DNA from: Rhizoctonia solani
Taxonomy: Eukaryota > Basidiomycota > Agaricomycetes > Cantharellales > Ceratobasidiaceae
Reading direction: 5' to 3'
Assembly: GCF_016906535.1 (NCBI RefSeq)
Contig: NC_057381.1
Location: 558,001-622,000 of the forward strand
Length of the DNA stretch: 64,000 bases
The translations under genes and the position numbers were made by a program. The notes under the pieces were generated by a model. That model did no database searches. It worked only from the letters and a program-made list of their open reading frames with translations, and was not told where the DNA came from. Within the stretch, counting starts at the first letter, position 1; every line of letters begins with the position of its first letter. Of this stretch, positions 1 through 64,000 are shown piece by piece.

Positions 1-431
1 CAAGTTGTTTCTGACTCTCCTGTATTGGTATTGCCGGTGTATTTTAGGTTAGAGTCGGTACAATCTCGAGAACGTTCCCGAGACAAAGGCTCCGTGGCGA
101 TGAGATTGTGAATTTGTCGTGCCAATGTTTATTTGTAGACCGATCTTGCATATTATTTGTTGTTTTACCCATCGCCACCTTGTAGTATCATAAGAACGTC
201 GATGGGACGTAAACTAGAATTTGTGCATCTCCATAGTGCCGTTTAAACCATATTATAGGCTAAGGGCGCAGCTCTCCTGCGTCACTCGAACGTTGGGGTT
301 TGCGGTAGTCGTGCTCCCATAGCAAGGAAGTGGAGTACGCGTGTGATAATCAATCCAATATCGTTGAAGCAATTTACACTTTGTAATCTAGACCATTTAG
401 CCCAGCACATAACGTTAAAGTCTACTCAAGT
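1..431. other. Left-edge intergenic stretch
   Basis: No gene is supported here. It is the 3' flank of the minus-strand FAD oxidoreductase that ends at 432. I see no repeat or RNA gene in it. Confidence 0.5.
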
Positions 432-2687
432 TTACTTTATCTTCTGTTTCGGCGTATCTGCCGCACCTATTGCTCCGAGAGCCCACCAGATCACGACACT
501 CATCATGTACCTAATGGATTCGAGCGTCCCAAAGATGTTTTCACCCAACTTTCGTATGATGACTGAACCGCTTGCGCGATCCGGAGAGGCGATGGAGAAC
601 GGGAGCTTGAGTTTAAGTCCGGGGATAGAGATAGATGTCGCAGCTCTAAGACCTGATGTAAAACCGTCTTCATGGAAGCCTGAGTTATTTTCATGTGTAT
701 TAGAAGCTCATGAACGCGGAGGGTAGGGAAAGTCACTTGCCATATTTCGTCCACGCACCGGCATATGATATCCCACGTATATTCTGAATCTTGGGGAGTT
801 GTGCTTGTGCAGCAATACTCTGACAATTATAATTATCAGCAAAGTAAGTCTGAGAGTCTCCACAAATAGCTAACCTGCGCGCTCATGACCGGATGTTCGT
901 ACAGTGATTGGTCAATCACCAGTTCAGGACGAGGTTCGAAAGGAGGATTTAATGTAACCAGCACAGGCCCATGATAGTTTTCGTCGATGTGTTGTAGGTG
1001 GTTCATGCAATCTATTGAAACCAGAGATACGTTAGCTATCAGGCTCAAACTTTAGCGCGGGTTTATGGGGGTTCTGGGGGATGGTAATACACCCTAGTGC
1101 CGGTGTAAGGAATGCCGGAACCAAGTCCGTGGATATCATGATCGATGGCATACGTACAGGTTCTGAAAGAGTCTCCAGTAAGCAAATGAGGGGGACAGGT
1201 TAAAGCCTGTACTCACAAGGATACCTCATTGACATTCGCTCTCTTTTCTCCTTGGGCATTTATCTCTGAGAATGTCAAATAATTCCAGCATGACCACGCC
1301 GCGCGCCGTTTGGGCATAAGCTATTCGAGTATCAGAATAAAGCGTCGGAACAAGCGTATGACTAACGCCAACATCCGAATGAAGCACAGCTCTATTTTTG
1401 CTCCATAAGAATGACTCCAGTATTTTTTCTTCGTCGGCCGTAACTCCTGTCCCTTGGCGGAGGATGCGGAGTGAGGTGTCGGAGTGGGTTGCGAGAATTA
1501 CATGGTCAAACTCTTCTGTGCCGGAGGGTAGCTTGATTTGCACTTTGGAAGACCCTGGTGATGTTGAGATGCTCTGGACGGGCGTAGATAGATGCAACTG
1601 TGGCTTCGGAAGTTTATCTAATATACGATTGACGTATTTGTGCCTGTGAAATATTTCAGGAATAGTTAGATAAGTTATCTGTTCTGGGATAGGGGTGATA
1701 AAGGTACATACGATCCACCAGGAATAGTCAACCACTTTGGCTTTCCTATAATCTGAAGTAGATGATGATTGTGCATAAACCTGATAAGAGTACGGGCGGG
1801 GAAATCGAGAGCACAGGTGTCTGGAGGTGTGGACCAAATTGCAGCGGTCATGGGCTACACCCATCCCAAAGACAAGTTGATTTGTTTCACAATAATATCA
1901 AGGAGTCTCCGACTCACTATAAGATAGTCATCAACAAATTCATTGGAGTAGCCCTCTTGCGTCAAGTAATCGCCAATACTCAGTTCGGTCTTTGTATTTG
2001 ATGATGACTCGCTACTTTCTTCAATCAGGCGACGGGCCGAGGCATTGAAACTAAAAGGCAAATATAGTGTGCCCCCGCAAAGCAGAGATTTGAGAAGGCG
2101 TACCGCAAGATATCCCAAACCATTCTCCACATCCCGGGTCGGAATAGATTTTGGATCTGGCAAAACAATGTCGTAGGATCCTTTCCAGCCCATTCAAAGT
2201 CTCCTTTGTCTCGCGAAACACTGAATGTCATTTCTGTAGGGACCACCGGGACCTTAACATCGGGCAGTGCGAGGAAACGAAGGAAGTTGGGATAACTGGG
2301 TGGGTTGCAAACAATCTATCAAATGAAAGGTTGGATGCATACTTCGTAGTCCAAGGAGACGAATCTTACAAATCCACTAGGATTGTATTAGATGCTATGT
2401 TTTGCTAGTTCTGTAATTACATAGTTCACTCACGTATCAACATCAATCCCTTGTACCTCTTCATTTGTACCAGGACGCTTAAACCTAACAGTGTTAGCGT
2501 GTCCCCCTGGCCGATTGTCAGCTTCAAAGAGATGGACTTCTGCATTGCTATGCTCATTAAGTGACTGGCTTTACGTATTAAATCTTTCCAATGATACTGC
2601 AAGAATTTCGCTTACCCAAGTTGCGGCCAAACCTGCCACACCCGACCCTACCACCGCCACTCGAGGTCGCTGCGGTGGTTCATTCAT
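432..2687 (-). CDS. FAD-dependent amine oxidase-like oxidoreductase
   Basis: Flavoprotein of the NAD/FAD-binding amine oxidase family (COG2907 type). In bacteria such proteins often accompany cyclopropane fatty acid synthase; the substrate here is unknown. The start at 2687 gives MNEPPQRPRVAVVGSGVAGL, a Rossmann GxGxxG dinucleotide fold, followed by an FEADNRPGGH segment that would bind the FAD ribose. Further landmarks are CNPPSYPNFLRF, WSTPPDTCALDFPARTL, HVILATHSD, the family-typical MPKRRAAWSCWNY block after a short intron near 1330-1385, and SYAGAWTKYGFHEDGFTSGL near the C-terminus, which closes the FAD site. At least seven exons can be followed. One intron near 640-740 uses a GC donor (GCAAGT). 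The protein ends in a hydrophobic stretch (YMMSVVIWWALGAIGA) that could anchor it in a membrane. Family is well supported; exact exon borders near 840-1260 are less sure. Confidence 0.85.
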
Positions 2688-3430
2688 AGGTGTTGAAGTA
2701 CTTGTCCAAGTGAGGATAAAGTCACGGTAGCTCTCGAGTTGCAACCAACACGGCTGTTCACCTCAAGGTTCGACTTGAATCTGGTGCCCATGTTCGCAGC
2801 GACCCGGTGGTGACCAAATCAGATACACTGGGATCGGCGATCGTCCGTGGATCATGGCGCTTCATTAGCTCAGAGCTTGCAGACTAATCCGTTCTACACC
2901 TGTCGGCTTGGTTGGATTCTGCTCACATTCAGGTATTCGCACAGTTGGTCTCTATTTATGAGTACATTCAAAATCGGGTCTTTTGTGCAGCCATACCCAG
3001 GACAAACCAAAGAGGCTCAGAATTGACAACCGCCGACTACTGACGAACCGTCTTGGTATTTCGGTATATCCTTTCTCTTTGACGAAGCTATACTTGTTGT
3101 ATTTGGGAACAAGCTGACTTGTAAAGGCTCGCCCGGTACCTAGTATTAACTAGCAAATAGCTCGAACCACCCCCTGGTAGTCTCAATCCAGAGAAGATGA
3201 GATAACCTAACATTTAGACCGATGCAAACCAGCCATCTGTGTTCTTCCGTACTCCGGTCCCGCAATTCCAATATTTGAACTTGGAGACAATTTTAGTTCC
3301 CGGTTGATGCCGGAACCATGTGGTCACACTTCAAGCCCGAGTCATGGTGGCAGCCGAGCGCTTATATATGTATCCATGTCGTTCGCTTTAGTTGATCGTA
3401 TTCAAACCGCGACGACTTTCACCAAGCTTA
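2688..3430. promoter_or_regulatory. Divergent intergenic region
   Basis: This stretch separates the 5' ends of the minus-strand FAD oxidoreductase and the plus-strand GNAT gene, so it should hold both promoters. No coding exon was recognised. Confidence 0.3.
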
Positions 3431-4261
3431 ATGATGCCTAAGCCAACTCATTCGTCTGAAAACTATCCTTATAACTCACGTTATGCAGACACGGTCCAGT
3501 ATAACTCTGAGACCGATGAGCCTTTTATTGCCTTACTCGCACCGTATTCCAACATCCGTTTGACTCCACCACGACTGGACGACACGAACGAAATCTTACC
3601 GTTAATGAATGTTCCAGAAGTTATTATGAACTTTGCAACTCCTCCTTATCCTTATCTTCGAGAGCATTGCGACGGGTGGTTAAAAGACCGAGTCCAAGAC
3701 TACGAAAATGCGATGGTACACATGTCGAATATCGATGGGGATGTCGGCTTTCTTGATCTAGCACCACTGAGGCACATCAGGGAGGTCGCGCCCGATGGAA
3801 CTGAGACATTTTTGGGGGATATTGGTCTTATCCGAGAATCTGCATTCTGCGAAATAAAGTATCAGGAAACTAGAGCAGCGATGGTGAATGCAAACATGAT
3901 CCTCCCTCCAGGAGATCCGGATATCGTATGGACATTCGGAGGCAGGTGTCAAGTTTTGCCGCACCTTATCCCGTTGATTTAGATGAGTCAAACAGACTAT
4001 CTTCGGCCAACACATCACGGGCGAGGTATCATGACTGCGGCAATCAAGACGATGATCGACCTATGGGCGACCCCTCATATGAATGCACATAGGTTTTACG
4101 CGGCCACCTTCCCCGAAAACATCGGTAGCCAAAAGGTGTTTTTAAAAAACGGGTTCGAGATTGTTGATCGAGTGATCGGGGCCGTGCAATTCCCTGAAAG
4201 CAAGGGCGGCCATATCAAGGACAGCATCATTCTTCGTAGGGACATACGCGCACCTTTGTAG
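3431..4261 (+). CDS. GNAT-family N-acetyltransferase
   Basis: Acetyl-CoA-dependent acetyltransferase of the RimJ/RimL-like branch (Acetyltransf_3 type) that would acetylate a small molecule or protein N-terminus; substrate unknown. The first in-frame ATG is at 3431 (MMPKPTHSSENYPYNSRY). A 42-nt intron (about 3946-3987) joins WTFGG to SQTDYLRPTHHGRGIM; this splice keeps the frame and restores the acetyl-CoA pyrophosphate-binding loop, seen as HHGRGIMTAAI. The C-terminal half (FYAATFPENIGSQKVFLKNGFEIVD) is the classic GNAT end with its asparagine and the KxGF element. The protein is about 260 aa and looks intact. Two damaged relatives lie 10 kb away at 13.8-15 kb on the other strand, so this is probably the source or functional copy. 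Confidence 0.85.
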
Positions 4262-6779
4262 ACCCATTTCATGGATAATATACGTTAATTTGTAATCGAA
4301 GGCAATATTTCCAGGCCAATAGGCGATTGAAGTCCAGCCGCCTTCAGTACAGGTTGCGTTAACTAACAGTTAGATAGTTTAGTTCGAATCTCACTGTCCT
4401 AGTAGATGCTGACTACTCATGAGATATCGAAGTCGAGAACCAAAATCAGACCGAAGAAAACTCCTTCGAGTACTTATCAGCCAATGTTGTGCTGAGCAGT
4501 ACCCGTGACAATTGGGTCCGCTTTGATCTGCTTATTGATTGTGTTATCTTTGTTTCGGTGCGCCATCTCAATTTGCTGCGATTCTTTGGATGTATGCATA
4601 TATTTAGACCACATTAATATGAATATCTTCTCAGCTATGTCTGCATGATACTGTATCCATGAATTTTTAGCGCACAAGAGAATAAGATTATCAGCATCTC
4701 TGTAAAATTCTCTTCATAAGTTGAACGCGATATCCTATATGCTCAGATCAGAGTTGATTGGTCGCAGTTTCATCATCTCCAACTTCGATCGTAAATACCC
4801 ATTTGAGAAGTATGTTCGGATAGAACTTCTATTTCTTGAGTTCGAAACTTGCTCTGAAGAGATTGTCGCCTGCGGCTGTGGCTTTGGATTCGCCGCAACA
4901 TCAGATGAGGTTGGAGGCAAGGGAGCTATGAAAAAGCAAAATCAGTAGTTGATACAGATGAACTGAGTTCAATGGTCACAAATATCAAGATTGCCCATCC
5001 AGCCGCCACTGAATGCGCCTAAGAACTGTGAACAATGTCAATTATAAGGAAGCCAGAGTATGCTCCTGTAAACACTCACCAGCACAACCGTCCTACTTCA
5101 CTAGGGCAGTAGATGCAATGCACAATGCCCGTTTACATTTTGGTGACTATTTGTTTCAAGAATTGGGCTCACCCACGTAGTCCGCCTGGAATTTGCTATG
5201 AGTGCCATGTAAGGACCACGTGAGTGAGCGGTTTGCCTTGTTCGCATATGGCTCCCGTATTACTTATATATGGACGTGTATACTGTAAAAAAAAAAAAAG
5301 GACCACATGACCACGGGGCACAAGGACCCGGTTTTTCCGATGGAGGCTTCTTTGGCTTCCGGACATGGATCCTAGTGGCGGAAGGGGCGAGGCACCGTTT
5401 TTTTCCGGGTAGGCATCGTGCAAATCTGGACATCATCTTCAGCTTCCGGACATCACGTGGGGTCCAGCAGCCGGATGATTATTTTCCCGACGTCTGACAC
5501 CGTACTAGGAACAATCTTGATTGTAACAATATTCAACTTGTAGCCTTGATTGAGGGTTGGGTGACTGTATTTCCTAGTTTAAATTTTATATACTGTTTGC
5601 CCATTCCATTTTGAGTTTGGGGTCCCGGATACATACGCACACATCTGGTGTACAAATCCCAACACTTGGGGCTCTTTCATTCTCTACGCACGCATAAATC
5701 TTTGCTGCTCTTAGTCTTACATGACCAACAAACAAGCTCTTGATGCGTGTTGGCTTTGTGAACACGCGAGGCTTGGAAACTGAAGAGGTAGAACCAAAGG
5801 AGGGCCAGCTAATTGAGGAGAAAGATAAATTGGTGAGTCTTTTACCCCAGCTAGAGAAGGCATACCGCGGGTAGGTTCAAAAACCAGAGCGCAATTGTAA
5901 AAGGAAAATATGTATATATATGTATTTACATTTAAGCGCCGGGCGCATAGTACCTGAGGCATCATTCAACTTCCGGACATGGGGGGTTTGAGGTCCGAGG
6001 CATCTTTGGGGTTTGGACATGGGTCCTATGGATCGTCTCCGAAAAGCTCCCGGATATGAACACTAGTAGGGGACTGGATTTCCGAAGGAGCTTCCACCGG
6101 GATAACCGGGGTCCTGGGGCACGGCCCCAAAGCCCCCGAGCCTTATGCACCATAACAAGACAAATATACATGTACATGTATACTGCAGTAACAAACAAGT
6201 CCGCAGCAACTGCAGACAATAATGATAAGATATAATGAAATAAAGAGCCTTAGCACGAGGCTAGGCTAAGAATCTGAATGAGACTGAACGAAGCCGCACG
6301 CATATACATGCGACGGCAGAATACCTGTACCAGAAGCACATAAAAGACCTATCAATAGTTAGCCTGTAGACGGACGACTTTGTATTTTATTACTTTAATT
6401 CGATTGAATTTGATAGCCAACTTGTTCGACTCTAAGCTCTACTTGTTTATTATTGTCTCACTCGTATTGATTCACGCAAGGTTGTTTATTACACTCGATT
6501 ATTAACGTTACAGTTACCGTACGATTATTTCAGCCTCACATGCTACCGCCGTACACGCGGTCAGATGACAACACGTTGAGCGGAGATAGAGCCATGTAAT
6601 TTACGTCTTACTTCACAGATCTGGATACGATAGCGCAGCTTCGTACTGGCTTGCGTACGCAATGGCCCGTGCACCTTTAGGCTATAAAGCTCCGCTACCT
6701 GGGAGCTTGGTATGCATCATACATACTACTCCCATCAATACTTTGTATTAACCATTTGCAAACGCAAAGATACGGTGCC
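4262..6779. other. Gene-poor stretch with degenerate short repeats
   Basis: No gene is supported. A minus-strand ORF at 4735-4920 is preceded by an acceptor-like TTTTTCATAG but has no recognisable partner exons. There is a 12-13 nt A run near 5287. The word TTCCGGACAT or a close variant recurs near 5357, 5424, 5444, 5970 and 6010, suggesting remains of a repeated element. The last few hundred bases should hold the promoter of the RRM gene. Confidence 0.3.
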
Positions 6780-7354
6780 ATGTCGTCTAAAGTCTACGTT
6801 GGTTAGTAGTCTAATTCCACTAGTAAATTCATTTGTATAGATGCTATACATCCTCTTTGGATATCTTTTTCATTGTTTCTATGCAGGTATTTTGTAGTAT
6901 GCCATACTGACTCTGTTTATCATTTTACCACCCATTCACATTTGTTTGAACTGGGGTGTGCATACAGGCAACTTATCGTGGAACACTACTGATGAAAACT
7001 TGCGTAACGTCTGTCATTACTGATGATTTCCTGTGTCTTTGCTGAACTGTTCAATGGATCAGGCGTTCTCAGATTATGGCCAAGTTCTAGATGTGCGCTC
7101 TAGGACGTTTATGCATTGATCCTATTGACTGACCATACTGCAGTCAATCGTTATGCGTGACCGTGATACTGGTCGCAGCCGCGGATTTGGGTTCGTAACA
7201 TATTCATCTGGAGAAGAGGCCAACGCCGCTGTTGGAGGGTAAGTTAGACCTGGTTATATGGCTTTCGTAGGTTAATTTCATTCACAGTATGAATGACCAA
7301 GACCTCGATGGCCGTCGAATCAAGGTCAACCTTGCCAACCCTCGTGGAACCTGA
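6780..7354 (+). CDS. Single-RRM RNA-binding protein
   Basis: Small RNA-binding protein of about 84 residues consisting of one RNA recognition motif. Five exons splice with GT-AG introns. RNP2 is VYVGNL, created across the first intron (MSSKVYVG, then [11 protein letters not shown]). RNP1 is RGFGFVTY, preceded by MRDRDTGRS. The domain closes with [14 protein letters not shown] and ends at RGT. The closest family is the cold-inducible and glycine-rich RNA-binding proteins, but the Gly/Arg-rich tail of that family is absent: the stop follows the RRM directly. It would act in RNA binding in nucleus or cytoplasm. No frame breaks were found, in contrast to several neighbours. Confidence 0.9.
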
Positions 7355-8965
7355 AGACCGCCTCGACGTCAACACCCCTGAGCCCATTAGTTAGAATCTC
7401 TATGGCTCATCTCCTGGTTATTATCCAATTGTACATGAAATCTCTGTTGACAAGATATTTGGTGCTCCTCTGACCCCAGTAATCGTCAGACTCTCTAAAA
7501 GAGAGTCCATAGGACTCTTTTGTTTCGCAGTGAATGCCTGAGTCAAGTGATTATAATACATAGTTTCTCAAGGTATCAAAGATTGGTAAGGAATGCGGCA
7601 CAGATAAATAGTGCTATCAACTGGTTGAGACTGATTGTGCTCGCGTCTCGGGAGACTAGGCTTGTCTGGTTGCTTTGTGCTAGATTCCCCGCTGATACTA
7701 GGCTCTGAAGATCATCCTATCCTTCGTTATGTATATCCGTATATACGAACTTGTTCGTGCAATGCTCTGTATCGCAGCTGAGCAGGGCGGGGCCTAATCC
7801 TTGACGTTATGGACTACGTGACCAACCCGGCCCTACCTTCAAACAATCAACTCAATTTTGTGAATTATGACATAGCAAATTGTCAAAGGATCTTTTGTAA
7901 GTTTGCCTTTTTGACTCGATAAGGATTTAAATTGCGTTTTTCCTGGTTGAGAGTGTGTTCAAGCCACTCTGACCGAATTCAAAGATCAACTTGTTTTGAA
8001 TTAAGCGCTTATTTATACCACGTGACGCAATGCAAATTCAGCATTCAATCTGACACCAATAAAATGAGAATAGAGCTTCTCGCTAGCCAGGATGCAGAGT
8101 GACGAATGCAAAGCTGGAGAGGATTCAGGAGGATCGAGCCAGTATTGTTTCTATGAGTGGGTTTGAAATAGCACAGTACAATAAAAAAAACGAATAAGAA
8201 TAAAGCATCATGCACAACAGAGTCAAAGCTCAACCTTGCGCATACAAAGAATTAATGTATATTAGGTAACTTATGTGATATCTTTACTTTTTGTCCATAC
8301 ATGCGTTGAGGTAGATGCCATATAGGAGCCTGGGTATGGGACAAACAGTAGAGGACGTACACTGTGGTGCCCTACCTGCAGGTGAACATTAGTAACATAA
8401 TGTTAATCTCCATGTATTGAATCCGGTGGGTAAGAAGTCTATGGAAAAGGTAAACTAAAACAGCGCTCGCACTAAATTGAGGGTAGCAACTCTTGCTATG
8501 TATTGCTAGCAAGAGTTTTCCGTACCTCTGGGCACTTTATAAGATCGCAGCATATAGATCAACCACTAGTGCAAAGAATATACTACATTCTCCTACTTGT
8601 CACCTCTCACCCCTTGTTCTTGTCCTCATCCATACTTTCGTTTCATGAAGAAACATTGTGTGGTGGCTGGGGGTTGTTGCTCTAATCAACCACCAACAAG
8701 ACGAGACACTGGGCCCAAACCGATCCCCCGCAGCGTAAAACAAAGCAGGCTCAAAATACGCAGAGGTCGGCCCGAATGCGTAAGGTCTTATGGTGTCGAT
8801 TCTAATGTTGAAATCATCGAGTCAACGTAGTCACTACGACGCTAGTTCCGTAAGTTAGTGCATATACTGATCATTAAAACAAGGCAATAATCATTAGGCG
8901 ACTCCGTCTACATAACCAAAAAGTCCATTCAATCCACTCTCTGATTCTGGGGGTAATTCATGCTA
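7355..8965. other. Intergenic region
   Basis: It lies between the 3' ends of the RRM gene and the minus-strand TTC1 homologue. Only short ORFs without family features occur. No repeat family or RNA gene was recognised. Confidence 0.35.
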
Positions 8966-9936
8966 TCACCTCACAAAGTTGATTCCATATCCTCCTTGGC
9001 CATTCGGAGTAAATTGGAATTATCAGTCGACAGCCCGAACCTCCCTACCCAATCAATTTATTATAGGCCATGCTCATAAACCACGAACCACTCACCCAAT
9101 AGGCTATTCCCTAAATCCTTAAGCTTGCCCATCATTTCTGCTGTCTCTTTTTCTTTAGCTTCCTGAACGCGAGGCTTTAACCTCGTTAGAGCAACTCGGA
9201 CCGAGCCCTTTGATGAAGGGGGGAGGAGCTCCAGGAGAGTTGTGTAGTCTATTAATATTAGGTTATAAATAACATTAGTTTCTTATACGGTATTCGGGTA
9301 AAAAAAACTTATCAGCACACCTTCAGTACAGGCTTTGACTGCTCCTTCATGGTCGCCCTGTACAAATGATAAGTTTTGCGGCCAGAATAAAAGTAGGGAT
9401 GGCGCACAAGTTTGACACAACAAGCACCAACATTGCAATTAAGTTGTGCACGTAATGAGGCCGATTTCTTTTCTAGTTCGGATAGTTCCTCAGATGAAGA
9501 GGATTCTGCCTCCGGAGGTCGTGATTCGGGCTCTGTTGACGAGCGAGGGTCGAGCCTGCCCTCTCTCCCGTTTGGTGTTGGTTTCGGAGGGCTATGCTTG
9601 CGTTTAGGCGCACACGTCAAGCCATGCTTGTAATGTTCTTTCGCTTCTTCCCATCGGTCCTCGACATATAGTTTATTCCCCTGGGACTTTGACAACTCAG
9701 CTCTAGAAAGGAGATCCTATAATCATGCTTGTAACATTTCGGATCAAGGAATTGATCAATGGGCTTACAAGTATTTCCTCTTCCGTAAACTCAATAGCCG
9801 CGCCTTCTCTTGGCGCTACCCGGTCACAAGCATCATGAAACTCGTCTTCAGAGTCCGACTCCAACTCCATGTTTTCTGCCTTGGGAGATTTGACAGTACT
9901 TCCAGATCCAGAAGGTAATTCTTCAATCGAAGGCAT
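8966..9936 (-). CDS. TTC1-like tetratricopeptide repeat protein, altered
   Basis: Homologue of tetratricopeptide repeat protein 1, a small TPR adaptor. The acidic N-terminus (MPSIEELPSGSGSTVKSPK) is followed by TPR1 (LSKSQGNKLYVEDRWEEAKE), a Ser/Glu-rich insert, CNVGACCVKL, then GDHEGAVKACTE and DYTTLLELLP, and the family-typical MGKLKDLGNSLLG. Two oddities. First, KACTE joins directly to DYTTLLELLP through an in-frame intron, whereas homologues carry roughly 30 more residues of TPR2-3 there, so part of the TPR fold appears missing. Second, one base is missing near 9026: after LSTDN the reading frame slips, while the next frame contains the expected FQFTPNGQGGYGINFV ending. As written the stop is at 8971; in the restored frame it is at 8966. 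Confidence 0.75.
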
Positions 9937-10213
9937 GGTTAAAGTGTGGTGGCAAAGACGTCACTTACCGCCCTGTGGCCACTCATCACGTGCTGATTAC
10001 CCAGTGGCTGTGCTACTCACCTCTAAACAAATTTCAGCCAAACTTTCTTGACGTCGATAACTTGAGTCTATGCGCCACTGGATAGGCTGGCCCGTGTAGA
10101 GTATACGTGAAATTGGACTCTAGCACCATTAAGAATTATAACCATCAAAATTTAGTTAGTATGTGTCTCTATTAACCCTTCTGCTCATATAGTTCACACC
10201 ACCGCTTCAGGAG

Positions 10214-13200
10214 ATGGCTCCTCGACCACCACGTTCCAAGAAGCCCAAGTCGTCTCTCAAGGCCTCACGAGCAAATGCACGGGGCTATGCGGCTCGAAAA
10301 GCTCTCAAGTCCTCCGACGCCCTAGACGTATATGAATACTCTACTGGCAAAGTGCGAAGATCAGGCGTTGGGCTCTCTCTCGGCCGAGAAGAGGAAACAG
10401 GTTTAGGAAAGGATTCGGATGAAGAGGACAAAGGGCTGGACGAGGTCAAGGAGAACCTGAGGCTGAGGATTGCAAACGCGGATGAGGACGGCGTTGTTGG
10501 GAGTGACGACGATGAAGAAATCGATAGTGATGCGGCGTTTGAGGACGAGAGCGATGAAGAAAGATTCGCAAATTTCAAGTTTAATGTGAGTAGTAGTGGG
10601 GAAACTAGCACAGCTTATCTTCGAGATGAACGGATATAGTAGGGCTCAAAAGGGAAGGCTACCAAAGGGAAGGGCAAGGCTACTGAGAAGTCGATCAAGG
10701 TCTCATTTGTGACAGATGTCGATTTAAACGAGGATGAAGACGAAGACAACGAACCGACCCCAAAACCAATCGCTCATGGCTCAGAAGGTTCAGATGAGGA
10801 CTCCCAGGATGAAGAGGAGGAAGATGTGGAGAGTGGAGACGTCGGAGCTACGGTTGAACTGTCAAAAATGCTCGAAGATAATGCCCAATCCGAGTCAGGG
10901 TCGGAACAAGAAATGGAATCAGATCCTGAGGCGCCGTCTGTGACCTCACACGACGACCTAGAGGCCGACACCAACTGGCCGACTTTATTTCCACTCTTGA
11001 CACATCTTCCAAAAAACGTAAACTCGAAGAAGGCTCGGCGGACAGAGCTGGCAAAAAACGCGTCGTGCTTCAGGACCGAACGGAGGCTGGACCTGAGGGA
11101 GAGTTCGGAACTAAGAGTGGTGCGCTCTTGCATTTATCGCTAATTTCTCGGTATTTCTCTGATACTTTATTTAACAGGAACCCAAATTTTAACACTTTCC
11201 GATCTTATTGCACCCACTTCTTCGCTATCCCAATCAACAAAGGCTCTCCAAAGCACGACCAATCCGCACTTACCGCGCCACTTCCCCAACGAATCCAAGA
11301 CCGGATAGATAGAGAGGCGGCGTACGAACAAACCAAACAGGAAGTTCAAAAATGGGCGCCGACGATGAAAAGGATTCGAGACGCAGAGCACTTGGCTTTC
11401 CCTTTGCAAGGCCCTGCCGCTGGAAAGAAAGGCACGTCGAATGGGATGTTATTGATCGATTTCAGGTTCGTCTCATATACACTAATAATCTTTTTTAATA
11501 CTCTTCTAACCATGTGGTCCGGAACAGCCGTCTACCGCCATGGAGAGCGCCATTTCCTCTCTTCTTCGCGCCGCGAACCTGCACACAGACGCCGCGGCTG
11601 CAGAAGCAGAAAATACTCTCGCAGCTGCGACAATCTCAGAAGAGGATCTTGCCGCCCGTCGTGCCCAACTTCGATTGACCAGAGAGCTCATGTTCCGTGC
11701 GGATATCAAGGCCAAGCGTGTTGCTAAGATCAAGAGCAAAGCGTATAGACGGATGAAGAAGCGGGAGAAGGAAAAGCAAAAGGAGGCTGCAGTCGAGTTA
11801 GGACTGGACGAAGGGGAAGAAGTAGATAGGATGCGGGCCGAAGTAGAACGGGCGAAGGAACGAGCAACCTTGAGGCATCGAACCACGGGCAAGTGGGCCA
11901 AGGCTATGCGCAATAAGGGAGAGGGACGAGGAGGAAATGGGGGCTGTGAAAATCCTTCAGGATCGAGCCGAGATTCTGAGGCGGAAGATCGCGGGAGGGG
12001 AAGAAAGCAGCGATGACGACGATAGTCATGGCGAAGATAGGGATATCCAGGAGCTTGAAGAGCTCGGACAAGCCGAGTCACTTATTCGTGCCAAGGGAAT
12101 CATGGGTATGAAGTTTATGCGAGATGCGATCGCCAGAGCAGATCGTGAAGTCGGGACGATGGCCAATGAGACGAGACTGGAAATGCTTGGCTTGCAAATA
12201 GATTCCAAGATTGAAAACTCGATGGGTGATGAAGTGGTTGGTGGTAATCTAGGAAGGAGGATATATAAACCAGGGCAGGTTCAGGTACGCTATTATTTCT
12301 GGCCACGAAGTTCGTTTATGCTAATATCATACAAAGCCCCCGGCAACATACTCGGATATATCGAGCACACTCAAGTCATCCGATTCACACGAATCTCCGT
12401 CAGATACCCGCAACTCTCTCCCCCCATCCCTGCAGAGTCGCCTCCGCCTCTCAATACGTTGTCCATCTCTAACTCGGCTACCACTCTCGAGCCTGACAAT
12501 ACTTCCAACCCATGGCTGGCCACCACGACACCTAATTCGGGGAAGATCGCACGCAAAAACAACGTTAGGCAAGTAACCAAAATGCAAAAAGTTCAAACGA
12601 AGAGCGAGGAGGAGCGTACTCGGCGAAGGAGGATGCAGCAGTAGAAATCGATATCGACCAAGTTTTAGTTGTTTCTGAAGAAAAGACAAGACCTGATACG
12701 CGATCTGTCAAGGAGACAGCCAAGACGGTTGATTTGGCGTACGCTCCTTCGGATGACGAGGGTACCTTCGGATGACGAGGGTAGCGATACAGACGAAAAG
12801 GCTCCAGCAGCGTTCAAGCAGCGTGAACTCGTAGCCATGGCCTTCGCTGGCGATAACGTTGTTGAGGTGGGTATTTATTAACTTATTGGTTATCTCATAG
12901 GTTGAAAAATCCGTTGGTAGGATTTTGCAGCCGAGAAACAACGTGTGATTGAAGAAGATGCTCCGAAGGAAGTTGACACTACTTTGGCAGGATGGGTAGG
13001 TTTATGAGACAGATGGCAAATAGCCTCTAACGAATAATGCGATAGGGCTCATGGGGTGGCCGTGGTACCAAAAAACAAGCAGCTCGTCCCAATCTTATCA
13101 AGAAAATTGCCGGAGTAGATGCATCCAAGCCGCTGATGCAGGTAAAAAGAACATTATAATCTCCGAAAAGAAAGACAAAAAAGCAGCCAAATATTTGGTG

Positions 13201-13420
13201 AAGGACTTGCCTTATCCCTATACGAGCAAGGAGCAGTTCGCGAGAAGTATGGCTACGCCTATTGGGACGGAGTGGAACACCCGAGTAGCACATCAGAGGG
13301 CTGTTTTGCCGAGGGTGGTCAAAAAGGTTCGCATGCGGCATATATTGATACATGAGCCTGTGCTGAAGGTTTCTCCTGTAGATGGGAACCGTCATCGACC
13401 CACTGGAACGGATGTTTTGA
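10214..13420 (+). CDS. UTP14: U3 snoRNP protein Utp14, frame broken at several points
   Basis: Utp14 is a small-subunit processome component that activates the helicase Dhr1 during 18S rRNA maturation in the nucleolus. The start MAPRPPRSKKPKSSLKASRA is followed by acidic Asp/Glu stretches, then AYEQTKQEVQKWAPTMKRIR, the hallmark KAKRVAKIKSKAYRRMKKRE, VVGGNLGRRIYKPG, FKQRELVAMAFAGDN, GSWGGRGTKKQAARPNLIKK, ISEKKDKKAAKYLVKDLPYP and, after a last intron, MGTVIDPLERMF. All blocks are in order and length is near normal (about 880 aa). However, adjacent conserved blocks lie in different frames: breaks are seen near 10970, 11442, 11924, 12615, at a 19-bp duplication (12765-12783), and near 13130. Either this copy is a recent pseudogene or the assembly carries indel errors. 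Confidence 0.85.
12746..12783 (+). repeat. 19-bp tandem duplication inside UTP14
   Basis: The 19-mer beginning CCTTCGGATGACGAGG occurs twice head to tail (12746-12764 and 12765-12783). Removing one copy restores YAPSDDEGSDTDEKAPAAFK; with both copies the frame meets a TGA within a few codons. Confidence 0.95.
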
Positions 13421-13694
13421 GGATTGTATCAGATTGTATTTGTATATCGTTTTGCCTTGCGCTAGATTTTATATTATTGGAGTGTGTGTTAGGACCGCTC
13501 ATGGCCCGATTCACAATTATTGACCATATATATGCGCTTTACGGATGCGTTTTAGACTTCCCTGTAAAAAATGGTGACCATAATGCTCATGCTCGCGCGT
13601 GCGGATAGATCGTATTCGCATTCGTAGCAACTTTCTTATTTAACAGCCTGTCTGCACCACGCTTCCATCATTCGGGTCTACAGGTATCTCTAGG

Positions 13695-13760
13695 TGATAA
13701 CAGTAACAATCCTTCACGTGCCCTCCTTGATAACAGTAACAATCCTTCACGTGCCCTCCT
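13695..13760. repeat. 33-bp perfect tandem duplication
   Basis: A 33-bp unit (TGATAACAGTAACAATCC onward) occurs twice in immediate succession at 13695-13727 and 13728-13760. It lies between UTP14 and the GNAT pseudogenes. Confidence 0.95.
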
Positions 13761-13808
13761 GTTGAGTCGGAGAAATATAATCTAATTCACCGTTAGCTCA
13801 GACATGAG

Positions 13809-14310
13809 TTACGGGAACTTATTGCCCACCGCCGAAGGACCAGACAATGTTGGGGTCACCTGGAGGTAGACTCGCGTTCTCCGTATCTTTGCTTCCCTAA
13901 GGTGTGTGTCATCTATGCTCTCGAACCTGCCCTCTCGGTTGAGTCGTACATCACCGAGAAAGGTTTCGAGTCCGTCTGAGCCAACTTCTCTAATATGCCT
14001 CAGGGGGAATGCACCGATGTACCCGACATTCTCATCCGCATTTCTGATATGAACCATCGCACTTTCATAGTCACGGACGCTATCCTGCAACCACGCTCTG
14101 CCATGCTCTCGTAGGAATGGAAACGGCGGGCTGTTAAGGCTCAGAGCAACTTCGGGACTGTTCATAATTGGAGGAGGAATAGCATCTATCGCTGATCGGG
14201 CGGGCGTTAATCGTATGTTGGAGTGGGGAGCAGGAAGTGAGATGAATGGTTCGTCCGTTGCAGGATTATGTTGAAGAATAGATGCATAACGTGAATTGAA
14301 GGGATAATTA
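13809..14310 (-). pseudogene. GNAT acetyltransferase pseudogene, N-terminal part
   Basis: Clear relative of the intact GNAT gene at 3431-4261. The frame opens with NYPFNSRYASILQHNPATDE, continues through PAPHSNIRLTPAR, PFPFLREHGRAWLQDSVRDY, YESAMVHIRNADENVGYIG and PLRHIREVGSDGLETFLGDV. Near 13880 the frame changes: the conserved LPPGDPNIVWSFGGG is in a different frame from the preceding block and ends in TAA. The copy stops exactly where exon 1 of the functional gene ends, so the acetyl-CoA-binding exon is missing here. This is a truncated, frameshifted copy and is unlikely to make an active enzyme. Confidence 0.85.
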
Positions 14311-14712
14311 CTGGGGTGACATGTGAGTCGTAGTATAAGCTCAAGCAGAGGAACGAATATTGACTATATATCACAAATCCTCGAGTCATTCACCTCGGGA
14401 AAGTAGCTGAGTCAAGATGTACGGGTAAATCTTTTGCTTTGATGGCATCAATATCGCTGATTCGGGCGGGCGTTAATCGTATGTTGGAGTGGGGAGCAGG
14501 AAGTGAGATGAATGGTTCGTCCGTTGCAGGATTATGTTGAAGAATAGATGCATAACGTGAATTGAAGGGATAATTACTGGGGTGACATGTGAGTCGTAGT
14601 ATAAGCTCAAGCAGAGGAACGAATATTGACTATGTATATATCACATCAATCCTCGAGTCATTCACCTCGGAAAGTAGCTGAGTCAAGATGTACGGGTAAA
14701 TCTTTATTTCTT
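14183..14712. repeat. 265-bp tandem duplication in GNAT pseudogene
   Basis: About 14183-14440 is repeated at about 14447-14712 with a period of 265 bp and very few differences. The unit carries the upstream region and first codons of the GNAT pseudogene, so its N-terminus exists twice. Confidence 0.9.
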
Positions 14713-14769
14713 TGACCCAAACTGTGGGACTTGTGAGATACTTGGTCAACGAAGACGTTGGTACAAGAA

Positions 14770-14990
14770 TGCTAACGCCCTAGTGAAGAATCTTCGATAT
14801 AACTACACTTGCTTTCAGGGAGTTGCACCGCATCGGCCACTTGATCAACAACCTCGAACTTCTTCTTCTGAAACACCTTTTAGCCCTCAGTATTCTCAGG
14901 AAGTATTGTCGCGTGAAACCTATGCGCATTTATATGTGGAATTGCCCATAGGTTGATCGCGGAGGTCATGGATACCTCGCCTGTGGTGCG
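14770..14990 (-). pseudogene. GNAT pseudogene fragment, C-terminal exon
   Basis: The minus strand reads NLWAIPHINAHRFHATILPE, NTEG, an in-frame TAA, then KVFQKKKFEVVDQVADAVQL and PES. This matches the C-terminal exon of the gene at 3431-4261. Upstream, the CACCACAGGCGAGG of the acetyl-CoA loop is frameshifted relative to the rest. It lies upstream of the N-terminal fragments on the same strand, so at least two copies were present and rearranged. Confidence 0.85.
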
Positions 14991-15396
14991 ATGGCGACAA
15001 GAGTTCTATATACAGTAATAGGAATGGATAAGTCACGGAGTCGATCAAACCTAATGCGTATTTCCGAATATAGAGCAGTTTTTAGGTCTGCCTCGAGGCC
15101 TACCAGTTTTTTCAACTCCAAGATATTCAAATCGCAATCCCGACCTGGCACTGTGTAGATCTTGGACCAACTCGATAGCTATGACTGTCACTTATGGTCA
15201 TAGCTAGAACCGGGTCATGGAGGCCTTGAAATATAGGTACCACTATACTACTGGGCTCTTCTGATTGGGGTTAAGGTTAATGAATTTATTAAACACAATC
15301 ACCACGATATCTACATATTAGAGCAAATGTACAGGAATAGGCATAGGCCACGGATATTGATATAATAACCACGAGTTGGTTCCAGTGTATGTGGGC

Positions 15397-16974
15397 CTAA
15401 TAGTCATAGACATAGCACAATTTAGATGCTTCATAGTGCTTTATGTTAGCGACAATAATCGCATACGAGAAAATCGCTTACTATTAGTTAAAAGCACATC
15501 CGAGACAGGTATGTCGCTCAGACCCATCAAACCTAGGAATGGCATCATGTCTTGCGCACTTGCATCCAGTTCCGATGAGCCTTGGATTGTGTTTCCGGTA
15601 TATTGAAGCGCTCTGGCGGAGCCGTTGAGTTGTTGCCACTTCCACCACCAGCGGTCGACATTTGTGTGGTGCTAGACAGACGCAACAATCAGTATATGCG
15701 CATCATGTATAAAATTACAACTTACAAGCCAGAAAAGGGTTCCTTCATAAGCAAAAGAGGTCAGAACAAAAGTAAACGGAAAATGCCAAATTATACGCAC
15801 GCTTGGGCTACTTGACGGACCCCTGTAACAAAATAATCAGCTCAAAGTCTCAGTAATAGTTTCATCAATGATTTGCTTACATGTCACCACCAATAGTATC
15901 ATGAATAGCTGCATGAGGAATACCTTCGAATGGTCCACGGAACGACTCGAAATCCTGGCCATTATTCACGATGTTGTTCATCATGGTTTCCGTGTATCTT
16001 TCTGAGAGCATGGTCCCATCTTCGCTCGCAGGAACAACGACAACAGTGCCGTTCCTCGTAGGCATCGAGATGAAACTAGCGACCATTAGTGTACCGCGAA
16101 AGAGCGGGAAATATTACCACTCACTTCCTTTCCAAAAAGTGCGGGCGATCGTAATATTTTCCACCTCCAAAATAGTCGGCATACGTCACGACAGTCTACG
16201 ATTTGTATTACTTTTGATTTTCATAGCCATGAGTATTTGTTACTTACGAAGTTGACAAAGGGACCAGTAGCAACTGGGGATCTTTCCGTGATATTGGTAC
16301 CAGTACCTCCGAATCCGGTAACAGGATCAAAGATGGGGGAGTTAACGACGTTGGGACCAGCATCCTGAAAGGTGCTTTAAGATCGCATTTTGGGGTGTCA
16401 TGGACGTAAATGGACTTACCCTAGTCCAGTCCCAGTAGACAGCGCTTCCAGTGTACCCACACTCCTTCAACGCACCCTCATATGCATGTACAAACCCTGA
16501 AATGTATCATCAGTACTTTCGTTCCTATTCCGGATAAGAACCAATTACATCTATGCCATGGAAGAAACTGAGCGACGAAATGAATACGATCGGCGAGCAT
16601 CATATGAACCGTAGCAAAGTCGTCGTATAATGTGGCACCCGAATAACCGTTGACGCGAGCGGGCTTTGAGACAAATTATGAGCAAATGGACTAAGCCATC
16701 AAGTGTTTAAGAATCAAACCTTGGTTGCTAGGCATTTTACAGCCGAAATATAGTTCTGAGATCCAAATAGCGTTAAAATTTTCATAATGTAGAAAACTTT
16801 GGCTCAGTCGATTTACCTGTTGTACAGCGGGGTCCAAATCTCCACTCTTTTCGTACAGCCGGGCTGGAGCAGCCTCCATCTCCAGTAGAGTTTGGCGTCC
16901 CAAGAGACGATGGCTAGAGTAGCTGAGACGACGGTCAAAGCAGAGAGAAAGAGGTTTAGGACTGAAGAACGCAT
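15397..16974 (-). CDS. Secreted tyrosinase
   Basis: Type-3 copper monooxygenase that oxidises phenols to quinones. The start at 16974 gives a signal-peptide-like MRSSVLNLFLSALTVVSATL. The CuA site shows FATVHMMLADRIHFVAQFLP then WHRWFVHAYEGALKECGYTG and VYWDWTR. The CuB site shows GIPHAAIHDTIGGDM and, across an intron, LHHTNVDRWWWKWQQLNGSA. A last intron with a CTAAC branch joins IPVSD to HYEASKLCYVYDY, the usual end of short fungal tyrosinases, fixing the stop at 15397. Three sites need one- or two-base corrections to join conserved blocks: near 16912, 16837 and 15734 (T4 where T5 gives PFFWL). A TATAAAA box lies upstream at about 17033-17039. Likely role in pigment or cell-wall phenol oxidation, by family. 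Confidence 0.88.
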
Positions 16975-19596
16975 CTGTCAAAGCTAGTGAAAAGTGAACG
17001 GGATGGAGACAGCTGGTTTGATATGAGGCTTTTTTATACCGTAAAAGGCTGTGAGGAACGGAGGGCGGGAGAAGGTCGCATTATCCACTCGTATGCCGAC
17101 CAAGAAGCTCCGGTTGCGTGGATGAGTACATGGACACAAGCTAGAAATCAAAAGGTTGAATCTAATTTAGAATGGAGAAGCCCCAATTCGTCGTGGAAGT
17201 GATGCGCCAAGTATTTGCTTATGGTTGCAAACAACTAAGTCAAGTTCAACGGGGAAATCATTCACGCCAATGAATTGGCTAGTTTGTTTCATGGTATAAC
17301 ATAGCACAGCCTTTATAGATTTCCATGGGCTGGCTGCCGCTACCAAGTTTGCCAATTTTTTGCACATTAGCCCCTGCCAAGAACGTGAAATATTGGGCAA
17401 AAACCTATACCGAGTTGAATTTGTTATATTGTATAATTTTGGAAGATTGGACGTGCCAAGTCTACGCGTAGTTATGCACATATCGTAAAACAAGGTTCCC
17501 GCCTATACACCCGTCGAATCAGTCTGATGTGGGAGACCTGATGGTTTCAAGTAGGACACAACGGTGGAGGGCTTGATCGAGCGCTGTATGATGCGTTGGC
17601 CTGAGGAATAGACGCCTAATCCACGGGACGATCGTTCATTTCAATGTGTTCAATTTGGTTATCCAATAGTAACGGTCCTCCATCGTCCTCTTTCGCTATG
17701 TCCAATAGACACGCGGTTGGCATACCCACCCGCGCTGTGCCCAAAATTCACTGCCGTTTTTGGGCACGCTGCCCTACTGCAGGCCCCGGCATCGCCACCG
17801 ACCGTCTCTTTCTATTATTCTGCCTTCCTCACTTCGGTTTCATGGTAAGCAAGGACAAACTCGTGTGATTGATAGCCTTAGTCAGAAATGATGCAATTCG
17901 ATTGCAAGCTCTCCAGTACTGTACTATTGATCTCATGAGCATTTCTCCCTGAGCCTCGGCAAACCAAATGCATAGGTTCAGTAGCAATACCATAAAGATT
18001 TGCTTCCAAAAGATAAGTATGGCCCAAGTCAAACTTGAATTACCTAAGCCTGGGAAATCTGTAGGAGGACAACGTGCTGAAAATTGTGCGCTCTTTTTGG
18101 CTGAATTCGGTCTAAAAGGCGGGGTGGTTCGTAATGATTTTGTGTGTTTATACTGAAAAAAATATATTAATATCCATCCGTGAGCTCAAATAGTACTGAA
18201 CGTGGTCATTTTCGAGCACTGTGGTAAGTTTAGTATATTGTCCGCATACAGTGTGGAGATTTGAATCAGGTAGCAGCACTGTATGACCAAGGTATGATAA
18301 GAGGTATAGCAACCAAAGTCAAAATAGCGGAGGGGACTCATTGTTTTATAGCTCAAGACACTGAATCATATTTATGTGCAAAAATGCACCGAGACTCATT
18401 AATACTGTGCTTCGTGTTTATCCAGGCACAGATGCTAGATTTGTTGACGAGACCCATGTTATCCTATCCCATAAGCTGTTGAAAGGAATCCAAATTACCC
18501 AAAGCGCCTTCCCCTCTCTTATAAGAGACTGAAATTCTGCCCATACTTGCAATTGTGTATTTATGAATTCAGAAGATGGCTTCAAGGTTACAAGCCAAAG
18601 TAGGCGAGAAGTTGTCCTCTATTCGTTCGGACTATCATGGGTTCCAAATCTACCAGCATTTGGACTAAAACTGTGTAGTCATCATCCCATACATGTACAC
18701 ATGGGTCCACACTCTAGACTTCGCCGGCCGCGTGTACCTCATTCTATTCCCAGGCGATTTTGGTATATTTTATTAATCGTTTTCTGCGGTGACCGGACAT
18801 CATAGAGTTGATTTGGTCTGTAATTTGCTGGCAAACGGCATATAAGGTCGCCGAAATATATTGATTCCCGACGCAATCATAAGTCGCAGCCGGAAACACT
18901 CAAAGGCCCAAAATGACGCAAGTTCTTCCATATGCATAGCCCGGATGTGTTACCAATGATCTTTCGGGTTGACCGGACTCTCGTCTGAAGTGTTGAGACC
19001 GGAAATCAAGCTACGGGCGCCTATCCAGGTGAATTACAAAGTTTGAAATTTAGTTCCCTCCGGCCTACTTTTACACACACAACTCTGTTTGCCAGTCTAT
19101 ACCTCTTGGGAGCGAGTTGTGAATGATTTAAATATAGCTGATTAAATAGCGTATTGTCGTAAAAGACAGATTAGTTCACGAAGCACGCCGTGGGATTTTG
19201 TAGTCGTACTGAGGCGATCGGCATCTATATCACTCGAAAACAATACACGGCCGACATTAACACACTTTGCTTAGATGTGGCTTCTGATCGGCAACTATTA
19301 GTATCTGCATCCTTTCTAGCTGGTTATCTCACTTTACCCCGCGTGCACATGGCACAGACGACCAGAGAACAACAATCTCCATGGGCAGTATAGACCGACA
19401 TACTTGATATATCATTTTGAGGCTCTGCTAGTCGTTCCGCAAAACATTTTGATGATGCGCATACTTCAGCGTGCCGGCACCGCCGCGACCGGTTGTTCTC
19501 ACGATTTGAAACTACTACCTGTCCCTCTTCATCAACTACACACGGGTTGAGTTGTGCTAGCGCTCTCCTCTAATACTTTAGATTATTACTCTCCCA
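16975..19596. other. Long intergenic stretch
   Basis: It contains the promoters of the divergent tyrosinase (-) and fungalysin (+). The tyrosinase TATA-like element is at 17033-17039. Short ORFs such as 17644-17868 and 18563-18805 have no recognisable features and no splicing partners that I could find. No repeat or RNA gene seen. Confidence 0.35.
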
Positions 19597-21775
19597 ATGG
19601 CTCCCCTGCATAAGCTTGCTGTTGTTGCCTTTCTCATTGTGCAAGGTGCCATTGCCGCCCCTTGGTATGTTTTAGCTGTCGTTTTTGAACGAAGGCCTCG
19701 TACTCATACAATTATACAGGGATGGCATAGCCGTCGGACTACTCATGCCGTGCGCTCGGTTGGCCCCAGGGGGACTTTGTTCCACTCATACCACCCTGAA
19801 CCTCGGTTCGAAACTTATGGTGTTCATGGCGTTGCTCACCCACTTGCCAAGCGAGGTCTACCAAGTACCCACGAGGAGGCCGCAAGGGCATTCCTTTCCG
19901 AGAAGATGGGCTGCGAAGCCGATACCCTCGCACGCAAGTCCGGTCACTATTTTGGCTCTACTGCCCATGAATACTTTAGGCAAAGCTTCAACAATATCCC
20001 CGTCGCAAATGCTGTTGCAAACGTCGCACTCAAGGGAGATCGAGTGGTATCATTCGGCACCAGCTTTGTGAAACCTAGTGCGTGGAGCTTTTGAGACATT
20101 TTTATATTTACTGACGTGGGTTCAGAGAGCGTTGCGGCTGCTACGCCCCTGTTGTTGGAGGAAGAGGCTGTTGAAAGCGCCGAAGCTGCGTTAGGAGGTG
20201 TGCGCACTGAGCACCCTGTTTTTGTCGAGTATTTTGCCAAGGACACAAACCATGTTGTGCTCACCTATGTGGTCAACATCCGGAATTATGAGACAGAAGA
20301 GTGGCACGAGGCATTCGTCGATGCTCATACAGGCGAAATTGTGAACGTGATCTCGTTCGGATCACATGCCAGCGTAAGTATAACAGCCCTGTCTCGAGTT
20401 TTCATATTCATGTGTTCCTTTAGTACCGGGCCATCCCTCTCACCTCTGCCGATCCGACCAATGGCTTCCAAACTTTCACCGATCCCCACGACCCCATTTC
20501 CTCGCCCGACGGATGGCATGCATACCGCAGTATTTTCTCGGGAGAATTACAGTATACGAGCCACTGACGGTAACAACGCCCATGTGTTCAAGTCTACAGT
20601 AAATGACGGCTTGACTAAACAAAGCTCGGCTGTGAACAACTATAACTACGCCTTTGACCCAGCCAGTCACCCGCTGATAACAAGGATGCTGCCACCGTGA
20701 ATGCGTTCTACGTGGTCAACATGATGCACGATTTGCTCTACCGCTATGGTGAATGGTTTACATGCTGTTCTAGGATTAAAATTTGACTGTTTGATCAGGG
20801 TTCACTGAATCCGCATACAACTTCCAGTACCACAACAACGGCAAAGGTGGTGCTCAAAATGACAATGTCTACGTCTCTGTTCAAGTGAGCGAGAAAACCG
20901 TGTTCAACGACGCCAGCTTTTTTACTCCCGGTGACGGCGTAAACGGCGAGTTGCGCCTGTACCTTTGGAACAAAACCACCCCTTTCCGCGACGTCGCTTT
21001 CGAGAAACGATCTGTTGGTTCATGAGTATGCACACGGTCTCACTGGACGACTTGTCGGTGGCGGGACCGCGCTGCTTGCAGTCAAATGAGGCGCGTGCAC
21101 TGGGTGAGGGATGGTCCGATGCAGTTGCAAACTGGGTCAGGCAAACATCCGCCCAAAGCGCCTCGCAGGACTTCACCTTGGGCAGCTATGTCAATGGCAA
21201 AAGCTTGCGCGACTACCCCTATTCGACCAGTATGAATACCAACCCCTCACATACAGCTCACTTCAAACTCGCACCGAGTATCACGCTGCTGGGGAACTTT
21301 GGGGAAATATCTGGCACGAGATCTTTGCTGCATTTGTTTCCAAGTAGTAAGTAACGTGCGCTATACACTTTTGTTTGAGGCTGATCCGTAGCTTCGTAGT
21401 GGGTTTTCCAACGACAAAAACAACTCTACTGGCACTGCTGGAAATATCGTGGCCCTCCAACTACTCATCGACGCCCTTCCTCTCCAGCCATGCAACCCAA
21501 CGTTCGTAAATGCCCGAGACGGTGAGTTCGGAACAGCGCTCTTTTTTGAAAAAGTGAAAGCTCATTTTTGGTGTAGCCATCCTTCAAGCAGACTTTAACC
21601 GCTCTGAAGGTGCCAATGCATGCCTTTTGGTAAGTCTTCGCTCCTCATAAAGATTGGCTTTTTTGTGCTAATTGTCGTCCTTCAGTGGTCGGTATTTGCC
21701 AAGCGTGGTCTTGGATATGGTGCGACAACCACCAAGGCTGATGTCTTTAAGGTTCCAACCAGTTGCTCCAAATAA
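19597..21775 (+). CDS. Fungalysin, M36 metallopeptidase
   Basis: Extracellular zinc endopeptidase with propeptide. The signal peptide is [20 protein letters not shown]. The FTP-type propeptide shows [20 protein letters not shown] and [20 protein letters not shown]. The mature enzyme shows [20 protein letters not shown], the zinc site [17 protein letters not shown] (HExxH), the third ligand region [37 protein letters not shown], and ends [20 protein letters not shown] ... KVPTSCSK. Nine or so exons. Frame breaks separate conserved blocks near 20533, 20674, 21004 (AAA where AA fits), 21070 and 21244 (CCCC where CCCCC fits); most sit in short homopolymers. Family use: degradation of extracellular protein, linked to pathogenesis in some fungi. 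Confidence 0.9.
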
Positions 21776-22322
21776 TGGAATTTTGACCGAGTATATGCGC
21801 GCTTCAGTGAAAAAATGTAAATTATGTTACCAAATTGATGAAATGAGACTCTACTATACAAGAACAATTTTCAAGCAACGTGTCTCTGTGCGGCATTTTA
21901 TTCATTTATGTCCTATCCGAGATAGATGTCCCGGGTCCATAGAGTTCGAATACGTACGCTAATACTTCTCGCCCTGAAGTGACTTAATTTGGCCACCCTA
22001 ACGAGTAAATCAAGAAAATCTGACGCTTCAGCGGCTGTGTGGTTGCCTATTTTAAAGCAAGGTGGTTACAATACTATTGGTATTTGGATAGTGTCATCGA
22101 GACCCCGGATACCGAATGAAGTTGCCACTCGGACTAGTGTGTGGCTACTTAAACCGAGAACTCAACCACAAAATCCCTTCACTTCGTCCACCACAGTCCA
22201 ACATATCTAAAGTCGAATCTATCCAATATACGTAGGTTCAGCTGAACAACAGGTACTAGTAGGATCTATATCACATATCTCGATGTATCGGCTAAATAAC
22301 TCTCTTAGTTTCGCCCTCGACC
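21776..22322. other. Intergenic region
   Basis: It lies between the fungalysin stop and the dynamin-like start and should carry the terminator of the first and promoter of the second. No coding feature recognised. Confidence 0.35.
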
Positions 22323-25185
22323 ATGTCTGACGATTCCGCCATTTTTCCTTCGGAAGGCCAGTCTGGATACGAGAGCTCTGCGTGCTTAAAGTGACTTCGC
22401 TCTTTGGGACATTGACCAAATTAGAACCCAGTTGGGATCGCCGCATCCAACTTTGGGATGCGGCAACGCAAACTATTAGACCTGGTCAATCGACTACATA
22501 ACACGGGGGTAAGCCTGAGGAGCTTTCAAACTTTGTCATTTATCCGTGTCCAGGATCCAAGCAGAAATCGACCTCCCTCAGATATGTGTTGTTGGTTCGC
22601 AATCTGCGGGGAAATCGAGTCTTATTGAATCTATCTCTGGGTAATCATCTTTCGCTCACTGCTGTACTTTCATCTTAATATCGTATCCATAGATCAAACT
22701 CCCCCGTGCAACTGGGACTTGTACTCGGTAAGAAATACTTCAGTTTGTTGATATACATACTTATAGTAGTCAATGTCTGTAGTTGCCCAACCGAATGCCG
22801 TCTCAAATTTTCAGAAGAGCCCTGGACTTGCACAGTCCACCTACGGTTTTTGAAAGATGCATCTGGGAACGATTCAATCCTGTACGAAACATCATGTTTG
22901 GAACCGTCATTAACCGCAAGGCAGACGTGGAGGATCGACTTCGTCGAGCGCAATTAGCAATTCTTAGTCCGGGAATCGACTCATCGTTGTTCTTAAGGGA
23001 TCCTCTACCTAGGACGAGTAGTACAACAGTCGCTTTTTCGGAGAATTTCGTCTCGGTTGAAATCTCAGGACCAGATGTCACTGATCTATCATTCTGACTT
23101 ACCTGGTAAGCAATTGCAGGGCATGCCCCGACAATAATTCTAACACGTTCCACCCAGGGATCATCGCCAACGTTCGCGAAGGGAGCGATGAGTCTGACAT
23201 TGAGCTCGTGAAGCGTTTAGTCACCTCATACATTAGGAAAGAAAGCTGTATTATCCTGCTGACGGGACATGCGAAAGTATGTTTGTCTTTACTAAGATAT
23301 TCATTCCCAATCACTTACTCTTAATAACTACTAGCCGACTTTGAGAACCAAGGGGCTCGTAGTCTCGCGAAACAGCACGACCCGGATGGCAAAAGGACTA
23401 TTGGTAAATAATGAACATGCACCCAACGAGTCGCTAGATATCTTTCTAATGCTAAGCCTAGGGGTACTCACAAAACCCGACCGAATCGAGAGCGGGGAAG
23501 AACAAAAATGGCTGGCTTTTGTGCGCGGTGAAACCGAAGTGCTTTCGAAAGGCTGGTTCTGTGTCAAACAACCAAGTCCATCGGAGCTCGAAGAACGGCT
23601 AAGCTGGAGTGAGGCACGCCAACGCGAACAAGACTTTTTTGGGACCAAGCACCCTTGGGCCACTCAATCTCTTGCTGCCCGCCAGCATTTCGGCACAGCT
23701 CGGCTTACCACTCGTCTGAGTGAAATATTGTCGGATTTAATCCAGACACGGTGAATGCGCTCTTCCTTTGAAATGATTTAATTACTGATGTATCTGGGAA
23801 ATATGTGTAGTATGCCATCCCTGATTCAAGAGATTCAACGGCTTACCCAGAGTACCGTCGAGGGTTTACGATTACTTCCTAACGAAGTTTCGGAAGACCC
23901 TGCTGGTGCGGTGCTCAATCTTGTGATGGACTTTCATCGAGATGTTAGCACGCACGTTGAGGGTATTCCTGATAGCGATGGTTTGATACAACAAGTCCGA
24001 GAGGCAAGCACAAAGTTCCGGAACTCTATCCGCGCATCGGCACCGTGCTTCCGCCCCTATAAAACTAAGTACGACAAGGATAGCAAGTATGCAATGCCAA
24101 AGGTAGACTTTATAATTGAAGAAGACGGAGACTTTGTGACACAGGTGAGCCCGCCCCTAACTGGGATTTGTACGAGGAGGACGTTGGTACGATGTCGCAA
24201 AAGTGAGTTTAGTAATTGACCCAAATTAATACAACGCCTGATGGACTTGAACATCATAGCGCTATCACACGAGAACTTCCCAAGAACATCCCGTTCATTG
24301 TGAAACAAAAGCTTATCAAGCGCTTTGTCGAGCTCTGGGAAGGTCCAACAACTGTTCTTTGGAGGATGTAGAGCGTATCCTCCGCGCACATATGCAAAAA
24401 CTCGTCGATCACTCGTTTAGCCAACACAGCTATGGTGGCCTTCACAATGCGGTTGGGTGTGTTTGCTTCACTTAAATCGCATATCCAATAACTTACTGCT
24501 CTCTCTTGGGGATGTAGGACGCTGGTTGCCGATAGAATTCTTCAATGTCGCGAAGTGGCGGATGCTCAAATTCGATTCCTTCTTGACATTGAGAACAACC
24601 AGACGTTCACAACTAACACGCATTATTTTGCTTCCTACAAGGAGAAATTCATCACATACTACAAGGCAGTCCGAAAGGATCGAAGAGGAGAAACTCTCTT
24701 GTTCAAGGACTGACTCAAGGTCTCAACGCGAATACCGATTTTTCTAAATCAATGGCAGAAGCAATTGCCCACCTCACGAAGATGGGCTTACCGTCCAACC
24801 TGTCGATCTGGGGAAACTCATCCAGCCAGAGGCGAGGACGAGCTTATCGACATCATGGCCGAGGTTAGGGCATATTACCAGGGTATATATGCATTCGCTG
24901 TTTGAATGCCCATCCAGACACTCATGCCCTGCTCTAACAGTCGCGTATAAACGTTTTGTTGATGTGATTCCTATGGCCACCGACGAAACTTTGGTTCGAG
25001 GCTTCTGTCGTGGTTTAGAAAAGCGCCTATTCGAAGGGCTCGGAGTGAGCGGAGAGGGTGCGAAGGAGCGCTGCGCATCCCTCTTGGAGTATTCACACGA
25101 AATCACCCTTGAACGCGAGATGCTCAAGACCCGCCGTGACCGCCTTTTGCTCGCTAGGCGTGAGATAGCCTCAATCTGGGGTTAA
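22323..25185 (+). CDS. Dynamin-like GTPase (Mx/Vps1 type)
   Basis: Large GTPase acting in membrane fission or organelle dynamics. The start MSDDSAIFPSEGQ leads to KLLDLVNRLHNTG and the P-loop VVGSQSAGKSSLIESISG (G1), LPRATGTCTRCPTECRL (G2), DLPGIIANVREGSDESD (G3) and, across a short intron, VLTKPDRIESGEEQKW (G4). The middle/stalk region follows (LPSLIQEIQRLTQSTVEGL and on), and the GTPase effector domain closes the protein: FVDVIPMATDETLVRGFCRG and REMLKTRRDRLLLARREIAS, ending IWG. About 800 aa, more than ten exons. Frame breaks are apparent near 22385, 22470 and 23094 (SF to DLPG). The order G1-G4, stalk and GED is complete, so this is a full-length gene; subtype is uncertain. Confidence 0.88.
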
Positions 25186-25343
25186 TTTGGAGCCTGTATA
25201 ATTGGCTGATAAACGGTTTCGCGAAATTGCTCGAGTAAATGCGGCGCTTGCAATGTACATTTTGTTAAAGAATTTGAATTATCGCCTGCTCTCAACTTGA
25301 TCCTCGTATTCTCCACAAATTTGTCCAGAAAACAAGCAGATTA

Positions 25344-25745
25344 ATGAACCCACCGTCTTTAGATAACGAACTTGTACTGTCACTTAAAGAGCTTTCTTAT
25401 GGTGTAAAGTCAAGCCAGATCCTTAGTGGCCCCATCGCTGGGTCCAAGGGCGCGCCGCCGATGGCAACTATCGTCATGCCGGACGACGTTGGCATCACTG
25501 TTCAAGTGACGGAAAATGGATGGCAAGTAAGTGTGTCTCGATGAAGGCATGGCGTGTATTTCAACCACTATTACCGATTTGGTGTGTAGGTATGTGACCC
25601 GACCTCGCACATTGCTGCCCCAAGGCGATTTGAGACTCTCGATGATTTACTCACCGAACACAATGAGGAGTACGCAAAGCGACGCCAGGATTCCTTGATA
25701 CAGAAATTGCTTGCGGTTGTGGCCGAGAGGGAACGTAGTGAATGA
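25344..25745 (+). CDS. GSKIP-domain protein
   Basis: Small protein of about 111 residues in two exons; an in-phase intron follows ENGWQ. The arrangement LSLKELSYGV, then ATIVMPDDVGITVQVTENGW, then RFETLDDLLTEHNEEYAKRR and QDSLIQKLLAVVAERE matches the GSKIP domain of human GSK3B-interacting protein, where the C-terminal helix (LLQRLEALK in human) binds GSK3. In fungi its role is unknown. It starts 159 bases downstream of the dynamin stop on the same strand, and its stop lies only 38 bp from the stop of the convergent RTC1 gene. No frame breaks seen. Assignment rests on pattern resemblance, not on a search. Confidence 0.65.
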
Positions 25746-25782
25746 GCGCTACACATGTTATAGTACAGATATATCATACAAA

Positions 25783-28700
25783 TTACACTTGATTTACGTC
25801 GGCGGTTTCACGATCGTTCGAGGCCCAGCAATAATGTCCACACCCAGCAGCGCAGGGATGTCCTCTTGGAGACCATTCAGCTGAACCTTTACCGTCTTGG
25901 GCAGGCAGCTCCATGCTATTTCTGTTTCCGGGATCTGTAATTAAAGTATCCTGGGTTTTCTCGGTCTTGACCGAGGCGGCATCGTCAAAGGGTTTTTCTG
26001 TCTCGGCTCCCAATCCCAACGATTGCATGGATGGGGTCCCGCTCTTCGGATCGGATTCGAGAATAGTACTCGTGCGTGAGTTTGCTGCCGTGCTCGATCC
26101 GTCCCGTTGGCCAGCGGCCGAGATAAATAGTATGATCGGTAACATTCTTGATGGCCCCCATGGGAACATTCTAAACACATAAATATAGACCTTTCACTGG
26201 TAACCGACTTGGAAGGTTGTTAGGTATGACAACAATGTCGTGAGGATGGTTAATAAATCACCAGATTGCACACTTTGAAGCGAATCGCTTGCATTTAGTG
26301 CAAAACCCACTCTGGCCTCGCGCACCATTTCAGACTTGGTGACAATCGGAAGTCTTTCCACATCGGCCGCAGGCAGAGTATATGGTTGTGTTCATCTATG
26401 GGGGAGGCTTGTTTGCGATCAAGAGGAATATTTGTGGGCGATGACACACTCACCGTGGTTTCCCTCTCTGCAAACTTGGATTTGGCGTATTTCGGACATA
26501 CGCAGCTGGCGCATACAACGGAGACGACACAACATATCTGTAGGAGAGCTCAGATAGAATCAATGGATTATCGACACGTACCTAGGTAGGCATCAACAAT
26601 CCTTTCATGAGTCTCGGGAGATATGCCCAACTCGACTCCTCCTACAGTTGACAGCGCTGCACTCATCTGCAAGTCGCCCTGAAAAATATGTATGAATTGA
26701 TATGAATACTTTACATGCACAGAAATAAAACGTACCCGCTCTGAGTAATAAGCAACTGTTTCCCGCATAGCTTCCCACCCCATCTGCCGATACTTTTCCT
26801 CGGCCTCGTTCACGTCACGCCGACTTCCTGGGCCTACCGCGGTCGGGAAATATAGTCTGGGTCGAGGCCCTGGTGCGTATACCATGATTAGGATCCGACG
26901 CTGCCTTTTTGTGCGCATTCAAACTATGGGATCGCGACGCAACCGGTGAATTCCGGTGAGCGTTGATGCTGTCTCCGCTCCTTTCCTTGCCGTGTCTACC
27001 GAGTGAGGAGATGCATTCCCCGGGTGCAGAGAGGAAGGTTTTGCGGTTCCGACGCTGCTCTTGGAGTCTGTGCGCGGTAGCGGGATTGTGTCCGGCTTCC
27101 AGGTCGCGAGAGTCGAATTGGGTCCGGTATTAGTGTCCGAATCCGTCTCGGGTGAAGGTTCCAAGTCAGGTGGGTGAGTTGTGTAGCGGTTCGGTGTCGG
27201 TATGAGATGCTCGTCAGAACTTCCACCGCCCATCAATGACAAATTATGTTCGTCCGCTTCGTTGGGCACCGTCAGTCGCGAACTAGCGACCAAACCGATA
27301 CCACCAATACGGCGAGGCGTGTACGTTTCGGATCAGCGAAAGTCCCGATGCTCCAGGAGGCGGGGGCTTATTAGCAACAATATCTTCCAGTTCACTTTCC
27401 GATATCCCCATCGGAGGAGTCACTTTCGTCATCGAGTGCCCCTCCCCGACGTGCTTGAGGCTCGAATTGCTATCCACACTGACAGAACGGCTCCGGGTGG
27501 GACTTTGCTATGTCCACTGCCACCCACTACCGCGCGAAGTACGCCGTGTTACGCAGGCCGACGAGAACGACTTGTATGATATTTGCGTCTCGGGATTCGG
27601 ATTTACGTTGAAACGCCATGAGCTGGGCCAGATGATGGTGCGCGGCTGCCCTGATTCGAATGAGGCGAAGGGGTATGTGTTCCAGAGAGCGATGTGTATA
27701 ACCGAGAAGCATGATCGTGCGCCTCGATTTGTGGGAGAAGTGGACCCTCTACGACCAGAGGAGTGAGGAGACTGAGTAGCATGTGCCAGCTTGGGATGCT
27801 CTGTATTGTCCAGCTTCGAGGGCCGCCTGTTCCGGAACAATTAACACCGAGGGGATTTAATACAAAGTTACCAGCTTACTTGTGCATTGTGAGACATATG
27901 TGTTCGCGAGATTCTCCTCCGAACAGATAAGCCCGTGCAGCTTGACAAAGTACCGAGCTCAAATGAAGTATAGGTACGGATCCTTTGACCTGCGTTCGCG
28001 GAACATAGGCCGGATCGGCAAACTGACTTTTCTTTACCACCCCTATTCAAGACATCACACGAGCACTCGGACGCCTAATTCGAGTGCCCCCACTACCATT
28101 AACCAAGAAGCTTCCCGACCAGGCATAATCACTCACACATCATCGAACGGTATCTCCCCCCTTTCGATAGAGTCGACCGCAAAAGCTACGACCCCCTAGT
28201 TTCCCAGGTCACACCATTCCGAGGAATAGAATCAAGCGGCCGGAAGACGTTGCGCATATCGTGTTGGGAAAACGTTCCACTGGTGTACGCGACCCATAAT
28301 GTAGATCCGGGTGCGGCAGACCTCGAACCCCGTTGGGCCAAACGAGTTCTGTAACGGTCCGTCGGCTACCGAGTCTCCAAGCACATACTTTGCAACCCAG
28401 TTGCGACGTACGTCCCAGATTTCGATTCGATCGGCGTCGCCGTCGTATGCCGTGGGCTGCGAGCTGTGTCCAACCGTGCCGAGTTGCAGGAGATTATCAT
28501 AGAAGCCGAGGTTATGAGTGTTTCCGAGAGACAAGGCTCGTTGACGATGGGAAGGTCCCTTGGCGATAAAATGGGACGCAGGAGATGAAGAAAGCATCGG
28601 AGTTTTAGCGCCATGTGCATGAATCTGTAGGCTCATGTCGATTCCAACAAGCGAAGTCGTGCTACCCAGTACGCCAGCTTTTGAGGATATTCCAGGAGTT

Positions 28701-30312
28701 AGGTGAACCACAGCTATTTCAGTCTCATACCCAGGTCTCCAAGCCGCTTGCTTGACTGGATGGGTTGTGTGTAAGGTATGGATTGGTAGGGTAGCCATTT
28801 GGGGGGCGTTCATACCCATATCTACAATTGATTTAACCCATGATGATCAACAAACAAGATTTCAAGAAATGCTTTACCTTGACAGTCTTGTCCATCCTCC
28901 AGTTGCGGCCCATCCAGCAGTACCGCCACTCCCAATGGACTGCCAATCAATACTCAGGATAGCAGAGCTATGTGCAACGGGAAGCCGATCCAAGGCAGTC
29001 TTGGGCTGTTGTGATAATTAACATCTTGCTTACAAGAAACTTGAAATTACTCACCGAACGAAAGTCATAGCGCAAAAGCTGTCCCGTCTCTAGTCCGACC
29101 AGTGCCTGGGCGCTTTCCGTACCAGGGCTAAACGCCAACGCCCGAACTGCCATTCCGTGATGGGCGATTTGCACGACCGGTTTGAAGCTCCGTAGGTCCT
29201 GAGCAAAGTGAGAAACGACGGCAAGACTTGTGCATCATGTCTAAAGTGATTTACCCAGTATTAACATATCCATCCTGGCTGGCTGTTAGGAGGACGGACC
29301 CAATACTCGGACTTATACGTATGCAGTTGATGGATCGAATATGCGCACCCGGGGCGGTCCTATCTGCTTCCATAAGTGTCATTCGGTACATTGGTACACT
29401 GGGCCCTACCGAATTTGGCTCCTGAAGCCTGTTCAGATCCCAGCTAACTAGCTCGCCGGCTCCAAAAGCGGTGATGATAATATTGCTAAAGTCTAATCAG
29501 CACACACCTAAGTCGGTCGAACACGAGCACTACGAGGATGGACTAAACATACTTTGATGAGACCACTCGACGTCAACGATAGCACTCTGGAACCCAAGTT
29601 TAGAGCCAGCCCCCGACCAAAGGTTGGTATCGCTCGATTTACACTCTCGTTCGGACCAAAGAATCGAGGACAAACTTTGGCCGATCGTCGACTCTTTTGA
29701 GAGAATCTGGAAGTGGTCAGCCCGGCTTCGTTTGCGTCGGTAGAAGCGGCAGCCGAGGCATAAGTACGCGATGTGCGTACAGTAGGGCTATTGGTCCCAT
29801 CACCAGAGTAATTGACGTAATTTGTGGGCTGAGGAGGCTCTGGATCTTCAATGCGAAGGATACGCAGAGTGTCCTTTCTGCTACGACAACGCGCGAGCCA
29901 TCAGGACCCGGGGCAAGGGCCGTGGTGGAGAAACGCGAGCCGATGTTAGCGCGGGCAGACATGTCGGGGAGGGTCGGGACCGGAGTCTCGGACGGTGACT
30001 GAGCATAGTTGGTTTGACGAGGAACGGGGGTCGGGGATTATGTCTTGGTAGCTGGACTCGTTGGTTGGAGAAGGTGATGGCTGTGGGCGAAACGCGAGCC
30101 GATGTTAGCGCGGGCAGACATGTCGGGGAGGGTCGGGACCGGAGTCTCGGACGGTGACTGAGCATAGTTGGTTGACGAGGAACGGTGGGTCGGGGATCGT
30201 CGTATATGTCTTGGTAGCTGGACTCGTTGGTTGGAGAAGGTGATAGGCTGTGGGCCGAGGGAGTGTCGTCTGCCAGGGAAGAGCTATTGTCGGGATCAAT
30301 TGAAAAAACCAT
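25783..30312 (-). CDS. RTC1: Rtc1/Sea2 (WDR24-like) WD40-RING protein of the SEA/GATOR2 complex
   Basis: Subunit of the SEA complex (GATOR2 in animals), which acts at the vacuole in TORC1 amino-acid signalling. The start MVFSIDPDNSSSLADDTP at 30312 is followed by a duplicated low-complexity stretch, SARANIGSRFSTTALAPGPD, then WD40 units such as VQIAHHGMAVRALAFSPGTE, ADRIEIWDVRRNWVAKYVLG and RMGRVHQWNVFP-type sequence. A Ser/Pro/Thr-rich linker spans about 26.9-28 kb. The C-terminus carries a zinc-binding RING/ribbon: MVCLECSHGGHQECYRSYY and GHPCAAGCGHYCWA. The order (N-terminal propeller, linker, C-terminal RING) fits Rtc1/WDR24. Many introns; several blocks are in shifted frames. The symbol is by architecture and sequence style; a paralogous SEA subunit is the main alternative. 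Confidence 0.78.
29930..30258. repeat. 159-bp tandem duplication in RTC1 5' coding region
   Basis: A unit starting GAAACGCGAGCCGATG at 29930 recurs at 30089 (period 159 bp). The copies differ by a few indels, for example 30202-30208 versus the matching point near 30040. The unit encodes the PSETPVPTLPDMSARANIGS segment. Confidence 0.9.
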
Positions 30313-30756
30313 GGCACAGACTGTGGCAGTGACCAAGTCGAGCACTTACCTGGGATTCCACATGATGGCTTAACTAAACACAGTGCTCGACCCTTTGGGA
30401 AGGTCCGTAACACCGTAACACTCCGCTGATAACGAGCACAACCAGGATACAATGACAGATGTCGCGTCTCGAGTTCAACCGTGTTTAAAACCACCTGCAA
30501 ATATAGAACTACCAACGAAGTGCTTAGTACATTTAACCTTTGGTTCTGGGGAATATGTCCGTGGGGTTCGCTTAAACCAATGATTGATATTCGTTCCTGT
30601 TTGAGACAGAATCTTGTCGCCAGTGTGGTCAAGAAGCACAAGGCAACAAGCGCTGGATCCTCGTGTAATTTACGTAACTGATAGTATACAGGCCAGATTT
30701 AATTAGTTCGCCTTGATCTTTATTGACAGTGCATTTCCATCTGCGTTCTCGACTAT

Positions 30757-32025
30757 CTACGCGCGAAACTCGTGTCTCCATTTACTCCCTTTGTATCTGC
30801 CCTTCAATTCTACCTCGAACAAATCTCCAGACTGGGGATAATCCGAGAGCGAGGCGTTGGCCTCGGGACTCGCTTCGGGTGATGCAGTCGTTACGAATAA
30901 ACGGTCGTTGTTGGGACCTATGAAATGGAGGTGTCAGTCGAGGTAGTATCAAAGTATTACTGCAATCGCCTGACCTCCAAATGTGCACGCGGTAACGTTG
31001 AGTGCACCAGGATTTGAACTACAAGCGTTGGTTTTCCCTCTGAAGAAAAGCGGACCAGCTTGGAGCCCCTCCAACTATGATACTCAACTTCAGATGGCTC
31101 AAGGTTAAATTTCATTCACTACTCACTGTGCGCTCCAGGCCTCCCTCGGTATCGAAGCATAGCCCATCTGGAACCCATGCATCTTAGGAATGTCGATATG
31201 CACGCGCCGACCAGATACATTTCCTGAAGACACTAGTAAGCACTCCACAATCCCTTACAAGTAGCCCTTTTAATTTACCTGTCTCAATATCGTAATCATA
31301 AGCAAGTATCTGACTATGACGAGAGTTGGTATAGTACATAATCTTATTATCCAAGGTCCACCCCAGACCATTCGAATCCTACACACCATCAGCCCTTGCA
31401 CACACCACTTCACACAGACAAACAACACTCACCGAAATATCTCGATCATCCACCAACCGAACGCCCTCGTCTCCAATTCCATAACTCCACAACGAACCCC
31501 CTTGGCGTTTTCGTCCGCCAGAGTTCCAGCAAAGAAACGGCCCCTGGCATCGCATGCCCATCGTTGAACCGGGTCTTTGCCTCTTGCTCTGCCGTTAGAG
31601 GCGTAGCCAAGTACTCGACGTGGCCCTTTTCAGATGGTGTTGAGGGAGGATGGAGGAGGCCGAATCCTCTCGCCGCGGCGCATGCAAACTAGACAACCCG
31701 TGAGCAAGTGATGAGGGGGGGGGGGGTATTTGGGTCGTAGGACGCTTACTCCAGGTGTATCTGCTCGAATAGCCAAAGCCGTGACTTCATCGTAATCGTG
31801 TACAACCAGCTCCTTGGATCCCAAGTGATAGTTGTAAACCTTGCTGCGGATTATGTCCAAGAAATGAAGTGTCCGTGCGCGGATCGTACAGGGACCTAAA
31901 TCATACAAGGATAAGCGATAGCATATAACCGATGGGTTCAACTTACCCTCGCCTAGGATACACTGTGTCTTTAATAGAGGCTCGGAGAGGACGATGGTTT
32001 CAACGCCTGCATAAGGATCCGACAT
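30757..32025 (-). CDS. SMP-30/gluconolactonase/regucalcin-like protein
   Basis: Six-bladed beta-propeller metalloenzyme of the SMP-30 family, typically a lactone hydrolase. The start MSDPYAGVETIVLSEPLLKT at 32025 leads into CILGEG and, after an intron, RTLHFLDIIRSKVYNYHLGS, the first blade with a metal-binding Glu (GEG). Downstream are VTALAIRADTPG, FNDGHA-type sequence, the family signature SNGLGWTLDNKIMYYTNSRH with its metal-binding Asn and Asp, and VHIDIPKMHGFQMGYASIPR. The end reads FIGPNNDRLFVTTASPEASP and LFEVELKGRYKGS ... FRA. A run of about ten G (near 31717) lies in an intron. It lies about 440 bp upstream of the 5' end of RTC1 on the same strand. Confidence 0.82.
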
Positions 32026-32544
32026 GGTGGTCAAAGACAAATTTTGGTAGCGAACGACGGCAAGCACTTGGAACTTGGCCAAGTGACGCACGGTGATCTA
32101 CCCATATCAGGATAAATATCCGGGGCCTTTATGTAATGTAAATTAGTCGGGAAGTATTTGTGGTGAGTATCTGAATAAGGTTCAGGGGAGCCTTCGAGGG
32201 TACTCAATAGTCAAGTGCGGTTCCGAAACCCCAATAGCTTGGACCAGTAGTCGATGCGGTCTTCAGTAGTATATCCGTCAACGAGTAGAGTTAGTGTAGC
32301 GCTCAAAGAAGGATCTAGAGCTTTGGGCCACGACACCAAAGCGACGTGTACCATAGATAACGCCGACACGTAGCCGAGGTCCTCACCAAACCAAGACCGC
32401 CAGTCAAATTGATCACATGACCAGATGACTAATCCTCCTCCACGTAGACTAAAGACAGCACTTGCCATCACGTTCCTTTTCCAAGGCTCGCACTCGACCC
32501 ACTACCTGCTGTACTTTACTCTAGATCAATCTTAAGCACCTAAA
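32026..32544. other. Intergenic region between SMP-30 and SEC61G
   Basis: It should carry both promoters of these divergent genes. A minus-strand ORF of 86 codons (32211-32471, MMASAVFSLRGGGLVIW) has no recognisable family and may be chance. Confidence 0.3.
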
Positions 32545-32963
32545 ATGTCTGAAAAAAGTTAAAGAGTTCGTCGAGATGCCCCAGGAGTTTGCGAGGCCGA
32601 CACCATATCTCATTTTCTATTAGTTCCTCACTAGGTGTACTAAGCCTACTCAGAAAGGTGTGACAATCATGCCCCCTGGTACTCATTCTCAGGTTTTAAT
32701 TACCCATGTCACGCAGAGTATGTGCAGATTTGCAAGGCAGTTGCCATCGGGTTCGGTATCATGGGTTTCATCGGGTATTTTGTCAAACTTATCCATATTC
32801 CAATGTGAGTGTGACCTATCTGGCCTGGAAAACACCTCGAAGTCATATCTGATCGCGTCCGGGTCCGTTCGTCGCCTACAGCAACAACATTTTAGTGTGA
32901 GTTCTCTCTGCCGCCCAGCATTTCGTGTGCTCATCCTTTGTTTCGATCAGCGGAGGTGCATAG
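32545..32963 (+). CDS. Protein translocon subunit Sec61 gamma (Sss1)
   Basis: Tail-anchored gamma subunit of the ER Sec61 translocon, about 70 aa. The reconstructed exons give [25 protein letters not shown], then [20 protein letters not shown] and [10 protein letters not shown], then NNILV and a last exon GGA. The [20 protein letters not shown] end is diagnostic. Introns after CAGAAAG, after CCAAT and after TTTTAGT are normal GT-AG with correct phase. Two oddities: the second codon block has six A (32552-32557), giving a TAA two codons later, where five A restore the frame; and the first intron lacks a clear GT donor (AGGCCGAC, possibly GC-AG). The gene is easy to miss because its exons are tiny; a 193-aa ORF overlapping it in another frame is not real. 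Confidence 0.88.
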
Positions 32964-33267
32964 GCGTATATTCAGGGTGGCAATGGTGGTGTGGAGACGA
33001 GCGATACCAGATCGAGCGGGCCTCGTGTGAACGAACCCATCGACTCTTTTCCCCAAAAATCCCGAGTATATTCTATGCGTACTTTGCAATATTAGTCTTG
33101 GGTTCAGTTCATATCGCGTCGATGACGTCTGGAAGTGCTCACCAAACGGGACCGCGGGGAGATTTTCATGCGCTTGGTGCGAAGCTAGAACCACCCCGTC
33201 CACCTATTTTCATCGGTTTTCCTGCAATCGTTACCCTTTGAGCCTTCATCAACCTTGAACGCCTAAA

Positions 33268-33519
33268 TTACCTCCCTACCTCCCCTAAAACAGTGAGTAG
33301 AGAGACAAAGGGTTCCGAGAAGATGGGAGCGGGGACGCTCGCGTGGAAGAGGCGCACTCGATTTGGCTTGGTATGAGGTGCGTTTGGGGCACTCGTTGCT
33401 CGAGTTCTTGCTGCGTAACTCGTGTGGCGCATGATATTGGTCACTGCACGGCAAGCTTCTCTCGCACTACTCCGAAATGCGTTGAGATACGTGGCAGGCA
33501 AGCGCAGCAAGAGATGCAT
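33268..33519 (-). CDS. Small basic hypothetical protein, mitochondrial-presequence-like
   Basis: Intact ORF of 83 codons from an ATG at 33519. The N-terminus (MHLLLRLPATYLNAFRSSAR) is Arg/Leu/Ala/Ser rich without acids, as in mitochondrial presequences, and the rest stays basic (HTKPNRVRLFHASVPAP). No family recognised. It lies between the convergent ends of SEC61G and the Lys-rich gene. It could be chance. Confidence 0.3.
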   Translation of the reverse strand: MHLLLRLPATYLNAFRSSAREACRAVTNIMRHTSYAARTRATSAPNAPHTKPNRVRLFHASVPAPIFSEPFVSLLTVLGEVGR

Positions 33520-33669
33520 TGACTTTTTTCATTTGACAGACAAGAACAAGGCGCATCTTATTGTTGGAAGCGTGCATAAAGTAGATGATTCAATAAAGGT
33601 GGATAAAGATTGGTAGGCAGTACATGCTCTCTATAAAATACAGTGGTAGAACGAATAATAGTGCTGTTC

Positions 33670-34177
33670 CTAGTAGATTGATGTATCCGTTATGACCCCA
33701 AAGCGCTCCCCGATGCCCAAGACAAAGAAAATAGAGAAACAGGCAAGAACCATGCATCTATGCCTTGGAGCCTGCACGTGGAAACAATGAGCATCAGACA
33801 ATTCATTTACTTTGGTCAAAGTGAATAGACTAACCGGTACGATCGCTTTGCAGAGTCGTCGAAGTCGCGAGGTCGACTCGCGAGTTTGAGCACCCGTTGC
33901 GGTAGCATCGACAGGCAGCTCGACCTTGACGGCCTTTTGCTTAGGTGCCTTGACCTTTTTGGGTTTTTTGGGGCAGCGGGGTTGCCGCCGAAAAGTCGCA
34001 GAGTTCGTGTGCGAGGACGTTTGGGTCGCCGAGGTCCTCTTGCTCCTCCTCGGAATGGTAGACTAGGGATGATGAGGAAGCGCCATCGTCCGAGTGCACC
34101 GAAGAGGATGCAGAAGAGCGGACGGAAGAGGTCATCGAGGGAGAAGCGGGAGCGACGGCACGAGAGCGGTATTGCAT
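33670..34177 (-). CDS. Hypothetical Lys-rich protein with hydrophobic C-terminus
   Basis: Unrecognised gene. The start MQYRSRAVAPASPSMTSSVR is Ser-rich, then acidic (YHSEEEQEDLGDPN), then Lys-rich (KKPKKVKAPKQKAVKVELP) and ESTSRLRRLCKAIVP. A GT-AG intron (about 33790-33835) joins this to APRHRCMVLACFSIFFVLGI, a hydrophobic stretch long enough for a membrane span, ending at TDTSIY. One extra base in a C/G run near 33970 separates the acidic and Lys-rich blocks; without that correction the frame stops after QKTQKGQGT. The layout (disordered, charged, single C-terminal hydrophobic segment) would suit a tail-anchored protein, which is inference. Confidence 0.5.
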
Positions 34178-36447
34178 TGTGTAGGTGAGTAGTATGTAGC
34201 ACGTGCAAGTGACTAATTTGGAGTTTGTGAGAGACCGCTGGAGGGATCGAGTTATTTAAAGTGCTGATGAGGCTTGCTGGGGATGGTCCAAGTACGTGGG
34301 GTAGTTATACTCTTGGGCTGGCACCATGCGGCCATCTGGGGGTTGCAGCAGTAGTGATACAGTGAAGCGAGGATAATAGACCAAGTCCCTGGATAACAAA
34401 TGGCGATCACAGAAGCCTTTAGTTGCTTTTCGGGTGGTCAATGGTCTCTGGCGTTTGATTTGACGCTCCGCTGAGAGGGGGAAGTGTGTGACCCTGTGGG
34501 CCCTTATTTGGATCCCACGTGGCTCTATGAGACAGTGAAGCAATGGCATTTTTCAAATTGCCCGCCTTTTGTTTTGCCCCCGTCTTTGCGGCAGTAAAGT
34601 AAAATATTCTGTATATTTTTCCCAGTAATTATCACTGTCGAGATACGCGGGTATCCATAGTAGCTCAATAGTCATCAGTATGTATGTATACTAATTGTTC
34701 GAATTTCAGAATTTCTTATTGTGGTGGAACAATAGAAAGCGTCTCACTTTTGCCTCGGGCCAATCACACATCCACTTATCAATTATTCTCGATCTTAGCG
34801 AACCACGATAGATGGTCTATTGTCGTCATACGCTCTATTAAATGACAATAGACCATCCAGCCATAGTAGTATTGTGGTCAATACGAGGCTGCCAGTACTA
34901 TAGGCCTCGATGCGTTTTCTCAGGCTGGACATACAAACAACGTGCGCGCAAGTATTTAATCCCGCGCGGCTACATCACCCAGGCGGAGCTTGGATAATCA
35001 GGGCAGCGGAGTCGTGAGTCGCCTCAAACTCAGCGGACTAGCGGGCGCTATCACTCAGTCACACTTCACGGGTGGCAATAGTATTATCTCCCTGGGGCGA
35101 AAGGCCCGGTCAACCACTGCCACTTGATCACAGTGCTAAAAATTTCCTCTTTTGAACCTGCTACTCGAACATGAGCGTGAAAGTGGCGCGATGAAACAGT
35201 AACTCCGCGACTTGAACCTGTGGCCCTCCGTTACCCGTGGCCACCATCGCGCGCGCCGTTTGGTGGGATTGCTTTAGCACAAAGGTGTTTATCATCTCTT
35301 AGTTATATTAGCAGCCATTTCCGGCGCCTTAATGTCAGATTTCAAAAGTCTCGAATGTCAAGCGTGGCACCGGTTTCACGTACGTATCGCATCAACACGT
35401 CTCGAATCTTTATAAGGTCTGAAATGAATGCTTAAAAAATCTATAAAATCTACGACTTTCTGGGGCTGATCCCTCTGGTGCAACGTAACTACTGGATGGT
35501 TAAAATACAATCGAGGTGTACTACTAGGTCAAGATGTAAAAGGGAGGTCGCCGTAAGAGCGGGACAGGACAGGTGGTAAACATAGCAGACCCGGAAAGTA
35601 GGGCCAGTGTAATCTAAGTTCTAATAAGCGCGCTGAAACCGGTTATATAGTAGACAAGGGACCGAGAGAAACAGGAGGGAGGAGAAAAGAGTAAGAATAA
35701 AGAAAATTTAAACAAATAAGTAGCTTGTGAGTTTGTTCTCATAACCGTACATTCTGTTTAAGTCACTGTGGTACCTTGAAATCTGGAGGTTGGTGCAAAT
35801 CGATAGATTCGTTTTGATAGCTACGATCGAACGACTAAGGTTATCTCGGACGATACTGTAGCTTTGCTGATCCTTGGACATTTTCCGACAGTGTGAGAGC
35901 GCAGATTTGGGTTGTGCCTTCTGTGTGTATTGATAAATTGGGCTACACGTGAACGTTGCGCATACAATATACATCGAGCGGACGTGTACGGCCATGTATC
36001 ACGCCTATGTACTGCCGTTATCACCGAGTCCAACTCGACCTTTGTGATGATCGAGACGAGATATATTGTTTTGTACCTGTGATGTTATTTTTGCTTGACC
36101 AAACAGTCCTTGACACTTTTAGTGAGTTCTCTTCCTCCCCTCACCCATCACCACTGTTCTCAGACGTGGCCACTTGACCTGCGATTTCTATTCGCATCTC
36201 AATGCCCCAGACCATCCGGTGCCGCATAGTTGCGCGCCCGATATCCTGCGCTCATATCTAGGGCCAGACGACAGCCCTATCGATGGATCTCGCGACGATC
36301 GGAGCACTGGAGCTTGAATACAACTTTATGCTCTTCTGAAATCGATGTAAATCATTGAACCACATTTGATCTGTAGCGACGTAATACATGTGCGCATATA
36401 GACTGCAGTACCTTTGTAAGTCATCAGTGCTTTGGTCTGCCTTTTGG
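34178..36447. other. Gene-poor stretch downstream of the microexon gene
   Basis: No coding gene recognised. It contains the promoter side of the Lys-rich gene, a perfect 14-bp inverted repeat at 34811-34857 and A/T-rich sequence. I looked for continuation of the microexon pattern here and found none. Confidence 0.35.
34811..34857. repeat. Perfect 14-bp inverted repeat (hairpin)
   Basis: GATGGTCTATTGTC at 34811-34824 is the exact reverse complement of GACAATAGACCATC at 34844-34857, leaving a 19-nt loop. It lies in noncoding DNA and could be a MITE remnant or a structured RNA end. Confidence 0.85.
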
Positions 36448-39400
36448 CTACTTGTACACACCATCCAAAACATCAGTCACAGATTTGCTACTTTTGACGC
36501 GGCGCTTGAGATCCTGATTGCGCTTGGTCTGGAAAGTTGAGCCCAATACAGAAGTGGCGGCGCTTGAGATCCTGATTGCGCTTGGTCTGGAAAGTTGAGC
36601 CCAAGTACAGAAGTGCTCAATACCCATGACCGGTTCGGAGATCAACACAGCTTTACCATGGTGTAATTCCCAGTCATGAGGTCCGACCTGTTGGCGGGCA
36701 TGACTTCTCAGAGTTGCATCCTGAAGTGGTGTATGCCAATAGCCGTTTGAATTACGCAAAATAGAATGCCGCTCTGCTGAAGATGTACGTACTAACTGAG
36801 GAATACATTGACATTAGTCAATACTGGAGCGCATACTTGAACAAAAGGCCCTGTGTACTCACCTGCTGAAAAAGCAAGACAACAACGTGTGTCAGTCAAA
36901 GGCCATTTCGGCGTAATGAAGGCAATATACACACAGCCTAAGATAATGAATCCAGGTCCTCGAACCATCAGCGTGCTCCCACAAGCAATACAGCTTATAC
37001 GAACCTTCTATAGTAGAAATACTCAATCCTCAAGTTCTAGGCACAAATTTGCTGTCAAGAAAAATAAGTACGTACCGCCTGAAAAAGTAGATTTGAGTAT
37101 CAATCAAGTTTATTAGCACCTGCTCCGCCAAATTTCTGCTGCATTTGCACCTCCTGGGAGATGAGATACAGGCTTCTGTCAGCACGAGTCACTTCACTAA
37201 AACTAATATCATGCACGTACAAACTGGAACATATAACGAGGATGTTCCGACTGATCAATGGGTGTCCTCTATAGCTATTGTGAATGGCAGATTGAAACAT
37301 ACCCACTAGAAGAGAAGCAGACCCAACGAGCGGCAGTAAGTTTCCATGAGAGGTAGATATGTGTGGTAAACTCACTGGCTAAGATTGTAGACACAGAGTC
37401 TCGAAGGTAAGTACGCATTGCCGCACAAGAGTGATTGCATAACGCACATTCTATAAATAACAAATATGACAAGGAATTCAGCAGGCATTCATACAAGCCA
37501 TGAGAAATATACGCACTTGCTGGGTCAATTCATCAACGTTTATCGTAGCGGAAAAAAGAATACGAAAAAGGAAAAGAAAAAACAGACTCACCATCTGAGG
37601 TGGCAGATATTGAGCAGTAAGCTTGTGAAACGCATGAACAAACTCTACATACCCACTAAGGTATTGGACGGTACAGTGTGTGGTCAGTGGATACCGATGC
37701 TCGACACCAGCCCCGTACGCACCCGCTAAGATACCGAACAGCACGGAGTGAGTGGTCAGCGGATATCGATGCTCGACACCAGCCCCATACGCACCCCCTA
37801 AGATACCGAACAGCATGGAGTGAGTGGTCAGCGGATATCGATGCTCGACACCAGCCCCGTACGCACCCGCTAAGATACCGAACAGCACGGAGTGAGTGGT
37901 CAGCGGATATCGATGCTCGACACCAGCCCCATACGCACAGCCTAAGATACCGAACAGCACGGAGTGAGTGGTCAGCGGATATCGATGCTCGACACCAGCC
38001 CCATACGCACAGCCTAAGATACCGAACAGCATGGAGTGAGTAGTCAGCGGATATCGATGCTCGACACCAGCCCCATACGCACCCACTAAGATACCGAACA
38101 GCACGGAGTGAGTGTTCAGCGGATACCGACGCTCGACACCAGCCCCATACGCACTTCCTAAGATACCGAACAGCACGGAGTGAGTAGTCAGCGGATATCG
38201 ATGCTCGACACCAGCCCCATACGCACATCCTAAGATACGGAACAGCATGGAGTGAGTGGTCAGCGGATATCGATGCTCAACACCAGCCCCATACGCACAG
38301 CCTAAGATACCGAACAGCATGGAGTGAGTGGTCAGCGGATATCGATGCTCGACACCAGCCCCATACGCACATCCTAAGATACCGAACAGCACGGAGTGAG
38401 TGGTCAGCGGATATCGATGCTCGACATCAGCCCCATACGCACATACTAAGATACCGAACAGCACGGAGTGAGTAGTCAGCGGATATCGATGCTCGACACC
38501 AGCCCCATACGCACAGCCTAAGATACCGAACAGCATGGAGTGAGTGGTCAGCGGATATCGATGCTCGACATCAGCCCCATACGCACATACTAAGATACCG
38601 AACAGCACGGAGTGAGTAGTCAGCGGATATCGATGCTCGACACCAGCCCCATACGCACAGCCTAAGATACGGAACAGCATGGAGTGAGTGGTCAGCGGAT
38701 ATCGATGCTCGACACCAGCCCCATACGCACAGCCTAAGATACCGAACAGCATGGAGTGAGTGGTCAGCGGATATCGATGCTCGACACCAGCCCCATACGC
38801 ACCCACTAAGATACCGAACAGCACGGAGTGAGTAGTCAGCGGATATCGATGCTCGACACCAGCCCCATACGCACAGCCTAAGATACGGAACAGCATGGAG
38901 TGAGTGGTCAGCGGATATCGATGCTCAACACCAGCCCCATACGCACAGCCTAAGATACCGAACAGCATGGAGTGAGTGGTCAGCGGATATCGATGCTCGA
39001 CACCAGCCCCATACGCACCCACTAAGATACCGAACAGCACGGAGTGAGTGGTCAGCGGATATTGATGCTCGACACCAGCCCCATACGCACATCCTAAGAT
39101 ACCGAACAGCATGGAGTGAGTAGTCAGCGGATATCGATGCTCGACACCAGCCCCATACGCACAGCCTAAGATACCGAACAGCATGGAGTGAGTGGTCAGT
39201 GGATATCGATGCTCGACACCAGCCCCATACGCACCCCCTAAGATACCGAACAGCACGGAGTGAGTGGTCAGCGGATACCGACGCTCGACACCAGCCCCAT
39301 ACGCACATACTAAGATACCGAACAGCACGGATTGAGTGGTCAGCGGATATCGATGCTCGACACCAGCCCCATACGCACATCCTAAGATACCGAACATCAC

Positions 39401-41274
39401 CCAATTATTTGTCAGCCATCGTAGCCTATTCCTATTTGTACAGTACCTACAGGCTTAATTTCACCAGGTAGCCGTCATTACATAGTTAGCGAATACCTCT
39501 ACCCAGCTAGTCTACCCAAACCTTCTGAGATGGGTAGTATGAGTACGAAGGTTACCACTGCATGCTTCTTCTCCAGAAACACCCTTCACTCACTGTCTGA
39601 AACCGACGTCCCGATTCATTTTCTATATCATCTAAGAGCTTGGGGGCTACGGCGTACGTACCTCCTGGATTTCGATAGTCAGCATTCCCTCTTCCTCCTA
39701 ACCCTCCACTTAGTGACAAAATCATGAATGCACCTACCAGCTACTCGTACCCAACACCCCAAAATCCTTCAGTTCTCACTCGAGGTGTCGAAATCGACAC
39801 CTGGACACATACCGCCTGCTCCGTTGATGAGTATCACATCAATCCTACTTTCGACCATTAGCTAATCCTCAAATCATCATACATGGGGCTGATACTTGCT
39901 CTTGAATTCATTATAGTTCGCTCACTCTCTACCCATTGGTGCACTACATGAGATTTCGTCATCCTCTATAACAGAAAAAGGTCGCTTACTTCCTATTGAC
40001 ATGACATGTATTTAGCTCTCCTTTCTGCAGGACAGGTAAGCTGTATTCGATTTGGTCAAGAAAACCTTTCGTGCTTACATATAGGCCGCCCCAAAGTCGA
40101 CACCATCATGTTGGGTTGTAACTACTTACTTCCTGTGCACTATCCATACGCATCAGCCCATTGCTTTAATATCATCCGAGCCACTTACTAATGCTAGCGT
40201 TGCGTGCAGCGCATTCACATTAGCCGACATGCGTTCCGGCGACGCACACGACACACTCACAGATCATCCTGTTTCTCTCTAGTCAGGATTCGGTGAACGT
40301 ACAGCCTAACAAATCAGCCATGAGTGCTGTCGAATATATCGTTTCGCACCCCTTGGGTACAGCAGACCTACCAACTATCACAATTGTCATTATGGCTTCT
40401 ACGTCAAGAGAGGTACGAATAAGAGGCCAGTAGACGCGACATGTACCTTCTGCAAAGCACGTAGATTAGTCATCTGCCTTATCTGCACTCTTACACACAT
40501 ACCATCTGTAAACAATGTAGGAAATGAAGTTACAGTCATATGCACCCAGGAGACTACTGACCTTCTGTTGAGTTTGGAAGTCAGGTCAGTAACATAACCA
40601 CGGTTGAACACTCGAACGCACTATCTATATGTGTTGATATATGGTTTCGGTCTAAGGTCATAACTCCCGATTCTGTTGTTATTTGTACATACCCACTGCT
40701 CATGTCTCATCATATCGTGCATAGATATCTCAGTTAGCATGTACTCACATCCTGTTTCCAAACGGGGCTTAATGTCTTTTGTATCCAGGTACAGCAACTC
40801 ACTCACCCTCTGTTGAAGTGTTCGCGACAACCATGGTCAGCACCCAGATCATATCTGGCGAGTTGCACACGAACCGCCTATCAACATTTTAGCTTTGTTT
40901 GCGCCAAACATGAGCAACATTAGAGTTCGGTACGCACTCGCTGTGTGGTTATTGAGGCGGATTCGTCAATCCAGCGTGAATCCGGATCTCTCTGCCGAAA
41001 CCCTACTCACTTCCTGTATGTGCGTATCATATTTTACTTTTGTCAGAATCACAGCGTCTTGCATCGAACCCGGTCTTACATCCTTCAGAATATGCGGGGG
41101 TTACAATCAGGCTCAACAAATCCAAGTGGCTGAGACCCTTATATGACTCATACCTTTGCCTTTGGTTCCTGCATACATCGGACACAGCCAAGGCAATCGA
41201 ATGATAGTATCATGGTATATGGTTATCACCGATGCCCATTGAGTGAGAAGTAGATCCTTGAGAGAGCGTACCAT
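36448..41274 (-). CDS. Gene built of about 60 three-nucleotide exons
   Basis: No family recognised. The ATG is at 41274-41272, the end of exon 1, followed by GTACGC. Exon 2 (41168-41154, or its last 6 nt) reads EPKAK. Then 3-nt exons follow, each with AG before and GT after: DERARDWIKMKLA (41082 to 40303), irregular pieces of 8 and 5 nt, E, E, R, A, L, E, T, a 15-nt exon TSWVE (39511-39497), P, then 24 codons of the tandem array (DYGADWAAWAAY, then AYDADEWAARGR), then WMQNPWFEAKAQL (37655 to 36793). A terminal exon from 36720 continues in phase 0 as DATLRSHARQQVGPHDWELH and ends near KRNQDLKRRVKSSKSV ... VYK at 36448. Introns are mostly 53-80 nt with GTRNGT-like donors, many with visible CTRAY branch sites. 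In all, 58 triplets, none a stop. The product would be about 170-180 aa, Trp/Ala/charged-rich with a basic tail. Seen: the signals. Inferred: that they are spliced. Confidence 0.8.
36501..36617. repeat. 58-bp tandem duplication in terminal exon of the microexon gene
   Basis: GGCGCTTGAGATCCTGATTG starts at 36501 and again at 36559. The second copy is one base longer (CAAGTACAG versus CAATACAG), so the ORF reads the two copies in different frames yet stays open to the stop at 36448. Confidence 0.95.
37700..39400 (-). repeat. 72-bp tandem array: 69-nt intron-like unit plus variable triplet, 24 triplets
   Basis: Triplets sit every 72 bp from 39379-39381 down to 37723-37725. On the minus strand each lies between a conserved TTCGGTATCTTAG and GTGCGTATGGGGCTGG. 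The 69-nt spacer has a donor (GTGCGT), a CTGAC branch (CCGCTGACC) and an acceptor (CTTAG). Spacers are nearly identical, whereas the triplet takes seven forms: GAT, TAT, GGG, GCT, TGG, GAA, CGG. The period is a multiple of three and one frame is open through the array, giving a 640-codon ORF (37478-39400) with a 24-residue repeat (core GILGCAYGAGVEHRYPL). I read this ORF as a by-product of the array. Confidence 0.95.
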
Positions 41275-41276
41275 TT

Positions 41277-42249
41277 CTTATTTCTGATGTATGAGTTTTA
41301 TGATATTTGTTGAAGGCCTCGACGCTTGGTCGCGATCTGCGCAATTGTTAGCTATGGAGGGCTACCGACTCACTAACGAGTGATAGAACGGGGAACGAAG
41401 AATCGAGGGTGCAGAGTTATAAGTTCTCACAACCCAGAGACTCGCACCTACCTCGAGGCGACCTCAAGGTGGTCGTGAGGTCGGTTTGGGCCGGCCCTAA
41501 AGATGCAGACCGTGGTCCTGCTAAACAAGCAAGAGTTGCATGTCTTCTCCAGGAGGTCACCATTAGATAGAATTCTTCGCCGCGCCTCATTGACCGGCCG
41601 CGCTATATACTGAGAATATCCTGTCCAACGTCCATCGATAGTTGTCGTGACCAATGGTTCATACCACCGATGTATGCGCTATGTTTCGAATATGGCTCCT
41701 TGGATCGGGCGGTTGACCCAGACCTTGAGTGTTCGGCAAAGGTTCGGGACGCTGCCTCACACGACAACATAGCTCACCGTCCCAGAAGTCTGATGACATG
41801 CGACTTCGATCTCATGCACGTATATGTTGTCCTTGCAATGTGAGTTCGGCAATGACATCACGGAGCACTCTATACACTTGATCGGATGACTTCCCGGATC
41901 AGAGTGGATGTAATTGTCACACTGTAATGTCACAAGTTGAGCTCTGCGTATATATCGCTAATTTACAATAACATCGAAGAGGATTGTCAAGGTGGAACGT
42001 CTAAAGCTCCTGACCGTATGCTCTGACAGAATCGTCGCGTAAAAAGGCGATATGCGCGGCGCGATATCGGAAGGGTCCCAGGTCGTCGTGGCTTTTTGGT
42101 ATATCGTTTTCGCGTTGGGGGTTTCTCGATATATTGCGGGAAGACCGGTTGACCGTATTTAGTGGAAAAGACCCGGATTTTCTATCCTAGAGCGCGCAGG
42201 TGGCCCAGGGTGTATTTAGACCTCGATTTTTCATTTGGCTTACCAGTTT
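41277..42249. other. Intergenic region upstream of the microexon gene
   Basis: It should hold the promoter and 5' UTR of the microexon gene (-). No other exon was recognised in it. Confidence 0.35.
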
Positions 42250-42773
42250 ATGTACGGCGTGGCTGACATTGATACTCAGACCCAAATTCAGGGCAAGTTC
42301 ATTTCAAGGTGAAGTCACTCTATTAGAGGCACTGTGAGTCGAGCTGGTTTATCTTCTTTGTTATTTTATGAATATTCGCTGAATGGTGTGCTATAATTCC
42401 TCCCGTTATTGAGCTTACGGTTAAACGGACTGAAGGCTCTTCGTTAATTTTATTTTGCAGTTACTAGCCCCAGAGGAGGTTATTTCCAACTACAGCCTAC
42501 AGCCTATGCAAACTCAACCATCGAGGGACAAGCCAGCCAAGACTTCCAACTTTATGTAGCCCATAACGTAATGGATGACCATGTCTCCAGAAGGTGAGCT
42601 TGAATGGGCCACGAATGGTGCCTTATTTTGACGTTTTACACAGCCAAAACACTCTGTCTCAGGCTGATCAGATGCTTCAGCCAACCGATGATCCTTGGCA
42701 AACCGTCGGGATGAGATTCCCTGAATTGGGCGTAGGCGGACATGAGGCGGGGAGTCTTGGTTCTCCTATATAA
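42250..42773 (+). CDS. Doubtful three-exon ORF upstream of M28 peptidase
   Basis: Splicing GT-AG introns (after 42308 and after 42593) gives an open frame of about 104 codons: MYGVADIDTQTQIQGKFIS, PRGGYFQLQPTAYANSTIEG, ASQDFQLYVAHNVMDDHVSR, SQNTLSQADQMLQPTDDPWQ, FPELGVGGHEAGSLGSPI, stop. The sequence looks protein-like, but its last 100 bases, including the TATATAA at the stop, align with the promoter of the M28 paralogue at 49.4-49.5 kb, where this protein is not encoded. It may therefore be a chance frame over a promoter. Family unknown. Confidence 0.3.
42767..42773 (+). promoter_or_regulatory. TATA box of the plus-strand M28 gene
   Basis: TATATAA sits 69 bp before the ATG at 42842. The paralogue on the minus strand has TATATATAA at the matching place (about 49462-49470), within a conserved upstream block. 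Confidence 0.65.
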
Positions 42774-42841
42774 CGCTTGCTCCATTTTTATCTCCTGCAG
42801 AACGCGGTCTCCGTGCTCTAGTATACTCATCAGCTTCGAGG

Positions 42842-44888
42842 ATGAAATCATTTGCAACCACTGCAGCCATCTTGAGTCTCTGCTCGAAACACGTCCTCGC
42901 TCTACCTGGTCGGTCCTACCAGTCAAAGGAACTTGCGTCCAAGAGTTATCAGGACTCGATTACGATCGAAGGGTTGTTGACACATGCGAAAAAGTGGCAA
43001 GAATTTGCGAGCAGCGCAAACGGGTCGAGGAGCTTCGAGTCCGAGGTGGGTTTAGTCTATTCTATTCTCAGCGCGGACACTAATTTTGCTATGGCTGGTA
43101 GGGGTACAAGCTTTCTGCCAACTATGTGTACGATCTTGCTAAGCAGTCGGGATACAAAGTTACTCGCCAGACGGTCGAGTTCCCTCGATCCAAGATCCAC
43201 TCTCAGGAATTGAAGATAAATGACCAAGTGTTCGGTCCGGGGGAGGTCCTTGCACTTACTGTAAGTCTTTGAACCGGTTGAAGTGAGAAATTCTAAACGA
43301 GTGTTTAGTACAGTCCTTCTACTCCCAAAGAGGGTATTACGGCCGGCTTGGCGCTTGTTCTTGATGAGCCAGATACATTTCTCGGTAGTGGATGCCACAG
43401 AGATGATTACGATGGCTTAGATGTTCGAAGAGCGGTAGGGTTTGTACTTGAAACATAAACCAACGTGGCTGACCACTTTCCAGATCGTGTTCATGTCAGC
43501 TAATGGGTGTTCGTTAGCGAACAAGGTAGCTGTGGCTAAGAGAGCAAGGGCACTCGGAGTAGTCATATATAATGACATCCCAGGCCAGGGACCGTTCCAA
43601 GGTCAGATCTCGCCCAATGCGAGCGAGAGCCTGCCGACAGTAATGATCGGTTTCGATGCCGCCCAATCGTTCGTTAAGAAACTTCGGGCATCCGAGTTTC
43701 CTGATCGAGTCAATGTGACCATGAAGATAGACAGCTCAACGGAGAATGTGAAGTCTGATAACATCATGCTCAGACCCCGTGAGTTCAATAAGTCTCTCTC
43801 TCTGCTCTTAATGTGCTGAATTCTCATTGCAGATGGGGCGATCAAAACAATGTAATTCATATTGGAGCCAATCTGGACTCTTCTACCGCCAGCCCAGGTG
43901 TCAATGACAATGGGTCTGGAAGCGCTGCCATCGCCGAGTTGCTTGTGCAACTTGCCAAGTTCAAACCTAGCAAAAATGCTGTGCGGTTCTCGTGGTGGAC
44001 AAATGGAAGTGAGTAGAGCGTATATTATGAAACAAGAATGCATCTAACCCATATATGCGGACAGAAACTGGTTCAATGTATGTGATATGCCTCTTCACGT
44101 AGCCTCCTCACGTAGCCCACTTACAAACATCTGTTTAGTGGATCTGAGCACTATGTCAAGTCGCTCTCGAAAGCCGAAAAGAAGAAAACTGCATTGTATA
44201 TCGATGTAAGCATTCAACCGTCTCATCGATATTGCCATCGGTGTACCTAATGAAAAATCTTCCAGGTAAACACAATTGCATCCCCTAACTACATATACGG
44301 TATCTATGATGGTTGTAACGCTTCGGAGTACAACACTGTCACCCCTCCTCCTGGCTCGTCTGCACTCCAAAAGTTATTCCAGGAAGACTTCGAATCAAAG
44401 GCTCTCCCTTGGACAAACTTTGCATTTAATACGAGCTCCGACTATAATGCATTTTTGAAAGCCGGTATTCCTGTTGGTTAGTATTATTTGTGATCCTACC
44501 CGCGACCATACCGACGCATTTACTCAGGTGGTCTGTCGACCGGTACTACCGGCTTCAAGTCCGAGGTTCAAGTGGCCAAATTCGGTGGTCAATTCGACGT
44601 TGTTTGTGAGTTCACAGGATCGATTTTATGTATGCATTTAACAGTGACTTATTGCATCACCTAGTGACAAATGCTTCGAACGGGCTTGTAAGTACTCTCT
44701 GACCCTTCTACTACCGTAATCGCTGATGTTATGTTTTGCAAGGCGATAATATCGACAATTTGTCCAAGGATGCATTACTAGTGAATGCTCGTTCCATTGC
44801 ACATGTCATCGCCACCACCGCTCAGTCTACCAATGGGATCGATGCTGAAAAGGCGGCCCACAGTAAGAAGGTGGAGACACAAGTTTAG
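42842..44888 (+). CDS. Secreted M28 aminopeptidase paralogue 1
   Basis: Zinc aminopeptidase of family M28 (aminopeptidase Y / Lap2 type) with PA domain, normally secreted. The signal peptide is MKSFATTAAILSLCSKHVLA. Then YVYDLAKQSGYKVTRQTVEF, the PA domain (GCSLANKVAVAKRARALGVV, IYNDIPGQGPFQGQIS), and the catalytic region VIHIGANLDSSTASPG, VNDNGSGSAAIAELLVQLAK, NAVRFSWWTN, GSEHYVKSLSKAEKKKTALY, DVNTIASPNYIYGIYDG and GIPVGGLSTGTTGFKSEV. M28 enzymes normally have GAHLDS with a zinc-binding His; here the codon is AAT (Asn). The EE pair after SWWTN is also disturbed near 44008 by an apparent 2-base loss. Nine or so exons. It faces a closely related gene (47.4-49.4 kb) tail to tail. Likely inactive or altered, which is inference. 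Confidence 0.85.
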
Positions 44889-45260
44889 CTGGGCAATCGA
44901 GGGGTTTCAGTTTGTCAATTCAGGCGCTTCTCTCAAGGGCTACCAGTAATGTCTATGAATTACTTTACGAACAAGTAGCATCTGGCTCCTCAATACGTTC
45001 TTATTAATTCATATTACCCGTTTTGGAAACTTCGATTATTCGTGCTGGCCACAATGAGGAAAACGAATATCAATGGCACTTAAAATGGTTTGAGGCTTCA
45101 CTCGTATATTGTGTATACGTTACCTGGGAAGTCATCATTGCTCCTACGTTTCACATTGGCATGTGCGCATATCAATACCATCCGAATCATATTACAACGC
45201 GATATCCAAGCGTGTACATTGTTAAATATGACATGTATTTCATTTGACAATCCAGATGAT
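44889..45260. other. Intergenic region between convergent genes
   Basis: It separates the 3' ends of the plus-strand M28 gene and the minus-strand terpene synthase. No gene or clear element seen. Confidence 0.35.
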
Positions 45261-46741
45261 CTACCTCTTGATAGCCGGGGCTTGAAGAAGCTTTACTACA
45301 CCGGTTTCTTTGGCCTCTTTTGCATTCGTCCCAAGGTACCCTATTACAGTATGTAAATGACAAGACGGGGCGACAAAATTTGGTGTCCGGTACTTACGAG
45401 GTGTCAAGAAATACCATTCGATGCAGGCTTGTATGGTGTATTCAATGCCTTGAACGTACCGAGCAACCTGACTATCGATGTGGGATCCAAAAGAAGGTAA
45501 CTGAGCCTTAAGTGCCATGTACTCCTCCAGACGTGCTTGAATTCGCTGGTATACATAATCAACCGCTCCTTGCAAATCGAGTCGGTATTATGCATTGCCA
45601 CATAGACGAAAATATGGAGTTGACCACGAGAGTCCTCGACCTAGCAGGCCAAATTCAAGGTCGATACTGTTCGGTATTTGCTAAGCAAGCTCACTTACCG
45701 GGAAGGAGTAAATGTCGTTTGCCCATGACAGTATATCATTTCCGGCCACGCCTAATTCGACAATAGTCGGATTGAGGCGAATTTCATTGGGGAGATCCAA
45801 ACAATGTGCATATTCCATCATGGCTATGTATGTTGAAGTGTTTGAGCAAATCAACCACTTGTTCTTGTTCTTGCGCTTAAGCTTACCATATACTTGTTTA
45901 ACCGCTGATGTATCTCGACGAGTGCTGATATACTGGTCAATTGTTTCGACGCAATCCTCATTCTTGTTGCTGCTTTCTTGATCACCGCTTGGCTGAAATC
46001 TTCCACCGCCTCAACCACATGCTGGATGGCCATACAGCTGCATACTATTGCAAGCTCTAGCCAGAGGCTTTTTGTGTCTAAGATTTGGGCAAGATCATAC
46101 CTTTGCAACATAGCGACAATTTTAATTTCCGAAGGGGGCATATCAGGATTCCGTATCGCATTTACTAAAGTTTTAACTGTGCGTTTCAGCCCTTCGGCAT
46201 CGAGTTCTCCCTTGTCAGCCATATCATCAAACTATTGGCGAAATAATGAGCTCTTGGTTTTGCTACTATGGACACCTACTGACCGCAAATGTCCATAGAA
46301 TAAATCCATCGCCGGGCGAATGTGCTCCAGGTCCGCATCCGGATAGGATAAAGCAGCAAGAAGACAAAACCGGGACTCGAAGAAGACGTCACGTTTCACT
46401 CCGGAGTAGATTTCTGAAAACATGATCATAATAAGTCAGTAAACTTGTCAAACAAAACCATCAACCATAGGGAGGGCTGCGCTGTCCAAACTCCGGTCCC
46501 ATTCCATATGATGCCAGAATTCTATGAGACACCCCAGAGTTTAAACTGAAATGGTACCGATATTTGACCGCCACGATCCTCCCCAAAAAGAGACGGTGTA
46601 AGTACCATAAGTATCAAACCAAACATGAGCAGTCGCTTCTCCCTCGGAAAGATGTGGGTTGCATTTGGAGATGAAGAAATCGCTTGTATAGCTAGCAATG
46701 TCAGGGACGGTGAACTGTGTGATGGGAGTTGCAAAGACCAT
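45261..46741 (-). CDS. Sesquiterpene synthase (class I terpenoid cyclase)
   Basis: Cyclises farnesyl diphosphate. The start MVFATPITQFTVPDIASYTS leads to KCNPHLSEGEATAHVWFDTY, then FFESRFCLLAALSYPDADLE and HIRPAMDLFYGHL, then after an intron the metal-binding DDxxD-type motif as FDDMADKGELDAEGLKRTV. The NSE motif is VAGNDILSWANDIYSFP. The end carries the RY-type motif: an intron joins WYFLTP to RYLGTNAKEAKETGVVKLLQ and APAIKR. This layout is that of fungal sesquiterpene synthases of about 350 aa. Frame joins are imperfect near 46600 and 46270. It is the only evident secondary-metabolism core gene in the window, and its neighbours are the M28 peptidases, so there is no clear cluster. Confidence 0.85.
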
Positions 46742-47357
46742 TGAAGTGTGTAGGAGACAGGAGTTGGTTGAGCCAATGCAGTGACGGGGTTATGTTGTAT
46801 GAGGTGGCCGGTCCTTAAGGCTTATTATATAGTCATGCACTCTTTAAGTCAATACTACAGTATGTGCCACATTATTTACGATTCAATGGTATGCTGTTAA
46901 GAAGAGCAGTTCAAAGACACTGCTATGGGCATCCGTTTTACTATCTTAGGTTATCTTTTACCTCCTATAGCTAAGCCAATCTAAAGAGTTGATCGGGACA
47001 CAGAAAAGCCGTGCTGTTTTTTTAAGCCTGCTCTTCTTTCCGCTCTTCTTATTTTCATGTCACCTGGCTACCATACTTAAGTACTTTTTTATGAATTCAA
47101 GACAGAATGCTCTTCAAAATGTCAATTCCCAGGGACTCATATATCAAATAGATTCAACTATGGCTGCAAGAGGCAGAAGGTGTTTTGCGACTTGAATTAA
47201 AACCGTGGACCGTAGAACCTTAGATATTATATGTCCCCAAATGGCACGCCCACGCAAAATCATATTTAATGAAAACTTAGGCGCACACTCTCTGATATTC
47301 AAGAAAATTGTGGCGCATTCGTCCACTTCAGGCTCATTTCTTTGTGTATGCTATACA
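46742..47357. other. Intergenic region
   Basis: It holds the promoter of the terpene synthase (TATATAA-like sequence near 46823-46833) and the 3' flank of M28 paralogue 2. No coding feature recognised. Confidence 0.35.
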
Positions 47358-49387
47358 TTACAGCTCAACATAGTCAACGAGCCCGAAACCCCCATCAGCC
47401 ACCTTGGCTTCGGTCTTACTCTTAACGCCACTCTTTTCAGCATCGATCACGGCTGTAGACTTGGCGGTCGTGGCGATGACATGCGCAACGGAGCGAGCAT
47501 TCACAAGGAACGCATCCTTGGCCACATTTTCGATAGTGTCACCTTCCAAGATATGACTTCAGCGGACCCATAGAATCGAAGTATAGTAGAATTACACTCA
47601 CAAGCTTGATGATAGCATTTGTCACTACGAGCAAGAAGTAGCAAGGTTACCATCAGATGTGAACAACCGCATTTGCTAACTTACAATGCAACCCCAGCCT
47701 GGCCACCAAACTTGGCCGCCTGGGCCTCGGACTTGATCCCACAGCACCGGTTGCTAAACCACCTACAGGGATATCTCAGTATAAAAACTCAACAAAAAAA
47801 TCAATGGCACTAACCAGCTGGAATACCGGCCTTTAAAAATGCATCGTAGTCGGAGCTCGAAGTGAAAGCGTAGGTCAAAATCATCCTGGAATAGCTTCTC
47901 GAGAGCAGCTGAGCCAGGAGGAGGAGTGACATTGTTAGAGCCAGCAGAATTGTCACCATCGTGGACCGTAGAGGTAATTAGGTGATGCGGTCATGTCGAG
48001 CTATTATACCAAGTGAGCATAATGACATTTATGCAGTGAGGGGCTCGTACGTTGATGTAAAGCGCAATCTTCTTCTTCTCGCATCCGATAGTGAGTCGAC
48101 ATAGTACTGAGATCCACTAAAAATAGATTCCTAAACACGCCAGTTGTGATGAGGAGATGAGACATACATCAAACCAATTTCTGTTCGTATATACGCATTA
48201 GCTGAACCTCTATTTTGTATTCCAGAGTCGACTTATACGCATTAGCTGAACCTCTATTTTGTATTCCAGAGTCGACTTACCCTCGTTCGTCCACCATGAG
48301 AACCGTACAGCGTTCTTGCTCGGCTTGAATTTGGCAACCCGGGCCAGCAGGAACAGAGTCCAAGTGGCCTCCAACGTGGATCACGTTGTTCTGGGCCCCA
48401 CCTACGATACAGGTTAATAAAAATGTATATAAAACGACTATATTGAACTCACAGAGTTTGAGCAATAATGTTCTCGGAGATCACATCTTTCACTAAACTG
48501 TCGACTTTAAGAGTCGCCACAACAGGCCCAGAAGACTCGGATGCGTTGAGCCTTGCAATGAATGGTTCGGCAGCCTCGAGCCCGATCATCACTGTTGGCA
48601 CGCTCTCGCTCACGTTGTACGAGATTCGGCTGGAGATTGGGCCTTGATTTGCAACATTGTTGTAAATGATGGCACCAGCTGCTCCTGCATTCTTGGCCAG
48701 AGTCGATTTAATCGCAAATGCGCACGAGCCGCGAGCAACCAGGGCAATCTAAAGGGGAATGAGCACGCCAACCTGGATCGAGTAGTACGAATCTGACCTT
48801 TCCTACGAGGTCCAAACCAGCATAATCTGAAACATCACATCCAGCACCGGTCACGTTATCTGGCTTGTCGGGAACAAGAACCAAGCTGGCCGTAATGCCC
48901 TCCTTGGGCGTAGCGGGGCTGTACTATACTCTCGTTCAGAACCTTTCAGGGGAACCAATACTTGGGAACTTACACTAAATGCAATAACCTGGCCCTTTCC
49001 GAATACCTTGTCCTCGACAGTCAATCCCTGGGAGTAAATGGTAGACTGAGGATACTTGACGCCCTGGCGAGTAACTTTGTACCCCGAGCGCTTGGCAAGG
49101 TCATACACATAGTCTGCGGAGAGTTGGTATCCCTTCGAACCATAAAATCAATATCTATAAATAAATAAATAAAACGAACGGACCTTGGTCCCAAAGCTTC
49201 TCGTCCCATTCGCACGATCCGCGAACTCTTGCCACTTTTTCGCATGCGTCATGAGTCCATCGATCGTAATCGACTCTTGGTACGCCTTGGACGTGAGCTC
49301 CTTTGGCCAAGGTAGCCAACTAGGAAGAGCCAAGACGTGCTCGGAGCATAGGCACAAGATCGTAGCTGTCGCCGCGAAAGCTTTCAT
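47358..49387 (-). CDS. Secreted M28 aminopeptidase paralogue 2, deleted in catalytic region
   Basis: Close relative of the gene at 42842-44888, in opposite orientation. The signal peptide is MKAFAATATILCLCSEHVLA. Then WPKELTSKAYQESITIDGLM, YVYDLAKRSGYKVTRQGVKY, a PA domain (GAAGAIIYNNVANQGPISSR), and VIHVGGHLDSVPAGPG with the zinc-binding His intact. Directly after GPG the DNA jumps to AKFKPSKNAVRFSWWTNE-coding sequence in another frame: about 52 bp present in paralogue 1, coding the NDNGSGSAA metal-ligand segment, are missing. The later exons (GSQYYVDSLS, NNVTPPPGSAALEKLFQDDF, NVSKDAFLVNARSVAHVIAT) are recognisable but frame-disrupted near 48080 and 47880. One intron has a 44-bp internal duplication. 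Probably a pseudogene or a poorly assembled gene. Confidence 0.8.
48191..48278. repeat. 44-bp tandem duplication within an M28 intron
   Basis: ATACGCATTAGCTGAACCTC onward occurs at 48191-48234 and again at 48235-48278. It lengthens the intron after SWWTNE without touching the coding exons. Confidence 0.93.
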
Positions 49388-50536
49388 CTTCGAGACCACT
49401 ATGGACCGAGAGTGTCGAGACTAGGCTCTACACATTTAGACAAACCCCCTCGAGCAAAACGTTATATATAGGGATGCCAAGACCCCACGTCCACACGTGC
49501 TGCCCATTTCAAGAGATCGTCCCGAATGGCTTGCCAAGGTTCGTACACACATTGAGCGAGTGGAAGCTGGTATCTAGAGCTTGTTCGTCGGGTAGAAGCA
49601 TTAGACCGGGTCCGGGACAGAGTATCGCATGGTCACAGAAGACGCCAAGCAAGGCGTCAGTCGTGCTTCGTCTTGGTTCATTCGCAGAGATAACTTTGGA
49701 TTTCATTCGATAAATATTATTAAGCTTCTTGTTACGTTGAGTGACAGATAAAGTTCGATTATTGGCTAAACATGGTTCGGTTTGTCTAGCCTCTATGCAG
49801 CGGTCGAGAACAGAACCCGGCGCCTATCATCAAAGGCGCGTAGAGTCAGTAAACTCATCCCAAACCGGTCACAATCATAATCCCGGGACCACTGAGAAAT
49901 TTAGGCTCGGATCTTGAATACAGATATCACCTGGTTAATGAGTCCAAGGTACAACCACGCATAAAAGACGACGAGAATAAATATGTATCATATCGCACAG
50001 AAGGATGACAGGAGATAGAAAGAGACCAAATTCAAAATGCAAGTCGTAAGATGAAATCGGGGAGCGTAAAAGGCTCAACGGGGATAGGGCAAGACGAAAA
50101 TACAAGCCTCACGCGCGAACAAGGGAGGAAGCTTGTGAGGCCAAAAAGAGGAAAAAAGAGGAAAGACTACGGAGGAAAAAACAAAAAACCAGACGCTAGG
50201 GGAGGAGTGATATTTAACTACACAATTTGCAGGGTGCGTAAAAGAGATAAATGAGAACATAGGTCAGCGAAAAACGATCCGGAAAAGAAAAAAAGGGGAA
50301 AAAATCCCCGGAGAGCCGCAGGACAGGCATGATAAGACAACCAACAAACAAATCTGGGTGCATCGTCCACAAGTGAAAAAAGGGGCCTGACAAAATGATG
50401 CGGTATATGTATCGACACAGTAAACTAACTCAAACCCAGCGCAGCCACCGACAGCGGTACTCAGACAAAGCAACAAATAAAACCAAAAATCCTCATCACA
50501 ATTGGACGAGTAGATCACCTATCACAAACATCATAA
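49388..50536. promoter_or_regulatory. Promoter of M28 paralogue 2 and intergenic region
   Basis: Near 49460-49520 the reverse strand shows a TATATATAA and CCTTGGCAAGCC-type sequence matching the region upstream of paralogue 1. The rest (49.7-50.5 kb) is purine-rich and noncoding as far as I can see; it is the 3' flank of the zinc-finger gene. Confidence 0.4.
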
Positions 50537-53438
50537 TCAGCATATTTTGATCGACTCGAGTTGTTTCAACTCACCAGCAACAATCTCATTCGCATAGCTC
50601 TCCATATCTTCCTTGTTCTTGTCCTTCCTCGCACGCTTGGGAGCAGGAGCAGGCGTATTGATCACAAACGGACTCGGGGCCATGCTTCGTCCATACTCTC
50701 CCTCAACCGGCTGCTGGGTAAATCGGGAAAGGCGTGTTAGGTCCCCTCTTGCGTTTCCTCACAGGGCTATCTTCGCTCAATATGTGTCTTCCAATATCAG
50801 GCGCAAGACCCAACGCCCGCGCGAGCTCTTCTTCCCCCTCCGCCAACGGAGTCTGTCCAAGAACGAGCGCGGCATGGGACCCAAGAGCAGTGGACATGAC
50901 GGGTGTCGTGAGCGAACGAGTAAGCGCGCCCCGAGCCGGGACACGTCGCATGGGTGTGATATTTGCGATCGGAGACTCGAGCGCAAAGAGTTGTAACCGC
51001 CTCGCGGCAACCTTGGCCGCGTTGGTTCGAGGCGTTTCGGGCTCGCTCCCGTCTCGTCTACGTCCACTGCGACAACGGCTGCCACGAGTTGGGAGTCCAT
51101 GTCGTCCCCGAATGCCTTGCCGAGCACTCCGAATCCACCACGACGATGATCGTCATCAAATGGCGAGAACAAGTATGTCGAGCCGATCGGCCCGGAGTGT
51201 TGAAGGAAAACGTGGGTCCGGGATGTACGGGCTCGCTGGGCGAAACTGATACCGAGGTGGTAGGCACAGGCGAAAGCGGGGACGAAGGTGGTAACGCGTT
51301 CTCTGGCCCCGACGCAGGCTCTCCAGGCTTAGTCAAGGGCTTCAAACGCAACTTTGGCTTAGCACCATCGCTCGAATTCGATGGGAGATCTTGCAATGGC
51401 ATCGCCCGGGGTTCATCCTCCATCTCGTCGATCTCGTCAATCTCATCGTCCCCATCTTCGTCTCCCCCATGGTCTCCTGGCTCGCTGGCTGAGACTCATC
51501 GGCGGCTACTTTGCTCGCATCAAAGCCTTGTGCCGCAAGCCGATCGTTCCGTTGATCCATCCGCTTTTTACTCGCATACCGCTTTTTGCTCGCCAACGTC
51601 CGCTCCCGCTTCTCCATATACGTATTAATCACAGCTGCCTCATCCGCTGCGCGCCCCGATGTAGCATCAGCACCCATAAAATCGATAAGCACAAAATTGA
51701 CTCACGTATCCCCCCCTTTTTTTCTTCGTCACCGTCCCTCGCTTGCCCGCCAATAGGATAACGTGCTTTTGACTGACATGTCGTCTCCACATGCTCCGGC
51801 CATTTGGACCGCCATAGCCGCATTTGCACAACAAGCACCGAATACGCTCGTGTCCTGCCCCAGGTTCCAAATTACGTGGGTACTCGGTGCCCAGCGCCTC
51901 GCGGCCAATATACATATGGGGCTCGAAATCTTCGTATCGCATGCCCTTGAGCGCGGCCGGGTCGTCAATAATAATTACATTGGGGTCGTTTCGATCGGGT
52001 TAACGTATTTGGGTCGTGCGATCCGAGGCGGCAACCGTCGCTCGAGATTTGGCTTTTTCTTTGGCAGGAGCAATATTTCCACCCTCAGAACCGGCAGACA
52101 CTGCCGCAGTACTAAGATTTGGAGGGATTGGAAGTAGGTCGTCGCCGCAGCCAATAACGGCCCAGCAGTGATCGATCTCTCGCCCTCTTCCTCCGCCTTC
52201 CCCTGTGCATCTAAAATCGTGCTTGGTGCCTCCGTATACGTAATTGATCAGCATCTAACCTGCCGCGAAACTAACGACTGTTGTTGGGCAGTACTAAGAT
52301 TTGGAGGAATGGGAAGTGTGGTCGTCGCCGCAGTCAATAACGGCCCAGCAGATCGACCTGTCGCCCTCTTCCTCCGCCTTCCCCTGTGCATCTAAAATCG
52401 TGCTTGGTGCCTCCGTATACGATTGATCAGCATCATAACCTGCCGCGAAACTAAACGACTGTTGTTGGGCATCAGCAGAACCATAGACGGTTGCCTGCTG
52501 GACCGCCAGTTGGGTTCCAAACGTCTGAAATCCCATGGGCTCAAATGCCGGTTGTCCATCTGCACCCGACAGGCCGACCAAGGGCGAAGACTGTCTCGAG
52601 GGGGTAGAACTTTTCATTCCAACCAAGGGACTTGATCGAACGCTGCTGGAAGGTCTGCTTCCGCTCGCCGCGCGCATAGGCGCGCTAGACGTACGATTCG
52701 GTTGTTTCGCCCGTGAGCTGACGCATTCTTTTTCATTCCCCGCTTGAGCTCAAGTGCGCGCATGTGCTGGTCCAAAGCGCCATACGACGGAGAACTGCCG
52801 ACCCTCATACCGGCTCCAGCGCCAAAAACATGGGCAGGACGAGCGCTACCGGTGGATCGAATGGTATTCGTAGGAGAAGAGGAAGGTATGCTGGCCGCAT
52901 CGCCCTCTGGAGATCGGTAAAGTCCGGGGGTAGGCTGCGAATCGATCGCGGTGCCCGAGGACCAGGCTTCAGGCCGGAACGGTTCGGCCTCGTCGACGGT
53001 TGTGGACGTATTTTGTGAGCTAGTTGCGCTGGCAGGATCTTGGGAAAAATCGGCGACAGTAGTAGAGGTAACGACTTGTTGTCCAGCAAACGGAGCAGCG
53101 CCGCCCAAGCGCTCGAAAATCTCGTAGACAGCGGCCGGCATGCCGGGTGGAGGACCAACAGGGCAGCGTGCTCGATGAGAATGATATACTTGGCTCCAGC
53201 GCTGGAGAACGGCAAGCTCGGTGGGAGCAAATGGGACTGATGTGTGGGGGATAGGCGCCGACTGGATCATTGAGTTCGGGGTGAAAAACGGATCGTCGAG
53301 AGAGTCTGGGCGAGCAGGCATTGGCGAATTAGAGCCCTGGCGGTGGGTAAGTATAGAGGGCGAGAGGCGCGTAGACGGATATGCTTTGGGTAACGGAGCG
53401 AATAGTGACCCGGTCGAGGCGCCTGCGTATGGGTCCAT
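50537..53438 (-). CDS. Zinc-finger-like hypothetical protein (possible transcription factor)
   Basis: Large, low-complexity protein of roughly 800 aa. The start is the ATG at 53438 (MDPYAGASTGSLFAPLPKAY). It carries Ser/Pro/Thr-rich stretches, FAPTELAVLQRWSQVYHSHR, LDQHMRALELKRGMKK, then ALKGMRYEDFEPHMYIGREA followed by a C2H2-type pattern: RIRCLLCKCGYGGPNGRSMW then RRHVSQKHVI (two Cys, two His). After it come a basic coil (EKRERTLASKKRYASKKRMD), acidic DEIDEIDEMEDEP, and a conserved-looking end: PMRRVPARGALTRSLTTPVM, EELARALGLAPDIGRHILSE, KRARKDKNKEDMESYANEIV, then AGELKQLESIKIC. Several block joins need frame changes. A DNA-binding role is inferred from the single finger and charged regions only. 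Confidence 0.6.
52109..52470. repeat. 182-bp tandem duplication in the zinc-finger gene
   Basis: A unit starting GTACTAAGATTTGGAGG at 52109 recurs at 52291 (period 182 bp), with small indels between copies. The unit encodes the SYTEAPSTILDAQGKAEEE region, and the copies are not both in frame. Confidence 0.9.
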
Positions 53439-55006
53439 CACAGACGCTGCACTTAGTCTAACAAGAATATATACTACTTATGGTGAGTATACTTGCAGTA
53501 TGTATCTACCCAAGTGGAGGACCTACCGAGGAGCAAGTAGATCACACACAATCCAGAAGACCGCCTCGTGGTGACCGAGGACAAAGTGGCAATCTGCAAA
53601 AAAGAAACGAAAAAAGTCAGTACACATGATCCTTAGCTCAGGAGATGCAGGCAGGAAGACGAAGCGACAACACCCCACAGAAATCCCAAGAAAATTAGAG
53701 CCAGAAATTGCTTGGTCGATATGTGACCCGCAAAGACACTCTCGCCGGCCTCGAGGACAAGATAGTCAGCCGACTCACACGCTGATATGAGCGTGATGCT
53801 ATCACGTCACTATGTATGTTGAATGTTGAATCGCCAGGCGCACCTTGTACGCTGCACAGCGGTTCGCCACGGACAGTTGCCACAGCGCAAGAGACGATAG
53901 TGCCCAAAGCAAGTCCCGCACAGACAGCAGGCCAGCGAAGAGGGAAAGAAGCAAGGATATTGTATATTGCAGGTCCAGGGATGCTGCCCGGCGACCCTGC
54001 TTCACGTGATCGCGTCCTGATTATTTCCAAATTACCCGGGTTCGATTCACATAATCGGATCACCCCACTTGTCAAGACTGGGCCCAATGGTCCACCCTGC
54101 TTTGAGCATTTGGCATAAATTACACTCATTTAGAGCCCAATATCCTCCATATTTGTGCTCCTAGACTTTTGCCCCCCTTTATCCCAGATAGCAACCATTC
54201 AGCCACTGGCAACCCGCGTGGTCCCTTTAGCCGGAGCCGGGGACTACACCGCCACCCGCTGCATCCCGACGACCGAGGTGATCTGCAATGGGCTGGTCAT
54301 GGTAATTTGGGCCTTATTGCACAGCACTGAAACACATGGACCAGAGAACAAGGAGAAGCTTCAACTCTATTTCACAGTGAAAACCTTGGTCTGTATGCGC
54401 TCAAATCGCTGTTCAATTTGTCAAATCGCTTTTGCTGTAATATGTATACTCTTTTCGCACCTCTCTAGAAACAGTATGAAATGTCAATGGTAAAGGAGCG
54501 ACGTGATGAAGATTTTCTTTCTTTCTTTTCACTCCCGGATTCGTCTCTGGCACTCGGGTAAAAAGCCTGCTACATAGCCTTTTCTATTCTTCATCAACTT
54601 TTCTCGCTCTAAAGAATCAAAGCATAAGACACCGGACTTTCACTGCAAAATACATTCTCACACACCCTTATTTACATCAAAAGGAACAATGAGTCACCAT
54701 TAGCACATGAGACATTATGTTTCAGGGCCTTGATTATATAGGCACTATTCGTACAATTTCATCCCTTTATCATATATGAAGGACGCAGAACTGGCCTCCT
54801 TAAACCAAGCACAGAGATTTAGCCTAAATTTCTAGCGCTTGTCACAAAATACTCATGCAGGAATGTGCTAAATTCTCACAAGCGCAACAATCGTCAAGCA
54901 AAACGCACAAATTTCAATATGACGTCATGGCGCTAAAAATGGCCGAGTCGTCTATGGCGCTAGGGGGGGTTGGTGGGCCTATACAGTACCACACCCCTAC
55001 ATTAAA
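53439..55006. other. Intergenic region
   Basis: It contains the promoter of the zinc-finger gene. ORFs on both strands at 53.7-54.1 kb overlap each other and show no family features. GGGTTCGATTC at about 54047 resembles a tRNA T-loop, but no cloverleaf forms around it. Confidence 0.35.
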
Positions 55007-57671
55007 TCACATTGGAAACTCCCTCCTCACGTCCTCCAAAACCTTTGCCTGCCTCCCAGTCCTCCAAGCAAATGATACCAATGTCCTTAAAGTCTTCTCA
55101 TCCGGCTTGATGTTCCCCCTCATATCAATAAACACCACTCGTTCCGCTTCTGAAAACTCGCCCAAACGACAGAGTGTCTCGACCCATGCGGTGTAGTTGT
55201 TGACTGTAAGTTTGGAACCATGTCTTCGTCGAAGCGTGTCCCATATCATTCGTGCCCTTTGAAGGTTTGAGCGTCCAGATCGACCCAGGGCATCAATGAC
55301 GATCGAAGCAGATGCGTTGTCCCATCCTCGATCGCGGATTCGTTCCCAGATTGCGAGGACGCTGTCGAGTGCACTTACACGACCATATGCGAGCATCAAC
55401 GAGTTTAATAGACCTGTGTCGGAGTAAGGTTGGTATCTAATTTCAAGAGCGTGTGTATTCTCTGAATGTGTTCGAGGATATGGGAATTATGTGCACGGGC
55501 CAATGCGGCGGAGGCGACGACGTTTATTGCGCTGTTAGGGAATACCTCACTCGAGGTTGGTTCGAATTCGCCTGGAGGATCGAGAGAAGAGTTCGCATAC
55601 GCCCGAAGAACAGTCGAATATTCAGCTGGCTGGATGACATATCCCGCGCGTTGCATATCTCGCATGATTTCGTAATAGTGCCGCAGGAGGAGGCGCATAT
55701 ACCTCAGTTCTTCGCCCTAATATCGCTTCAACACTAGACAGTTCTCCCCACTGATCCGTTACTCCCTGTCGGAGAAGCTCATCTACATCTCGTGGAATCT
55801 TCAACCCTGCAAAGGCTTTTAAGATGGCGCGGTACTCCCGTTCTCCAAATGAACCCGAGTTGGGATCAATGACGCACGCATAAGCGTATGTCTTGAAAGC
55901 CGCTTCATGAGAGGGTGCATTTTGCATCAAAAGTATCGTAAGAGACGCGAGTGCAGAAAGAGGAGCAGGGGCTGCCGTTTGTCGAATAGCATTGCCAGAC
56001 CGAGGAGTTGTCGGTGCTTGAGCGATCTGAGGGAATTTGATGCCTCGTTGGCGCATATCGGTAAGAAGCTCAACTGCTGCAGTAGATGCGCTTATCCTGT
56101 TTAATTCGTTCCCTACATAGCAATTGAGGACACGTCCATAACATGGAATAATGACCTACCCTTCCGCGAGGCTAGAGCTCTCAACAAAGCAGAGTATGTC
56201 CTGACCGTCGGCCCAGGGACAGTGATAGCGTCCTCTCTCCGCATCCATTTGTCGATATTGGTCCCTTCTTCGCCTTCAGGTCTGTCCTTCTCTTTATCGA
56301 CGGGCCACGCAGCATGTACTACCTTGTATGCCCATAAACGATCGATGATTGGTATGTCCTCCCTCGCAACCACCCGGTCAAGCACCGTGCTTGTCAGGTT
56401 GACCCCACTCTCGGAAGCGGCTGTCCAAACTCCTACAATACCCGTGTCTTCTGTTTCAGGCCCGACTTGTTCTCCGATTCGCTCAATGGCAGCGTCGACG
56501 ATTACGCCCCACGCGAGATCATCAGCTGGTACTCCTATTTCGTTTTCTAGCTTTCTCAAAGTGGCAGGAATGCGCTCGGATAAAGGAAGGGCTCGTAATA
56601 GTCCGGCAAGGAGAACGGAATCCGGCAATCGCCAGCTGCATCGAACGCTCTCAACACCTCATACGGCGCATTCTTGTCTTTCTGGCTCTCCACTCGTCCG
56701 ACATAAACCATAAGAGAGGCCCAGACATGAGTATCTGTTATGTTTTGGGTCCCTACAATCTTTTCAAGCTTCTCCGCTACCTCCTTTCTCAGCTCCTGGT
56801 TATCGGAATTCAATAGGACCTCGAGGGCGGTTGACCAAACGCGTGGCTCCTTGCCCACTGACTCTGGTAATACTTTCAAAACAGCTCCGACCTCTTCCGG
56901 CCTTAAAGCTGCCAAGAGAGCGCACCAGGCTCCAGGAGGCGTTCGACGCCTATGTCTGCCATCTTCTGGATCAATGCTCGAACCTCGTCTGCTGAATTTC
57001 TTCCCCGATCTTCGCTCACAAGAACAATAGCGCATGCGATCAAGGGCCATACATCCGAATCGGGCTCTGGTGGAGGTGCCAGGGTGGTGACGATCTCGAG
57101 TGCCTCCACTGGCTGTCTAAGCATCGCCCGGGCGCGAGCTAGACAGAGGGTATCGTCCCGTGTCGGTTTACGCCCAAACGAAGGTCGCATTTCTGCATAT
57201 ACGCGCAAGGCCAATTCCAAATCTTCGGGTGTAGGATACTTTGCTGAAGTAAGCGTTTGAAGTAGACCGGAAAGATATGCGAATGGATCGTTTTGTATGT
57301 GTGAATCTCCTGCTAGACGAATAATAGTTTTTTCTATGCCATTTCTGGTTAATGTTAAATCCAGGGGATCGATATTGGCGGTTCGGTATGTCACAATGGC
57401 TTCGGAAAGATCTATGTACGGCTTGTGAAGAAGTGCCGATCGGACGGGGGGATTTTTTATCGAGAAGGGCGCGGAGTGTATCTGCAGTGTCTTGTAAGGC
57501 CCGTGAGGGATCAATAGCAGTGCTTCGGATAGAAATGTGACCAAGTGATTGTGATCGAGAGGGTCCATGTGTGGAAATAGAGCTAGCAGAGACCAAAGGC
57601 GCAAGGGATTGCTGGGGTGCCTTCCGAGTTAGCACGGAACGAATAGACATGTGTTCTGCTCCAAAAGTCAT
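55007..57671 (-). CDS. Pentatricopeptide-repeat-like protein, probably mitochondrial
   Basis: Helical-repeat protein of about 860 aa. The start at 57671 gives MTFGAEHMSIRSVLTRKAPQ, which continues basic and Ser-rich as a mitochondrial presequence would. PPR-like helix pairs follow: YPTPEDLELALRVYAEMRPS, ARARAMLRQPVEALEIVTTL, DDLAWGVIVDAAIERIGEQV, REYRAILKAFAGLKIPRDVD, HYYEIMRDMQRAGYVIQPAE then YSTVLRAYANSS, LLNSLMLAYGRVSALDSVLA with IWERIRDRGWDNASASIVID, and MIWDTLRRRHGSKLTVNNYT. The end is LEDVRREFPM. The 35-residue spacing and AYxxxGxxxxA patterns are typical of PPR proteins that bind organellar RNA. At least two block joins (near 57440 and 56930) need frame changes. Confidence 0.75.
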
Positions 57672-58191
57672 TTCTATCAACCAAACAGCGGAATAAACGG
57701 TCTTACCTTTAAATGGCTGTCCAGATTAAAATTGCCTCTTAAGCCAGGAAATCCCGTCAGCTTCCCGAATTTTAAATAATGACCTAGTACTTGAGTAGTT
57801 TTACTACTATTTAGTTAGTGCTCTATGTTGAAGTTTAATGGTCTGGGCGCCCACTGATAATCAATGCGCGGAGGACTCGAAAGAATCGCAAGAGGATCAT
57901 TCAAGCGCAAACTAATTTCATATGACACAACAACAATAAGCGCCGCTCAACAAACAGCTGGGTCCTAATCTAATTGGAAACCAACCTCTGGTGATAATAT
58001 TAATGATTCCAGTAGGGAAGCGTCTTGTGTTTTGCGGAGGTACAAGGGAATACCTACCTACTACTTGGCGTTTTCCTGGCGCTGAACTCGACCCTTTGTG
58101 CCCTTCGTGCGGCCGCGGGATCTGACGAATGTACGAGCCCAAACTAGGTATTTGCTACAAATGACCAGCGGTACATTTCATAGCAGATCGA
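57672..58191. promoter_or_regulatory. Divergent intergenic region
   Basis: It lies between the PPR-like gene (-) and the 109-aa hypothetical (+). No element recognised. Confidence 0.3.
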
Positions 58192-58588
58192 ATGTGGTTC
58201 ACAGAGCATAATAATAACTGGAATGGTGAGTGTTCTTGTATGGTTTGCTTTGAACCACTGCCTTCCATCATCCCTAAGCTGAAGGCGATGAATCCAGATG
58301 CTAGTCTTGTAGCAAGGTAAAGCAACATCGATGTTTAGCTACTCGTTAACATACAAAAATTGACGATAAGAACCACTCCTCAGGACCTCTGGTATCAACC
58401 ATGGCACTCAGTACGGCGCAAGTGAAGGGATTTTCCAAGTCGAAGAATTGATTGCTGGCATAGGGAACGAATTAACGCCATACCTACTTCCAAATGCATC
58501 AGAACAAGCTATATCTAATATTAAATCTGCACGATCAACTCCAATTTTGGCATCGCTGAGGGGGAGTGGAGATATACATCTTGGATAG
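58192..58588 (+). CDS. Two-exon hypothetical protein, 109 aa
   Basis: Found by splicing rather than as one ORF. Exon 1 (58192-58316) reads MWFTEHNNNWNGECSCMVCF, EPLPSIIPKLKAMNPDASLV, A; a 67-nt GT-AG intron (58317-58383, GTAAAG to CTCAG) splits an Arg codon; exon 2 reads TSGINHGTQYGASEGIFQVE, ELIAGIGNELTPYLLPNASE, QAISNIKSARSTPILASLRG and stops at 58588. Both exons stay open in the joined frame and look protein-like. No family or motif recognised beyond a CxCxxC at the start. It could be a remnant of a longer gene. Confidence 0.42.
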
Positions 58589-59396
58589 ATGATTGAAAGG
58601 ATGCATTTTGAAGGGCATTGGCCAAGGAAGTGGGAAGCGTTTCAATCTTTCAATCTTTCAAATAGCTTAAATGGGCAGTTTTAAACATTTGTTTTCCATA
58701 CAAGTATGCTTCAGTAAAATTATCCAAAGAGGGTATTGAATAGCCATACAGTAGACCGATGCCCGGTAATAGCAAGCATGTATTACATAATAAGTTACCT
58801 TGGGTTTATGTTTACCATTGCTTGGCCACAAGACACTGCAGTGAATTTTGGTTATTTGGGCGATTTGCGTCAGTGTAGTAAAATATAAGACTACAGCTAT
58901 CACAGCATATGAGCGACTCTAGTAGGGTAATGGTGGGAAACATGCAACCAGAGATTATTATAGCGGCGTCTATCATGACACGGGGCTGAGGCCAGGACAG
59001 GTCAATAACATCACGGCGTCATTCAGAAGGAAGTGAGACCCACACTTTTCGCGTAAACATCAATATTTGGCTTTTTGTAACATTGTGACACTACTAATAC
59101 CATACAGTCATGAGGTCAATCTCATGTGTATCAATAACATGAGCCATATCCAACGACACACCTTGACCCACATATCTCAACAAGGTGACGACCCACACCC
59201 GTTGTGGAGAACAGTCAGCACATGCTTCCCTCAGCTTTTTATCGATATCATAGGCCGAAGATACTCAACAACTTAGTTCCGGCAAGCTTGATATTCGTTC
59301 GTCACTTATGGGGGAGACATGAGAATGCATGCGCAATTGACAAAACGGTTTAAGATATATCTTTAGGTGAGACGGTAATTACTGGTTGCAACAGTG
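58589..59396. other. Intergenic region
   Basis: No gene recognised. The only notable feature nearby is the 73-bp duplication that begins at 59397. Confidence 0.35.
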
Positions 59397-59545
59397 GCGC
59401 TTGGAGACAAATTGCACGTGTAATTTCCGCGCACAACACGCGTGTGCGGAGCTTACTTTCATTTCACGTGCGCTTGGAGACAAATTGTGCACGTGTAATT
59501 TCCGCGCACAACACGCGTGTGCGGAGCTTACTTTCATTTCACGTG
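59397..59545. repeat. 73-bp tandem duplication containing a CG-rich palindrome
   Basis: GCGCTTGGAGACAAATTG starts at 59397 and again at 59470; the second copy has two extra bases. Each copy contains a near-palindrome, GCACAACACGCGTGTGCGG, and is flanked by CACGTG words. Confidence 0.92.
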
Positions 59546-61848
59546 CTTGCTGCCCTACAGACAGCAGGTCGAATTGTTCCCAAATTCCCAGCGATGACCG
59601 CCATCTGCACCAGTAAAGCCTTGCCGATTATGTGTATTGTTTGGGAAGTAGGCATGCATACATACGCGCATGCACCATGACGTGGGCATCAAGATCATTG
59701 TCACTGGAAACATGGAAGAGCGTCGTTCCGGCAACAAACAATCCTCCCCTGAAGAACGTGGAAATCCCTTGTAAGTAGATTAATTCATTGCATACGATTC
59801 GGATGCTCAAGTGATTAGAAGGTGCATCAAAGTGCTAGGCCCAACATGTGCGGGTGCCTAATCGCGGAAACACCTGCAAATCGGCTAAAAGCACATGATA
59901 CCTCATCACCAAAATGAGAAACCCTGCAAAGAGCCTAGGAAAGAGCCTAATAGGCTACCTACCGGACACATGTGTCCACTTTCGCTTTGCGCTACATGCA
60001 TATTTCGTTGCTTCATTCGCGCTATCAACCCACCAAGTTTAAACATGCAAATAACTCTGATCTCCGCTCGGGGCCATTACAGCCATGAGGCATATGCGTA
60101 GCTCGAGGCAGGTTCGAATAGACTCAATAAGGAGAGGGGGTTGTATTAAAAAGGCAACTTCGAACTTGACATTTCTTCATCAACAGTGGTCGACTACTTC
60201 AGCTTACACGTCTAGCAGTGTAAGTAATGAGATCCTAGCTAGAATACTCGAATGCTTGAGTTGACCAACTTACATTTAAAAGTGACCCGAATATTCATTA
60301 CGGCGCCGGTTTTAAAAAGCACCCCGAGGCCTACCAGATTCGCGGGTTCTGTAGCGAAGCTAGCGAGAGCGAAGGTAGGGCCAACGGTCGACCCAGTCGT
60401 TCATCTACCGACCACCACCTAATAATAAGTGCTAATGGACGCGGGCGGAAATCCACTCCAGCCTCTTCCACCCCCAATCCCCCCGCCGCCGCCTGTGCCA
60501 ATGATGATACCGGCAGCTCCCAGCCAGCTGACCCGGTACCACTGTTACAATCATTATGGGGGATACATGGTATCCATTCGCCCCGGCTCATTGAGACCAA
60601 ACATGTCAACGCGTATAACTGGATCTAGGGAACATCGAGGGTATGTTCTCACGCTTGGACTGCGTTTGTCTTGTCTATTCCCTCCTCAATCATTCATTGC
60701 CTGGACCCCTTATCCACCCGGAACGGGTTTCAAAGATGTATACGCGTAGAGTGTATCTACCACTACTGTTCTAAAATAGTTTCCCCATACACGGTCCGTA
60801 GAAGATGAATTGCTATACCCTGACGAGCTTGAACTCACACGTCTGGAATGTGCACCGTGAACCCCAAAAGTGCGGAAAGTCCGCAGCATGTCCGAATTTC
60901 GCCAACCACCCGCCCCCATAAACCCCCGATCCCCATCCGGATGACACACAGGAGTGACCTGGAGATGTAGATGATCATGAAAACGATGTCAGGATCTTGG
61001 GGATATCCGAGATATAAACCAGCAATTCTTGTGCCAGGAAAATCCACACTTTTGGGCTCCATTGTGAGGAATGTATGCGTGATCTAACAGTTCATAAGCA
61101 TCACGTTCGGTTCCCTGGACATGAATGACTTACCCAACAATAGCCTTTTATCGACTGAGTTAATAACTGAAGAAGCAGGCAAGAAGATTGCAAATATGAA
61201 AGAAATTGGACTCAAACTTAGAGAAGCCTCAAGGTTCTATTTAGTTGAGCATGGGCTCCAACCCCGCTATGATTAATGCAGAGAAGCCTCGCGTTACGCA
61301 TGTCGATTATGCCGAGTGTGATGCGAGTTGGTATTTTGGTGAGACCGATCGTCTGGTAGCCACCCCTTCATCGCGTTGAGCACACCTCAAAAACGCAAGT
61401 AGACGTGTATCTAAGAATGCGTATACCTTTACATAGGCACGGCCTAACCACGAGGAATAGCCACATGATATAATCTGGGCCAAAACGCCACAAGGAGCGC
61501 AAATCCCTCGTGTAGATCATTCCGAGTGAAGCGATTTACGATACCAAGGACCCAGGCCTTGAGCAGAGAGGTGGAACATTGATCCCAGTAGGTCTAGACT
61601 TAGTGTATTGACTAAACATCTTAAAACTCGTAACTTAAAAAAAGCACGACCCAAAAACGAGTTCAGGGGGAAGAACGGGCACTGTATTCACACACACACA
61701 CAAAGCCCTGTACAATAAACAAAAGACGGAATCTGAGACCTAAAGCATCAAATAGTGTTCAAATCAAAAGGAAAGGAATCGATACAGCACGGGGAAATAT
61801 TGGATTGGGTATAGATAAAGAGGAAAGAGTTGATTGGATAGCTTATCT
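59546..61848. other. Mostly noncoding region with doubtful ORFs
   Basis: A minus-strand ORF ending YTSKPVPGG-like at 60710 (SSSSSGYSNSSSTDRVWGNY) and an upstream one starting MEPKSVDFPGTRIAGLYLGY at 61062 might be exons of one gene, but their frames do not join cleanly. A Gly-rich minus frame at about 60425-60520 (GTGGGGGIGGGRGWSGFPP) opposes a Pro-rich plus frame; neither is convincing. A (CA)n run lies at about 61689-61702. Confidence 0.3.
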
Positions 61849-64000
61849 TTAACGTGGTAGGGGTGGAACGGGCGGGACAGGAGATGCGCGTGAGGCCCGC
61901 CACGATCTTCTTCCTTCGCCATTTGATGACATCGGTGGCCGTAGCCTGGGCTGAGGGCCCCGTTCCGCTTCGCCTTGCATTTGAGCTTGGATGGCAATTT
62001 GTTGGCGGATAAAGTCGCTTGTACCAGGCCTGCGTGGCATCCGTAAGGACAGGCTCAGGAAAATAGCTGGTTGACTGACCTCATACGCAAGATACGCATA
62101 ATTATATCAGAGTTGTTATTCTGGTTCTGTTTCTTCTTGTCTTTCTTCCGTTGCTTGATAGTACCGAGACTGTTCTGGGAATACACTGACTTGGCCCGAC
62201 GCATAGTACCCTGTGCGCTGCGCAAGTTCTGCTGCATTTCGCGCACACATTGCTCCATTAGATCGTCACTTTGGGGGAAATCAGTTAACACGAAAATAAG
62301 CCAATAGCGACGCGCTTACGTCTTCCAGTCGTAGTATAGCGGGACAGTCATCAAATCACGATATTTCTTGTTTTGAAGCAGCTCGTTTGACAAGCCGTTC
62401 CCATCCGCGTAGAGGTAGTTTTGCAAGAACTACACCTTGTATCAGTCACATGCCTCCCAAAGAAAGCGTTCCACATACCTTGAGCCATTTGAAGACAATT
62501 TCAACCTCCTTCTGCGCCAAAGGTTTCATATCTGTCGGGACATCGCTCAATGGGGCAGTAACAAATTCTCCAGCGTGCCCAATATCTCTTTCCACATCTT
62601 GACCATGATCATTTCCTGCGTCGCTGTGCTCAAATTCGAGTGCAAGACCGGAAGATTTACATCGAAATGGTCGAATAGGGGCGCGATAGCAGCTTCGATC
62701 TCTAAATCGGTCATTTGCTCGGTCTGCTTGCGTAGTTGTTGGCGTTCCTCGGGTGGGAGTGGCACGGCCGGTTCGTTGATCGCGCCCACTGCGGTACGAT
62801 ACATAGATGTAATACCACCAATGGCTTTCTGGTAGTCGTACACGGGCTTGCTCTTGATCAGAGACTTGAGCGTTTGTCGAGACAGGCTGTTTCGAATAAG
62901 GGGTGACACCTTGGGACGGAGATTAGAATGGGTCATATGCCGAATTAGGCATCGAAAAACATACTTTGTTGACGAACACACGCGCCATTTCGCCTTCAGT
63001 TCGCTTCAAAGAACGGAATGCACGGCCAAAGTAGAACATGACATCGTCCTTTTCGCCTTCCATGCTAACGCGAACGAGTATTCGGCCAGCAGGTTCAAGG
63101 TCAAGCCAAAGGTCATGGGTCAAGAAGTCCCCGAACCGTCGTGGGTCAAGGCAGAGATATCCCCGGCCAACCGTGTCATGGTTTCCGACGAGTTGCCGGT
63201 CACGAACGGATGCCATCACCACAAGGGGTTCTCAATGACGGTGATATCAAACGTCTCCTCCCCTACATGCAAGGTCATTACCAATCCCATGCATACAACC
63301 CGAAGACACTCACACCGAGGATTAAGAGTATCATAAATCGTCTTGGTCTTGGCCAACTTGTTCCCGTGTTCATCACTAAACACCACAAATGTATCAAGCA
63401 TCGCCGCTGGGTTATTATCCACCGAAACAAGGTTTTCGGCCTGAACAACCTTGACCGTAAACAAATATCGGGCCTTGTCGTTCTTGTCTGGGGGAGGCGG
63501 GGGTTGGTCCTCAAGCGCAGCAACAATCTTATCGATCTGCATCTTGTTCTGAATATTGTCCAGCAGCTTCCGTGCAGCCTCAATATTATTCAACTTGACG
63601 CAAGGCTGAAATCACATCCATATTGGTGAGTTCGGCGTTACGACGGGTGCCGGCTAGGACATACCTCGGGAGTAAAGTTGAACACCTCGATCTTCTTTTC
63701 GCCGACGCTAACATACTGTTTGGCCTTTTCCAACCAGGCTGATTGTTTCTGCGGTTGCAAGTCTGTACCACTGCGCGGGAACATCTCATGTTCAAACAGT
63801 TCTTCAATGGACCTGCAATACTTCTCGATGGCCTGGCTGATAGTCTAGATCACTCGTCAGGTACATCCATGCCTATCTCAATTAGCTCCAAACAAACTCA
63901 CAGAAGCCAATCTTGTCATGAAGCGTGCATTGTGATACTCATCGGGCCATTCGAGATCCAAAATAAATTCTATTGGGCTGTTCAAAGAGCCGAACAAATC
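61849..64000 (-). CDS. Unc13/Munc13-like C2 and MUN-domain protein, 5' part outside window
   Basis: C-terminal part of a fungal Unc13-like protein; relatives such as fission yeast Ync13 act in exocytosis and septum integrity. From the right edge inward: LDLEWPDEYHNARFMTRLAS, SQAIEKYCRSIEELFEHEMF, then a C2 domain (KARYLFTVKVVQAENLVSVD, DTFVVFSDEHGNKLAKTKTI, YDTLNPRCE, ETFDITVIENPL) and GRGYLCLDPRRFGDFLTHDL. The MHD2-like part follows: SLSRQTLKSLIKSKPVYDYQ, EEIEAAIAPLF-like sequence, MWKEILGTLENLLLPHLSDV, YADGNGLSNELLQNKKYRDL. The tail is basic (KQRKKDKKKQNQNNNSDIIM) and Pro-rich, ending VPPLPR at 61849. C2 between two MUN-type segments is the usual order. The N-terminus is cut by the window edge. 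Confidence 0.82.

Follow-up and report, generated by a model that had tools for sequence, protein, structure and literature searches.

The window analysed here is a 64,000-nucleotide stretch of the genome of the rice pathogen Rhizoctonia solani (contig NC_057381.1, positions 558,001 to 622,000). On its minus strand lies a long series of nucleotide triplets, each set between a predicted splice acceptor and a predicted splice donor, and part of the series forms a tandem array with a period of 72 nt. The predicted parts of this copy, which we call W, are given below from the 5′ end, with the evidence used to place each of them.

36488..41274 (minus strand): one-codon-exon gene W, ATG exon to TAG stop (36490-36488); exon model, paralogues and spacing test
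41337..41373 (minus strand): predicted 5′ leader intron of 37 nt, branch site CTAAC (CTGAC in C12b); GT and AG kept in seven aligned copies
41272..41274 (minus strand): first coding exon, the ATG only, with donor GTACGC directly after it; ATGGTACG invariant in seven aligned copies
41154..41168 (minus strand): exon 2, 15 nt; alignment and exon model
40303..41082 (minus strand): block A, 13 single-codon exons from GAT at 41082 to GCT at 40305, peptide DERARDWIKMKLA; alignment, exon model and dN/dS
40261..40268 (minus strand): middle-block exon of 8 nt, inside a 170-nt gap; alignment and exon model
40189..40193 (minus strand): middle-block exon of 5 nt, inside the 170-nt gap; alignment and exon model
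39993..40024 (minus strand): site of the middle-block exon of 11 nt, its donor lost in W by a 14-nt deletion; alignment and exon model
39451..40132 (minus strand): block B, nine three-nucleotide exons from GAA at 40132 to CCT at 39453; alignment, exon model and dN/dS
37675..39400 (minus strand): 72-nt tandem array, 24 units, codons from 39381 to 37725; repeat and array-unit analyses
36793..37655 (minus strand): block C, 13 single-codon exons from TGG at 37655 to TTA at 36795, peptide WMQNPWFEAKAQL; alignment, exon model and dN/dS
36657..36720 (minus strand): penultimate exon, 64 nt, ending in phase 1; alignment, exon model and the AG1IA_08049 intron
36488..36528 (minus strand): last coding exon, 41 nt, ending in TAG; exon model

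Spacing and context of the splice signals

To describe the spacing, we counted the strict motif YAG-N(k)-GTRNGT on the minus strand between 36201 and 41520. At k = 3 there are 49 matches (25 outside the array and 24 inside), against only 0-2 in total at any other k from 0 to 30, and the k = 3 motif occurs three times on the remaining minus strand and three times on the whole plus strand of the window. All seven gene copies behave in the same way, with 30-70 strict matches at k = 3 against 0-3 for each other k from 0 to 15. An earlier note on this DNA had described a regular minus-strand series of acceptor-NNN-donor signals, and the series is present as described. Its "at least 58" triplets, all sense codons, become 59 triplets without a stop, plus the ATG, and its estimate that the introns are mostly 53-80 nt long agrees with 55 of the 58 gaps between triplets (53-79 nt), the other three gaps being 110, 137 and 170 nt. 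The branch motif CTRAY, said to occur in many of the introns, lies 5-50 nt before the acceptor in 23 of the 24 introns inside the array and in 17 of the 34 outside it (mean of 300 shuffles 5.8, maximum 11), the other 17 being without it in the range tested. The introns outside the array, which the note called unrelated in sequence, gave no pairwise match at E ≤ 0.05 by short-word blastn; one of them, the intron directly before the array, has 15 nt in common with the array unit.

These introns carry U2-type features, namely GT...YAG termini, the donor consensus GTRNGT and a branch motif more frequent than in shuffles, and some donors depart from the consensus (GTTCGT, GTCAGT, GTTTGG). Comparably short GT-AG introns, as judged by eye, occur in an amine-oxidase gene of this window, so the splice context of the one-codon-exon gene is ordinary. 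Counting against a reading as chained exons, splice sites separated by just 3 nt must be in steric competition.

A gene family and its exon models

The genome matches listed for the W and C16 genes all fall in the family itself, namely the seven gene copies and a short fragment on contig C3; these counts are lower bounds, and at least six further copies (C9, C12a, C12b, C13, C11 and C16) accompany W. C11 is a near-duplicate of C13 and was excluded from the codon and array counts. Members of the family begin with the ATG exon, a short exon 2 (9 nt in C9, C12b and C16, a length difference that is in frame) and 13 single-codon exons, followed by a middle block of 8, 5, 3 and 11 nt (27 nt in total) and 8 single-codon exons; then come the 13-48 single-codon exons of the array (introns mostly 69 nt), 13 more, and two longer terminal exons. 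The gene length by these models is about 5-6.4 kb.

Joined in silico, C9, C12a and C13 give open ATG-to-stop frames of 113, 116 and 131 residues from 68, 69 and 84 three-nucleotide exons (ATG counted), frames that are open partly by construction, since patterns requiring splice signals were used to find exon 2, the middle block and both terminal exons, and the triplets were placed through the alignment. Every intron in these three models has a GT donor and an AG acceptor, and, with one exception, the three-nucleotide exons are exact phase-0 codons. Such exons hold 204 of the 342 coding bases in C9 (stop included), 207 of 351 in C12a and 252 of 396 in C13, whose model has 89 introns. The predicted N-termini are charged and, by eye, unlike signal peptides.

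In the middle block the 11-nt exon, present with its donor in C9, C12a, C13 and C11, has a weak donor, GTGCC (GTGTC in C16), and a weak intron of 35 nt; the 34-nt intron before the 8-nt exon is also weak. C16 and C12b are altered here: the 8-nt exon is without a clear acceptor in C16 and has a GC donor in C12b, and the 5-nt exon is absent from C16, its donor in C13 and C11 being a weaker GTAATT. Three splice dinucleotides are also lost at single codons in C12b, and one acceptor is lost in C11. The earlier note had proposed a simple phase-0 join of the triplets, which is right in frame 0 for the other triplets of the family and inexact for W, because GAA at 40132, the first exon of block B, is a three-nucleotide exon of the middle block and falls out of codon phase once that block is included; the remaining eight exons of block B translate as ERALETKP. 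The exon set assumed there was incomplete, with exon 2 now corrected to 15 nt and the 8-, 5- and 11-nt exons missed. In W the gap corresponding to the 11-nt exon measures 137 nt and, given the lost donor, the reading frame through its middle block is uncertain. When the 8- and 5-nt exons are joined, the first stop falls at the boundary of block B and the array, with further stops beyond, and on its sequence W may be a damaged or decayed copy.

At the 3′ end, a single terminal exon open to a stop at 36448 had been assumed. The remaining aligned copies have a phase-1 intron in common here, with synonymous changes in the exon beyond it; we therefore reject the single exon and place the stop at 36490-36488. 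This intron measures 70 nt if the first acceptor is used and 128 nt if the second is, the acceptor having been duplicated; the tandem duplication, of about 58 nt, gives the last exon an alternative start at 36586. The last two exons of the family are common to the public AG-1 IA protein AG1IA_08049, which ends in the same peptide across the phase-1 intron.

Codon-like evolution of the flanking triplets

To compare conservation among copies, we used the non-array parts of the gene (six copies upstream and five downstream). Here the mean pairwise difference is 0.010 at the acceptor AG, 0.005 at the donor GT, 0.133, 0.118 and 0.192 at codon positions 1, 2 and 3, and 0.277 in the other intron columns, and gap columns number 0 of 105 in triplets versus 218 of 2181 in introns. 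Each flank position has largely the same codon from copy to copy. Among the one-base codon differences in W, C9, C12a and C13, 12 of 20 are synonymous, where intron-derived triplets give a fraction of 0.28 (P = 0.0002); with C12b and C16 added, the synonymous share is 18 of 37. Over the 35 flanking triplets dN/dS is 0.08-0.22 in all six pairs of the same four copies (dS 0.16-0.61). No stop interrupts frame 0 in any of the blocks A, B and C of these copies, frames 1 and 2 of block B being likewise stop-free, and in block C alone frame 0 does no better than frame 2 (4/11 vs 5/12 synonymous). As judged from these substitutions, the flanking triplets are evolving as codons under purifying selection, and in codon terms this selection is weaker in the two terminal exons.

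These patterns bear on two accounts in which the triplets encode nothing. The first accepts that the sites are spliced and takes the transcript to be a non-coding host RNA, with the triplets as leftovers without a coding role; the coding product is indeed very short for a gene of this length, and the predicted proteins of C9 and C12a have no Pfam match at E ≤ 1. We consider it very unlikely, given the codon-level purifying selection at the flanking triplets (even if weaker in the terminal exons), the stop-free frame 0 in three blocks, the three complete ATG-to-stop frames, and a window without an Rfam match at gathering score. A known RNA family and a tRNA were also considered as explanations and rejected, as no family reached its gathering score and the tRNA search found none. 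The second account takes the YAG-NNN-GTRNGT blocks as a repeated DNA or RNA binding motif, that is, a regulatory array and not splice sites, a view that the regular spacing and the block's strong conservation could favour. It has almost no credit with us, however, as the bases after the triplet vary inside the donor consensus (GTATGT, GTGAGT, GTACGT, GTTCGT, GTAAGA), the base before AG switches mainly between C and T, and the flank positions keep their codon across copies with the synonymous excess seen in four of them.

The earlier claim that three-nucleotide exons are chained into a protein-coding gene is supported by the paralogues, through their conserved splice dinucleotides, a triplet length that stays unaltered in the alignments, the codon-like substitution in the flanks and the complete open frames in three copies. 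Very probably, as far as genomic sequence can tell, this AG-1 IA-like R. solani genome carries a family of protein-coding genes whose codons are, for the most part, individual phase-0 exons of three nucleotides.

The array, its proposed splicing and known systems

Each of the 24 units of the W array consists of one hypervariable codon and a near-identical 69-nt intron. Counting exact 72-nt units only (23 of 24 in W, 31 of 32 in C9, 32 of 33 in C12a, 46 of 48 in C13, 12 of 13 in C16 and 18 of 25 in C12b), triplets vary far more than introns do in W, C9, C12a and C13, and the excess of triplet events is not significant in C16 (P = 0.084) or C12b (P = 0.15); a hypervariable codon with a homogenised intron is thus clear in four of six copies. 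Spacings other than 72 include 68 in C13 and C11, 71 in C11, and 70 and 71 in C12b. That TAG is missing from the array triplets was not taken to prove coding, because a YAG triplet would also make a second acceptor. An apparent stop in the C11 array and an apparent spacing of 73 were dismissed as artefacts, the unit reading TAG-GAA-GTGAGT. In fungal NLR/het repeat arrays a homogenised unit also carries variable, specificity-setting codons, with the whole repeat coding, whereas 69 of the 72 bases of the Rhizoctonia unit are intron. CpG-to-TpG hypermutation has been reported in R. solani AG8 (PMC4014442). As the sole cause of triplet diversity it is not favoured, because some one-step links between W triplets are transversions (GAT-GCT, GAT-TAT) and intron CpGs are mostly kept in W, C9 and C12a, one of six in W being kept in only 0.52 of units; they are less kept in C13 (0.59-0.87).

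The array could also be viewed as an ordinary unspliced tandem-repeat protein of 24-residue units (the open stretch in W spans 658 residues), its splice-like look being coincidental. The period of 72 is divisible by three, the W and C9 arrays have at least one stop-free frame, C12a has frames with only one stop, and the W frame has five Pfam matches, four of which pass their curated cut-off as whole-protein sums. Against this, C12b has at least 10 stops in every frame, C13 and C11 have stops in all six, the best frame of C16 has two, and the off-72 spacings in C13, C11 and C12b break the phase. The families behind these five Pfam matches are unrelated and no individual stretch passes the threshold, the W-frame protein search gave none at E ≤ 0.001 among the best 8000 candidates by shared words, and the 35 non-repeated triplets outside the array are left unexplained. 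On the stops, the broken phase and the lack of protein or single-stretch Pfam support we reject this account, such a coincidence being exceedingly improbable. Whole-protein Pfam sums over many repeats can give threshold passes of this kind.

Under the chained-exon reading, the short introns would be recognised singly through intron definition and probably removed one after another during transcription, with every splicing event keeping one codon and setting the next donor against the growing message, in the manner of a recursive-splicing ratchet that retains three nucleotides at each step. The predicted protein would be 113-131 residues long, conserved at both ends and hypervariable in the centre, which is rich in Trp, Asp, Arg and Pro. 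Since every array unit couples a single codon to a near-identical intron, unequal exchange inside those introns could insert, delete or rearrange residues one at a time while preserving the frame; selection for diversity probably holds the codons different, and exchange would homogenise the introns. More tentatively, and with considerable doubt on our part, the family may shuffle its protein residue by residue via intron exchange, maybe with splicing of any donor to any acceptor, the conserved ends holding the frame. That the predicted protein is a recognition or interaction peptide is a guess of low confidence.

A related possibility is a recursive or alternative splicing platform, with triplets skipped or included in many combinations and no single codon string. 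Array codons are all in phase 0, hence any subset would be in frame, and array donors and acceptors are near-identical, so any donor could join any acceptor; the flanking codons, however, are conserved singly and in order, which suggests routine inclusion, and we regard the platform as unlikely. It overlaps with the chained-exon explanation, and the two are not exclusive.

Ratchet points leave no nucleotides behind, whereas the spacing here is 3, and k = 0, the zero-length exon, gives 0-2 matches per copy. Those of Drosophila recursive splicing (PMC8605326, PMC5126111) are alike in that acceptor and donor abut or nearly do, one splice creating the next donor, and differ in subdividing long introns, while the Rhizoctonia step would keep a codon between introns of about 69 nt. 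Schistosoma micro-exon genes, described as multigene families mainly of short symmetric exons of up to 36 bp, removable in frame, are a proposed source of protein variation and a class seemingly restricted to schistosomes (PMC8293314). Compared by structure alone, both are families of genes built mainly of short symmetric exons, and with most coding sequence in such very short exons the Rhizoctonia genes are micro-exon genes as a structural class; here, however, nearly all internal exons are exactly 3 nt, the genes are fungal, and they include a hypervariable tandem array. Aphid bicycle genes are also microexon-rich families, with about 17 exons on average and internal exons almost all in phase 2, and the "megacycle" gene has more than 100 microexons (PMC9168663); its exons average many codons, since about 2000 residues are encoded, whereas the Rhizoctonia exons are mostly one codon each and, a single case apart, those of three nucleotides are in phase 0.

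Isolated ultra-small exons, such as the 1-nt exons of plant APC11 and VPS55 (PMC8831610) and Fusarium CYP621A (PMC12940212), a "3-bp microexon" in a paper on RPS24 (PMC11162997) and the Phanerochaete P450 microexons, the shortest of 6 bp (PMC1184071), indicate that an exon only a few nucleotides long can be spliced in between ordinary introns. In the cases these papers present there are one or a few per gene, against dozens chained here, and our literature searches turned up no chain of dozens of single-codon exons. Fungal introner-like elements (PMC4457414) and intron gain through tandem duplication (PMC4974935) offer a parallel in the multiplication of similar introns; introners disperse among genes, whereas the Rhizoctonia introns lie head-to-tail in one gene with a codon per unit.

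If confirmed by RNA, the family would take intron density to an extreme, as in the C13 model, and would mean that the spliceosome is able to chain dozens of one-codon exons. It would offer a natural test bed for minimum exon size, splicing order and introns as recombination handles for protein variation, and if diversifying selection acts on the array codons it would be a recognition or variation system without a known parallel. PacBio Iso-Seq has been reported for AG8 (PMC12774589); exons of 3 nt are poorly placed by ordinary read aligners. Standard annotation can miss such genes: outside the two exons it shares with the family, AG1IA_08049 appears, in a by-eye comparison, to translate introns.

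Three-nucleotide spacing of splice signals

The earlier note had claimed that a minus-strand gene running from 41274 to 36448 is assembled from at least 58 three-nucleotide exons. We counted strict YAG-N(k)-GTRNGT matches for every k from 0 to 30 in 36201-41520 (-) and in the remainder of the window. A spacing of k = 3 gives 49 matches in this interval, 24 of them within an array of 72-nt tandem units (each one codon plus a near-identical intron of ~69 nt) and 25 outside the array, whereas every other k gives 0-2. The regularity is therefore real and specific to three, and this observation is confirmed. Beyond the interval, k = 3 matches three times on the minus strand and three times on the plus strand; 22 of the 23 plus-strand matches at k = 6 are the array in reverse reading, and one is a lone site. 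Other genes in the window are as follows.

453-2687, minus strand: multi-exon amine-oxidase gene with short GT-AG introns, which served as the local yardstick; the best protein match of its frame at 1226-1897 (-) is from R. solani AG-1 IB (80% identity over 46% of the query)
10930-13608, plus strand: Utp14-like frames, ordinary genes
19582-20094, plus strand: frame with a fungalysin propeptide motif, an ordinary gene

Paralogous copies and evolution of the flanking triplets

Queried at the DNA level with the window copy, W, the genome that contains it (16 contigs, 40.7 Mb in total) yielded at least six further copies, named by contig (C9, C12a, C12b, C13, C11 and C16), and a short fragment on contig C3; a second DNA search, with C16 as query, added no copies among the matches listed, and the counts are lower bounds. 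The longest matches to W show 79-84% identity for C9, C12a and C13 and about 70% for C12b and C16; C16 is diverged, and C12b has no 3' part, some of its splice sites also being gone. C11 and C13 are treated as one in the tests because they are 99.8% identical across 9.9 kb. The contig C3 fragment (L015 4736-4935) is a few array-like units on their own, possibly a remnant. Upstream of the gene, about 1.1 kb (41274-42398) is common to W and C9 and, less closely, C12a, while C13 shares only ~270 nt; the longest stop-free stretch in this upstream sequence is 90 codons.

Outside the array, the predicted single-codon exons form three runs: blocks A and B, separated by a middle block of small exons (8, 5, 3 and 11 nt), and block C, beyond the array. 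The sequence itself shows these flanks evolving like codons. With the array left aside, six copies were aligned on its upstream side and five on its downstream side; pairwise difference is 0.010 at the acceptor AG, 0.005 at the donor GT, 0.133, 0.118 and 0.192 at codon positions 1, 2 and 3, and 0.277 in other intron columns, with gaps in 0 of 105 triplet columns versus 218 of 2181 other intron columns. Of the 20 one-base codon differences among W, C9, C12a and C13, 12 leave the amino acid unchanged, whereas intron-derived triplets give a synonymous share of 0.28 (P = 0.0002, 5000 draws); the figure is 18 of 37 once C12b and C16 join. Across all three blocks, frame 0 is free of stops. The other two frames, 1 and 2, hold 11 and 7 stops in block A (six copies), none in block B, and 1 and 5 (five copies) or 0 and 4 (four copies) in block C. 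Taken by itself, block C shows no higher proportion of synonymous changes in frame 0 (4/11) than in frame 2 (5/12) in four copies; with C16 added the proportions are 8/19 and 5/20. Each of the six pairings among W, C9, C12a and C13 has a dN/dS of 0.08-0.22 over the 35 flanking triplets; these include the middle-block GAA, which never varies and contributes no difference, and which the full model does not read as a codon. The two terminal exons give 0.20-0.81 in the same pairs, and triplets and terminal exons combined, C16 included, 0.19-0.62 in ten pairs.

Codon diversity in the 72-nt array

The array has 24 units in W, 32 in C9, 33 in C12a, 25 in C12b, 48 in C13 and 13 in C16. Mean per-column diversity of triplet versus intron is 0.54 versus 0.033 in W, 0.61 versus 0.024 in C9, 0.64 versus 0.069 in C12a and 0.63 versus 0.157 in C13; for the triplet columns taken one by one, C16 has 0.71, 0.59 and 0.30 (intron 0.135) and C12b 0.76, 0.74 and 0.39 (intron 0.393). 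Counting minimum events instead of frequencies, we obtained a per-site triplet excess of 11.5 fold in W, 23.0 in C9, 5.4 in C12a and 4.1 in C13 (P from 3e-4 to 6e-7), which is not significant in C16 (2.6 fold, P = 0.084) and C12b (1.5 fold, P = 0.15). Five different codons precede one identical intron in C12a; in C13 and C12b all array introns differ, with no identical pair.

None of the 175 array triplets (24 types, six copies) is a stop, against 11 expected from base composition, or 3.9 when distinct triplets per gene are counted (P = 0.02); YAG triplets would be disfavoured also as acceptors. The commonest are TGG, GAT and CGG. None of the 175 ends in C; flank triplets sometimes do (ATC, CCC, GCC, AAC, CTC). 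One possibility is that NNC before GT would form CpG, a dinucleotide that PMC4014442 reports to hypermutate in R. solani AG8; another is weak U1 pairing.

Predicted genes and the state of the window copy

Predicted exons joined as they stand, with no base altered, give complete frames in C9 (74 exons, 342 nt stop included, 68 three-nucleotide exons counting the ATG), C12a (75, 351 nt, 69) and C13 (90, 396 nt, 84). All but one of these three-nucleotide exons are exact phase-0 codons. Every donor is GT and every acceptor AG, partly by construction, because some exons were located via patterns demanding these signals. The frame holds only with the middle block included, where two introns are short (34 and 35 nt) and the final donor is a weak one. 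These genes also have a predicted leader intron of 37 nt whose branch site is clean, which suggests that introns this short can occur here. W carries a deletion of 14 nt (39993-40024) that takes out the donor of the 11-nt exon, an exon present in C9, C12a, C13 and C11, and the joined frame of W meets its first stop at the block B/array junction. Recent damage to this copy may be the reason, or W may splice around the middle block. The earlier reading, a gene of chained one-codon exons, is thus supported as a prediction by the codon-like flanks and the three full frames, but with corrections: exons of other lengths are required, and the window copy does not read through.

The C9 and C12a predicted proteins had no Pfam match at E <= 1. 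A search with the C12a protein found a sole match, AG1IA_08049, a public R. solani AG-1 IA protein whose C-terminal end is exactly the peptide predicted from the last two exons of W and whose N-terminal part, compared by eye, resembles the translated intron after 37305. On these protein matches we take the genome to belong to R. solani AG-1 IA or to something very closely related. Lone exons as short as 1 nt are described for plants and Fusarium in PMC8831610 and PMC12940212, and PMC8293314 and PMC9168663 describe microexon-rich families, the schistosome MEGs and the aphid bicycle genes respectively, with over 100 microexons in one aphid gene. Among the papers listed by searches of the open-licence PMC library, we met no description of one-codon exons strung together. 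We would call the predicted family the micro-exon gene kind pushed to an extreme.

The anatomy and its conservation are seen directly. The short introns are probably taken out singly, every removal leaving one codon; unequal exchange within near-identical introns would probably alter the codon string without frameshift, and selection probably maintains codon diversity. In C16 (L014) the codon exon TTG of other copies is aligned with a 6-nt exon, TTGGTG, which suggests that an exon can grow by one codon. The terminal region of W (36499-36615) carries a ~58-nt tandem duplication that doubles the last acceptor and is absent from the five other copies aligned there.
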